From Thermoproteota archaeon (lineage in GTDB: Archaea > Thermoproteota > Bathyarchaeia > RBG-16-48-13 > GCA-020355125): a stretch of DNA of 52,540 bases. Numbering within the stretch: the stretch's first letter is position 1; each line of letters begins with the position of its first letter. The stretch is taken from contig JAUPKU010000106.1 in the NCBI GenBank assembly GCA_030837285.1, forward strand, positions 1 through 52,540, given 5' to 3'. Positions 1 to 52,540 of this stretch are shown here, piece by piece. A program made the position numbers and the translations under genes. The notes beneath the pieces were generated by a model. It worked only from the letters and a program-made list of their open reading frames with translations, was not told the DNA's origin and did not search any database.

Positions 1-2
1 AT

Positions 3-236
3 AAATCCAATCTTATTAGAGCACGAATAAGGAGATATCCAGTCACAATCGAACTTGAGAATAGGACAATCACTCACAATGACTGTGTAGACTGGAGTAA
101 ACTCGCCTCTGAAAAAAGTTTCTGCAAACATGTAGGCAAGCTGCTCCTAGCCCTACCAGAAGATGAAGCAAAAACAATCATTACAGATATCCTTTCAAAG
201 AAAGACTTCTGGCAATTTCATACAAATCCTCAATGA
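3..236 (+). CDS. partial CDS (C-terminal end), SWIM-type zinc-finger-like protein
   Basis: Open frame from the window edge to TGA at 234-236: ...PVTIELENRTITHNDCVDWSKLASEKSFCKHVGKLLLALPEDEAKTIITDILSKKDFWQFHTNPQ*. C...CKH spacing and the following LLLAL resemble a SWIM domain. Confidence 0.5.
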   Translation, partial: KSNLIRARIRRYPVTIELENRTITHNDCVDWSKLASEKSFCKHVGKLLLALPEDEAKTIITDILSKKDFWQFHTNPQ

Positions 237-309
237 CGCTAGATTTCTATTCGAGATTAGAAAGCTTATTATTTTTCTCCTCTGTGAATGATTGTTGGTT
301 GAGTACAAG

Positions 310-786
310 CTAGGACTTGGCTATTGAATTCTTCACTATTATTTCCATTACAATTCCTGTGGCTTCTTGGATGCACTGGCTACACTTGGTATCCCACATC
401 TTCTTCTCCGAGTAAGACTTTCTTCCTTCTTCAGTGCTGATGTCGCAGCCAGTTATATCCGCACACATTACAGAGCCAAACTTTTCTTTGAACTGCTTGA
501 AGAGCTCTTGTGCAAACCAGTATGGTCTTCTGCCCTCTTCTATTACAGGATCCTTTCTTCCAAATACTAAACCCAAAGCAATAACTCCACCGCTTAAAGC
601 TCCGCAGATAGTTCCTCTGCCGCCTATCCCCGCTCCTAATCCCGTTGCGATCTTGGGTATCAACTCACTCTTAACACCAAGCCAATCGCTGACTGCCAAG
701 AGAACGGATTCAGAGCATAAAAACCTCTTAGAAGCATACATTTTCGCTAACTCAACTACTTCTTTTCTCTCCAAAAGACCAGTCAC
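310..786 (-). CDS. C_GCAxxG_C_C-type putative redox protein
   Basis: ORF 158 aa; FLCSESVLLAV, GGRGTICGALSGGVIALGL and later CxxC motifs. Confidence 0.65.
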   Translation of the reverse strand: MTGLLERKEVVELAKMYASKRFLCSESVLLAVSDWLGVKSELIPKIATGLGAGIGGRGTICGALSGGVIALGLVFGRKDPVIEEGRRPYWFAQELFKQFKEKFGSVMCADITGCDISTEEGRKSYSEKKMWDTKCSQCIQEATGIVMEIIVKNSIAKS

Positions 787-834
787 CCACTAGGTAGCTA
801 ACTATTTTTTTCTAAGATGCAACGCACATTAGTT

Positions 835-1614
835 CTATGATTCGAAGAGTAATTCAACTTTACTGCCAAATCCTGTTAGGGAACTAAGCATCTCGCGAAT
901 TCCACAACCCACTTCATCAGCTGAGTGAGCATCAGATCCCACGGAAAAGCGATTACCGCCACTATCAATATATTTCTCAAGAATCTCTTTGCTAGGTACT
1001 ATTATGTTGCCTTCTCCTCTCAATCCTTTTGCATTTAATTCCAGATACATCCTTCTCCTTATGATTTCTCTTAGAATGCTCTCCACCTCTAACCAATAAT
1101 CCGTATCTCTCGCCCTCTTGCTCTTGTTGTTGTATCTACTCACAAGATCAAAATGTCCAACAACGCTGAAGAGACCGCTCCTAATGGAATGGATTACCTC
1201 ATCAAAGTAGGCGTTGTATACTTCGTTAACATCCTTCTCAGCCAGCATCTTGCTATCAATGAGCTCATGGTTCAAGTAATGTATCGAACCTATAATATAG
1301 TCGAATCTCATGTTCCTAAGGCGGGTTCTGATATCTTCTTCAAAGTAGTGTTGGTAGTCTATCTCGATTCCCTTGTGGATAATCAGCTTATTCTCGAAGA
1401 ATCGCTGTGCATCTTCTATCTCAGCGGTGTACCGTTGGTAGTTGAAAAATCCGAAGCCCGAGTCTTTTGGCTCAAAGTCAATGTGATCCGAAAAACCAAT
1501 CTCACCTATACCCAGTTCAACAGCTTTTTGACACATTTTAAAAATCGGTGACCTACCGTCACAAGAGTTATTTGAATGAATATGATAATCGACTAGCCTT
1601 CTTCTAAGCATCAT
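835..1614 (-). CDS. PHP-domain phosphoesterase, histidinol-phosphatase-like
   Basis: ORF 259 aa; DYHIHSNNSCDGRSP, GFSDHIDF, GSIHYL, GHFDL, GSDAHSADEVG motifs. Confidence 0.85.
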   Translation of the reverse strand: MMLRRRLVDYHIHSNNSCDGRSPIFKMCQKAVELGIGEIGFSDHIDFEPKDSGFGFFNYQRYTAEIEDAQRFFENKLIIHKGIEIDYQHYFEEDIRTRLRNMRFDYIIGSIHYLNHELIDSKMLAEKDVNEVYNAYFDEVIHSIRSGLFSVVGHFDLVSRYNNKSKRARDTDYWLEVESILREIIRRRMYLELNAKGLRGEGNIIVPSKEILEKYIDSGGNRFSVGSDAHSADEVGCGIREMLSSLTGFGSKVELLFES

Positions 1615-1750
1615 ACATTAACAACCAGCGAACCCAATATAAAAATCAGCAAGAATATGACAATAAAGCAGAATGTAGCACCCTTCAAACAATTTTTCTA
1701 ATTCTCATAATACACAAAAAGAACAAGGAATTAAATTATTCTTCTTTTTC

Positions 1751-2389
1751 TTACGGATTTGGTAACATCTTCTTGATTGGTTTGGCAATTATCTCTTGTA
1801 CGTCCAAATCGAAGAAGGTGGCGCTGTTAGTCGCTCTTATAACTACTGCTGTATTAGCTCCTCTTCCTTGGCCGCCGATGGCTATAACATTCTCTCCAAC
1901 TGGGACAGCGCCTGCGTCAGCAGCCATCAGAGTAATTTCTAAACAGACCTTCATTCCTTGGCAGAAGAGGCGAAGCACATTCGCTACAAGGTCTCCCATG
2001 GCTGGAACTAAGGCAGGCCAATAGGGTGTTGGCAATGGTTTTCCTGGTTCGGTCGGTGGTGTTCTCCTGATGCTTGCACTCACACCTCCGAAGGCGAAAC
2101 CAGAGGTTACTATGTTAGCTCCAAGAGTCCTCATTTTTTGCTCGTTCTCCGGTAGTACTCGAGAGCCCTTTGGACCGTAAGGATGGGTCACAACTACGAC
2201 TTTTAGCCCAGAGTCTTTGAAGGCCTCCGCAGCTTTAACTCCCGTGTCGCCAAATGTCGAGGCTATGACTACGTGCTTTATATTCTTCTCTAGAGCTTTT
2301 TTCTTCACGAGACTGAAGACTACTTCAGTGTTCTCTGGCTTGTTCTCTTCAAAATAGTGTATATTGTCTTCCATAATTGTACTCTCCAA
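1751..2389 (-). CDS. stand-alone pyruvate kinase alpha/beta-like domain protein
   Basis: ORF 212 aa; VVIASTFGDTGVKAAEAFKDSGLKVVVVTHPYG resembles the PK C-terminal alpha/beta domain. Confidence 0.6.
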   Translation of the reverse strand: MESTIMEDNIHYFEENKPENTEVVFSLVKKKALEKNIKHVVIASTFGDTGVKAAEAFKDSGLKVVVVTHPYGPKGSRVLPENEQKMRTLGANIVTSGFAFGGVSASIRRTPPTEPGKPLPTPYWPALVPAMGDLVANVLRLFCQGMKVCLEITLMAADAGAVPVGENVIAIGGQGRGANTAVVIRATNSATFFDLDVQEIIAKPIKKMLPNP

Positions 2390-2714
2390 AAAACTGTAAA
2401 AATATTATTGTTCTCTGTTCCATTTAAACTTACAGAGAGTAGTGAGTTTTCCAGTATTTTCTAATAGAATGAGTAAGCGGTCTAAAAGAGTAATCTTCAC
2501 AGGTTATGTTAAAGCATAATAATAGATTGTTCACAAGCCGTTAGGATTTTCATTCAATGTAATGTAGAGCAAACCCTCTTCTGTCTGAAGATTTCGATTT
2601 CTATTTTTCCATCAAAGCATAGAGGAAATTGAAGGAGCTTTTATTTCATATGTTCCGTTCATATTCTTTGGAAGCACAGTTGAAGAGGATTAATAGGTAA
2701 GAAAAACAGAGATA

Positions 2715-3842
2715 GTGAAGGGTGTTCGAGGGTTCACATTGGATAATGCTAGAGTTATTATGCTTGTTGATTTGGATTACTTCTTTGCTCAGTGCGAAGA
2801 GCGAGAGAACCCCTCGTACAAGGATAAGCCCGTTGTTATTTGCGTCTATACGAGAGACGAGGAAAGCGGTGCAGTTAGCACATCGAACTATATTGCCAGA
2901 AAATTCGGGGTCAAATCGGGGATTCCCATAAGACTTGCTAGGAGGCTGCTTAAAGGTAGAGACGCCGTCTTCTTGCCAGTTAATCATGAGTTATACGGCC
3001 GGATCTCACAGGAGATAATGAGTATCCTTCGAGCCCATTCCGACCGATTTGAGCAGGTAAGCATAGACGAAGCCTATCTTGATGTATCTGAGAGAGTCGG
3101 TAGAGACTTCGAGTCCGCGGAGGAATTGGCTAAGACGATTAAAGACAAGGTTCTTTCTAAAGAAAAGCTCACATGCTCTGTTGGAGTCGGACCTAACAAG
3201 CTCGCGGCCAAGATCGCCGCTGAGTATAAGAAACCAAACGGCCTAACGTTTGTCAAACCAACCGAAGTCATAGGTTTCCTATCACCGCTTCCCGTTGACA
3301 AGCTCCCAGGTGTGGGAGTAAAAACGAATAAGGTTATGGCTGAATTGGGTATCAAGACCATAGGCGACTTGGCAGACCAGAATCTAGAACATCTAATTAA
3401 CGTGTTCGGAAAGGCCTTAGGAACCTATTTCCACTCTGCAGCCCGTGGTTTGGACGAGTCTCCTGTAGAAGAGCGGGGAAGGGCTCAACAGATAAGCCGA
3501 ATAACAACCCTCAAAAAAGACACTCGTGACTTGAATTCAATCTTTGAGACCTTGAATAGTCTCTCGAAAGATGTTCATAAGACAATCTTTGAAGAAAGAT
3601 TATTCTATAGATCCATAAGTGTCACAGCCGTCATGGAGAACTTCAAAGTCTACAGTAAGTCCAAGACTCTTGAGGCTCCAACGCAAGACTTTGAAACTAT
3701 AAAAGCGATTTCAAAAGAATTACTGGAAAGCCTCCTGAGAGAACAGTTCCCTCTGAAGATCAGGCGCATCGGCGTTAGACTGTCAAGCCTCGAAGAAGCG
3801 TCAGGACAGAAGAACCTCACCGAATTTCTAGCTCCAGTATGA
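2715..3842 (+). CDS. dinB: Y-family DNA polymerase IV
   Basis: ORF 375 aa; VDLDYFFAQCEER, YIARKFGVKSGIP, SIDEAYLDVS, CSVGVGPNKLAAKIAAEYKKPNG. Confidence 0.95.
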   Translation: MKGVRGFTLDNARVIMLVDLDYFFAQCEERENPSYKDKPVVICVYTRDEESGAVSTSNYIARKFGVKSGIPIRLARRLLKGRDAVFLPVNHELYGRISQEIMSILRAHSDRFEQVSIDEAYLDVSERVGRDFESAEELAKTIKDKVLSKEKLTCSVGVGPNKLAAKIAAEYKKPNGLTFVKPTEVIGFLSPLPVDKLPGVGVKTNKVMAELGIKTIGDLADQNLEHLINVFGKALGTYFHSAARGLDESPVEERGRAQQISRITTLKKDTRDLNSIFETLNSLSKDVHKTIFEERLFYRSISVTAVMENFKVYSKSKTLEAPTQDFETIKAISKELLESLLREQFPLKIRRIGVRLSSLEEASGQKNLTEFLAPV

Positions 3843-3959
3843 TTATGAAAGGCGTTTCTCTATTTCAAAAAACAAATTTAAATAAGAACACGATAATCTT
3901 TGTTGTCTCATAAACAATAGAATCCGCCATATTCTCAGCTAAATTGGAGAGAATAATTA

Positions 3960-5468
3960 GTGAAAACGTTCGTCCACAATGGCATCATGGTTTCGAAGTA
4001 CGAGGCAAAGGGTTTTAGAATCCATTTCAAGGGAAAAGAACTACAACTTGCTCCACTTCAGGAAGAGATGACTGTCGCGTGGGTTAAGAAGCAGGGAACA
4101 GAATATGTGAAGGATCGGGTTTTTATCAGGAATTTCTTTAGAGACTTTTCAAAAGCCTTAGATCTTGAGGGAAACCTGACGCCAGCGGACTTCGACTTCT
4201 CCGAAATCCAGAGGTATGTTGAAGCTGAGAAGAATCGGAGATTCAGCCTCTCCAAAGAAGAGAAGAAGCAGCAAGTCCAAAGCCGTAAGATAATACGAGA
4301 GGCTAACAAAGAAAAATACGGGTACGCTTGGGTGGACGGCGTAAAAGCTGAAGTTGGCAATTATATCGCCGAGCCGTCTTCAATCTTCATGGGCAGAGGA
4401 ACTCATCCCCTACGGGGAAGATGGAAGCAGGGGGCAACTGAGAGAGACATCATACTGAATCTATCTCCGGACGCGCCAACTCCTCTGGGAGATTGGAAGG
4501 CCAGAGTCTGGCTGCCAGACTGTATGTGGATAGCCCGTTGGGACGACAAACTGAGCGGTAAAGAAAAATATGTTTGGCTCTCAGACACGGCTCCTGTAAA
4601 GCAGGAACGCGAAATCGGGAAATTTGATAAGGCGAGGACTCTGGAGGATAAAATTGGGAAAATAAAGAAGCACATATTTGATAATCTCTCCGCCCCAAAC
4701 CTCCTAAGGCGAAAGACGGCTACCGTATGCTACTTGATCGACGCTCTGAAACTAAGAGTAGGAGATGAGAAGGACAAAGACGAAGCGGATACAGTAGGAG
4801 CTACCACCCTGAGGCCTGAGCATGTATCTTTCAGCCCGAATGGTAGGACCATCTTTGACTTCTATGGGAAAGACTATGTTCGATGGCACGTAGAGATAGA
4901 TTTGCCTGATGCTGTGAACAAGAACTTGAGGGAACTCATGTCTGATGCGAAGTCATCAATCTTCAGTGGCGTCAAATCGGAGAACGTGAAGAACTTCCTC
5001 AGCGAGATCGTACCAGGGCTTACTGCCAAAGTCTTTCGAACCTATCATGCTACCACCATCGTCGAAAACTTCCTAAATAAAGAGAAGATATCCGAGTCAG
5101 ACCCGGACTACATGAAGAAATATGTTGCTACCATGGCTAACCTTCAGGCAGCGCGAATATGTAATCACAAGAGGAAACTGCCCAAGAACTGGCAGAAGTC
5201 CTTGTCGAAGAAGAAAGAGACGCTAAAAAGACTCAGAGCACTAAAGACAAAGAAATCGAAGGAGAGAGTTCAAGAGCTTAAAGTGAGAATAGAGACTTTC
5301 AAGGAGACAAAAGACTACAATCTGAGGACATCTTTAAAGAGCTACATCGACCCTCGCGCATACTTTGAGTGGGGAAAGCGGGTGGGTTACGACTGGAGAT
5401 TCTACTATCCAAAGACCCTGCAAAACAAGTTCGAGTGGGTTGAAGGAAAAAAGTGTCCTATAGCCTAA
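3960..5468 (+). CDS. eukaryote-type DNA topoisomerase IB
   Basis: ORF 502 aa, GTG start; core KLRVGDEKDKDEADTVGATTLRPEHV and C-terminal SYIDPRAYFEWGKR with the catalytic Tyr context. Confidence 0.93.
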   Translation: MKTFVHNGIMVSKYEAKGFRIHFKGKELQLAPLQEEMTVAWVKKQGTEYVKDRVFIRNFFRDFSKALDLEGNLTPADFDFSEIQRYVEAEKNRRFSLSKEEKKQQVQSRKIIREANKEKYGYAWVDGVKAEVGNYIAEPSSIFMGRGTHPLRGRWKQGATERDIILNLSPDAPTPLGDWKARVWLPDCMWIARWDDKLSGKEKYVWLSDTAPVKQEREIGKFDKARTLEDKIGKIKKHIFDNLSAPNLLRRKTATVCYLIDALKLRVGDEKDKDEADTVGATTLRPEHVSFSPNGRTIFDFYGKDYVRWHVEIDLPDAVNKNLRELMSDAKSSIFSGVKSENVKNFLSEIVPGLTAKVFRTYHATTIVENFLNKEKISESDPDYMKKYVATMANLQAARICNHKRKLPKNWQKSLSKKKETLKRLRALKTKKSKERVQELKVRIETFKETKDYNLRTSLKSYIDPRAYFEWGKRVGYDWRFYYPKTLQNKFEWVEGKKCPIA

Positions 5469-5520
5469 GAAGTCAAGTCTAGACCGGTGCCTGATTCTTC
5501 TTTGGTAGGTTGTCTTTCAG

Positions 5521-6528
5521 CTATTTCTTTCTTCTTAGAATATTGTTTAGCTTCAGCCTTTTGTTGAAGCCTATTTGCAGAGGCATCTGTCTTTCTGGCG
5601 AAATCTCCGGCAGGTGTTTCGCTAATAGTGGTGTGATCGAGAGTTCAGTGAAGGGGTTTTTCACGTTCTCGGTGATGAACGAGTTTGTCGTTATCATTTC
5701 TTGGCTTCCGAGGATGCTGAGTCTGTTGATACCCTCAGCTGTCCAGAGGTGACTTAGAACAATGAACATGCTTCTTGGGTGATATGTCTCGGAAAGTCTA
5801 TATGCCATCTCGGTCGTTCCTCCTGAAGAAGCGATGTCGTCATAGATGATTAAGTCTTTTTCTTTCAGGTTGGTATTGGGTGGTTTCATGTCGACTCTTC
5901 CTGTTTCGGGGTTCCTTATCTTTGGAAGGCATTCGTAGTCACAGTGAAGATAATTCGAGAGTTCAACGACCATTCTCTCTGGTCCAGATCCAGGACCTAT
6001 AACGAATGGGTTCTCCAGGTTCTTTGTTAACAGGTACTCTCCAAAGAGGCTTGCGGTGCTCAGGTCGTATACTTTTATAGACTTGAAGAATTCTTGGAGA
6101 CTCTTCTTTTTGCCGAAGAGGTGTGAATTGACGGTTATAAGGTTTCTGAAGCCTGCTTCTTCGTAAAGATCTGCTATTCTTGTGAGCGAGTCTGATTCGC
6201 CTGGAAGGCGTTCGCCGTCCTGTCGGGCATAGAACATGTATGGGATGAGCAGATCCATCTTTTTAACTTCATATCTAGCAAGTGTCTCAGCAACAAGAAG
6301 TGTCTTTAAGACGCAGTCATTAGGATTTGGACTGTATCTTCTCGATCTGACTATAACTAACGCGGTTTTATCTCTGAGTCTCTTTAAAGATGAGGTGTCA
6401 ACTCTCGTTTTTATTTCTCTGTCTGGGAAGACTGTCTGTGTTACTTCAATATAGTCAGTTTGAAGCTCGTTGGCGAGCTTCTCAGAAAATCCCGCTTCGC
6501 CGAAAACCACATAGCTGGACATTTGCAT
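5521..6528 (-). CDS. prs: ribose-phosphate pyrophosphokinase
   Basis: VFPDREIKTRVDTSS, YFARQD-like YMFYARQDGERLPGES and the PRPP loop YDDIASSGGTTEMA. Start placed at the internal ATG (MQMSSYVVFGEAG) rather than the ORF-track start at 6639. Confidence 0.85.
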   Translation of the reverse strand: MQMSSYVVFGEAGFSEKLANELQTDYIEVTQTVFPDREIKTRVDTSSLKRLRDKTALVIVRSRRYSPNPNDCVLKTLLVAETLARYEVKKMDLLIPYMFYARQDGERLPGESDSLTRIADLYEEAGFRNLITVNSHLFGKKKSLQEFFKSIKVYDLSTASLFGEYLLTKNLENPFVIGPGSGPERMVVELSNYLHCDYECLPKIRNPETGRVDMKPPNTNLKEKDLIIYDDIASSGGTTEMAYRLSETYHPRSMFIVLSHLWTAEGINRLSILGSQEMITTNSFITENVKNPFTELSITPLLAKHLPEISPERQMPLQIGFNKRLKLNNILRRKK

Positions 6529-6909
6529 ACCCGACCGTTTAATCAAGAAGAAAATATAGCTTCTAAAGCTTTGCGGTATACTTTTATCTGGACTTACACT
6601 AGGGCTGAAATCGGTTCTCAGCCACTCGTCTCTTCTCATCTAGGACTCAGATCTTATGAGCGATCTTCTCGATAAGACTTGTTTTAACCTTTTTCCTTGA
6701 AAAACGGCAGATTCAAAACTTTTCTCTGAAATATTACACACTTTAAGTACGATTAGGTCACACTAAACACTGCTTTTCTAAAGTGAGTATCCAGAGGCAT
6801 TAAAGCGGTTCAACTGAAAAAGACGGCACCAATACATCATGTCATGTATATAATCTAATGGATAGTATTATATCAATCAAAAGAACATTCACTTTGGAAG
6901 GAATTATAA

Positions 6910-8316
6910 ATGAACAAGGAATTTAAGACCGTCTTTAACGGCGCGGAAACAATTGTAAAGATACCATCAGAGAATATCAAAGCAGTTCTGACGCTACACG
7001 ACCGACCTGCGCTTAAGGATCCTGAGGAGAAGATGCGTAAGCTTCTTGAGGATCCAATTGGCTGCAAAAAGCTCGTTGACATTGTCAAGCGCGGGGACAA
7101 GGTCGTCTTAATCTCAGAAGAACTATTCATGAATCCTCAGACGGCGATTGTTGCTCCAGTCGTCGTCGAAGCGTTGAAGAAGGCAGGTGTTAAGAGTGAA
7201 GACATAACCCTCGTAAACGCTCCTGGAACGCATCAGACTGAGGAGCAACAGATGGTTAGTTCAATGATTCCAAAGCTCTTCGGTTCCCTTTGGAGCAAAT
7301 ACAAGATCGTGTATCATGACTGTGATAAAAGGGACAAGTTAACGTATGTTGGCGAGACAAGCCAGGGTACACCTGAATTTGTCAACAAGGCTGTTATGGA
7401 GGCTGATGTTAAGATAGGCTTCAACTCCCTCCCGCCACATCACTCATCCGGTCACTGTGGAGGAGGAAAGATAATCATGCCTGGAGTCAGCGGCAGAGCA
7501 TCGATTGGCTCTATGCACAGAAGAGTCATGTGCCCAGACTTCAGGGAGTGGGAGGTGGGACTACCTAATCCAAAGAACATGGTTAGGAAAGACATTCACG
7601 ACTCAGCTCGTTTGGCAGGCTTGGACTTCTGCGTCGACGTTGTAAATAACTGTGAGGGAGAAATCGCCGACATCTTCGCCGGAGATTTTGAGAAGGAGTA
7701 CAACGAGGGGGTTACGAAAGTCTCATCCAAAATCTATGGGACTGAGATGGACAAAAAGGCTGACATCGCGATATACTTGCCACCCCCCAGCCAGACAACG
7801 GGTGGTATGGGAGCAGGTACTGGGACAAAGTATCTAGCCGGTGTTATGTTGAGTCCACCTCTCTCTTGTGATATGGCCACGACTGGCGATGGAATATCTA
7901 TAATCGTTCAGTCTGCTGAGGGAGGCTTTGACTCTCCTGGAGGCATTTCACCAGGTCTTAACGATACAGATTTAGCTCTAGTAAATAGGAGAAAGCAGAG
8001 TTACTTGTACCCGCCTAGGCATGTGACCTTTGTGCAAAACATTATGCAGATGACATCTGACGAGCTTGGCTGGATGATGGCGAAGGGTGAATACGATCTA
8101 CGTGACTGTTCACTCATGTGGCAATCCAGAAAAACCCTCGACGTCAAAGAGACATTCCTAGTCTCACTCTTCCCAAAGGACGTGGGGCTCTCGTTGGGCT
8201 TCAGCTATGTGACTCCGAACTTTGATGAAGCCTTGAAGAAGGCCTTTGAGGAGAAGGGCAAAGACGCCACTATTGCTGTGGTCTATGGTGGGCGGTATCC
8301 GATCGTTAAGAAGTAG
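6910..8316 (+). CDS. LarA-family (nickel-pincer 2-hydroxyacid racemase/epimerase) protein, copy 1
   Basis: ORF 468 aa; PPHHSSGHCGGGKIIMPGVSGRASIGSMHRR matches the LarA cofactor-Lys/His region. Confidence 0.85.
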   Translation: MNKEFKTVFNGAETIVKIPSENIKAVLTLHDRPALKDPEEKMRKLLEDPIGCKKLVDIVKRGDKVVLISEELFMNPQTAIVAPVVVEALKKAGVKSEDITLVNAPGTHQTEEQQMVSSMIPKLFGSLWSKYKIVYHDCDKRDKLTYVGETSQGTPEFVNKAVMEADVKIGFNSLPPHHSSGHCGGGKIIMPGVSGRASIGSMHRRVMCPDFREWEVGLPNPKNMVRKDIHDSARLAGLDFCVDVVNNCEGEIADIFAGDFEKEYNEGVTKVSSKIYGTEMDKKADIAIYLPPPSQTTGGMGAGTGTKYLAGVMLSPPLSCDMATTGDGISIIVQSAEGGFDSPGGISPGLNDTDLALVNRRKQSYLYPPRHVTFVQNIMQMTSDELGWMMAKGEYDLRDCSLMWQSRKTLDVKETFLVSLFPKDVGLSLGFSYVTPNFDEALKKAFEEKGKDATIAVVYGGRYPIVKK

Positions 8317-8336
8317 GATTGGTAGACTCGGTAGTA

Positions 8337-8372
8337 AAGGAGCAGCGAGTGCTCCTTCCTTTTCTCTGTTTT
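8337..8372 (+). terminator. intrinsic-terminator-like hairpin plus T-rich tract
   Basis: Perfect 8-bp stem AAGGAGCA-gcgag-TGCTCCTT (8337-8344/8350-8357) followed by ccttttctctgttttt, 20 nt after the larA-like stop. Confidence 0.6.
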
Positions 8373-8767
8373 TCCTTTTCGCTTTCTTTGTATATTTCTT
8401 TTTGGTTGTCATGGTGTTTTGTGTTCTGTTTCTAATTCTTGCTCGCTCGCTATGTGCCTTAGGCTGTGTCTGTTTTGTTACGAGAGATGGGGAGTGCCTT
8501 CGAGAATAGGGTATATTCGGACGTTACTGGTTGTTCTACCGTTCTTTTTCGTCTGCGAATCGTGGTCAATTTTATCATGGTTCTGGGTCGATTTTTGCCA
8601 TGGCTTTGAATAATTTTTGAATGGTTTTACCAAAACGTTAAAATCGTGTACGATGTCAAGGAAGCTACGTGTGGATCTGCTCTTAGCTGTTTGGCGATCA
8701 ATCGATGCGTTGTCTGGGAATAGTCTTAAGTTCCGGATAATAATTACCTGTCTTGGGGTAGAAGATA

Positions 8768-9673
8768 ATGAAGCTAATCACGTTGAAAGAACTTTTGACT
8801 GACGCACAGAAACGCAAGTATGCCCTACCAGCGTTCAGCATAATAACTCCGGAGATCGTGCCTACGCTAATCAAGGTGGCTGAGGAGGAACGGTCGCCTA
8901 TCATTCTGCATCCGCGGCCTGTTAAGGAGCAGTTTGACTATATCCGGTCGCTCTCAGAGGCGGCAGCGATTCCTATCGTGCTGAATCTGGACCATGGAAG
9001 GGATTTTGAGGTCGCGCTGAGGGCAATAAGGCTTGGCTTCACTTCTGTCATGATCGATGGCTCTAGCCTTCCTTTCGGGGAGAACGTTTCCATGACGAAG
9101 AAGGTCGTGGATGCTGCTCATGCTGTGGGGATTTCTACCGAGGCGGAGCTAGGGCATTTAGCCGGCCGGCCCGATGCGCACTCAATAGAAGATGGAGACA
9201 AGGGTTTCTTGACTGAGCCTTCTGAAGCTAAGGCCTTTATTGAGAATACGGGGGCTGATTGTCTGGCTGTGTCGATTGGGACCGCCCATGGGCCATATAA
9301 GTTCAAGGGAACTCCCAAGCTGGACATTGATCGGCTCCTAGAGATTAGGCGAAATGTTGACGTGCCCTTGGTGCTGCATGGTGGATCAAGCGTTCCACAG
9401 GAAATTGTTGCTAAGGCGAAGAAGTACGGTGCCCAGTTGGGGAACATGATTGGGAACACGGATGAGGAGATAATAAAGTCAATCGATGCTGGGATAACTA
9501 AGATCAACATTGGCACGGACTTAAGGCTGGCTTATCTTGCGGGTCTCCGAGAGATCCTCGCCACAAAGCCTGAGGTGACTGAGATTCCTCAGATATTCGG
9601 CGCCGCAAACGCATTGGCTGGCGAAGCCGCGAGAGCGCGCATGCGAGCCTTCCGATCCTCAGGAAAAGCCTGA
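8768..9673 (+). CDS. class II fructose-/tagatose-bisphosphate aldolase family
   Basis: ORF 301 aa; LPAFSI, NLDHGRDFEVALRAIRLGFTSVMIDGSSLPF, LVLHGGSSVP, KINIGTDLR. Confidence 0.88.
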   Translation: MKLITLKELLTDAQKRKYALPAFSIITPEIVPTLIKVAEEERSPIILHPRPVKEQFDYIRSLSEAAAIPIVLNLDHGRDFEVALRAIRLGFTSVMIDGSSLPFGENVSMTKKVVDAAHAVGISTEAELGHLAGRPDAHSIEDGDKGFLTEPSEAKAFIENTGADCLAVSIGTAHGPYKFKGTPKLDIDRLLEIRRNVDVPLVLHGGSSVPQEIVAKAKKYGAQLGNMIGNTDEEIIKSIDAGITKINIGTDLRLAYLAGLREILATKPEVTEIPQIFGAANALAGEAARARMRAFRSSGKA

Positions 9674-9730
9674 TCTCCCTACCTTGATTTTTTTAGTTTG
9701 ATAGATGAAGAAAGCAAGCTGATCGATAAT

Positions 9731-11227
9731 ATGAGTCTATTAGGACTTGACATAGGCACATCGGCCTGTAAATCATTCGTCTACAACCTTGAAGGTAATG
9801 TGGTCTCTTCATCTACTTACGAGTATACCATCCTACATCCAAAGCCATCTTGGTCAGAGTTGGATCCAGAAGAGGTCTGGAGCCAAATTGTAGCCTCTAT
9901 AAGGGAGAGCATCCTGAAAGCCAAAGCGGATCCGAAGCAGATTCAAGCGCTAAGCGTTTCTGCACTCGGCGATGAGATAATGCCCGTTGGAGCGGACTTA
10001 AAATGGACATATCCCACTATTCTGGGGTATGATCAGAGGGCGACCAAACAGTTCAAGGACATCCAGGAGAAACTAGGCATCTCCAGAATTGAGGAGATAA
10101 CGGGCGGTCGCAGCCTAAGCGTAGCGAGCAACATCAAGTGGCTCAAAGAAGAGATGCCTAACGTATACGAGAAGACTATGAAGCTCATAGGTTGGCACGA
10201 GTACTTGATGTGGAAGCTCTGCGGAAGACCCGTGATAGATCCAAGCCTGGCTTCCCGCACTGGCTTATATGATATCCGAAGAGCCCGATGGTCAACGGAG
10301 ATCCTTGATGCCTTAGGAACTGACTTCGACCATATGCCCGATATTGAATTTGCCGGAACTGCAGTTGGAGAAGTACAATCTGAAGCGGTCGAAGAAACGG
10401 GACTTGCAAGGGGAACAGCCGTTGTTGTGGGAGCGCATGACACTCCTGATTGTGCTCTACTCGGAGCGGGAGTTGTCTATGAAGACCTCGCGATAGATCT
10501 GACTGGGTCGTTTGAGAACATCACGGCAGTCGCGCCAAAGGATTCGGGAAGCCTGAAGACGCTTTGCTTAGGGATCAATAGGACCAGCGATATACCCATA
10601 TCTTCGATAGGCACTTTGCCGAGCGCGGGGAGCGTGTTCAAGTGGTATAGGGACACGTTCAGCCAGGAAGAGATGCTGGAGGCCAAGAACCAAAGAAAGG
10701 ACGTGTACGACCTCCTAACCGCTAAAGCCGCGCAATCTCCGCCTGGCTCCAACAATCTGATATTTCTTCCAACTTTCACCGCAAGAGATGCCCGAGGGGC
10801 GATAGTTGGACTGACCCTCGGACACAGAAAGAACGATGTCATTAGAGCAATTCTGGAGGGAATAAGCTATCAGCTGCGAGTGGAGCTCGAGCGTTCCAAA
10901 GAGAGGATGGCTAGAATTAAGGAGATTAGGGCTGTAGGTGGAGGAGCGAAGTCACCTTTCTGGGTGCAATTGAAGGCAGACGTATACAAGAAGTGGATGG
11001 TGACGCCATCCGTGCTGGAAGCAGGTTCTCTTGGCGCTGCCATTCTGGCAGGTATCGGAGTGGGCGCGTATAAAGACGCCTTTGAGGGAGTCAATGAGAC
11101 CTACAGGGAAAAAGACGTTTACGCTCCCGATGAGAAAGCGGTTAAAGTGTATGACAGGTACTTCGAGGTCTACAAGCGCTTAAAGCTAAGTCTTGAACCA
11201 GTCTTCGCGGACATGACGTCAAAATAG
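9731..11227 (+). CDS. FGGY-family carbohydrate kinase (xylulokinase-like)
   Basis: GLDIGTSACKSFVYN, VVGAHDTPDCALLGAG, RAVGGGAKSPFWVQLKADV. ATG at 9731 preferred to the upstream TTG. Confidence 0.88.
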   Translation: MSLLGLDIGTSACKSFVYNLEGNVVSSSTYEYTILHPKPSWSELDPEEVWSQIVASIRESILKAKADPKQIQALSVSALGDEIMPVGADLKWTYPTILGYDQRATKQFKDIQEKLGISRIEEITGGRSLSVASNIKWLKEEMPNVYEKTMKLIGWHEYLMWKLCGRPVIDPSLASRTGLYDIRRARWSTEILDALGTDFDHMPDIEFAGTAVGEVQSEAVEETGLARGTAVVVGAHDTPDCALLGAGVVYEDLAIDLTGSFENITAVAPKDSGSLKTLCLGINRTSDIPISSIGTLPSAGSVFKWYRDTFSQEEMLEAKNQRKDVYDLLTAKAAQSPPGSNNLIFLPTFTARDARGAIVGLTLGHRKNDVIRAILEGISYQLRVELERSKERMARIKEIRAVGGGAKSPFWVQLKADVYKKWMVTPSVLEAGSLGAAILAGIGVGAYKDAFEGVNETYREKDVYAPDEKAVKVYDRYFEVYKRLKLSLEPVFADMTSK

Positions 11228-11301
11228 CCATCGCGTGCACGATAGACGAACATTGCCATATTTCTATTAAATACTAAGAAGTGTAAGAGTATCTTAAGGA
11301 C

Positions 11302-12471
11302 GTGATTGCGATTATGGAGCGACCCTTAGGAGTAAGAATCTCTGAAAACGAGCTAGCTAGACGTTGGAAAGCAGTCCGAGAGGCGATGACAAAATCGGGG
11401 TTGGACTGCATAGTCATGCAAAACAATAATCAATACATGGGTGGATACTTCCGCTACTTCACTGACATGCCAGCTCAGACGTATGGTTCATCAGCAGTCT
11501 TCCCACTAGATGATGGAATTACCATAATCACCTCTGGACCACCTCAGACACTTGAGTGGCCATCGAGTTACGTGAAGAAGCGCATTAGCCTGCCCTACTT
11601 TCCAACTATTAACTCCACGAATACTTTGGATGCTAAGGCCGTGGTGGGACGCTTAAAGAGCAGAAGAGTAAGTCGGTAGGCTTCGTCTCGAAAGCATCAA
11701 TGCCCGCCTTCTTCTACGAGTATATCAGAGAGAATCTGCCTGAAGTTCATTTTAACGATGCGACAGACTTGGTGGACGACATCAAGATTGTCAAAAGCCA
11801 GGAAGAAATAGACCTAATTAGAAAGACAGTTGAATTACACGCCAACATCTTTGAAGCTACACTTGTTTTCCTTCGCCTAGGAGCAAAGGTCAACGAAAAA
11901 GTCTCAAGTATATCGGCTAGCGAGTGACATGGGCAGTGAATTCGGACAATGTGGCGTCGGCTGTGCGCCAGCAAGAACCCTCGCGAGAGCGCAGCCTAGC
12001 AGTCTGCTAAACCATGAGTTGAAGTATGGTCAAGTCTTCTTTCTAATAGAGTTCAATGGGGCAGAGGGCTTCTATGGTGAGATTTCTAGGACGGCATGTT
12101 TAGGCGTCGCACCTAAGCCATTGTTGGATTTGTGGCGGGACGCGGTTGAAGCGCAGGACAGAACCGCTGAAATTATGAAAGATGGGGCAGATCCGAGGGA
12201 ACTGTAAGACGTTCACAACAAGTATCTTGCTGGCAAAGGACTGCACGCCGAGGAACGGCTATATTCTCATGGCCAAGGGTATGACATGGTGGAGCGACCT
12301 AGCATATCATCAGGAGAAACGATGAAGATGAAAAAGGGCATGTTCATGGCGATACACCCCGAATCCTTCATTACGAAGGAGGCCAACGCCTTCTGCTGCG
12401 ATAACTTCCTCGTAACAGACTCTGGTGCCACAAAGCTGACAAGGACTCCCAGAGAAGTATTCATCGTATAA
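11302..12471 (+). pseudogene. M24-family (Xaa-Pro dipeptidase/creatinase-like) pseudogene
   Basis: Four consecutive ORFs (11302-11679, 11700-11927, 11929-12207, 12286-12471) reconstruct one M24 protein. Frameshifts near 11670 and 11905; in-frame TAA at 12205-12207 (DPREL*DVHNKYLAGKG). Confidence 0.8.
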
Positions 12472-12539
12472 AAACGGAAGAATGATTATTGAAGTCTGAT
12501 GACTTAGATGCTGGTCACGTTTGACTAGACGAAGAATTC

Positions 12540-13581
12540 TTGAAGGAGATAGAGTCAATCTCACTCCGAATCCGTGTTGAGAAGTCTGTGACCAAGAAGA
12601 TTGCAATCAGCAAAGCGAGGGAAGCGGAAATAATCTACGGAGGGTTGTTTGAGAAGGATATTCTCGCGGCAGCCCGAAGACTAAAGTGGGTTCAATGCCG
12701 TTTTGCTGGCGTGGACAGATTCCTCTTTCCAGAGATGCTGAGAAGCAGCGTTCTCCTGACGGACTCAAGCGGTGTCCATCAAATACAGGTTTCAGAGCAT
12801 GCGATGAGCCTAATGCTTTCTTGGACTAGAAAACTCCACGTGTTCATGAGAAATCAGATCAGAGGAGAATGGTGGAGGCTCGAAGGTACGTCTGTGTGTG
12901 ACGAATTATCTAGAAAGATCGTTGGCATAGTTGGCCTGGGGAATATCGGCGCCGAAATAGCTAAGAAAGTCAAAGCCTTTGACGCAAAGACGTTAGATCT
13001 TTATCATTCCAGAAGGATTCAGCTGCCACAGATCGACGAAATGCTGCCTATGGAAGAGCTCCCCACACTCCTAAGAAGATCCGACTTCGTGGTGTTAGCG
13101 TTGCCACTCTCAACCAGAACAAAAGGCATGTTTGGAGAAGACGAGTTTCGACAGATGAAGAGGTCAGCTGTCCTAGTGAATGTGGAACGAGGGGGGAGTT
13201 GTCCAAGAGAAAATGTTGATCAAGGCTCTCTAAGAGGGCTGGATTGCCGGCGCCTTATTGGATGTCTTCGAGACCGAGCCTCTTCCATCAGATTCAGCAT
13301 TATGGAAGATGGAGAACGTGATAATAACTCCGCATGTGGCAGGCACCACACCATACTACGATCAGAGAGCAGTCTCCCTCTTCACGGAGAACATAAAAAA
13401 GTACCGCAAAGGCGAACCCCTAAACAACATAGTAGACAAAACCAAAGCTTCTAACCCTCAATCGCATGCGATTTGTAATGGGATAATAGGTAGTGACCCA
13501 GTTAATCGATTTCCCGTGGTTTTTCACACATTCCTCAATGATGCTAGTCTTTTGCTTAGCCTACGCACCAGCTTTGGTTGA
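12540..13581 (+). pseudogene. D-2-hydroxyacid dehydrogenase pseudogene
   Basis: GIVGLGNIGAEIAKKV and RSAVLVNVERGG, then a frameshift in the G-run near 13191. The restored frame GVVQEKMLIKAL*EGWIAGALLDVFETEPL carries an in-frame TAA and continues to HVAGTTPYYDQRA. Confidence 0.85.
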
Positions 13582-14128
13582 TTTTCATATAGATGATCTT
13601 CTCGTTTAGGTCGAAAACTATCTGGTGGTAGTGCGTGTGCGGTATTACTCCTATCTTATTTTCGGGTAACATCACCCTCAGTATATAATTAATGAATGTT
13701 CTGTGGCTTATCACTACTATTTTCTTTGCGTGAAGCTGGCTTAGATAGTTGACTACCTGACTAGCTCGGGACAGTAACGCTGTAGGCGTTTCGATCCCGT
13801 TTTTCCTTAGAATTGTCTCATCCTGAGTCTGCAGCAGCCCGGTTTCTCTTGCATACACTAGTGTCTTTCCTTCTAACACGCCGAAGTCTCGTTCTCGGAG
13901 TTGCGGTATTGCCTGGATGTCAGAGTTTGGAAACAGTATCTCAGCGGTTTCACGCACTCGTTTCAATTCACTACAAAGGACGATATCAGGTTTGACAACA
14001 CATTCTCTTATTGAATAGAGTTTTTCCTTCCCGTTGTCACTGAGGGACGGGTCAGTAATGCCAATAATCACTTGTAACTCGTTCTCTCTTGTCAGACCAT
14101 GTCTCATCAATAACAATTCTTTCATCAA
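13556..14128 (-). CDS. histidine phosphatase (phosphoglycerate-mutase-like)
   Basis: ORF 190 aa; LLMRHGLTREN, LRERDFGVLEGK, VVISHRTFINYIL. Confidence 0.88.
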   Translation of the reverse strand: MMKELLLMRHGLTRENELQVIIGITDPSLSDNGKEKLYSIRECVVKPDIVLCSELKRVRETAEILFPNSDIQAIPQLRERDFGVLEGKTLVYARETGLLQTQDETILRKNGIETPTALLSRASQVVNYLSQLHAKKIVVISHRTFINYILRVMLPENKIGVIPHTHYHQIVFDLNEKIIYMKINQSWCVG

Positions 14129-14572
14129 ACTTCACTATGGCCTATCCTTTCTTGCATATTTTCTGCTTTATTTGTGCTATGCTTCCTCCTAACACGCAGT
14201 ATATGTACCTGCTAACACCAAGTTCGACATATCTAAACTAGAAAATGAAAGTTTTACGAGCGATGATCTTTCAGAAAGCTTTGAATAATCGTCTTTAGGT
14301 CGTCACTGTGCGATTCGGTGTATTGTCGGAACAGTTCTATATCTCTAACATAGAATTTCGCTAAGGACTAAGATAGCTATAAATTGACAGTGCAAAAGTC
14401 ATGGAATTTATTGGCTCGGTATTGCCCGAATGTCGGGAGTTCAAATCTTCCCGTCCTCGATCTCTTCTACGGAGCATGTTACAACAATTTGTCTTGTTTT
14501 CCGGCTGTTTTTCTGTATTCATGTTGGCAAGTCTTATATCCGTTCTTCTTAACATGTACTTCCGAAGGGATA

Positions 14573-15973
14573 ATGATGGAAAAAGAGTTTAAGACAATTT
14601 TTAATGGTGCGGAGACAACTGTGAAACTGCCATCGGAGAACATGAAGGCAGTGATCTCTTTTCATGATCGTCCAGGGCTTAAGGATCCTGAGGGGAAGAT
14701 GCGCAAGCTACTTGAGGATCCAATAGGCTGTGAGAAACTCGCAGACATAGTCAAGCGAGGTGACAAGGTCGCCCTGATCTCAGCCGAGTACACGATGATG
14801 CCGCAGACTTGGATTGTAGCTCCCGTAGTCGTTGATGCGTTGAAGAAGGCAGGGGTGAAGGATGAGGATATCACCCTCGTTAATGCTCCTGGAACACATC
14901 AGACTGAGGAGCAGCAGATGGTGAATCCGCTGGTTGCAAAACTCTTTGGAACCGTTTCAGGCAAGTACAGGATGGTTTACCACGACTGCGACAAGAAAGA
15001 CAAGCTGACGTACGTTGGCGAGACAAGCCAAGGCACCCCAGTATTCGTCAACAAGACGGTTATGGAAGCTGATGTTAAGATAGGCTTCAACTCGATACCA
15101 CCCCATCATTCAGCTGGCCACTGTGGAGGAGGAAAGATAATCATGCCTGGAGTATGCGGCAGAGCTTCCATTGGCGCTATGCACAGGCGGGTGATGTGTC
15201 CTGGCTTTAGAGAGTGGCAAGTTGGACTGCCAAATCCGAAGAATATGGTTCGGAAGGATATTCACGACTCAGCCCGTCTTGCTGGTTTGGACTTCTGCAT
15301 TGACGTCGTGAGCAACTCGCAGGGACAGATCATTGACATCTTCGCCGGAGACTTCGAGAAAGAGTACAACGAGGGAGTGACAAAGGTTTCCAGCAAACTC
15401 TACGGAACTGAGATGGATGGGAGAGCGGACATAGCCATACACCTACCAACCGCCAAGCCAATGTCACAGGGACCATTTGCAGACCCGAAGTACCTGACAG
15501 GGGCAATGCTACAACCCCTTCTCGCAGCTGACATGGCTACGAAGGATGATGGCATCTCCATCATCGTTCAGTCAGCGGAGGGAGGATTTGACTCCGCTGG
15601 AACACTGGGTGGGGGCTTCACGGATGTAGATCTCACGCTTGAGGCTAGACGAAAACGAGGCTACGTCGACCCGTTCAGGCACGTTACGAACGTGCTTCAA
15701 TACCTTAAGATGACTTCGGATGAGCTGGGTTGGATAATGGCTATGGGTCAGTATGACCTGCGAGACGCGTCACTCATGTGGCAGGGCAGAAAAACCCTTG
15801 ACAGCAAGAGAATGTTCCTAGCCTCACTCTTCCCCAAGGAGGTAGCGCTTACACTTGGCTTCAGATACGTGACTCCGAACTTTGATGAAGCGTTGAAGAA
15901 GGCCTTTGAGGAGAAGGGCAAGGACGCGACCATTGCAGTAATCCAAGGCGGTCGATATCCAATCATCAAGTAG
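14573..15973 (+). CDS. LarA-family protein, copy 2
   Basis: MMEKEFKTIFNGAETTVKLPSEN... closely parallels copy 1; PPHHSAGHCGGGKIIMPGVCGRASIGAMHRR. Start set at 14573; the upstream ORF extension is not homologous. Confidence 0.88.
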   Translation: MMEKEFKTIFNGAETTVKLPSENMKAVISFHDRPGLKDPEGKMRKLLEDPIGCEKLADIVKRGDKVALISAEYTMMPQTWIVAPVVVDALKKAGVKDEDITLVNAPGTHQTEEQQMVNPLVAKLFGTVSGKYRMVYHDCDKKDKLTYVGETSQGTPVFVNKTVMEADVKIGFNSIPPHHSAGHCGGGKIIMPGVCGRASIGAMHRRVMCPGFREWQVGLPNPKNMVRKDIHDSARLAGLDFCIDVVSNSQGQIIDIFAGDFEKEYNEGVTKVSSKLYGTEMDGRADIAIHLPTAKPMSQGPFADPKYLTGAMLQPLLAADMATKDDGISIIVQSAEGGFDSAGTLGGGFTDVDLTLEARRKRGYVDPFRHVTNVLQYLKMTSDELGWIMAMGQYDLRDASLMWQGRKTLDSKRMFLASLFPKEVALTLGFRYVTPNFDEALKKAFEEKGKDATIAVIQGGRYPIIK

Positions 15974-15984
15974 AGAACAAGACA

Positions 15985-16026
15985 GGGGATTAGACTATTA
16001 GAAGTTAATTCCCCATTTCTTTTTTC
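15985..16026 (+). terminator. hairpin plus T tract downstream of LarA copy 2
   Basis: GGGGATTA (15985-15992) pairs imperfectly with TTAATTCCCC (16005-16014), followed by atttcttttttc. A second hairpin CTACAATCGC/GCAATTGTAG (16026-16035/16043-16052) follows. Confidence 0.5.
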
Positions 16027-16177
16027 TACAATCGCAAAAGATGCAATTGTAGGCTTTCAATTACTATACCCTATAGTAACGTCCTATCTTTGACCCTCTG
16101 CCATAACTGAATTCGCATTATGACGATTTTGCATTCTCCTTAGGTCAAGTTTTAAGTTCTTAGAAGTAGACTATCTT

Positions 16178-17350
16178 ATGTGGATTTTTGGGAGAATAAG
16201 TTATTTGAAGATTACAGATGTTAAAGTTAGAATATTCCGTTTCCCTCCACTCAAGTTCAAGATTCATGAACAGTACAATGGGATCATTAGAAGCAGTCCA
16301 TGGGTTCAACGTACTCTGAACGTTACAGAAGTGGCCACCGACGAGGGAATTGTAGGAGTATGCCCCGGAGGAGACAAAGAGAAGATCGAGGGACGAATTA
16401 GGAGAGCGATAATTGGTGAGGATCCACTGGCGGTGGAGAGGATATGGCAGAAATTGTACATGGGCGACTACCGTAAGCCCGTGGCTAAAGGAGACTGGAT
16501 AACCACAATCAGCCACGTCGATATGGCCATCTGGGACATCGTCGGAAAAGCATCTAAACAACCAACTTACAAGCTCTTAGGTGGATATGCAGATAGGGTG
16601 CCAATATACGCTGCTGGAGGCTACTACTTCGAAGGTAAGAGCGAACAGGATTTGGCTGATGAGCTGAAAGGATTCGTGGAGCAGGGATATGACGCGGTGA
16701 AGATGAAGGTCGGTGCTTGGAGGTTCGGTGTGTCTATGGAGACTGACGTTAAGCGCGTCAAAGCCGCCAGAGAAGCCATAGGATCCAACATTAAGCTAAT
16801 GGTAGATGCTAACAACGCTTGGACCGCTAAGGAAGCCATCAAATTCATTAAAACTGTCGAACGTTATGAACTTTACTGGTTCGAAGAGCCGGTTGAGCCA
16901 GATGACTTCGAAGGCAGCGCCGAAGTAAAAGCCGCGACGAGCATCCTTGTCGCTTCGGGAGAGAACGAAGCCACCCGATGGGGTAGCCGCGACCTAATCG
17001 AATCTAGAGCCGTAGATGTAATTCAAGTAGACCCAGGTATCTGCGGCGGCTTCACAGAGATTCGGAAGATATCTGCAATGGCAAGTGCCCACCACATCTG
17101 GTTCGCCCCGCATGGAGGTCACATTCTGGGAGCAACGGCGGTTGCTGCAGCTCCGAATGGTCTCATCGTGGAGTCTTATCCAACTTCGAAATGGCGTCCA
17201 GAGAGTCCAATCGATCCTAACCATCCGGAGATTAAGCTTCTTGAGGAGTCAAACACCATTAAGAAAGGCTGGATCACTCTCTCTCAGAAGCCTGGTCTGG
17301 GCTACTATCTGAATGAGGACGTAGCTAAGAAATATGAAGTCAAAGATTAG
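16178..17350 (+). CDS. enolase-superfamily (mandelate racemase/sugar-acid dehydratase-like) enzyme
   Basis: ORF 390 aa; AVKMKVGAWRFG, LMVDANNAW, WFEEPVEPDDFEG, SGENEATRWG, APHGGH. Confidence 0.88.
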   Translation: MWIFGRISYLKITDVKVRIFRFPPLKFKIHEQYNGIIRSSPWVQRTLNVTEVATDEGIVGVCPGGDKEKIEGRIRRAIIGEDPLAVERIWQKLYMGDYRKPVAKGDWITTISHVDMAIWDIVGKASKQPTYKLLGGYADRVPIYAAGGYYFEGKSEQDLADELKGFVEQGYDAVKMKVGAWRFGVSMETDVKRVKAAREAIGSNIKLMVDANNAWTAKEAIKFIKTVERYELYWFEEPVEPDDFEGSAEVKAATSILVASGENEATRWGSRDLIESRAVDVIQVDPGICGGFTEIRKISAMASAHHIWFAPHGGHILGATAVAAAPNGLIVESYPTSKWRPESPIDPNHPEIKLLEESNTIKKGWITLSQKPGLGYYLNEDVAKKYEVKD

Positions 17351-17409
17351 TTTACTACGTACTTGCTTGCTCTCCCACCTATAGGAGGTGCCTTGCTTCT
17401 ATTCTAAGA

Positions 17410-17928
17410 TTAGATTATTAATCCTTTTTCTCTCTGGTCAACGTAATACTTTAGAGCTCCTACGTAGTATGGGAAGATGCTCTCCGGCGCTTTTTCTATG
17501 AGCTTCTTCAACTCGGAGATCTTAATCCACCGTGGGTTCATCGCTTCATTGACTTTCCCATAATCGATATCTCCATCTGCTTCGCAGCGGAAGATGAATC
17601 CTATTACTGAGCTGCCATGGAATGTGTTACCGCAGAAAGGGGTGAAGGCCATGCCAGTCTGCTCTCCATTTCCCTTGACCACTGTGGTGGTCTCTGGCTT
17701 GATCTTCGTGATTTCTAATCCCGTCTCTTCCCTCACTTCCCTCTTCAAAGCTGCGTAGACATCTTCGCCAGCTTCAATCTTGCCCCCCGGAATTTCGAAG
17801 GTTCCTGAGTAGCCTCCAGTAGGCTTCCATCTAGTTTGAACGTATATTGCTGTTTCACCGTCAATAATCCTCTCGATTATTGCTGATACAGAAACGATCA
17901 TGTACTTTGGTCTCTCTGGAGCACTCAA
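17410..17928 (-). CDS. NUDIX hydrolase
   Basis: GGKIEAGEDVYAALKREVREETGLEI Nudix box. Confidence 0.92.
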   Translation of the reverse strand: MSAPERPKYMIVSVSAIIERIIDGETAIYVQTRWKPTGGYSGTFEIPGGKIEAGEDVYAALKREVREETGLEITKIKPETTTVVKGNGEQTGMAFTPFCGNTFHGSSVIGFIFRCEADGDIDYGKVNEAMNPRWIKISELKKLIEKAPESIFPYYVGALKYYVDQREKGLII

Positions 17929-18077
17929 GGCAAGACCTCTTTAAACTGACTCTTTAATACTGAAAGGAATTAAACCCTTCGTATACTGAAAATTGTTTCT
18001 CAATTGAGGTTATGCCAAAACATAGACCTCTTAATAATTCCGGCGGTTGAGCTGTGGTTTCAAGTTAAAGTATGTTT

Positions 18078-20124
18078 CTAGACTATGCTTGATTGGTTAC
18101 CTGTCTTCTTGATTTGAATTGTCTTGTCAGCGAACTGGGCGAAAGTTTGATCGTGTGTGACTACGATTATCTGTCTTATCTTCAAATTAGAGAGCATCGT
18201 GGTAAGCCTTTCTATAGTTCGGTCTTCGTCTTCGTTTCCAAGATTCTCCGTAGGCTCATTGAGTATTAAAAGTTCCATGGGTGTTCCCGTTCTGGCTTCA
18301 TAGATGGCGTTTCCCAGTCCAATTCGGTAAGCTAAGGCGATCTCCGTTCTCTCCTCGCCTGACAAGTCTCTGTAACTCCGAACATAACCTTCAACGTTAA
18401 TCGTCGGAGTATACTCGTTATCTATCGCTATAGTGAAAGGCGAAGCTGGATTGAAGTCATTGTATACCTTCTGGATGTTGCGTTCTATAGACTTGAGGTA
18501 GAGGGTTCTAAGCGTGGGAAGAACGGCTCTGCATCCTCTTCTTATGCGTTGGAGTTCCTCGATAACCCGCTTTTGCTTCTCTGCTTCTTCGTGGGTCTTC
18601 TTTCCTTCCTGTATCTCTTCTGAAAGTTTCGTCAGATTAGTTTCATGTTCCTGTAAGTCACTTTGGACTTGTTGCACCTCAGTCTGAGCTATGTTGACTT
18701 TGGATGACTTCTTCATTCACTCGCTTCTCTTTCTAATATGAATGGTCTCATCATATTCGGGCAGGGAAATCTCTGTGACCTCTATCTGCTTCTCTATCAC
18801 ATTATTTGCAAATTGAATCGCATCCAGTTCTTTTTGAGTATTCTTCATCTGGAAGCCGATGCTCTAAATCTGAGTCTTTAGTCTCTCAATCTGATAAAAG
18901 AAGTCTATCAAGATTCTCAATGTAGGTTTTATAAGCCTTGAGCAGTTGCATTGAAGAGTCCAGAACTATCCCATTCTCCTTCACCTTCTTCTTGAGGTTT
19001 TCTAAATGTCTCGTTCGCTCAAGTCTGAATTCCTTAGCTTTGTGGGAGGAAAGGCGTTGACCACAGTAAGGGCAGATTTCGGTATCTGAAAGGGCAGACT
19101 CTCTGTTCTGCTCCTCTTCGATTATCTTCTCATCTGTGTTGATCATGCTAAGTGTTTCCACCGTCATCCTATCAAGCCTATCAGCTGTATCCTTCAGAGA
19201 AGTCAGATCATCTTCTCCTTCATATCCAATCTTATTGAGGTCTACCCAAAGTCCCTTCACTTGTTCTTCAAGTTTCTTCTTCTCCTCCGTTAGGTCTTTC
19301 ATGCTCTGCTTGAGAGTGGAGACTCTTCCCTTGAGTCCCTCAGCCTTCGCCACTCCATCGGCTAACTGTCTCTTCTTCGCCTCAATCTTTTTTCTCTCCT
19401 CGTTATGCCGTCTGGAAATTTGGTCGTAGCTCCAGCTCTTCCCTCTCAAACCTATAGCGTTCTTGAGCCTTTCGATTCCTCTTCCTCAGATCCTCTATCT
19501 GCGTTAGAGTGCTCTCATACTCTTTGGAACGCAATTCAATATCATATTTCAATGCTTCTTCAGTTAACCGCCGAGAATACCCTCCCTCTCCCTTATGATC
19601 TCGCCCAATTCCTTCCAAGCAACTTCAAAGGCGTCGAAGCCGAGGAGGCTGTCCACAACACTCTTCCTAGAACGCTCGTCCATATTGAGAAGCTTTTTCA
19701 ACTCCTCCTGCCTAGCTAGACAAGTGTACTCCAAAAGTTCATCATCAATTCTAAGGAGTTCTCTAACATCTCGGTTCAGGTCTCCAGCTTTACCAACTGT
19801 GTGTACTAGGTCATTAACCTCAAACTTTAGTTCAGAATCCTGGGAAATTCTATTCTTCACCCTCGCAAGCCCTCGGGTTATAATGAAGTTTCTTCCTTGG
19901 TCTTCAACTTGCAGAATTGCTTTGGATCGGTTGGAACCTTCCCTCATCAAACCAGAATAATCTCTAAAAGCATCATCACCGAATAGTACAAATTCAGTGG
20001 CTGAGATCATAGAGGATTTCCCAGCTCCCTTCGACCCGACGATCGCTGTGAAGCCTTCCGGGAATGGAATGTAACCGTCTCTCCATGAGCGAATTCCCTC
20101 CAGTCGAAGACTCTTCAAAATCAT
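18078..20124 (-). pseudogene. rad50: Rad50-like SMC ATPase pseudogene
   Basis: Fragments 20124-19564 (Walker A GSKGAGKSSM), 19618-19403, 19449-18886 (zinc hook CPYCGQ), 18716-18078 (YRDLSGEERTEIALAYRIGLG, LLILNEPTENLG). Frameshifts near 19570, 19430 and 18895; in-frame TAG 18864-18866 and TGA 18717-18719. Confidence 0.88.
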
Positions 20125-20861
20125 TGGCTGTCTTCCTCGTAGAAAGAACTGATCTTCTTCTCCGCCATCCTCTGCCCTTCAGAAGTCTTCAATTCCTTGT
20201 CGGATAGAGTCTTAACCAACTCAATAGTCAGGTCAGCATACTTCTGGGTATCTCCCTTAAAGAAGCCACTGTAATACTCTCTCAACTCCGCATTAACCTT
20301 TGTATAAAGAGATTCTTAGCTGTTCATAGTCAGAGGGAGCGCTTCTTCTTCGGTTGTCCTCAAGTGGTTTACCAAGTGGACATAAAGGGCCTCTTTGGCA
20401 GCGCTTCTAAAAATCTCATACTTGACATCAGCCTTTGTCAATCCCTGCAGTAATGTTCCATCAATAGATAAAACGATTATAACGCCTTCTTCATCGGCAT
20501 TAGAAACCGCTTCCCGAGCCTTCTCCTCGATTTCCTCTGGCTTTAAGCCTGTGAAGTCCATTTGAAGGATGCGGAAACGCCTCTGCATAGACAGGGATAT
20601 AGTATCAACCTTGGTCTCTCCATCCCCATCCACCTCAACTAAATAGAAGCCCTTCTCATGCCCGTACTCAGTATAATCAAATGTCTCTAGGCTCCCAGAG
20701 TAAAGGTCTCCAGCGAAAACTACAAAGTCAGGCGATAATTCCTTTGCCTTTGTAGTAAATTCCTCAAAGGCCTTTAAAAAATCCCCTGTTCTTTCAGCTA
20801 ATCCATACTGCATGTAGCCTAGATGAGCATCCGATGCTTGAACAAACCTGAAAGCCTTCAC
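20121..20861 (-). pseudogene. mre11: Mre11-like nuclease pseudogene with internal deletion and nonsense codon
   Basis: RFVQASDAHLGYMQYGL..DFVVFAGDLY is joined directly to SGSLETFDYTEYGHEKGFYLVEVDGDGE. In-frame TAA at 20316-20318, after which the C-terminus continues in the same frame (ESLYTKVNAELREYYSGFFKGDTQKYADLTIELVKTLSDKELKTSEGQRMAEKKISSFYEEDSQ*), ending in an ATGA overlap with rad50. Confidence 0.85.
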
Positions 20862-21476
20862 GTTCCATCACTAATAGGAGTATTTTCAACTATCTTTTTC
20901 GTTTTTCCCTCAATTTATGTGAATTCAAATTGCAGGGTTGGATGTCGTTACCAACAAACAACAAGAATAACTGAGTTTTAAAGAAAAATATCCAAAAAAT
21001 GATGCGCTTCATGAAGATTTGAGATGCTAATGTTTTCAGACATAAAGCTAAAAGGTAGAACTCAATACATCCTTAACAAGAAACTTGGTTGGCAATTCCT
21101 AGCTATCATGATAGCTGTCTGAAAGAAAAATCATACTACTTTACACTTTTACATGAAATTCCTGCCCTTAGCAACCTTTCCCTTCTTCTCTTTCTTGCTT
21201 ACCATATTGTTCTTCTTGTCTTTACCCACGGTCAATCACCCTTTTGTAATTCGACGAAGATTTGTACGAAATCAGCATCCGCGCTTATATACGCTTCGGT
21301 TTGGTCAACTCCCATCCCAGAAGTTTAAGAGAAATACATTCACCAACAAATAATACTGGAATATTGGAAGTAAGGTTGAAGAAATAGAAGTCTTTCAAGT
21401 TGACTTTTGTAAAACTCATGCAAATATTGATTTTTAAAGCGAGTTCTCATTTTGGAGACATATAGTCTAGGCTAAT

Positions 21477-23047
21477 ATGCCTCAAGATACAGTGTTTAGA
21501 ATAGTAGGAGTAGAGACTTTGGAGCAAAGATTCATTGCGACTATTGACCAAGGTACAACTGGAACTCGCTGTGCAATCTTCGACAATGACGGAAAGATAA
21601 TTACCCTCAGTTATAGAGAGCATAAACAGATATATCCTAGGCTAGGTTGGGTGGAGCATGATCCTTCTGAAATATGGCAACAGACGAAAGGTGTCATCGA
21701 AGACGCGTTGCAGAACTCAAAGATTGAACCGCGTGAATTAGCTGCCTTGGCATTATGAACCAGAGGGAGACGACTGTTATCTGGAATAAACACTCTGGGA
21801 AGCCATATTGCAACGCGATTGTCTGGCAGTGTACACGCACACAAGAATTATGTCAAGAACTTAAAGATAGAATGCTGGGGTCTTCTATAAGAGCGAAGAC
21901 TGGACTACATATCTCTACATATTTTTCAGGGCCAAAAATAAAGTGGATATTTGAAGAGATTCCAAATGTAAGAAAGGATGCAGAGGCTGGTAAAGCAGTC
22001 TTTGGCAATATTGACAGTTGGATCATTTGGAATTTGACTGGAGGATCCAAAAAGGGGCGGCATGTTACGGATTATACTAATGCCTCTAGGACTATGCTCA
22101 TGGATTTGAGAAAACTCAGTTGGGACGAAGAAATCACAGCGGAACTCAGTATACCCTCTCAAATGCTACCTGAAATCCGCCCCTCCTCCGATAAAGATAT
22201 TTCTGGATACACTTCGAGGGATGGACCTTTCAAGGCTAAAATACCGGTCTGTGGAGACGTAGGCGACCAGCAGGCTGCCCTGATTGGACAGACCTGCTTC
22301 AGAAGAGGAGAGGCTAAGAACACGTATGGAACAGGCTGCTTCACCTTAATGAATATAGGCAACGAACCCCTAATCTCTAAAAATGGCTTGATCACCACCT
22401 GCGCCTATGGTTTTGAAGAGAACAAGTGTACTTATGCCCTTGAAGGATCTGTAGCTATAGCTGGAGCTGCTATCCAATGGCTTAGAGATAATCTTGGCAT
22501 AATCAAATCTGCCTCTGAAACTGAGGAAATGGCCAAATCTGTTGCAGGAGAAGGCTCGGGTGGCATATTCTTCGTTCCAGCATTCAACGGCCTGTTCGCT
22601 CCCTACTGGGATATGTACGCCAGAGGATGCATAGTGGGCATAACTAGATACACTAGAAAGGAACATCTTGTCCACGCTACTTTAGAAGCGATCTGCTACC
22701 AGACTAGAGATGTCTTAGAGGCTATGATAGGAGACTCGAAGATCAAAATCACCCAGTTGAGAGCAGATGGGGGTGCAGCAGTTAACAATTATCTAATGCA
22801 GCTGCAAGCCAATCTATCAGGATTAAGAGTAATCCGCCCCACGATTACAGAGACTACTTCTCTCGGCGCAGCTTACTCCGCAGGGCTAGCCTTAGGGTTC
22901 TGGAAGGACTTGGATGAGATAAGGCGTAATTGGCAAATAGATAGAGTTTTCACTCCAGAATGGCCCGAGGAGAAGCAGCAAAGAATGTACAGAGACTGGA
23001 AAAAAGCCGTTATGCGCAGTAAAAACTGGATCGAGGAGCAATCATAA
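21477..23047 (+). pseudogene. glpK: glycerol kinase, split into two ORFs by a frameshift
   Basis: ORF 21477-21758 (ATIDQGTTGTRCAIFD) and ORF 21755-23047 ([24 protein letters not shown] ... [12 protein letters not shown] ... [15 protein letters not shown]) overlap at ATGA and together cover a whole GlpK. Confidence 0.8.
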
Positions 23048-23211
23048 AGCAAATAGGAGTCATGTTGAAAATGTGAAACTGCAGAGAATTCTGCTTCATC
23101 TTCTATTCAACCTAGCTTGTTTGGGAGTAGTATTTTTCTTCTGGTAACAAGAAGAGACTAACTGATAGGGATGATTTAGTTTTCTCTAATTCTTGCAGAT
23201 GTTTCGGATAG

Positions 23212-24534
23212 TTACTCTATTGTGTATTCTCTTTGTTTTTCTATTACTGGAATTTCGCTACCAACACTTGCCATGAATTTGCCAAATAGCTCCTGATGGA
23301 CACCGTGAATGGGAAATATGGTCTTTGGGCTTATTTCTTTAAGCGCTTCCTTCAGTTGCAGGGGCATGATATGGCCTGACACGTGGATATGATACTGAGG
23401 TAGACCGTAATACTCTAGCCAGTTAATCAGTCTGTCAAAGTCAATCTCCATCTCTTCGTCGAAGGGCTCAGAGGCAGATAGGATATAACAACTCTCAGGG
23501 ACCGGTTTGATCTCCAGTAGTTCTTCAAAGTCGTAGAAAGAGCATACCATAATCACTTTGTTCTGCATTTTAGAAACTCTAGCAGCGTCAACTATGTTGC
23601 CAAGCTTAAGTGTTTCAGTCTCCCACTTATAGTACTTCTTCTTAGCCTTTTGGAAGATGAGGACACTCTCGCCTCTAAGATTTGGAATCTTAAGTTTCGA
23701 ATCGCGACTTAATCTATCAAGAAGATAGGCCTGCCTCATAGTGACCGCCAGAAATCTATTATTCTCTAGAGCAACCCTATAGAATGACGCAAGTCTATCA
23801 ATATCAGCTTTGCCAAAATCGACCAAGACTAGTCCAGGCGCCTGTTTTACGACTTTATCAACTTTTTTTCTGACTTCAGGTTCTGAAGAGATCTCCGCGC
23901 CGGTCATATTCGTACTCTCCGTGATTACGGCGAGAGGACTCGCCTCTTTTGCCTTCTCAATGAATTCTTCAGTCATCTCTGGCTTTGTTCCATGAAGCCT
24001 AAAATCACCTGTGTAAACTATGGCTCCAGACGAAGTATGGATGATGAAGCCGTAAGCCCCTGGGACACTATGGTCAACATGGATTGGCTCAACTTCAATG
24101 GAGTCAACCTGGATCTTATCTCCTGTTCTGAAAGTTCTAAATTGGATTTCCCTCATGTCAGATTCCAATCTACTCAGTTGGACTTCGCTTAGGGCTTTCA
24201 ATATAGTAGCGGTGGTTTCTCCACAGTAGACTGGTATATCTCTTTTTAGGAAGGAAATGTAAGCTGAGTGGTCTGCGTGGGAATGAGATAGAAATACGGC
24301 GTCTAAGCTTCTCTCCGATTCATCAAACTTGTATACTCCATCAATTCGGGGAAGGATTCTAAACTCTAGGAGGCTCTTCTCATTTCTAGGGGATAAGAAC
24401 GGGGTTGAATAATACTGCTTCTTAGCCATTAGAGACATGCCAAAGTCAAGGAATATACTCGTATCCTTATCCTTTAGGAAGATCTTGTTTCCGCCGATCT
24501 CATTTACCCCGCCATAGAATCTCAGAGAAGTCAT
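23212..24534 (-). CDS. MBL-fold RNase J-like metallohydrolase
   Basis: YGGVNEIGGNKIFL, FLSHSHADHSAYISFL, VYTGDFRLHG, FPIHGVH. Confidence 0.85.
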   Translation of the reverse strand: MTSLRFYGGVNEIGGNKIFLKDKDTSIFLDFGMSLMAKKQYYSTPFLSPRNEKSLLEFRILPRIDGVYKFDESERSLDAVFLSHSHADHSAYISFLKRDIPVYCGETTATILKALSEVQLSRLESDMREIQFRTFRTGDKIQVDSIEVEPIHVDHSVPGAYGFIIHTSSGAIVYTGDFRLHGTKPEMTEEFIEKAKEASPLAVITESTNMTGAEISSEPEVRKKVDKVVKQAPGLVLVDFGKADIDRLASFYRVALENNRFLAVTMRQAYLLDRLSRDSKLKIPNLRGESVLIFQKAKKKYYKWETETLKLGNIVDAARVSKMQNKVIMVCSFYDFEELLEIKPVPESCYILSASEPFDEEMEIDFDRLINWLEYYGLPQYHIHVSGHIMPLQLKEALKEISPKTIFPIHGVHQELFGKFMASVGSEIPVIEKQREYTIE

Positions 24535-24780
24535 CTTATATCAATCCTTCAAATGCTATCTTCGAATTTTAATAACTTACCTATCTTGTTCCAATATTTC
24601 ACTCGTCCATTCACTCAAACCTAATATAAGTTTAGAATCTCTTTTCCCCACCTTTTTTAAAACTCTGGCTGCACTCTTTCTTCACGGTATGAATGTCTTC
24701 AAACGCATAAATATTGAACTACCATATTTTGCTTTGATAATCTCAATAGCGAATTTACTTGTAAGAAGAGATGGTTTAAA

Positions 24781-26001
24781 ATGATAGATGAGTGCAGTGT
24801 TAAAGATGCTTTAGGTCCTCTGATCGAGGTGGACACTAGTAATCCGCCAGGGAAGAATTCTAGGAGAATAGCCAACATCCTCAGAGAGCAGCTTGCTTCT
24901 ACAGGCTGTAAATTTAAACTGGTCCGATCTCCACTGGATAGATTTGAGGCGTTGTCCAAGGAAGTTGACGGAATCAGTGGTGAAAGAGTGAACTTGATTG
25001 CTACCCTGGATAGAGGTGAAGGGAAGACAATGATCTTCAACGCTCATGTAGATGTTGTCCCAGCTGTAGGTGAGTGGACCAAGCCTCCATTCAACTTGAC
25101 AAAGGCAGGTGACGAATTGTTTGGTCGAGGTGTCTCCGATGATAAGGGTCCCCTTGCCATGTTTGTCTTGGTCATCAAGGAACTTGCTGAAACTCCTGGA
25201 TGGAGGGGTAAGATCATCCTTGTAGCGACTGTTGATGAGGAGATAGGAGGTTACACTGGTCTTGGCTACCTTATGGATGGAGAGGTTATCAGTGGGGATT
25301 ATTGCATTGTCGGCGACGGAGATATAGACTCCATCTCAAACGCGGCTAACGGTTGCTTAGTCTTCAAGCTTACTATCAAGGGAAAATCTGTTCATTCCAG
25401 CATGAATTGGCTTGGAGTAAACGCTGTGGATAAGGCTGCTAAACTGATTACAAGGCTTGAAGCATATAACAAGATCCTGAATACTCGAAAGTCAAAAGTT
25501 CAGACAAACTCTGAGAAAGGCGTGACATGCCTCACACCGAGTCTGACTGTGGGGCTGATTAGAGGTGGAACAAAAGTCAATATAGTTCCGGACAGCTGCA
25601 AGCTTGAAGTTGATAGACGTGTGATTCCCGAGGAAAATAAGCTTGAAGCAATAAAAGAGTTCAAGAAGATCTTGGAAGAACTTAAGAGGGCAGATAAGGA
25701 CTTTAACTACGATCTTCATGTTGAAGGACTTCACAATTCCTTCTATGTTCGTGAAGATAACGAGCTTATCACGACAGCATGTAGAGTATATGAAGAAATA
25801 ACTAAGAGGAAGGGAAGAATTCTGGGCACTCTTGGCTGTCTCGACACATCTTATGTGGCTAAACACGGCATTCCAGTCTTTACTTTTGGTGTTTCAAGGG
25901 TTGAAAGCAGTATTCACGGAATCGATGAGCACGCGAAGATTAAAGACCTAATAGACTTTGGCTACATCGTAAAAGAGACAACTCAACGGCTATTAAGATA
26001 A
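24781..26001 (+). CDS. M20-family metallopeptidase/deacylase (ArgE/DapE/LysK-like)
   Basis: ORF 406 aa; FNAHVDVVPAVGEW, LFGRGVSDDKGPLAMF, ATVDEEIGGYTG. Confidence 0.9.
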   Translation: MIDECSVKDALGPLIEVDTSNPPGKNSRRIANILREQLASTGCKFKLVRSPLDRFEALSKEVDGISGERVNLIATLDRGEGKTMIFNAHVDVVPAVGEWTKPPFNLTKAGDELFGRGVSDDKGPLAMFVLVIKELAETPGWRGKIILVATVDEEIGGYTGLGYLMDGEVISGDYCIVGDGDIDSISNAANGCLVFKLTIKGKSVHSSMNWLGVNAVDKAAKLITRLEAYNKILNTRKSKVQTNSEKGVTCLTPSLTVGLIRGGTKVNIVPDSCKLEVDRRVIPEENKLEAIKEFKKILEELKRADKDFNYDLHVEGLHNSFYVREDNELITTACRVYEEITKRKGRILGTLGCLDTSYVAKHGIPVFTFGVSRVESSIHGIDEHAKIKDLIDFGYIVKETTQRLLR

Positions 26002-26046
26002 ATATGATCTCGTCATATCTTTTCCTCATGCTGTTGGCTGATCAAA

Positions 26047-26457
26047 TTGGATGATATTGACAGGAAGATTATAGAATTCCTTCAGAGGGACTCTCGCACC
26101 CCATATACTGATGTAGCTAAAGCCCTAAGTCTATCCGAGGGAACGGTTAGACGGAGGATTCAAAACCTGTTCCATTCAGGTATAATAAAGCGTTTCACAG
26201 TCGAAGTCTGGGAAGACAATCCTAAAGCATTAGTTCTAGTATCAACGATTCCTCCAACTCCTACATCTCAAATCGCAGAGAGAATCTTGAAGTTGGATGG
26301 TATAGAGTCCATTTTTGAGGTAGCTGGGCAAGACGACATAGCCGTTCTAGCTTCTGGAGATGACATCGCGTCTATTAATCAGTGTGTTGACAACATTCGA
26401 AGTATTGAGGGTGTACAAACTACCAATACCCTATTCGTTTTAAGAAAATGGAAGTGA
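26047..26457 (+). CDS. Lrp/AsnC-family transcriptional regulator
   Basis: IDRKIIEFLQRDSRTPYTDVAKALSLSEGTVRRRIQNL HTH plus C-terminal RAM-like half. Confidence 0.92.
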   Translation: MDDIDRKIIEFLQRDSRTPYTDVAKALSLSEGTVRRRIQNLFHSGIIKRFTVEVWEDNPKALVLVSTIPPTPTSQIAERILKLDGIESIFEVAGQDDIAVLASGDDIASINQCVDNIRSIEGVQTTNTLFVLRKWK

Positions 26458-26580
26458 AAAACAGGAGAGGATGGGGATCAAGTGAAAGAATGGATAAAAC
26501 TAATTGGTGGTTGATGGTCTCTCTATTTTAGAAATTCTTAAATTTCTGTTTGAATTTAGGCTATGTTTTAGTTTCAAGTC

Positions 26581-27075
26581 GTGGCAACATTGATTGTATC
26601 CAGCGTTGTTATTAGTCGGAGTGCAGAGGTTCACTTGGAACGCTTCACCGATTACTTCAAAGGATTTGAGAGGGTGGACGCTGTTAGGGAGTTGTTTGGC
26701 GCCCAGACAGAGGAGGTTCTCGACAACTTGAAGATTGAATTTGGTTCCAGGCGGGGTTACATGGGCGTTAGTGATGATGATGGCCACCTTTTTGTGAGTG
26801 TTCCATATCTCAAAGAAGGCGATGAGCGGGACATTTATTTGGACGTGATTCACGAGCTTGTTCATGTGAAACAATTCAGAAATGGAATACACTTACGCGA
26901 CAACAGATACCGATATACCAATAGGCCAACCGAAATCGAAGCCTACACTCATGCTGTTAAAGAGGCTAGACGGCTTAGTATGTCGGATAAAGAGATTTAT
27001 GAATACCTTTGGATGGACAATATGAGTGAAGATGATGTTAAGGCATTGGCTGATGCCGTAAACGTGAGATATTAG
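26581..27075 (+). CDS. small HExxH-type putative metallopeptidase
   Basis: ORF 164 aa, GTG start; IYLDVIHELVHVKQFRNG followed by RPTEIEAYTHAVKEA. Confidence 0.65.
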   Translation: MATLIVSSVVISRSAEVHLERFTDYFKGFERVDAVRELFGAQTEEVLDNLKIEFGSRRGYMGVSDDDGHLFVSVPYLKEGDERDIYLDVIHELVHVKQFRNGIHLRDNRYRYTNRPTEIEAYTHAVKEARRLSMSDKEIYEYLWMDNMSEDDVKALADAVNVRY

Positions 27076-27142
27076 TCTAATTGAAATCGTCATCTTACTA
27101 ATTTTTAACTGATTGATCAGATAGCGAATATACTTTTTAAAT

Positions 27143-27204
27143 TTTTTCGTAAATTAATTACGAAAAACATATAAGTAGCTAAATAAACTAAACGTAAATC
27201 GTAA
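27143..27204. promoter_or_regulatory. putative operator: perfect inverted repeat plus two additional CGTAA half-sites
   Basis: TTTTTCGTAA-attaa-TTACGAAAAA (27143-27152/27158-27167), then TATA-like catataag, then CGTAA at 27193-27197 and 27200-27204, upstream of the 27241 gene. Confidence 0.55.
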
Positions 27205-27240
27205 TAATTATCGCAAGAATTATCATGGAGGTTCATTGAA

Positions 27241-28674
27241 ATGGTAGCAATTTTAGACTCAACATTCAGAGAAGGTGAATTACAGCCAGGCATATACTAC
27301 TCGAAGGAAGCCAGAGTAAAAGTAGGAAGAGCTCTAGCCGAAGTTGGAACTCCGAGAATAGAATTCCCAATAATGTACCCGTCACGTGGAGGAAAAATTG
27401 AAGACATCAAGGCAGCGGTGGACGATATTCAAGGATGCTTCAGTAACTCCATTGCTGTCCTCCATGTTAGAGTCCTCAAAGAAGATGTAGAATTGGCGAG
27501 AGTATATGACGCTAAGGGCTGTTGCGCCTACATGGCTCCCACTGGACTGCACAGAAAGGGGAAGTTCCATGGTATGGAACAGCAGAAGGTTATTGACAAC
27601 TTCGTTAGTGTACTTGACCTTATGAAGAAATACGGATTCTCATATAGGAGGGCAACAGTTGAAGATGCTTCGCGCTTTGCCTCACCAGAAGAGAGAACAA
27701 AAGAGGATACCATGAGCTTCCTCGCTCGTCTGCTGAAGGCGATTGAAGAAGCAGGTGCAACGATTGTGAGTATACCTGACACCAGTGGATTGCTTCCTCC
27801 CAGCCTTTCTGCACCATTTATCAAGAATGTTAGAAAACTGACTCGATTACCCTTAGCCTGTCATTTTCACAACGACTACGGCAATGCTTTGGGAAACGCT
27901 CTTCAAGCCTCGACGATGTCTGGGGTAGATGAAGTCAACGTGAGCATACTTGGTCTGGGAACTAGAAATGGGATTACGGATCATTACGAATTCGTAGCTA
28001 ATATGGAAGACTTGTATGGCGTGAAAGTTGGAGAGAAGAGAGAGAAGATGAAGTGGCTCTACGATATCTTCACCCAAGAAACAGGAATATCTATTCCATG
28101 GAATCATCCTCTTTCACCCCAGTGCTTCATGGAAAAGGCTGGTACCCATCAGTCACAAGTTGTTCGGGATCCAAAGGGATACATCCCTCGAAAGAAACTT
28201 GAATATGATTTAGGCGGCGAAGTCCAATTTGAAGCAGGACAATTAATGAGTAAACAAGTAGTCAAGGCACTATTAGAAGGCTATGATGTTCGTCCAGAAC
28301 TTGTTGAGGAAGTTACTAATGCGATTGCCGCAAGATCTGCCTTGAAGAGGAGGGAAGTGTCACCGTGGGAAGTAAAGGAGATAATTGAGTTTTCTAGTGG
28401 AATCAAAATCCCAATCGAGCAGGTTACCAAAAAGATAAGGGGTTCAGACCGGGTCTATATAATGCTAACGCTTGTTCCCCAGTTCCCCGTTTCAGAGCTT
28501 ATCCGTGAAGTAGGAAGCTGGAAAGAGGTGGATCGTATCGACGAAGTCTACGGAGATATTGACCTCATTGTTCTAAGCCAAATAAAGAGCTTTGATGGAG
28601 AAGAGATAGTTGATAAAATAAGAAGCAGATTTAAAGGAGCAATAACTAAAACCATTACACTCCCCGTTGAGTAA
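27241..28674 (+). CDS. homocitrate/isopropylmalate synthase family enzyme with C-terminal RAM (AsnC ligand-binding-like) domain
   Basis: LDSTFREGELQPG, CHFHNDYGNALGNAL, GTRNGITDHYEF; C-terminal VYIMLTLVPQFPVSELIREVGSWKEVDRIDEVYGDIDLIVLSQIKS. Confidence 0.88.
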   Translation: MVAILDSTFREGELQPGIYYSKEARVKVGRALAEVGTPRIEFPIMYPSRGGKIEDIKAAVDDIQGCFSNSIAVLHVRVLKEDVELARVYDAKGCCAYMAPTGLHRKGKFHGMEQQKVIDNFVSVLDLMKKYGFSYRRATVEDASRFASPEERTKEDTMSFLARLLKAIEEAGATIVSIPDTSGLLPPSLSAPFIKNVRKLTRLPLACHFHNDYGNALGNALQASTMSGVDEVNVSILGLGTRNGITDHYEFVANMEDLYGVKVGEKREKMKWLYDIFTQETGISIPWNHPLSPQCFMEKAGTHQSQVVRDPKGYIPRKKLEYDLGGEVQFEAGQLMSKQVVKALLEGYDVRPELVEEVTNAIAARSALKRREVSPWEVKEIIEFSSGIKIPIEQVTKKIRGSDRVYIMLTLVPQFPVSELIREVGSWKEVDRIDEVYGDIDLIVLSQIKSFDGEEIVDKIRSRFKGAITKTITLPVE

Positions 28675-29905
28675 TACAAGTTCTACCCCTTGGAGTTTGA
28701 ATAGAAAAATGAGTACTATCATCGAGAAGATTCTGAAAAAGAATGGAACGGTCTACAATAACCTTGCTGTCGTAAAAGTAGATAAAATAATGTCTCACGA
28801 CACGACTACGCCCTTAGCCATTGAAGCCTTCGAGAAATTCTCAGATAAAACGATTCACAAGGATAAGATAGTAATTGTCTTCGATCACGTTGTACCCCCT
28901 TCATTCGTCGATGCAGCATTGAATCAAAAAATTATGAAGGAATTCTGTAAACGTTACAGTATAGAATTCTATGAAAGTCAAGGAATATGCCATACTTTGA
29001 TGATTGAGAAAGGCTTCGTGCAACCATGGAAAGTGATAGTAGGCGGTGACTCTCACACCCTTGTCTATGGTGTAGCTGGAGCCATTGGCTTAGGAGTTGG
29101 CTCTACAGACATCGCAGCATGTTGGAGGACTGGCGAGACTTGGCTTGAAATACCTGAAACCATAAAAGTTGAAGTCAATGGTAAGTTAGCAGAGGGCACT
29201 TACTCAAAAGACATTGCCCTAGAATACGTTAAAGAACTGACTTTAAGTGGCGGTGAAGATAAGGCTATAGAGTTCTGCGGAGACACGCTAAGAGAAATGG
29301 ATGTGTATGAGAAGATGCCTATCGGCTTGATGGCGACGGAATGCAGTGCAGTAACTCAAGTCTTCCAGGATGAGAAGAATAACCTCGTTTCTGACAAGAA
29401 CGTGAAGTACGCAAAGGAATTGGAAATAGACGCTAGTACACTGGAGCCTCTGATAGCCTGTCCCCACTTCCCAGATAACGTTAAGCCAGTTGCTGAGGTG
29501 GAGCGAAAGGAAGTGAATCAAGTATTTATAGGAAGTTGCACTAACGGAACAATCCATGATCTTAGACTAGCCGCAAAAGTTCTGAAGAATAGAAAAACTA
29601 ATCCTTACACGCGGACTCTTATATCACCTGCCACGCTGCCAATCTTCAAAACAGCCTTGAAAGAAGGACTGATAGACATATTTCTTGAAAGCGGAGCCAT
29701 AGTCTGCACACCGCCTGGATGCGGACCCTGCATAGGAAGGCATAATGGGGTATTAAGCGACGGCGAAATCTGCGTTTCTACAAGTAATAGAAACTATCAA
29801 GGAAGAATGGGAAGTCCAAAAGCAGAAGTATATATAGCCTCTCCAGCTACGGCAGCAGCAACCGCGATAGAAGGAAGAATAACTGACCCTAGGAGGTTTC
29901 TATGA
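28667..29905 (+). CDS. homoaconitase/3-isopropylmalate dehydratase large subunit
   Basis: VFDHVVPP, GDSHTLVYGVAGAIGLGVGSTDIA, FIGSCTNGTIHDLR, CGPCIGRHNGVL. Start probably ATG at 28709 or an upstream alternative. Confidence 0.93.
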   Translation: MSNTSSTPWSLNRKMSTIIEKILKKNGTVYNNLAVVKVDKIMSHDTTTPLAIEAFEKFSDKTIHKDKIVIVFDHVVPPSFVDAALNQKIMKEFCKRYSIEFYESQGICHTLMIEKGFVQPWKVIVGGDSHTLVYGVAGAIGLGVGSTDIAACWRTGETWLEIPETIKVEVNGKLAEGTYSKDIALEYVKELTLSGGEDKAIEFCGDTLREMDVYEKMPIGLMATECSAVTQVFQDEKNNLVSDKNVKYAKELEIDASTLEPLIACPHFPDNVKPVAEVERKEVNQVFIGSCTNGTIHDLRLAAKVLKNRKTNPYTRTLISPATLPIFKTALKEGLIDIFLESGAIVCTPPGCGPCIGRHNGVLSDGEICVSTSNRNYQGRMGSPKAEVYIASPATAAATAIEGRITDPRRFL

Positions 29906-30390
29906 TGGGCAGAGCATGGGTATTTGGAGATAAAATTAGTACAGACTACATCATTCCGGGGAGATTCAATATTACGAGTGACCCAAATGAATTGCGGAAA
30001 CACATATTCCAATACGCAAGACCAGAATTCGCTGACAAAGTAAAACCTGGGGATGTAGTGATTGGTGGAAAAACCTTTGGCTGCGGCTCAAGCAGAGAAC
30101 ATGCAGCAATAGTCATGAGGGAATGCGGCATCTACTTGATTGCACAGTCCTATGGCTGGATCTTCAGGAGGAACTGCATAAACCTTGGAGTAGTCCCTAT
30201 GGAGACGGCCGAGATATTAGATGTGTCTGACGGGGATAATGTTGAAATAGATATGGACAAATATCTGCTGGAGGACATAACCAAAGGGAAAACGTATAGT
30301 TTGAAGCCTCTTCCAAGCTTCATCCTAAACATCCACGAAGCCGGCGGCTTAATTGAATATTTGAATAAATATGGAACATACCTCAAATAG
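29902..30390 (+). CDS. homoaconitase/3-isopropylmalate dehydratase small subunit
   Basis: VFGDKISTDYIIPGR, GKTFGCGSSREHA, FRRNCINLGVVP; ATGA overlap with the large subunit. Confidence 0.93.
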   Translation: MMGRAWVFGDKISTDYIIPGRFNITSDPNELRKHIFQYARPEFADKVKPGDVVIGGKTFGCGSSREHAAIVMRECGIYLIAQSYGWIFRRNCINLGVVPMETAEILDVSDGDNVEIDMDKYLLEDITKGKTYSLKPLPSFILNIHEAGGLIEYLNKYGTYLK

Positions 30391-30484
30391 AGGCTTATCC
30401 TATTTTCTTTGACTCCCTTCTAATTAGATATAAAAAGAAGTTATCGGAAGAAGGGTTAGCGGTAGGCTGGAAGAGACTGCGTAT

Positions 30485-30952
30485 TTACCTCTTATACATG
30501 TAGAGCGTGTGCGAATGGCCATAATTTTCTGTGAGTTCCTTTACTGTGGTCGCCTTCCATCCTGGCATCTCGAAGTCGTGGGATACAACTCTAGCTCCAT
30601 TCTTTAGATAACGTTCTAGGTTGGGCTTTAACTTCTCATTCGCACTTGTTAACAAATACAACGTTACTACATTAGCTTCGCTGAGATCAACTTTTAACAA
30701 GTCTTCATGGATGATCTTGATTTTATCGTCAAGATGCAAGTCACGAATCTTTGCAGAGCAGTCTTTGAAACGTCCATCATCGAGTTCGACTCCGACAGCG
30801 GCTTTGGCACCGAACTCTTGAACGGCCATTAAAACTATTCTTGCATCTCCACATCCCAAATCATAGAGAGTTTCTCCTGGTTTTAACTCGGCGAGTTGAA
30901 GCATTGATCTAACAACTTCAGGAGGGCTTGGAACAAATGGTGCTAAAGACAT
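30485..30952 (-). CDS. SAM-dependent methyltransferase-like protein
   Basis: LYDLGCGDARIVLMAVQEFGAKAAVGVELD, NVVTLYLLTSANEKLKP. Confidence 0.82.
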   Translation of the reverse strand: MSLAPFVPSPPEVVRSMLQLAELKPGETLYDLGCGDARIVLMAVQEFGAKAAVGVELDDGRFKDCSAKIRDLHLDDKIKIIHEDLLKVDLSEANVVTLYLLTSANEKLKPNLERYLKNGARVVSHDFEMPGWKATTVKELTENYGHSHTLYMYKR

Positions 30953-31120
30953 TCATAATCACAAGTTAAAAAAAGGATAAGATATTACTTATTATAGTTT
31001 ATCTTTTAGAATTTTCACTCTTTTCCCCTCATTGAATCAGGCAGATATATATCCTTGGAAAAAACGCTCTTCAATCTTATCTTATAAAAAAGATTATCAA
31101 ATCGACTAGACAAATACTAA

Positions 31121-31690
31121 GTGAAGTTGGGGTGGAAAAATGTGGGAGACGAATTACTAATTGAAGATTTGGTTCATTCTTCAAATATTTTGTTGGACAA
31201 ACCTTTTAACGTTCGCAAGGATACGATGAAGCTTCCAAATGGAAAGCTGATCAATAGACATGTGATAGAGCATCCCGGAGCGGTAGCCATAATCCCAATA
31301 ATCAGCGATATGATTATTCTTGTACGCCAATTCCGCCAAGCAACTGGAAAAATACTACTTGAACTGCCCGCGGGAACATTAAAAAAGGGAGAAGAACCAG
31401 CTGAATGCGCAGCACGGGAACTCGAGGAAGAGACTGGCTACAAAGCGGGAAACTTAAGAAGACTGTTTCAGTGCTATCTTGCCCCCGGATACAGCACTGA
31501 AATTATTCAATTTTACCTGGCTACAAATCTTAAGAAAACTCGAAGTAAGCCTGAGGCAGATGAGTTCATAGAAGTCAAGCCAACTACTAAGAAGAAAATC
31601 CTGCAAATGATAGCCTCAAACGAAATAGAGGATGCAAAAACCATATGTGGCATACTCACGTTAGAACACTTCTACCTAGAACAAGAATAA
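31121..31690 (+). CDS. NUDIX hydrolase (ADP-ribose pyrophosphatase-like)
   Basis: LPAGTLKKGEEPAECAARELEEETGYKAG. Confidence 0.92.
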   Translation: MKLGWKNVGDELLIEDLVHSSNILLDKPFNVRKDTMKLPNGKLINRHVIEHPGAVAIIPIISDMIILVRQFRQATGKILLELPAGTLKKGEEPAECAARELEEETGYKAGNLRRLFQCYLAPGYSTEIIQFYLATNLKKTRSKPEADEFIEVKPTTKKKILQMIASNEIEDAKTICGILTLEHFYLEQE

Positions 31691-31964
31691 CTCGGTGATA
31701 GCCTTCACCCCTCAATACTTACGTAAGAAAATAGATTTCAGACGAATTGTTAGATATTATTCCTAAAAACTTCAATCGAATACGTGTATTCTAGTCAAGA
31801 CATAAGCAGCATCTTAACCAGCATACTGTGTCATAATTGTCAACAATCCACCTTGCATTTCTTATTTAATCGTCACATTTAGTTAAGGCTCTCAGTTCTT
31901 ATGAGAAGTCGAATTATTATCTCTATTCTACTATCTACTTTCATGTTATCATTTCAAACTCGAA

Positions 31965-32546
31965 TTAAGTTCCTAATCCAAAGTACCTCTTAAAGACTTT
32001 GAAGATGTCTTCAGTCTTCTCCAGAACCATAACACCCTCCATACTTACCAGTTTTCTAGAGTTATCAGCGTCTTCCTTTCTTATCCTCAACTTCATCTCA
32101 TGTCCGTCTGGAAGCCTTGTGATCGCCATTCCCTCTCTGTAGTCGGTAGGCATTATGTACACTGGAACGAAGGCTTTTAGGGCTTGAATAGTAGCGTTAG
32201 AGAGTAAAGTGTCCGCTATTCCAACAACAATTTTCGCGACAGTATTAGACGTTGCTGGGGCTATCAGCAGAAACTCGAACTCGCCACGTTGCAATGCCCC
32301 AACTAGGAAGGGCGAGTTCGAGTTAACTTCAACCGAAACTCTGTTAAAAGTCGTCTTTAAGTCGTCAGTCAACTTATAGTAGTTTGCAACTTGTTCCCCT
32401 GCCTTGGAAAGGTAAACCTTCATATCCACTTCGTCTTCATCGTACTGTCGTCGTATTTCCTTCATAACCTCGAAGGTCTCGACTAGCCTGTCTCCGCCGC
32501 CGGTGATGCCCCAGGCCATACTCTTCCTGCCCTTTTTCTCTGTCAA
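31965..32546 (-). CDS. archaeoflavoprotein AfpA-like flavoprotein
   Basis: MAWGITGGGDRLVETFEVMKE, LLIAPATSNTVAKIVVGIADTLLSNA. Confidence 0.75.
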   Translation of the reverse strand: MTEKKGRKSMAWGITGGGDRLVETFEVMKEIRRQYDEDEVDMKVYLSKAGEQVANYYKLTDDLKTTFNRVSVEVNSNSPFLVGALQRGEFEFLLIAPATSNTVAKIVVGIADTLLSNATIQALKAFVPVYIMPTDYREGMAITRLPDGHEMKLRIRKEDADNSRKLVSMEGVMVLEKTEDIFKVFKRYFGLGT

Positions 32547-32582
32547 CGTCCATACATCCGTTTCTTGTTTTCTTTTAAAATT

Positions 32583-33167
32583 CTAGACTTCAGCATTCTT
32601 CAGAAGGTCAGAGAATCTTTTCAAGGTCTTCCTCAAGCTTCTGAAACCTTCTTCGTCTCTTTTTGCATCCTCTAAGGTGTCCTTGGACCAGAAGGTTGCT
32701 CCCAAGTTGGCTCCGAAGGGACCGCCACTGACGGGAATCACACCGTTTAAGACGTAAAATGTAGTGATCTGTTGAATCGCCAGTTCTTGTCCGCCGATTC
32801 TATCTCCGCCAACCGCTATAGCCATGCCTATCTTGTGTTTGAAGGTCTCAGGATCTGATGCGTTTAAGGCTCTGCATCTATCCATCACCGTCTTCAGCTG
32901 CGCAGTTACTCCACCATTGTAGACGGGGGTTGCCATTATGATTCCTTTTGCCTTTTTTAGAAGAGAGTAGAGATGTTGTATATCGTCCTTGATTATGCAC
33001 TCATAGTTTTTTATACAATAGTCACAGTGACTACAGAATCTGATGTCTTTTCCTCTGACGGTGAAGAATTCTGTCTTAAAGCCCGCCTTTTCAAGTGTGT
33101 TCAAGGCTTCTCTAAGAACGTACTCGGTTGCTTTTTGCCTGGGGCTTCCGCATATGCCTAGTATCAT
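32583..33167 (-). CDS. iron-sulfur flavoprotein / NADPH-dependent FMN reductase family
   Basis: ILGICGSPRQKATEYVL, compact Cys motif FCSHCDYCIKNYEC, ATPVYNGGVTAQLKTVMDR. Confidence 0.85.
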   Translation of the reverse strand: MILGICGSPRQKATEYVLREALNTLEKAGFKTEFFTVRGKDIRFCSHCDYCIKNYECIIKDDIQHLYSLLKKAKGIIMATPVYNGGVTAQLKTVMDRCRALNASDPETFKHKIGMAIAVGGDRIGGQELAIQQITTFYVLNGVIPVSGGPFGANLGATFWSKDTLEDAKRDEEGFRSLRKTLKRFSDLLKNAEV

Positions 33168-33265
33168 AACAATCCATTAACTGTATAGGCATATTGTCTC
33201 ATAAGATTTCTTAATAAAAATATTAGAAAAAAGAGTTGTCTGAATAAACCAATGTGCTTGAACGA

Positions 33266-34315
33266 TTATGGTCTAATCTCTTTGGCTATTCGCCTTCCCA
33301 TCTCTGAACACTTGGCAGGTGAAACACCAGCGGGAGCTATATCGTATGTCAGAACTTTTCCCTCGCTAAGAACAGTATTGACCGCATCATCGATTTTCTT
33401 AGCTGCTTCTGGAAAATCCAGCCATTCAAGCATCATCTTTGAAGCCAATATCATTGCCAACGGATTGACTTTGTCTAAGCCAGTATACTTTGGCGCAGAA
33501 CCATGAACAGGCTCAAACATCCCATAATTATCCCCGATATTCGCACCTGGAGCAACACCAAGTCCGCCAACAACTTCAGCGGCTTCATCAGATAGGATAT
33601 CACCGAAGAGGTTAGTCGCTACTACTACATCATAGTATTCCGGTCTCTTAATGAGATTCATAGCTGCAGCATCTACGTGCATGTCATCTACAGAGACTTC
33701 AGGGAATTCTTTTGCGATTTTTTGAACAGAATCTTTGAATATTCCATCGGTGATCTTCAGTATGTTCCCTTTATGTACGTAAGTCAGATGTTTCTTCCGC
33801 TTCATGGCAAGGTTTAAGGCAAACCTTGCGATACGCTCAGAACCATCCCTAGTAATCAATCGAACTGCTATTGCTGAATCTTTTCCAGTCATGAATTCTA
33901 TTCCAGAATACAAGCCCTCTGTGTTTTCTCTCACAATAGTCATGTCAACATCTGGTTTTAATGACGGAATTGACGGAAGAGTCTTGATAGGTCTTACATT
34001 AGCATATAGGTCAAAGATAGTTCTTATCTGAACTACAGCGCTTCTAGGAGAACCCGGCTCCTCAGGTGTAGTTACAGGGCCTTTTAGACAGCAATCAGAG
34101 CTTTTAAGAATCTTAATAGTCTCCTCAGGGAGGTTCGTGCCATAGGTTGGTATACAATGAAGTCCAGCTTCCGCGAAAGTATATTCTAACTTGAGTCCCT
34201 TTACTGCGTCTTGGACAGCATCTAGGACAGGTAGAGTCGCATTGACAACATCAGGTCCTATACCATCGCCTTTGATAACAGCAACTTTAATTGTTCTAAA
34301 TCTATTGATTGACAT
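33266..34315 (-). CDS. isocitrate/isopropylmalate/homoisocitrate dehydrogenase family
   Basis: AVIKGDGIGPDVV, IVRENTEGLYSGIEF, NLFGDILSDEAAEVVGGLGVAPGANIGD, EPVHGSAP. Confidence 0.93.
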   Translation of the reverse strand: MSINRFRTIKVAVIKGDGIGPDVVNATLPVLDAVQDAVKGLKLEYTFAEAGLHCIPTYGTNLPEETIKILKSSDCCLKGPVTTPEEPGSPRSAVVQIRTIFDLYANVRPIKTLPSIPSLKPDVDMTIVRENTEGLYSGIEFMTGKDSAIAVRLITRDGSERIARFALNLAMKRKKHLTYVHKGNILKITDGIFKDSVQKIAKEFPEVSVDDMHVDAAAMNLIKRPEYYDVVVATNLFGDILSDEAAEVVGGLGVAPGANIGDNYGMFEPVHGSAPKYTGLDKVNPLAMILASKMMLEWLDFPEAAKKIDDAVNTVLSEGKVLTYDIAPAGVSPAKCSEMGRRIAKEIRP

Positions 34316-34392
34316 CTATCTTTCCTCTTTGTTGCTAAGACAAAAGGTTCTTCAGTTTAAATATGTATCGCGCGCTATGCATAAAGGCTTAG

Positions 34393-34920
34393 TTAGAAGT
34401 AGGATTCTTCTATTATCCTAATGGCTTCTTCATTCTCAGCTGAACTGTATTCTTCCAGAGGCTGCTTGTTCAGAGCTATGAAGACAGGTCCCCATTTGAA
34501 AGGACCTAGAAGTTTTTCTGCCTCTTCTTTGAAGCCAACAATATACAACGCTGCTGCCATAGCTTCTGCAGAGGTTAATTTTGCAGCTTTACCGTAGTTA
34601 ACTGGATTAGCCGCGAGAACGATTGGAAGTCTCCTTTGAATTCCATGGATTCTTTTGGTGAACATTTCCTTAGCCTTCTCCCAAGAACAGTCGATGGCTA
34701 CTAGGCCTCCTCGAATCAATAGTTGCCTATCACCTGGATATAGAGCATCTTTGGCATACGGATTCAGTACTACCACACTCCTTGGCAGCCACGAAGCGCG
34801 GAGGACAGATTTGACGAGTCCCAAGTGGCTAAGCCTGTTGGAAGTACACTTCTTAGGATCATCCTGCTTCATCATATAGACGAATAGTCTCAGCATATTC
34901 CTTTCTTCTAATCGCTTCAT
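34393..34920 (-). CDS. tsr3: Tsr3-like rRNA aminocarboxypropyltransferase (DUF367)
   Basis: DPKKCTSNRLSHLGL, LVAIDCSWEKA, RRLPIVLAANPVNYGKAAKLTSAEAMAAALYI. Confidence 0.88.
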   Translation of the reverse strand: MKRLEERNMLRLFVYMMKQDDPKKCTSNRLSHLGLVKSVLRASWLPRSVVVLNPYAKDALYPGDRQLLIRGGLVAIDCSWEKAKEMFTKRIHGIQRRLPIVLAANPVNYGKAAKLTSAEAMAAALYIVGFKEEAEKLLGPFKWGPVFIALNKQPLEEYSSAENEEAIRIIEESYF

Positions 34921-34994
34921 TCCCTCGTCAACCGATAATCATTAGAATGTCTTCCAGATACTTAACTATCTGCTACACAAGCGAGGGTGAGATC

Positions 34995-35765
34995 ATGCCA
35001 TTAGTGCTCAATGTAATCGGAATTGGTAGAAAGAGCGGAAAGACCAACCTGATAGAGACTCTGACAAGGAGACTGATTGAAAAGAGGTATAGCGTCTCCA
35101 CGGTTAAGCACATTTCAGAGGGAAGCTTCGATACTTCTCAGAAGGACACTTGGAAGCATCTGGAAGCAGGAGCAGGAGAAGTGATAGCGTTAACCTCAAA
35201 AGAAATAGTCTCAATAAAGAGAGTCAGCGAGCCATTACTGGAAATGGCTGTTAAAGAGATAAGTGAAGACAGCGATCTCATTCTCGTTGAAGGCTTCAAG
35301 AAGACGAGTTATCCGAAGGTAATTGCTGCTCAAACCCTTGAAGACGTGAAAGAGTTATTGAAGACCGTCAAAGAAGTATTCGCTATTTCCGGGCCAGTAT
35401 CTTCAACTATTACTCTAAAATCATTCGATGGCATTCCTATCCTAGAGCCAAAAGAACTCACCTCCAAAATAGAGGGAATGATCCTCGAAGAAATGGTAAA
35501 AAGGCTGCCTGGTTTGAACTGTAGAAAGTGCGGCTACAATTCCTGCGATGATCTAGCTCAGGCAATTCTTAGACGAGGAACATCAATAGATAGCTGCAAG
35601 TCTCTGTTAATAGAGGATATGATTCTCACCGTAGATGGCAAACGCGTGATGCTGAGTGAGTTTCCAAGAGGCTTCATCAGGAATGTTGTCCTAGGCATGA
35701 TTAATAGTCTCAAGGGATTTGATAAGGAAAAAATCAGGGAAATCTCTTTGTCGATAAAACTGTGA
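34995..35765 (+). CDS. mobB: molybdopterin-guanine dinucleotide biosynthesis protein B with C-terminal Cys-containing (Fe-S-like) domain
   Basis: VIGIGRKSGKTNLIETLTRRL, STVKHISEGSF, DLILVEGFKKTSYPK; C-terminal LNCRKCGYNSCDDLAQAILRR. Start at 34995 after GAGGGTGA. Confidence 0.82.
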   Translation: MPLVLNVIGIGRKSGKTNLIETLTRRLIEKRYSVSTVKHISEGSFDTSQKDTWKHLEAGAGEVIALTSKEIVSIKRVSEPLLEMAVKEISEDSDLILVEGFKKTSYPKVIAAQTLEDVKELLKTVKEVFAISGPVSSTITLKSFDGIPILEPKELTSKIEGMILEEMVKRLPGLNCRKCGYNSCDDLAQAILRRGTSIDSCKSLLIEDMILTVDGKRVMLSEFPRGFIRNVVLGMINSLKGFDKEKIREISLSIKL

Positions 35766-35788
35766 ATGACCATACTCGAAGCTTATTC

Positions 35789-35974
35789 TTAGACCCATGA
35801 TATAGTTTGAGAGGGGCACTGCTTTATGACATAATTAATTGTTTCTTCATCCTTCCCTCTAGAATCTACAACATATGCCTTACCTTCCTTATTCCTTTTA
35901 AAAACAAGCGGTACTATGGTTACACAGGCTTCATTTCCGATACATAAAGTCTGATCAACCTTAGGTTTACGCAT
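35789..35974 (-). CDS. small single-cluster ferredoxin
   Basis: 61 aa; VDQTLCIGNEACVTIVPLVF ... KQCPSQTISWV; three cysteines only. Confidence 0.75.
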   Translation of the reverse strand: MRKPKVDQTLCIGNEACVTIVPLVFKRNKEGKAYVVDSRGKDEETINYVIKQCPSQTISWV

Positions 35975-36149
35975 CTTCCATCAAATAATTGAAAAGTAAA
36001 AATTATATTTAATAATGTTTGTCTTCGCTGGAAACATTACATCTAAAAAAGAAGTAAGACTAATTCAGCTAGAATTTCCATTAATAAATAGTTTAAAAAA
36101 TAAAAAAGGGATTATTAGAAATCACTGGTCTTTTTTACTCGTTTTTCTT

Positions 36150-37478
36150 TCAATTGGGCGGCAGAATGTATCCTCCTTGGTAGAGGACAGTTATTGTAGC
36201 GTCTTTTCCTTTCTCTTTAAACGCTTTAGCAAGCGCATCATCGAAGGAGCTGGTCACGTAGTTCATTCCCGCAGCCTTTAGGAACTCCTTGTTTTCGTGA
36301 TCTGTAACTAGGAAGTTCTCCTTGAGTTCCAAAGCTTTTTTGACTTGCCATGCACACGCGGTATCCCGTAGATTAACGCCCTTTTCCATATCTCCGCAAA
36401 CGTTCCAAGCCATTTGCTCAGTACTCAACCTCATAAGGGCTGGCGTGAAAGTCTGGTGTCCTGTAGGTGCTTGCCATCCACCCTCACCCGATATAACTTG
36501 GATTACGATACCATCGTCCTTTGTCGCTTGATCCGACATGAAAGGCGCGTACCAGAAACAACCATTAATGTACTTTCCTCTGTCACCGCTCAAGTATATG
36601 CAAATATCTGTCTTCTCTTGAATTCTGGTTCCATAGATCTTATCTGCCAGCTTCACTCCTTCCCTATACTCCTTTCTAAAATCTCCAGCGTAAATGTCGT
36701 AGAGATCTCCAGCTGGGCGGCCTGTCACGGTATCGATTTTGAAGTCCAATCCTGCGAGGGCAGCAGCGTCTTCTATATCCCGTCTCACTTCGTTCTTCTC
36801 ATCGTTCCCGAAGGCTCCGGTCTGCCATTCGTCATGGTACTTCTTATTCTTCTGGTTCATAACTCTTCTATGCATTGAGCCAATTGTCGCTCTAGCGCAG
36901 ACACCTGGTAGAATAATCTTTCCACCACCACAGTGACCAGCTGAATGATGAGGACTTAACTCTCCAAAACCGATCTTAACATCCGCTTCCGCTACAGCCT
37001 TATTTACCCATACAGGCGTTGCTTGACTGGTGTAACCTATGAAAGCATGAGTATCTCTCTTATCAGAGTCATGAAGAACGAGTTTGTGTTTACCATATAA
37101 GGGGCCGTAAAGCTTCTTGACAAGTGGATTCTCTACCTGCTCTTCTTCTGTCTGATGTGTTCCTGGAGCGTTGATGAGCGTAATATTCTCATCTTTTACT
37201 CCTTCTTTCTTGAGTAAGTCAACAACTACAGGAGCTAAAATCCATGTAAAGGGTGATCGCCCATATTCTGAAGATATCAGGGCTACCTTGTCACCCCTCT
37301 TCACTATGTCAGTTAGCTTCTTTCCTCCGATAGGGTTTTCCAGTAGCTTCTTCAACTTCTCTTCTGGCTTATCCAGCTTCGGTGCCGTATGAGGAACTAT
37401 CACGTTTACAACATTTGCTTCAGGCAGCTTGATCAGCATTTCATGTCCAGCGTAAGTCGTCTTAAACTCTTTGTCCAT
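36150..37478 (-). CDS. LarA-family protein, copy 3 (divergent)
   Basis: MDKEFKTTYAGHEMLIKLPEANV; SPHHSAGHCGGGKIILPGVCARATIGSMHRRV. Confidence 0.85.
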   Translation of the reverse strand: MDKEFKTTYAGHEMLIKLPEANVVNVIVPHTAPKLDKPEEKLKKLLENPIGGKKLTDIVKRGDKVALISSEYGRSPFTWILAPVVVDLLKKEGVKDENITLINAPGTHQTEEEQVENPLVKKLYGPLYGKHKLVLHDSDKRDTHAFIGYTSQATPVWVNKAVAEADVKIGFGELSPHHSAGHCGGGKIILPGVCARATIGSMHRRVMNQKNKKYHDEWQTGAFGNDEKNEVRRDIEDAAALAGLDFKIDTVTGRPAGDLYDIYAGDFRKEYREGVKLADKIYGTRIQEKTDICIYLSGDRGKYINGCFWYAPFMSDQATKDDGIVIQVISGEGGWQAPTGHQTFTPALMRLSTEQMAWNVCGDMEKGVNLRDTACAWQVKKALELKENFLVTDHENKEFLKAAGMNYVTSSFDDALAKAFKEKGKDATITVLYQGGYILPPN

Positions 37479-37681
37479 TTAGACTACCTCTTTGTTTTTT
37501 CTAATATTCTATTTTACGATATAGTTTAGAACTTTTAAGCCTTTTGGGATTAACACAGAAACCGTTTCATACATTTTATTGTTAATAGCAAACTCGGAAC
37601 TTTCCATTTAAATACGGTCTACACTATGGATTATTATTTTTTAACTACATCTTATGAAGAGCATAATCACACTTCATTGAT

Positions 37682-38131
37682 TCATTGTCTTCTTTTACCG
37701 TTAAGCTTGCCAATCGCCATATCAAATAGCTTCTTGAATAAATCGTCCTTCATAAGTGGACCTAAGCCTATCCCCGTACATTCTTCAGTGACATTAAATG
37801 AGAAAATTCCATTTCCTCTCTTTTCAAGCCAGAATGGATAGAACCTGCAGATAAGAGGGCGAATAGTGTAAATCTGGCATTCGTTTCCTTTTAGAAAGAT
37901 GCAGTTTCCTTCTGAGTCTTTCTTCATCTCGAAGGTGAACGGCTGAAGACCTGTTTTTCTACAAAGGTTCTCTATTTGAAATCCTAGCGTTCGTGCTATC
38001 TGTTTTGCTTCTAAGGGAAGTAGAAGGATTTTCCTCTCTCTGTAAGAAGCATCTCTACAGCATTTAGCACATCGCTTGCATTCCCAAAGGATTCCTTTTG
38101 GGAAATCAAAGTACTTCCCTTTCAAGCTCAT
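37682..38131 (-). CDS. YkgJ-type cysteine-cluster protein
   Basis: WECKRCAKCCRDASYRERKI; GNCIFLKGNECQIYTIRPLICRFYPF. Confidence 0.85.
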   Translation of the reverse strand: MSLKGKYFDFPKGILWECKRCAKCCRDASYRERKILLLPLEAKQIARTLGFQIENLCRKTGLQPFTFEMKKDSEGNCIFLKGNECQIYTIRPLICRFYPFWLEKRGNGIFSFNVTEECTGIGLGPLMKDDLFKKLFDMAIGKLNGKRRQ

Positions 38132-38246
38132 TCGCCATTAGTTTAGGTAATCTCCATAGACTTCATTGGAGATAATGAAAGTACGAAATTAATTTTTTAT
38201 TCAATGCTGAGAATATCTGTTACCTGAAAAAAGAGTGGAAACATCT

Positions 38247-39245
38247 CTATCTACATTTTAGTGCTGCGGGATTTACTATCCAGTGAGGTTTCTCACCCTT
38301 GATAAATTTAGTGATATTAGCTATTCCGTTCTGCCATGTACTGTTGAAAGCTTCTTTCGTCGACGAGGCAATATGTGATGTCAAAATGATGTTATCGAGC
38401 TTGCACAAGTTACTACGGGGACTAAGAGGTTCCTCTTCGAAGACATCAAGACCAGCACCGAAGAATACCCGTTGTTCCAAGGCCGATAATAAAGCTACTT
38501 CGTCTATTATCTTTCCTCTGGCAGTGTTTACAAGAATGGTTGAAGTTTTCAGAAGTCTGAATTGTTTCTCGCCCAAGAGGTGGTAAGTCTGCCCGTTTAG
38601 AGGGCAGTTCACCGAAATCACATCTGACTCTTGAAGCAGCCTTTCTAGGCTCACAAGCTCCGCTCCATAAAGCTGCGCCCTCGATTGTAGCAGATACGGA
38701 TCGTAGGCTAAAACCTTCATCCCAAACGCCAATTTTCCCTTTAAGGCAACTCTTCCTCCAATGTCTCCCAGCCCGATTATACCCAAAGTCTTGCCGTAAA
38801 CTTCAACTCCAAACCTGTTCTCCCTCAACCAGCCTCCATCCCTCATAACTCTATCTGATCTTCCAACATGCTTTGATACTGCCAAGATCAGCGCCCAAGT
38901 ATGCTGCGCTACAGATTCTGCCATAACCTCTCCGATATTACATACAATGATATTGTTAGCAGTACAAGCTTGAATGTCTATGTTATCGTAGCCGATGCTG
39001 AATGTCTGGATCATGCGAAGTTCCTTAGCATTCTCTAGGAATTCTCGGTAGCGTTGTAGCCCAATCCTTGGGCTTGAGACTACGTATGCGTCTCCACTGA
39101 GTTTAAACCATTCCTCCTCGCTTGGGACGGGGGATGTGTTGACATTCGCTATGTCCCTTAGAGAGTTGAGTTGGATTTCTGCTTCTCTAATAACCTCTAC
39201 AAGGCCTTTTTCAGTTGGCCAAGGCAATATAACCTTCTTTTTCAT
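38247..39245 (-). CDS. D-2-hydroxyacid dehydrogenase (intact)
   Basis: LGIIGLGDIGGRVALKGKLAFGMKVLAYDPY, STILVNTARGKIIDEVALLSAL, LDVFEEEPL. Confidence 0.92.
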   Translation of the reverse strand: MKKKVILPWPTEKGLVEVIREAEIQLNSLRDIANVNTSPVPSEEEWFKLSGDAYVVSSPRIGLQRYREFLENAKELRMIQTFSIGYDNIDIQACTANNIIVCNIGEVMAESVAQHTWALILAVSKHVGRSDRVMRDGGWLRENRFGVEVYGKTLGIIGLGDIGGRVALKGKLAFGMKVLAYDPYLLQSRAQLYGAELVSLERLLQESDVISVNCPLNGQTYHLLGEKQFRLLKTSTILVNTARGKIIDEVALLSALEQRVFFGAGLDVFEEEPLSPRSNLCKLDNIILTSHIASSTKEAFNSTWQNGIANITKFIKGEKPHWIVNPAALKCR

Positions 39246-39362
39246 CGTATCACCTTCTCTTAAAACCGAACCTGAATAATCTTCTTATTTAGATATGCTT
39301 AAGATTTGCCTAGGTCTTGAAGCGTTGGTACTTGATGAGATGAAAGAAGAAGATTAATGAAA

Positions 39363-42300
39363 TCAGATTTCCCCTTTTACCTCGATGAATCCTGCCTTTT
39401 CCTTCAATGTTTCATAGGTGGCATAAGCTATGGTTCTTAATGTGTTGATGTTTTCTTCGAGGGTCTTCTTCTGGATTCCACTAATCTGGTTTTCATAGGA
39501 ATCTTTTATGAGGATGACAAAGAGTGTATCTTCGTTTCGGCTTGCTGCCTGATATGAGTGATGGTTCCAATCACTTCCTTTAAAGACGATGTTTTCTTTA
39601 CTTGGAAAGGCGACTTCCAAGGTTTGTCTCAAAGTATTTCTCTCTGCATCCTTTAGGTGCCAATAGCAGACAACTTCTAGAAACTTGACCTTAGGATGGC
39701 TTTGTAGAATTTTTTCTATCCTTTCAACGTATTCAGCCGCAGCAACTCTCCCTGCTTTTGGTATTCTTCCAGCGGATATTTCCTTCATCTTCTTCTTGTA
39801 TATCTCAACTTCCGGTTGCGTGACGAAGTTGATATTCTTATAATAGGCAAAGATAGCTACGAAGATCTGTGAGAAGTACATATTAAGCATGGCTTCTACA
39901 AGAATGTTCGAAGAGGCTCTATCAAACCTTATTGCTTCAAACCCTTCCGGTGAAGATTTAGCGACTACAACTGTCTTTGGATTAAAACCGGAGATTTTTG
40001 AACCCAGCGACTCTTGGAAGAGTTGGGTAATCCAGGTCTCCAAGGCTTGACTGAGTTTTTCCTCTGCTACGACGGCGAAATATTGGGTATCCGTTTTCGC
40101 GAGTTGGTAAGCCTTTTCAACCGGCTTTAAGATGAGTTCCTTTATTAGTTTGACGTACTTATTCCAGAGGACTTTAACTTCGTTTATGTCGCTATTGAGG
40201 AGTAATAATAAGGGTATAAGAAAGATTAGGGTGTGTGGGGCGGTGAATCTACCTCCAATGTCAGTGCCTCCATCTAATTGAATAGGGAGAATTTCTATAT
40301 CCTCCCAGCCGGCCTTTCTTATCTTTTGTTCGCCTTGTGGTACATCAGTTAACCAGAGGAAATGACTCCTATAGTCAATATTCTCCGCTTGAAATTTCTC
40401 CTTAAAGGTGTTAAGAATGTCTTGCGTTTCTTTGGTAGTGCCTGATTTGGAGATGCCGACTACCACCGTTTTTGACAAGTTGTCGACTGATGATAAGACT
40501 TCTTTTAGTGCAGCTGGATCGAGACTGTCGATAGTGTAGATTCTATTTGCACCCTTATTAGAAACTATCTGAACCAGAGCTTTTATTGTATTGATTGAGC
40601 CACCCATACCTGAGAAGACAAAGTTGGTCTTTCCTTTTATCGTCTCTAAGTCTAGAAACTGGCTCAGCCTTTCCTCAACGTTCTGCAATGTTGGGGGAGA
40701 TACCCAGCCTAGGCGAGCGCTTCCATCTTCAAAACCCAGTTCTCGATAATTATTTTCTTTTGCTATCAGATCTTTAGTCTGCTTTCCAGCAGCTTGAATA
40801 AGCTGTGAAAGCTCTCTCTCGGGTGATACGCCCAATAGGGTTTTTCCGATATAACGTATGGACTCTTGTTTTTTCAATTCTGTAACCTCCGTGTAGAGTC
40901 GAGCGACGTTTTCTGTGCCTGAAAGTCTTACGCAAAGCCAGTTCCCCGAGTTGAAGATTACTTTTATGCCGTCCAAAGTGATTATAGCTTTTATCTTCTC
41001 TGTTGGGTTTATGGTCTTGACACTCTTTGCGATGGATGTTTCTTCCAGGCTTCTATTCTTAATTTGTTCTTCTTTCGCTTGTTGGATAAGAATGTTTGCT
41101 TCGTTCTTCAATTCATTTGTAAGAACGATATTATCTCTGTTGTAGAAGAAGCATTTGCCAATTGCTTTCTCAACATTCTCTTTGTATGATATAAGGCTCT
41201 TTCTTGTCGAGGCAATAATCCAGAGACACATAGTTCCTATAGCGATGCCATCGTCCCAGGACTTCATGAACGGGCTTATGCCTACATGAGCAGATTCTTC
41301 TCCGGCAATGAGGAACCTTTTTCCTTCCCCGACCGTCTTTTCGACGAACCATTTGAAGCCAACGGGGGTCTCGACCAATTCTAATCCCAGATGCTCTGCG
41401 ACGGCATCAACAAAATTGCTTGTAACCACGGTTTTTCCGATAACTCCTATAAGCTTCTTTTGTGCTAAGAAATAAGCTAGTAAAGCGATTATCTCGTTCC
41501 CAGAGATTTCTCTGCCTTTGAAGTCGATTATTCCAAATCTGTCTCCATCTCCGTCGGTTGCCAGCCCTAATGTATTTGAATTTCTGGTTACAAGTCTAGT
41601 TAACTCCCTTATGCTTTCAGGCTCTGTAGGGTTAGGTGCTCCGTTTACATGTGTGAATTTATGATCTACATTGTTTACATGAATGATTTCGACGAAGGTT
41701 CTTCCAGCTTCTTTCTCAAGAAGTCTGTAAATCGCCTCCAAATACTTGACAGCCGTTCCTTGCATAGGATCTAAAACAAGCTTAAAGTCTGGGTGAGATT
41801 TCACATAATCTACAATAGTTTTCCAAGCTTTGAGATGTCTTAAAGTTGGAATGAGATAGTTTCTGGCATACCTGTCTATAGCTTCTTTCAAAGAGACTTC
41901 TTGGATCCAACCTTTTGCTCTAGCAGATTCATAATGAATCTTTTTAAAAATGGCAGTCTCATTAGCGTATTTGGAGATTCGATCTGTGGTTTCTTTATCA
42001 GCTGCTCCACCATGATGTGGTGAAAATTTGAATCCGTCATCAGTGAACCTGTTATGAGAAGCAGTAAGATTAATCACGCCCGCAGCTTCCTCGGAGGAAT
42101 TTACGAGATATGCGAGGACAGGCGTAGGTGTCGGCTCCTCAAGGATTATTCTCACAGGGATACTGTTTGCTGCTAGAATAGAAGCAACTTCTTTAGCGAA
42201 TTCGCGATTTCCTTTTCTAGGGTCAAAGCCAATGAGGATGAAACCTTCCTTTAAATGTCGATTATAGTATTCTGCTACACCCTGAGTGGCACGTTGAACA

Positions 42301-42440
42301 TTGGCCATTATAAAATCTTGGCCTAATTTTCCCCGCCAACCACTGGTGCCAAAAACTATCTTATAGCCTATAGTGCAGGGTCTGTCTATTACTCCTGCTT
42401 CCTCTCTAGAACTCTCTGGCTTCTTTTTGACTTTAGCCAC
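39363..42440 (-). CDS. fusion protein: phosphohexomutase (phosphoglucomutase-type) plus glucose-6-phosphate isomerase
   Basis: Single 1025-aa ORF. N-half NLTASHNRFTDDGFK, LATDGDGDRFGI, AGEESAHVGI, VRLSGTENVARLY; C-half VVVGISKSGTTKETQDIL, LDGGTDIGGRFTAPHTL. Confidence 0.9.
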   Translation of the reverse strand: MAKVKKKPESSREEAGVIDRPCTIGYKIVFGTSGWRGKLGQDFIMANVQRATQGVAEYYNRHLKEGFILIGFDPRKGNREFAKEVASILAANSIPVRIILEEPTPTPVLAYLVNSSEEAAGVINLTASHNRFTDDGFKFSPHHGGAADKETTDRISKYANETAIFKKIHYESARAKGWIQEVSLKEAIDRYARNYLIPTLRHLKAWKTIVDYVKSHPDFKLVLDPMQGTAVKYLEAIYRLLEKEAGRTFVEIIHVNNVDHKFTHVNGAPNPTEPESIRELTRLVTRNSNTLGLATDGDGDRFGIIDFKGREISGNEIIALLAYFLAQKKLIGVIGKTVVTSNFVDAVAEHLGLELVETPVGFKWFVEKTVGEGKRFLIAGEESAHVGISPFMKSWDDGIAIGTMCLWIIASTRKSLISYKENVEKAIGKCFFYNRDNIVLTNELKNEANILIQQAKEEQIKNRSLEETSIAKSVKTINPTEKIKAIITLDGIKVIFNSGNWLCVRLSGTENVARLYTEVTELKKQESIRYIGKTLLGVSPERELSQLIQAAGKQTKDLIAKENNYRELGFEDGSARLGWVSPPTLQNVEERLSQFLDLETIKGKTNFVFSGMGGSINTIKALVQIVSNKGANRIYTIDSLDPAALKEVLSSVDNLSKTVVVGISKSGTTKETQDILNTFKEKFQAENIDYRSHFLWLTDVPQGEQKIRKAGWEDIEILPIQLDGGTDIGGRFTAPHTLIFLIPLLLLLNSDINEVKVLWNKYVKLIKELILKPVEKAYQLAKTDTQYFAVVAEEKLSQALETWITQLFQESLGSKISGFNPKTVVVAKSSPEGFEAIRFDRASSNILVEAMLNMYFSQIFVAIFAYYKNINFVTQPEVEIYKKKMKEISAGRIPKAGRVAAAEYVERIEKILQSHPKVKFLEVVCYWHLKDAERNTLRQTLEVAFPSKENIVFKGSDWNHHSYQAASRNEDTLFVILIKDSYENQISGIQKKTLEENINTLRTIAYATYETLKEKAGFIEVKGEI

Positions 42441-42584
42441 TAGATCACCATTTATGATTCTCTCGCCAACCCTATAAATTCCTCGCTATCGCTGTAGCTC
42501 CCCAATGCTTCTAAAAATTCCTGAAGATTCAGAATAATTCTTTTTTTATGTCAATTTTGTATATCTTATCTCATTAAAAGACAA

Positions 42585-42950
42585 ATGCTTAAATCAGTAT
42601 TCTGTACTGTTAGTAAATCGACTATTATGAATGAAGTTAATTCCACTGAGAAAGTAACAAAAATATCTATTGAAAATTCTTCGGATTTTAGATTTCAAGC
42701 AGCATATTTAGCTTATTCTAAAGCTTGGAATGAGAATACAGATGAAGAACAAAGACTTGAATTGAATAAGATTATGCAAACACTTGCTGCGAACAGAGAA
42801 GACTACTCGACATTCTATGATCGAATAAATCAGTTTGTAAGAAGCGTACCGAGCGATTATTCAGGTAGAGGCAGTTTCAAAGCACAGAATAAGAGAGCTT
42901 GGAGAAGAAGCGAGGCAAAAGAGAATAGAATTTCTCGGCACAGGAAATAA
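42585..42950 (+). CDS. hypothetical small basic protein
   Basis: ORF 121 aa; likely start at MNEVNSTEK; C-terminus rich in R/K. No family recognised. Confidence 0.5.
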   Translation: MLKSVFCTVSKSTIMNEVNSTEKVTKISIENSSDFRFQAAYLAYSKAWNENTDEEQRLELNKIMQTLAANREDYSTFYDRINQFVRSVPSDYSGRGSFKAQNKRAWRRSEAKENRISRHRK

Positions 42951-43030
42951 GATCCAAATCATATAAGATAGATTTTTTTATTTCATTTATTTAATTCCGA
43001 TAAGTCTAGATGGGTATTGACTATTTTTAG

Positions 43031-43618
43031 GTGATTATTGTGAAGAAATCGTTGGGTGCAAGGACGATAGCTGTTCCGACTCCTGCTTGGTCAATAGGAA
43101 CCTACGATAAGAATGGAAGACCGAACGTGATGACAGCGGCTTGGGCGGGAATCTGCTGTTCTAAGCCTCCCTGTGTCTACGTTTCATTAAGAAAAGCCAC
43201 ATACACATATGGTAATCTTATGGAGCGAAAGGCTTTCACCGTAAGCATAGCTTCAGAGGATAACGTTGAGGAAGTGGATTACTTCGGACTTGTTTCAGGC
43301 AGGGATGTGGACAAGTTTGCTGTTACCAGGCTTACTCCAGTAAAGAGCGAATTAGTCGACGCTCCATATGTTGGAGAGTTTCCTTTAATTCTTGAGTGCA
43401 GAGTAATCCACATAATTGAGATTGGATTTCACACTGAGTTCATCGGTGAGATCATGGATGTCAAAGGCGACTCATCAGTCCTCGATGACAATGGGATTCC
43501 AGACATTGGAAAGGTCAGACCGATAGTATTCAGTCCAGGCTCAAGAGTCTATCACAAGATTGGCCAATTTCTAGGAGAAGCCTTCTCTATAGGAAAGAGA
43601 GACGAAAAAGGAGAATAA
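43031..43618 (+). CDS. flavin reductase-like FMN-binding protein
   Basis: TPAWSIGTYDKNGRPNVMTAAWAGICCSKPPCVYVSLRKATYTYGNLMERKAFTVSIAS. Confidence 0.88.
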   Translation: MIIVKKSLGARTIAVPTPAWSIGTYDKNGRPNVMTAAWAGICCSKPPCVYVSLRKATYTYGNLMERKAFTVSIASEDNVEEVDYFGLVSGRDVDKFAVTRLTPVKSELVDAPYVGEFPLILECRVIHIIEIGFHTEFIGEIMDVKGDSSVLDDNGIPDIGKVRPIVFSPGSRVYHKIGQFLGEAFSIGKRDEKGE

Positions 43619-43685
43619 AAAAGAAATAGTAAATATTTGATCAGTCTCTTTTTATGCTGATGAGTCTTTTTGATTACAGACTCTA

Positions 43686-44237
43686 TTATTCAGGGTTATT
43701 TTGTCCATATTTTTCGTAGTGTATGATTTCTTCCAGAGCCTTTCTGACTTTAGGTCGTGGGTTCTCGTCTTGATAACCAAGAAGGAAGAGGGAGACAACT
43801 CGCAGATTCTCAGGAACTCCTAGGAGGTTCTTAACCTTATCTTCTTGATAGGCTCCAATCCAGCAGCTGCTCACTCCCAACTCCCACGCAGTTAATGCCA
43901 TATTTTCAATGGCTATCGGAAGATCAATGAGATAGCCCTCAAAGGGTCCTACTGGTCTGCATGCTTTTGGGTCACCAAGGCATATAATGACTGCCGCTGC
44001 TTGACCAACGTGGCTTTGAGGCGGACTATTTGGCCAGTGAGCGACATCCATTAACTTCTCCTTTGTCTTCCTATCCAATACAACTATGAACTGCCACGGC
44101 TGCCTATTTGCAGCCGACTGAGCGAGTCTGGCAGCTTCCAGTATCTTCAGCAAATCGTTTTTAAGAATTGGCTTATCCTTGTATTTCCTTATACTTCCTC
44201 TTGTCTTTATAATGTCTAAAACACTCAAAGGTAACAC
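43686..44237 (-). CDS. nitroreductase family protein
   Basis: IIKTRGSIRKYKDKPI, ARLAQSAANRQPWQFIVVLD, ELGVSSCWIGAYQE. Confidence 0.9.
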   Translation of the reverse strand: MLPLSVLDIIKTRGSIRKYKDKPILKNDLLKILEAARLAQSAANRQPWQFIVVLDRKTKEKLMDVAHWPNSPPQSHVGQAAAVIICLGDPKACRPVGPFEGYLIDLPIAIENMALTAWELGVSSCWIGAYQEDKVKNLLGVPENLRVVSLFLLGYQDENPRPKVRKALEEIIHYEKYGQNNPE

Positions 44238-44436
44238 CGAGATTTAATGTGTTGGGATCGCAATTAAATTTTTCCACAACCATGATTTATACAGAACTAG
44301 GAAATGATTGAATACTCGGAGTAACTAAGCAAGTAACCTACCTTATCAAGAAGATTCGGGAAGCCAAAACCAGAAGGCAAGATTTTTCGGATTTGGCAAG
44401 AAATAAATATTATACTCCTAAGGTAATAATAGCAGA

Positions 44437-45207
44437 GTGTTGAATTTGAAAGCACAGATTGTTCTAACGCCTTCAGAGTCAAAGAGGCTTATTGCGAAAG
44501 CTGTTTCCCAGATGGAGCGCGTCAAAAATGCAATGCAAAAGGGTATCGTAGTAATCTGCCGAGGAAGCACAAACGCCTTTTTAACAGAAGAATTAACCGG
44601 ACAGAAAATGAATAAACGCAACTTCGCACTGGGGTACATCGGGCCTAAGGGATTGATTGTCAACTTGAACAATCTAAAAGATATTGTTCTGATTGATGGC
44701 AAACCAAATACCGATTTAGCTTTAGCCGATGTTGTTAAAGATTTGAGAACAGGGGACGTCGTTATAAAGGGCGCAAACGCTATCGGACCTGATGGTATTC
44801 CCGGGGTCCTCTTATCCAGAAGGAGACCTGACACTTTCGGCGGAACATTAGGCGCGTTTCAGACAGCAGCTATGGCCAGAGGAGTAGAGATAATTATCCC
44901 TGTAGGCTTAGAGAAGTCCATTCCAGTCTCAGTATTAATCGGATCGAAGGAAATATCGTCTTCTAAAGTTGAGTATGCGACAGGTATAGCCTGTGGGCTG
45001 GTTCCCGTATTTGGCACTGTTGTTACCGAGGTTGAGGCGATGCGCATTCTATCGGGAGTGGAAGTCATTCCGATAGGTGCAGGAGGTGTCGGAGGAGCTG
45101 AAGGCAGTGTAGTATTGCTCCTTAAGGGTACTAATTCAGAGGTCAAGCAAGCTATAAGAATCATCGAAGAGATAAGAGGCGAACCACAATTACCAGAACC
45201 CAGATAA
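44437..45207 (+). CDS. conserved-looking hypothetical protein with Gly-rich C-terminal half
   Basis: ORF 256 aa; ALGYIGPKGLIVN, VIKGANAIGPDGIPGVLLS, VIPIGAGGVGGAEGSVVLLLKG. Family not recognised. Confidence 0.65.
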   Translation: MLNLKAQIVLTPSESKRLIAKAVSQMERVKNAMQKGIVVICRGSTNAFLTEELTGQKMNKRNFALGYIGPKGLIVNLNNLKDIVLIDGKPNTDLALADVVKDLRTGDVVIKGANAIGPDGIPGVLLSRRRPDTFGGTLGAFQTAAMARGVEIIIPVGLEKSIPVSVLIGSKEISSSKVEYATGIACGLVPVFGTVVTEVEAMRILSGVEVIPIGAGGVGGAEGSVVLLLKGTNSEVKQAIRIIEEIRGEPQLPEPR

Positions 45208-45310
45208 CTTCCACATAGTACTCTAGTTACCTAAAACTTGTGTTTGAAGACTTCGGATTTGCCTTGTTTGCCAGCTTAATTGGCAGTTAAGACATCAGCG
45301 GAGTGAAAGT

Positions 45311-46588
45311 TTGTCTCAATCTAAGGGCGCTAAGCTTTTTTATGGTTATTGGGTACTCTTAGCCGGGCTTCTTCTCCTCTTTATCATGTCAGGAGTTGGC
45401 TTCTACGCTTTCGGAGTCTTCTTCAAGCCTATCCAGCAGGAATTCGGCTGGGGAAGAGGAGTAACATCAGTAGCTTTTACCATGTTTTATCTAGTTCAAG
45501 CCATATCGTCGCCTTTCATAGGCAAGTTCACAGACCGTTTTGGACCTAAGAGAATCATAACAATAGGCGGCCTCATGCTAGGGTTAGGTCTTGCTATTCT
45601 CAGCTTAACCACAGACCTTCCACACTTCTATATTGGATATGCAGTTGCAGGTTTAGGATGTTCATCTGTAGGTTTGATTCCTGTGAGCTTCATCATTTCC
45701 AGTTGGTTCATGAAAGGAAGAGGAACAGCTTTAGGGGTAGCCTCCTCGGGGATGGGCTTAGGAGGACTTGTGTTACCACCCATCATTAATCTATACTTAA
45801 TTCCTAACTTGGGATGGAGGATGGCTTATCAGATCTTGGCTGTATCAAGCCTCCTTTCCATCATAGTAATTGCACAGATCGTGATAAAGAGAAATCCACA
45901 GGACGCATCCCATCCTGAAAGTGTAAAATCGACAGATAAGTCGATCTCCTCTTTACGCTCCAAGGAGTGGCGACTGAACTCGGCTTTGAAGACGCCGACT
46001 TTCTGGCTCATCCTAAGCGCATTCGTCATGTTCCAAATGGCTCAAGTCGGTACTATTCAACACCTCGTAAACCATCTTACGGACATACTTTTCCCCGTTG
46101 ATGTGGCAACCTTCATCCTCAGCGCGGTCAGTCTTATGAGTGCTGGGGGCAAGTTGCTCTTCGGCTATATCAGTGATAGGTTTGACGCAAAGTTTGGGGC
46201 TACGCTGAGCTTCCTTTTCGGATTTGTAGCTACCGTCGTGCTAATCATTATGACTCCCGAGTCCTCATTGATCCTAATAGGCCTATACGTCTTGAGTATG
46301 GGTCTTACAATAGGTGGATGGGCACCTCTCACATCAGTACTGATAAGCAGAAGCTTCGGGCTGTCCCACTACGGTGCTATTTTCGGCGTATTCTCCTCCT
46401 TCCAGAATGTAAGCACTGGTATAAGCCCAACATTCTTCGGCTATGTATATGACTCTACACATCAATATCTTTGGGCTTATATAGCATCTTTGATTCTGTA
46501 TTCCACTGCTTCCATCCTAATTCTAGCTCTACCTCGGCCAAAACTATCTTCAGCTTCTTCTTCCAAATCGGATATAAATTCCTCCTAG
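45311..46588 (+). CDS. MFS transporter (OFA/monocarboxylate-like)
   Basis: ORF 425 aa, about 12 hydrophobic segments; GVGFYAFGVFFKPIQQEFGWGRGVTS, GKFTDRFGPKRIITIGG, GYISDRFDAKFGA. Confidence 0.9.
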   Translation: MSQSKGAKLFYGYWVLLAGLLLLFIMSGVGFYAFGVFFKPIQQEFGWGRGVTSVAFTMFYLVQAISSPFIGKFTDRFGPKRIITIGGLMLGLGLAILSLTTDLPHFYIGYAVAGLGCSSVGLIPVSFIISSWFMKGRGTALGVASSGMGLGGLVLPPIINLYLIPNLGWRMAYQILAVSSLLSIIVIAQIVIKRNPQDASHPESVKSTDKSISSLRSKEWRLNSALKTPTFWLILSAFVMFQMAQVGTIQHLVNHLTDILFPVDVATFILSAVSLMSAGGKLLFGYISDRFDAKFGATLSFLFGFVATVVLIIMTPESSLILIGLYVLSMGLTIGGWAPLTSVLISRSFGLSHYGAIFGVFSSFQNVSTGISPTFFGYVYDSTHQYLWAYIASLILYSTASILILALPRPKLSSASSSKSDINSS

Positions 46589-46732
46589 TGCGAACTGATT
46601 GATAGAGCATGTTGCTGACTACAATATTGCAAATCTTCGTTCCTAACTAAAAATGGCTAGAACCCATATCCTCTTCTCACAAGCCACACTTTGCTTTATT
46701 TAGATTAGATAAATTGCCAATAATTTGATAGA

Positions 46733-46975
46733 CTACTCTTGAAATCGAGTTCTCTTAAAGAAAAGACTCCAGACGATCGATATGATGCTTATTATGATTA
46801 AGATGGGTGAAGTGATGAAGGTAAAACCGTCTCTCCGATAAACGTAGAGTATTATCCATGGAATCCTCCCCAAATCAGGCATCCTCTGTATCAGCATGGG
46901 TGTGATGAATAAAAGAAGGCCTAGTACCACTAGAATAACTCCGATGACTTGGAAGTTGAAAAAGTCTAATTCCAT
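46733..46975 (-). CDS. DUF2905-like small membrane protein
   Basis: 80 aa; GVILVVLGLLLFITPMLIQRMPDLGRIPWIILYVYRRDGFTFITSPI. Confidence 0.7.
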   Translation of the reverse strand: MELDFFNFQVIGVILVVLGLLLFITPMLIQRMPDLGRIPWIILYVYRRDGFTFITSPILIIISIISIVWSLFFKRTRFQE

Positions 46976-47230
46976 ATTTCATCTTCCTAGCAGTATTCTA
47001 GATAAGTCTAACCGAAATTCAATTATGTGCTCTCTGATTTTGTGTGCCTTGGTTCATTGTTAGATTTACTGCTGCTCCAGTTTCACTTGCTAAGTAGAGG
47101 TGCTGTGTTAGAAGCGAAATAGTCAATATGGTAGGATGCTTTGAGCTGATCTCCTATCAGCCACGCCTGAACGAGCCTCTATCCTCAATCGATGTTAAGA
47201 TCGAAAGAATGATTCCTTGGAATTAAATGT

Positions 47231-48190
47231 TTAGTGGTTGAGTGCGCGTATGAATTCCAAAAGCTTCGAGGTGGGGATTCTAGCGCCGCTTGATTTTCTG
47301 TGGCCGCCACCTGTGCCGCTGAATTTCTTAGCCAGTTTAGCTGCCTTCTTTCCCAGGTCTGTCTTCAAGTTGGCTGCGCCTCTAATAGATAGGTCTGTTA
47401 TCTGCTTCTGTTTGTTATTATCATAGCCGACACCTATTTCAGCGCCGCAAACTTCTATGAGGAGGTTAGCAATAGTTCCAAGAGAGTCACCTTGAGCCTC
47501 GGCATAGCATAGATTTCCGATTCTCTTACTTCTTTCTGGTAGTTCCCTCCTCATCGTTGCAACCCTCTCTGCCTGCTCAAGGGCTAACTTCATCACGTCA
47601 GGTATCTGATGAGGATATTCAAGTCTGGACAGTTTAGGCACCAGCTTCTTCTTATAGTCTATGCTTGCCTTCTCAATGGCATATGTGAGCATCATAGTCT
47701 CAAATAGAACAAAGTCCCGATCATATTCGCGGAGTAGTTTCTTGGCTAAGGGGCCATTCTCTAACCTGTCAGAGACAGCCGCGTAAGCGGCTAGAAGCCC
47801 AGCTCCCCGAGGGAAATCTCTTTCAAAAAGGTTGTAGGTTAGGACTCCCGCGCAGTCCAGTCGACCGTGAACTACTTTTACGCCTATCTTCTGGATGGCT
47901 TTTAAAACCGCTAAGTCAATTGGATGATGGTCTATGTAAATTAGTTCTGCGAATTGTCTTATTCGCTCAAATTCTTTGATCATTGTTTCGTTTATTCCAA
48001 GGTCACATACATAGACGCTACTGTAAGATGTGCGGATACTCCTTAGACAATCGTTAAGGTTGCCGTAGCTTGCCAAGAGAAAGTGAGACTTTGTAACATG
48101 TTTTATTAGAGCAGCGCTTACACAGCCATCTACATCCTTGATGTGAGACACACACATGATCTTCGGGTTTGCTTCATCAAGTCCGCTCAT
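47231..48190 (-). CDS. DHH/DHHA1-family phosphoesterase
   Basis: SHIKDVDGCVSAALI, LIYIDHHPIDL, C-terminal GTGGGHRKSSGARIP. Confidence 0.9.
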   Translation of the reverse strand: MSGLDEANPKIMCVSHIKDVDGCVSAALIKHVTKSHFLLASYGNLNDCLRSIRTSYSSVYVCDLGINETMIKEFERIRQFAELIYIDHHPIDLAVLKAIQKIGVKVVHGRLDCAGVLTYNLFERDFPRGAGLLAAYAAVSDRLENGPLAKKLLREYDRDFVLFETMMLTYAIEKASIDYKKKLVPKLSRLEYPHQIPDVMKLALEQAERVATMRRELPERSKRIGNLCYAEAQGDSLGTIANLLIEVCGAEIGVGYDNNKQKQITDLSIRGAANLKTDLGKKAAKLAKKFSGTGGGHRKSSGARIPTSKLLEFIRALNH

Positions 48191-48329
48191 ATCTTGTTCA
48201 CTCTAAAGTAATTCAATCCATTTTTAAATAACTATGCAGTCATTGCCAATACAGGATTGTGTTATGTGTTCTCTTGACTTATCAGATGGAGAATTATTAT
48301 GCTACTAATGACTCTTCTATTTTATGCCG

Positions 48330-48836
48330 TTATGAGCTAAGGAGGTCGCTGTAGGAGCCTTGGATCAAGTCTTCTTCTTCAATTAGCAGTTTTTTCATTA
48401 GCTCTTCAAGAACTTCGCGGTCTTTGCTGATATCAGTGATTTTTCTCTCGAATTCTATGAATGTTCCCAGGTTTTGAACATTGTCCAAGTGGATTTGGGT
48501 TCCTTCGAGAATGTAGATTTCTCTTTCTTTATCTACAGTTACCTTTCTCCTGAGTATGATTTCGAATAGTCCTTTGAATAACTCTGTTTCTTGAATGTTG
48601 ATAACTATGATTTCGCTTCTCTTAGGTCCTGCTATGTCTTCTCTACGATAATATATGAGTGTTGTTTTCTCTTGACCGTCGACCTCCCTGATCTTCAGTC
48701 GTCCCTCTGCGGAATTGAAGTAGGTGTCGACCTGTCTGAATCTTCCGACGTACGTTGCCTTGAAGTCTAACATCTTCTTTCGTATAGTCTCGAGAGACTT
48801 TGTACGAGCCTTTAACTCGACTATCTCCTTCTTCAA
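48330..48836 (-). CDS. CYTH-domain (class IV adenylate cyclase-like) protein
   Basis: EIVELKARTKS, FRQVDTYFNSAEGRLKIRE, TFIEFERKI. Confidence 0.85.
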   Translation of the reverse strand: MKKEIVELKARTKSLETIRKKMLDFKATYVGRFRQVDTYFNSAEGRLKIREVDGQEKTTLIYYRREDIAGPKRSEIIVINIQETELFKGLFEIILRRKVTVDKEREIYILEGTQIHLDNVQNLGTFIEFERKITDISKDREVLEELMKKLLIEEEDLIQGSYSDLLSS

Positions 48837-49094
48837 AATTAATCAACCATTGTCCTCTTTCTAATTTTTTATAGTTAACTATATGAAGTCTCGAGATCCA
48901 TTTACTACTTCAAGTTTTTCATGAATATCTGCTAATGTCTTCTTTACTTCAAAATCTTTTTCGTAAACAATTTCATCCACAATTCACTATAAACCTTCTG
49001 GAAATGAAGATGTCATCTAAAATTTGATTATCAAGGACAAGTACTAAGAAGACTCTCTAAAGCAGGCTTTCACTTCGGATATTGTTGTGCATGT

Positions 49095-49322
49095 TTACAT
49101 GACTATTGTGGTTAATGTTGATCTTACTTTATCAAGTCGTCTGACACGGTTTGTCACAATTTCTTTTAGCTTATCCATAGTTTCAGCTTCAACTTTTGCT
49201 ACTATATCGTAGACGCCGTAGACTTGGTAGGCCTCTTTTACATTACCGAGTTTCTTAAGAGCCTGAAGAACTTCAGTATCGGCTCCTGACTCAACATTGA
49301 TTAAGACGAATGCCATAGCCAT
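49095..49322 (-). CDS. stand-alone Lrp/AsnC ligand-binding (RAM) domain protein
   Basis: 75 aa; AFVLINVESGADTEVLQALKKLGNVKEAYQVYGVYDIVAKVEAETMDKLKEIV. Confidence 0.88.
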   Translation of the reverse strand: MAMAFVLINVESGADTEVLQALKKLGNVKEAYQVYGVYDIVAKVEAETMDKLKEIVTNRVRRLDKVRSTLTTIVM

Positions 49323-49569
49323 TTTTTCTTCCTCTGATGCTGTTACCCTTATGTACGTTTCTTCTTTTTTATGTTTTCGGCGAAATTAGAATTTTGAAAA
49401 AGAAAAAAATGTATTCTTTGTGAGAAGTTAAATTAATGATTTCAAACAAGTGATTATCTAGTTAATTGATTATTTTCTTTGCCGCATAATTGTGCACAGA
49501 ATTGTTAGAGCTATAATTAGAGAGCGTGTCACTTTTTTTGGGTCGTTTCTGAATTTAATTATGATAATC

Positions 49570-50370
49570 TTACTGTTTTTTGGAGACGTCGCTTTTTAGT
49601 TGCTTCAGTTGTTCCATGACAGTCTCAGTTTTCTGAAAGATATCGTCTCGAGACTTTATTCCTTCTTGAATGAAGAATGTCATTGCTTCAGACAGATTCT
49701 TGAATAGTCCCAGTTCGAGAAGGGAGTTAAGTTTAGCCCACTCACTATCGTCCAGTAGTAAATCTTTCTCATCGAAGTCATCGTCTGAACTGAAATCTGG
49801 AAGGTAGTATGCTTCATTATTTACGTTCTGATTTATTGGGTCTGGGATGATCTCGAATTCTGTTTCCTCGCCAACTACGACTACATCCGTGGGCTCAGTC
49901 TTAATCACCCGTAGCCAGGTGACAGAGCCGAGTAGATATCGGAGCATCTTTGATCTGAGGTATGTGACATCTCCTTCCGTGAATGGAGTATTCATATAAC
50001 TCTTTTTAGCCAGTCCTTTGATTAGTTCGCTCTTCCTTAGATGTTTCTCAATTGGGGCTAATACAATTTTCTTGGCAATTTTGGAGTCTGCCTTCTCAAC
50101 TGTGATCGTTTCTTCTGGAGAGACTCTTGCGTTGTTCCTTACTAGATTGGTTAATCCAATTATGTCTGAGCCAAAATCGTCTCTGTTGATTGGAACAACT
50201 CTTGCTACGGTTGTCCTCTTTCCTTTAATCTCTATCAGGTCGCCCTCACTGAAACCCATCTTGTTGATTACTTCTTTACTGAGTTGAATGTCGCATCTGG
50301 GCGTCTGTGAAAAGCGCTTTGAAATGTCAAGTGCAAATTCTATGTCTATTACCTTAAACTCGTTATCCAT
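49570..50370 (-). CDS. ATPase-less CDC48/VAT N-domain protein with acidic linker and C-terminal helical module
   Basis: RCDIQLSKEVINKMGFSEGDLIEIKGKRTTVARVVP...NNARVSPEETITVEKADSKIAKKIVLAP (double-psi barrel) plus LRVIKTEPTDVVVVGEETEFEI (Nc-like); no AAA+ Walker motifs; C-term LLELGLFKNLSEAMTFFIQEGIKSRDDIFQK. Confidence 0.82.
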   Translation of the reverse strand: MDNEFKVIDIEFALDISKRFSQTPRCDIQLSKEVINKMGFSEGDLIEIKGKRTTVARVVPINRDDFGSDIIGLTNLVRNNARVSPEETITVEKADSKIAKKIVLAPIEKHLRKSELIKGLAKKSYMNTPFTEGDVTYLRSKMLRYLLGSVTWLRVIKTEPTDVVVVGEETEFEIIPDPINQNVNNEAYYLPDFSSDDDFDEKDLLLDDSEWAKLNSLLELGLFKNLSEAMTFFIQEGIKSRDDIFQKTETVMEQLKQLKSDVSKKQ

Positions 50371-50755
50371 CTTAGATTCAAGTTTGATTAAAGTGCGCTA
50401 ATTAGAATAATTAGTTTAACATTTTTATGACTAAACAAAGTCCGTTTCCGGAGAAAAATGTTTTAAAAATGTAAATTAACTACTAAGGCAACCAGACAGA
50501 TGTATTAATCTCGAATATAGCTCAGTCACATAAATCATGCTTTGATATTATATCGAAGATTCTGAAGACTCATATCTATATGTACTTTGGAAGTCCTTTT
50601 ATTAATTATTGCTTAGAACAAAGAGGATGTCATGAGTAATCTATAGGAACATTATTAAATCATAGCAAATAAGTAGTTGAATTACCACAAAGACTATTTG
50701 AAGAAGCTGTTGATATTCCTACAGGGTAGATATTTCTGCAAAAAAAGGTGGATTT

Positions 50756-51232
50756 TTATCTCCTCGAGAAGAGATTTGTGAAGAACATTCTGATTCCCGA
50801 GAAGAGATTTGTGAAGAACATTCTGATTCCCGAGAAGACTCCTGTTGTCTTCATTGATTCAGAGTTTATACCAACCGACATTCTAACTTCTTCTGTTACT
50901 GGCTTGTTGACTTCATATTCGACAACTGCTGGTGCTGGATTTCCAGACAAATACTCTGAGGCCACAGATTGGATGGCTGGTTGAACTGTGACTAGCTCGG
51001 GTTTTGTTATTTGTATGGTTTGTTGTGTTGGAGTATGTTCAACGATTGCGGCTTGGATGACTGGTTGGGATACTGGTAAAATAGCTGTAATCTCAGCGAA
51101 TTTGCCTCTCCACTTCGTCTTGCAGCTTGGGCACTCGTAGAGTGCAACAGGGGTTTGTTTGATCTTCCATGTCTTTAGTGGGTGGTCCACTTCTGTTCCA
51201 CATTTTGTACAATTGGCCATTTTTATCGCCAA
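50756..51232 (-). CDS. zinc-ribbon protein with low-complexity linker and duplicated C-terminal segment
   Basis: NCTKCGTEVDHPLKTWKIKQTPVALYECPSCKTKW; C-terminal FSGIRMFFTNLFSGIRMFFTNLFSRR. Confidence 0.7.
   Translation of the reverse strand: MAIKMANCTKCGTEVDHPLKTWKIKQTPVALYECPSCKTKWRGKFAEITAILPVSQPVIQAAIVEHTPTQQTIQITKPELVTVQPAIQSVASEYLSGNPAPAVVEYEVNKPVTEEVRMSVGINSESMKTTGVFSGIRMFFTNLFSGIRMFFTNLFSRR
50765..50838. repeat. 33-bp perfect tandem repeat, about 2.2 copies
   Basis: CGAGAAGAGATTTGTGAAGAACATTCTGATTCC at 50765-50797 and 50798-50830, partial third copy from 50831. Confidence 0.95.
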
Positions 51233-51631
51233 TCTAGGACTCTCGTATCTTTAGCATCATTCTTTTTATCGTAGATATGTCTAAAAAACAAAAGAAGTTA
51301 ATCATATTATTTACATCAAGATTTATAAAAAAAAACTAGTCGTATTACTTTGAGATGCCTTAGAATAATAGTGCGATATAGCTATGACCCATAATCTCAA
51401 TTTAATACTCTGGTTAATCTCCGACAGGCAATATTAATATCGGATTCTACAAGTAGCCTGAAATCGCATATTGAATAGGAGGGCTGGCCGTATTGAAATA
51501 GCCGTGTTCGATGTTAATCAGATTTCTTACTACTCTATTGTTGATAGGTAAGATGTGACGAAGCGATTTTTTAAACTTTTTTAGCTTGAGAAAAAGGATT
51601 AAATCTTAAGATGTCGAAGAATGATATGTAG

Positions 51632-51970
51632 GTGTATGTTAAGATGTCTGAAGATGAGCCAAAGCTAATTAAAGAATTTAGAGGATTATATGATTACGTA
51701 CGTCTTATGGGAGAGCACGTTAATCAGATTCATAGCCGCTTGGATGGCATTGAGAAGAACATAAACGAGATCGTCTCGAATCAGAGGAATCATGCTGCCG
51801 AGAATGCGAAAGAGATAGCTAACATAAAGGCGAACATGGTCTACAGGCATGAATTTAACGATTTCATTGAAAAGATGAGGACTAGTATGGGTGAGGAATT
51901 TCCACCTCTGCCTATTCTAAGGAAGGAACCTGTTGCAGCGGGAGAAACTCAGAGTGCCGGTGAACATTAG
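51632..51970 (+). CDS. hypothetical coiled-coil protein, paralog A
   Basis: LIKEFRGLYDYVRLMGEHVNQIHSRLDGIEKNINEIVSNQ; likely start ATG 51644. Confidence 0.7.
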   Translation: MYVKMSEDEPKLIKEFRGLYDYVRLMGEHVNQIHSRLDGIEKNINEIVSNQRNHAAENAKEIANIKANMVYRHEFNDFIEKMRTSMGEEFPPLPILRKEPVAAGETQSAGEH

Positions 51971-52141
51971 TAATGGAAAAGTAAAAGCGCTTCATTTTTC
52001 TATAATTTAACTGTACAGACGCATAACCTAGCGGAATATTTTTCTTCTATTTATCTTCTAATTATCTTCTATTGGTTCCCAGCTTAGTTGGAAACGAATT
52101 TAAGTTTCATTTTACATAAAGTGTAGCACGGAGATATTGTT

Positions 52142-52540
52142 ATGTCCGGTAGAGAATCTCTTTTACAACGATTTCGTGAATTGCACGACTATGTGGGTTC
52201 TATAGGGGAGCATGTTAATCAGATTCATAGCCGCTTGGATGGCATTGAGAAGAAAATAGGTGCGCTCACAAGAGAGCATAACTCTTTCGTCGAAAGCACT
52301 AAAGTTGAATTAGAAAGTATTGGAGAATTAATAACTACTAAATCTGAACTTGAAGAACTTCTACTAAAAATGAATAATGCGATTAAGGGTGCGCTACCCG
52401 TTCTACATGACTTAGCCTCGGAACTCTTACATTCAGGAGAGATAGAGGAGAAGGTGGAGGGTCAGATAGAGGAGAAGGTGGAGGGTCAGATAGAGGAGAA
52501 GGTGGAGGCGCTTCAGGGGCAGTCTACAAAAGAGGTGAAG
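52142..52540 (+). CDS. hypothetical coiled-coil protein, paralog B (runs off the window)
   Basis: Frame open for 133 codons from ATG 52142: MSGRESLLQRFRELHDYVGSIGEHVNQIHSRLDGIEKKIGALTREHNSFVES...IEEKVEGQIEEKVEGQIEEKVEALQGQSTKEVK. Confidence 0.7.
   Translation, partial: MSGRESLLQRFRELHDYVGSIGEHVNQIHSRLDGIEKKIGALTREHNSFVESTKVELESIGELITTKSELEELLLKMNNAIKGALPVLHDLASELLHSGEIEEKVEGQIEEKVEGQIEEKVEALQGQSTKEVK
52441..52508 (+). repeat. 24-bp tandem repeat, about 2.8 copies, in-frame
   Basis: GATAGAGGAGAAGGTGGAGGGTCA at 52441-52464 and 52465-52488, partial from 52489; encodes repeated QIEEKVEG. Confidence 0.95.

Follow-up and report, generated by a model that had tools for sequence, protein, structure and literature searches.

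The gene at 49570-50370 on the minus strand of the window, the whole 52,540-nucleotide stretch of Thermoproteota archaeon DNA analyzed here, encodes a 266-aa protein that has both halves of the VAT/CDC48 N-domain, no AAA+ motor, and a C-terminal tail related to the ribbon-helix-helix (RHH) fold. The protein recurs in related genomes, where it is held by purifying selection. The leading explanation is a dimeric VAT-N paralogue that has no motor and serves as an adaptor or regulator; taking that class of role as a whole, we give it about even odds, and the mechanism set out below is one that we infer. The parts are known, but a motorless CDC48-N domain combined with a disarmed RHH-type tail does not appear to be described in the literature found by a limited search. 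The features of the gene, in the order of the protein, are these:

49570..50370, minus strand: gene for the whole ATPase-less CDC48-N protein (ORF of 266 aa; orthologues; purifying selection)
50086..50289, minus strand: CDC48_N double-psi barrel subdomain, aa 28-95 (Pfam PF02359 and Foldseek to VAT-N/p97-N)
49987..50052, minus strand: lineage-specific basic segment between the subdomains, aa 107-128 (charge comparison)
49837..50007, minus strand: CDC48_2, second N subdomain, aa 122-178 (Pfam PF02933 above cut-off)
49765..49836, minus strand: acidic low-confidence linker replacing the N-D1 junction, aa 179-202 (charge and pLDDT)
49576..49764, minus strand: RHH-derived C-terminal module, aa 203-265 (hhalign and AF2 helices)

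An N-domain without its motor

The reading frame begins with ATG. A preliminary description, made from the sequence, had placed both halves of the VAT/CDC48 N-domain in it, and Pfam bears this out, with CDC48_N (PF02359) at aa 28-95 (E=7.3e-16, 58.6 bits against a curated cut-off of 35.1) and CDC48_2 (PF02933) at aa 122-178 (E=2.5e-6, 27.5 bits against 22.4), both above their cut-offs. The peptides quoted there (KKIVLAP, LRVIKTEPTDVVVVGEETEFEIIPDP, SSDDDFDEKDLLLDDSEW, and LLELGLFKNLSEAMTFFIQEGIKSRDDIFQK) are all present in the frame. Its claim that the ATPase is missing holds as well, as Pfam lists no AAA+ family in the 266-aa protein. The CDC48 model of NCBIfam (TIGR01243) reaches 73.5 bits against a cut-off of 802.65, matching the N-domain part only, and the two AAA+ modules with Walker motifs that characterize a CDC48/VAT ATPase are absent. 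Downstream, at 49322-49569, there is no AAA+ continuation in the sequence, and the next gene encodes a protein with an AsnC-type ligand-binding domain.

The top sequence match in the PDB is the N-domain of Thermoplasma VAT (1cz4, E=6e-13 over aa 38-181). An AF2 model of the chain, built from six sequences, is of moderate quality only (mean pLDDT 60, with aa 90-180 mostly at 65-84), and Foldseek leads from it to p97-N and VAT-N structures (E about 1e-10, target TM about 0.7). The structure prediction proposed as a check on the first reading therefore recovers the CDC48 N-domain fold.

Two stretches set this N-domain apart. The basic segment at aa 107-128 has a net charge of +4 or +5 in 4/4 orthologues, compared with -2 to +2 in 30 other N-domains, and it falls inside aa 102-151, the 50-residue stretch of the protein with the highest conservation (68% invariant versus 42% overall; 8 of 2,000 shuffles as high). 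This conserved stretch with its basic segment may form a special ligand surface. Beyond the second subdomain, where D1 would begin, lies the acidic linker that had been noted, with a net charge of -5 to -11 across four orthologues, counted over a 33-residue linker window. In the AF2 model pLDDT falls below 50 at aa 182-203.

A tail derived from the RHH fold

The tail consists of a ribbon-equivalent at aa 203-206 (DLLL), two helices at aa 208-220 and 226-236, and a long C-terminal helix at aa 238-265, the helices being those of the AF2 model. It had been likened to RHH segments by eye, a likeness that profile comparison sustains in two steps. Fused tails match stand-alone modules (hhalign, 99.0%, E=2.5e-18), and the stand-alone modules match genuine RHH_1 domains of the same genomes (93.4%, E=2.6e-7), the strand, turn, and helices falling into register. 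When fused tails are aligned to RHH_1 directly, the match is weak (14%). Several module sites score just under the cut-off of RHH_1 itself, and weak AbmR C-terminal and NikR matches in the stand-alone modules are hints towards RHH only. Searched on its own, the tail profile has no match in the PDB up to E=1, the monomer model of the tail finds nothing there by Foldseek with E<1, RHH entries included, and Pfam gives weak chance-level matches only for the tail of the window protein. By the two-step profile link, the tail is derived from the RHH fold and homologous to the stand-alone RHH-like proteins.

In the class Bathyarchaeia, 38 of 257 genomes carry the module, and in the phylum 65 of the 398 that were sampled; across the phylum it stands at the C-terminus of many proteins. 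Its other settings are proteins of 120-160 aa, some of them encoded beside methyltransferase genes, proteins that carry a zinc ribbon at the C-terminus, and proteins in which long coiled coils precede it. Four stand-alone module proteins (L037:4694-5107, L038:4581-4943, L071:1486-2148, and L074:1312-1713) have the motif CPEGE, often in the form CCPEGE, ahead of the ribbon, and the last three genes adjoin a methyltransferase gene that by eye resembles arsenite methyltransferase. Possibly, these CPEGE-bearing proteins are metalloid-responsive regulators.

The fused copies differ from the stand-alone modules at the ribbon. In 12/12 stand-alone modules, an arginine immediately precedes the final hydrophobic position of the ribbon (VxxR[LI]); it is present in 0/5 of the set made up of the four fusions and a tail-only relative, where L, S, S, L, and L replace it. 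A second arginine capping helix 2 ([ST]R[SN]E) is found in 13/13 stand-alone modules versus 2/5 of the same set, in which the hydrophobic core positions are retained. In the 266-aa protein, the ribbon-equivalent sits in the acidic stretch EKDLLLDDSEW. RHH homology, with ribbon and helices in register, thus reaches the fused tails through the two-step link, and the basic or polar DNA-facing ribbon of their relatives is missing from them. Loss of the ribbon arginine in all five copies argues for dimerization over DNA binding, and the tail would be a dimerization module that no longer reads DNA. Its stand-alone relatives probably do bind DNA.

The tail-only relative is an ORF of the same genome (contig C99, L002:1510-1818, plus strand); its 102 aa duplicate the tail and retain a small part of the domain before it. 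Upstream of the ORF, no frame encodes CDC48-N. It is possible that this ORF is a tail-only partner or a decaying copy.

Conservation and distribution of the fusion

The survey of related genomes suggested in the preliminary description finds the ATPase-less CDC48-N plus tail architecture in three more genomes of the same Bathyarchaeia family (G003, G005, and G006). These orthologues, located in Candidatus Bathyarchaeota MAGs CSMAG_2653, CSMAG_1002, and DVMM_8 by a GTDB contig scan that reaches close relatives only, so that distant cases could escape, are 56-59% identical to the window protein, share the start MDNEF, and are 267-272 aa long. Since three other genomes keep this frame open at 58% identity, with pN far below pS, the ORF is a real gene and not a chance one. 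Its product is under purifying selection: the closest orthologue pair has dN 0.043 and dS 0.264 (ratio 0.16), and between genera, where synonymous sites are saturated, pN is about 0.24, again far below pS.

The architecture was found in this family only, in 4/7 of its genomes. It was not found in the other three, one of which is a single 1.98-Mb contig (G002), and the protein is thus dispensable. In a tail search of the 257 class genomes, the fusion-length ORFs outside the family, among the proteins read, have another make-up. The four orphan N-domains form one clade (support 100/100) on a stem of 2.0 changes per site, apart from the sampled VAT N-domains. Viral contigs carry no relatives of the protein or of its tail, which puts viral origin out of consideration.

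The source genome (2.74 Mb, 89% complete) has two full-length VATs on other contigs (L042:4768-6924, 718 aa; L043:153-2321, 722 aa), a point that the first reading had proposed to check, and four proteasome-family genes. The related genomes keep the ATPase-less architecture, so that the outcome which the preliminary description had set against itself, an adjacent in-frame AAA+ module marking a truncated VAT gene, did not come about. One candidate for a third ATPase-less case (G076, contig C34) was rejected, since a frame break there divides a VAT gene in two.

A second family of CDC48-N proteins without an ATPase exists in Bathyarchaeia (L035:5916-6869, plus strand, 317 aa; L036:4809-5687, plus strand, 292 aa). 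The two proteins have a C-terminal domain in common (35% identity over 89 aa), and clear full matches are confined to 2/257 class genomes, one of which belongs to the family of the window and is without the orthologue of its protein. Like the window protein, this family has CDC48_N and CDC48_2 and no ATPase; it differs in its separate position in the tree and in a C-terminal domain unrelated to the tail of the window protein. Two such families with unrelated tails suggest separate origins of ATPase-less CDC48-N proteins in the class, the motor having been lost more than once.

Conservation of the gene neighborhood stops at the genus-level pair G003/G005, with a cysteine-synthase-like gene upstream in both, so that no partner is indicated by context. 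A nitroreductase-like match between the window and L046 was discarded as a shared neighbor, since it is off-position and of a common family. Several other genes of the window deserve a record. At 50756-51232 (minus strand) is a zinc-ribbon-like protein that ends in a tandem duplication, FSGIRMFFTNLFSGIRMFFTNLFSRR. Adjacent paralogous coiled-coil ORFs at 51632-51970 and 52142-52540 (both plus strand) have GEHVNQIHSRLDGIEK in common and are 36% identical over 96 aa; the second ends in a repeated GQIEEKVE unit and runs off the window. Three lactate-racemase-like (Lar_N, PF09861) paralogues, at 6910-8316 (plus), 14384-15973 (plus), and 36150-37478 (minus), lie within 31 kb.

Proposed role and comparison with known systems

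The adaptor or regulator reading supposes that a VAT/CDC48 N-domain was duplicated, diverged, and parted from its AAA+ motor, and was then joined via the flexible acidic linker to an RHH-derived C-terminal module. The tail would dimerize by its two-helix core and long C-terminal helix, and would not read DNA. The N-domains so paired may bind a protein ligand, whether a client, a cofactor, or VAT itself, with contact presumably made through the orphan-specific basic and highly conserved segment around aa 102-151, which the acidic linker might shield until a partner binds. The protein would then serve VAT as an adaptor without a motor, or regulate it by competition, in the manner of Ufd1 with eukaryotic Cdc48, and by that analogy clients or VAT cofactors would be either delivered to VAT or withheld from it. 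In its narrower form, a Ufd1-like cofactor by function and not by descent, in which a dimeric VAT-N paralogue with a disarmed RHH module recruits or withholds VAT clients, the proposal is a tentative one.

Other roles rank behind the adaptor or regulator class. A motor-independent holdase, the N-domains of the dimer binding unfolded or aggregation-prone clients with no link to VAT, is unlikely, if the most credible of these. It would suit the conservation of the orphan while its neighborhood varies, and VAT is described as having folding as well as unfolding activity (Golbik et al. 1999, as cited in PMC4192671). However, the N-domain has diverged far (stem 2.0) and VAT-like residues have been replaced, which speaks for a special partner over general client binding. 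Quite unlikely is a transcription regulator, with a dimer of the RHH-derived tail contacting DNA and the CDC48-N fold as sensor or effector: the ribbon arginine is lost in 5/5 copies and the helix-2 cap arginine in 3/5, and the ribbon-equivalent lies in an acidic stretch. What speaks for it is that the stand-alone proteins homologous to the tail have an intact ribbon, that the module is C-terminal in many proteins of the phylum, and that the N-domain has a basic segment; probable DNA binding by the stand-alone relatives leaves some room for a nucleic-acid role more generally. The earlier option of a transcription-associated factor is weakened accordingly; its RHH homology stands and its ribbon arginine does not.

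A larger assembly, in which CDC48 N-domains would be brought to a scaffold by pairing of the tail with further proteins that bear the module (the C99 tail-only protein, for example), we consider very unlikely. The same genome does encode this tail-only relative (about 50% identical), and mixed dimers are possible in principle for RHH folds, but the tail-only gene was found in this genome only. That the gene is a VAT in decay, a truncated one, or the product of a break in the assembly has a likelihood close to nil: lack of D1 and D2 and the reduced state of the C99 relative would fit, but start, length, and architecture are identical in kind across four genomes from separate assemblies, which together with purifying selection rules out a truncated VAT or pseudogene, and the C-terminal module is unrelated to AAA+.

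To our knowledge no archaeal VAT adaptor has been described, and our limited literature search found none named. A conserved motorless VAT-N paralogue would be a direct candidate for one, and as such would illustrate how loss of the motor can give rise to Cdc48 cofactors with an N-domain-like fold.

Compared with VAT, CDC48, and p97, whose N-domain in the eukaryotic p97 is a docking site for cofactors (PMC5468458; PMC4192671), the 266-aa protein is alike in subdomain order, fold, and clear sequence similarity, and differs in having an acidic linker and an RHH-like tail in place of the D1/D2 ATPase. Relative to VAT-N, the N-terminal strand region and the inter-subdomain linker are altered, with the basic segment and a short insertion, YLRSKxLRY. 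With RHH_1/CopG-type domains, the stand-alone tail relatives align in register and score just below cut-off, whereas the fused copies lack the invariant ribbon arginine and have an extra long C-terminal helix. Ufd1 is reportedly a motorless Cdc48 cofactor (Park et al. 2005, as cited in PMC4192671), and its fold is of the AAA N-domain type. It shares with the 266-aa protein this fold and the absence of a motor, and provides a working model for an ATPase-less N-domain. Ubiquitin and Npl4 binding are features of Ufd1; the 266-aa protein is closer in sequence to VAT-N, and has no Pfam match to the UFD1 families (UFD1_N1/N2) up to E=10. Judged by sequence, it is not a member of the Ufd1 family, and any likeness is one of working only.
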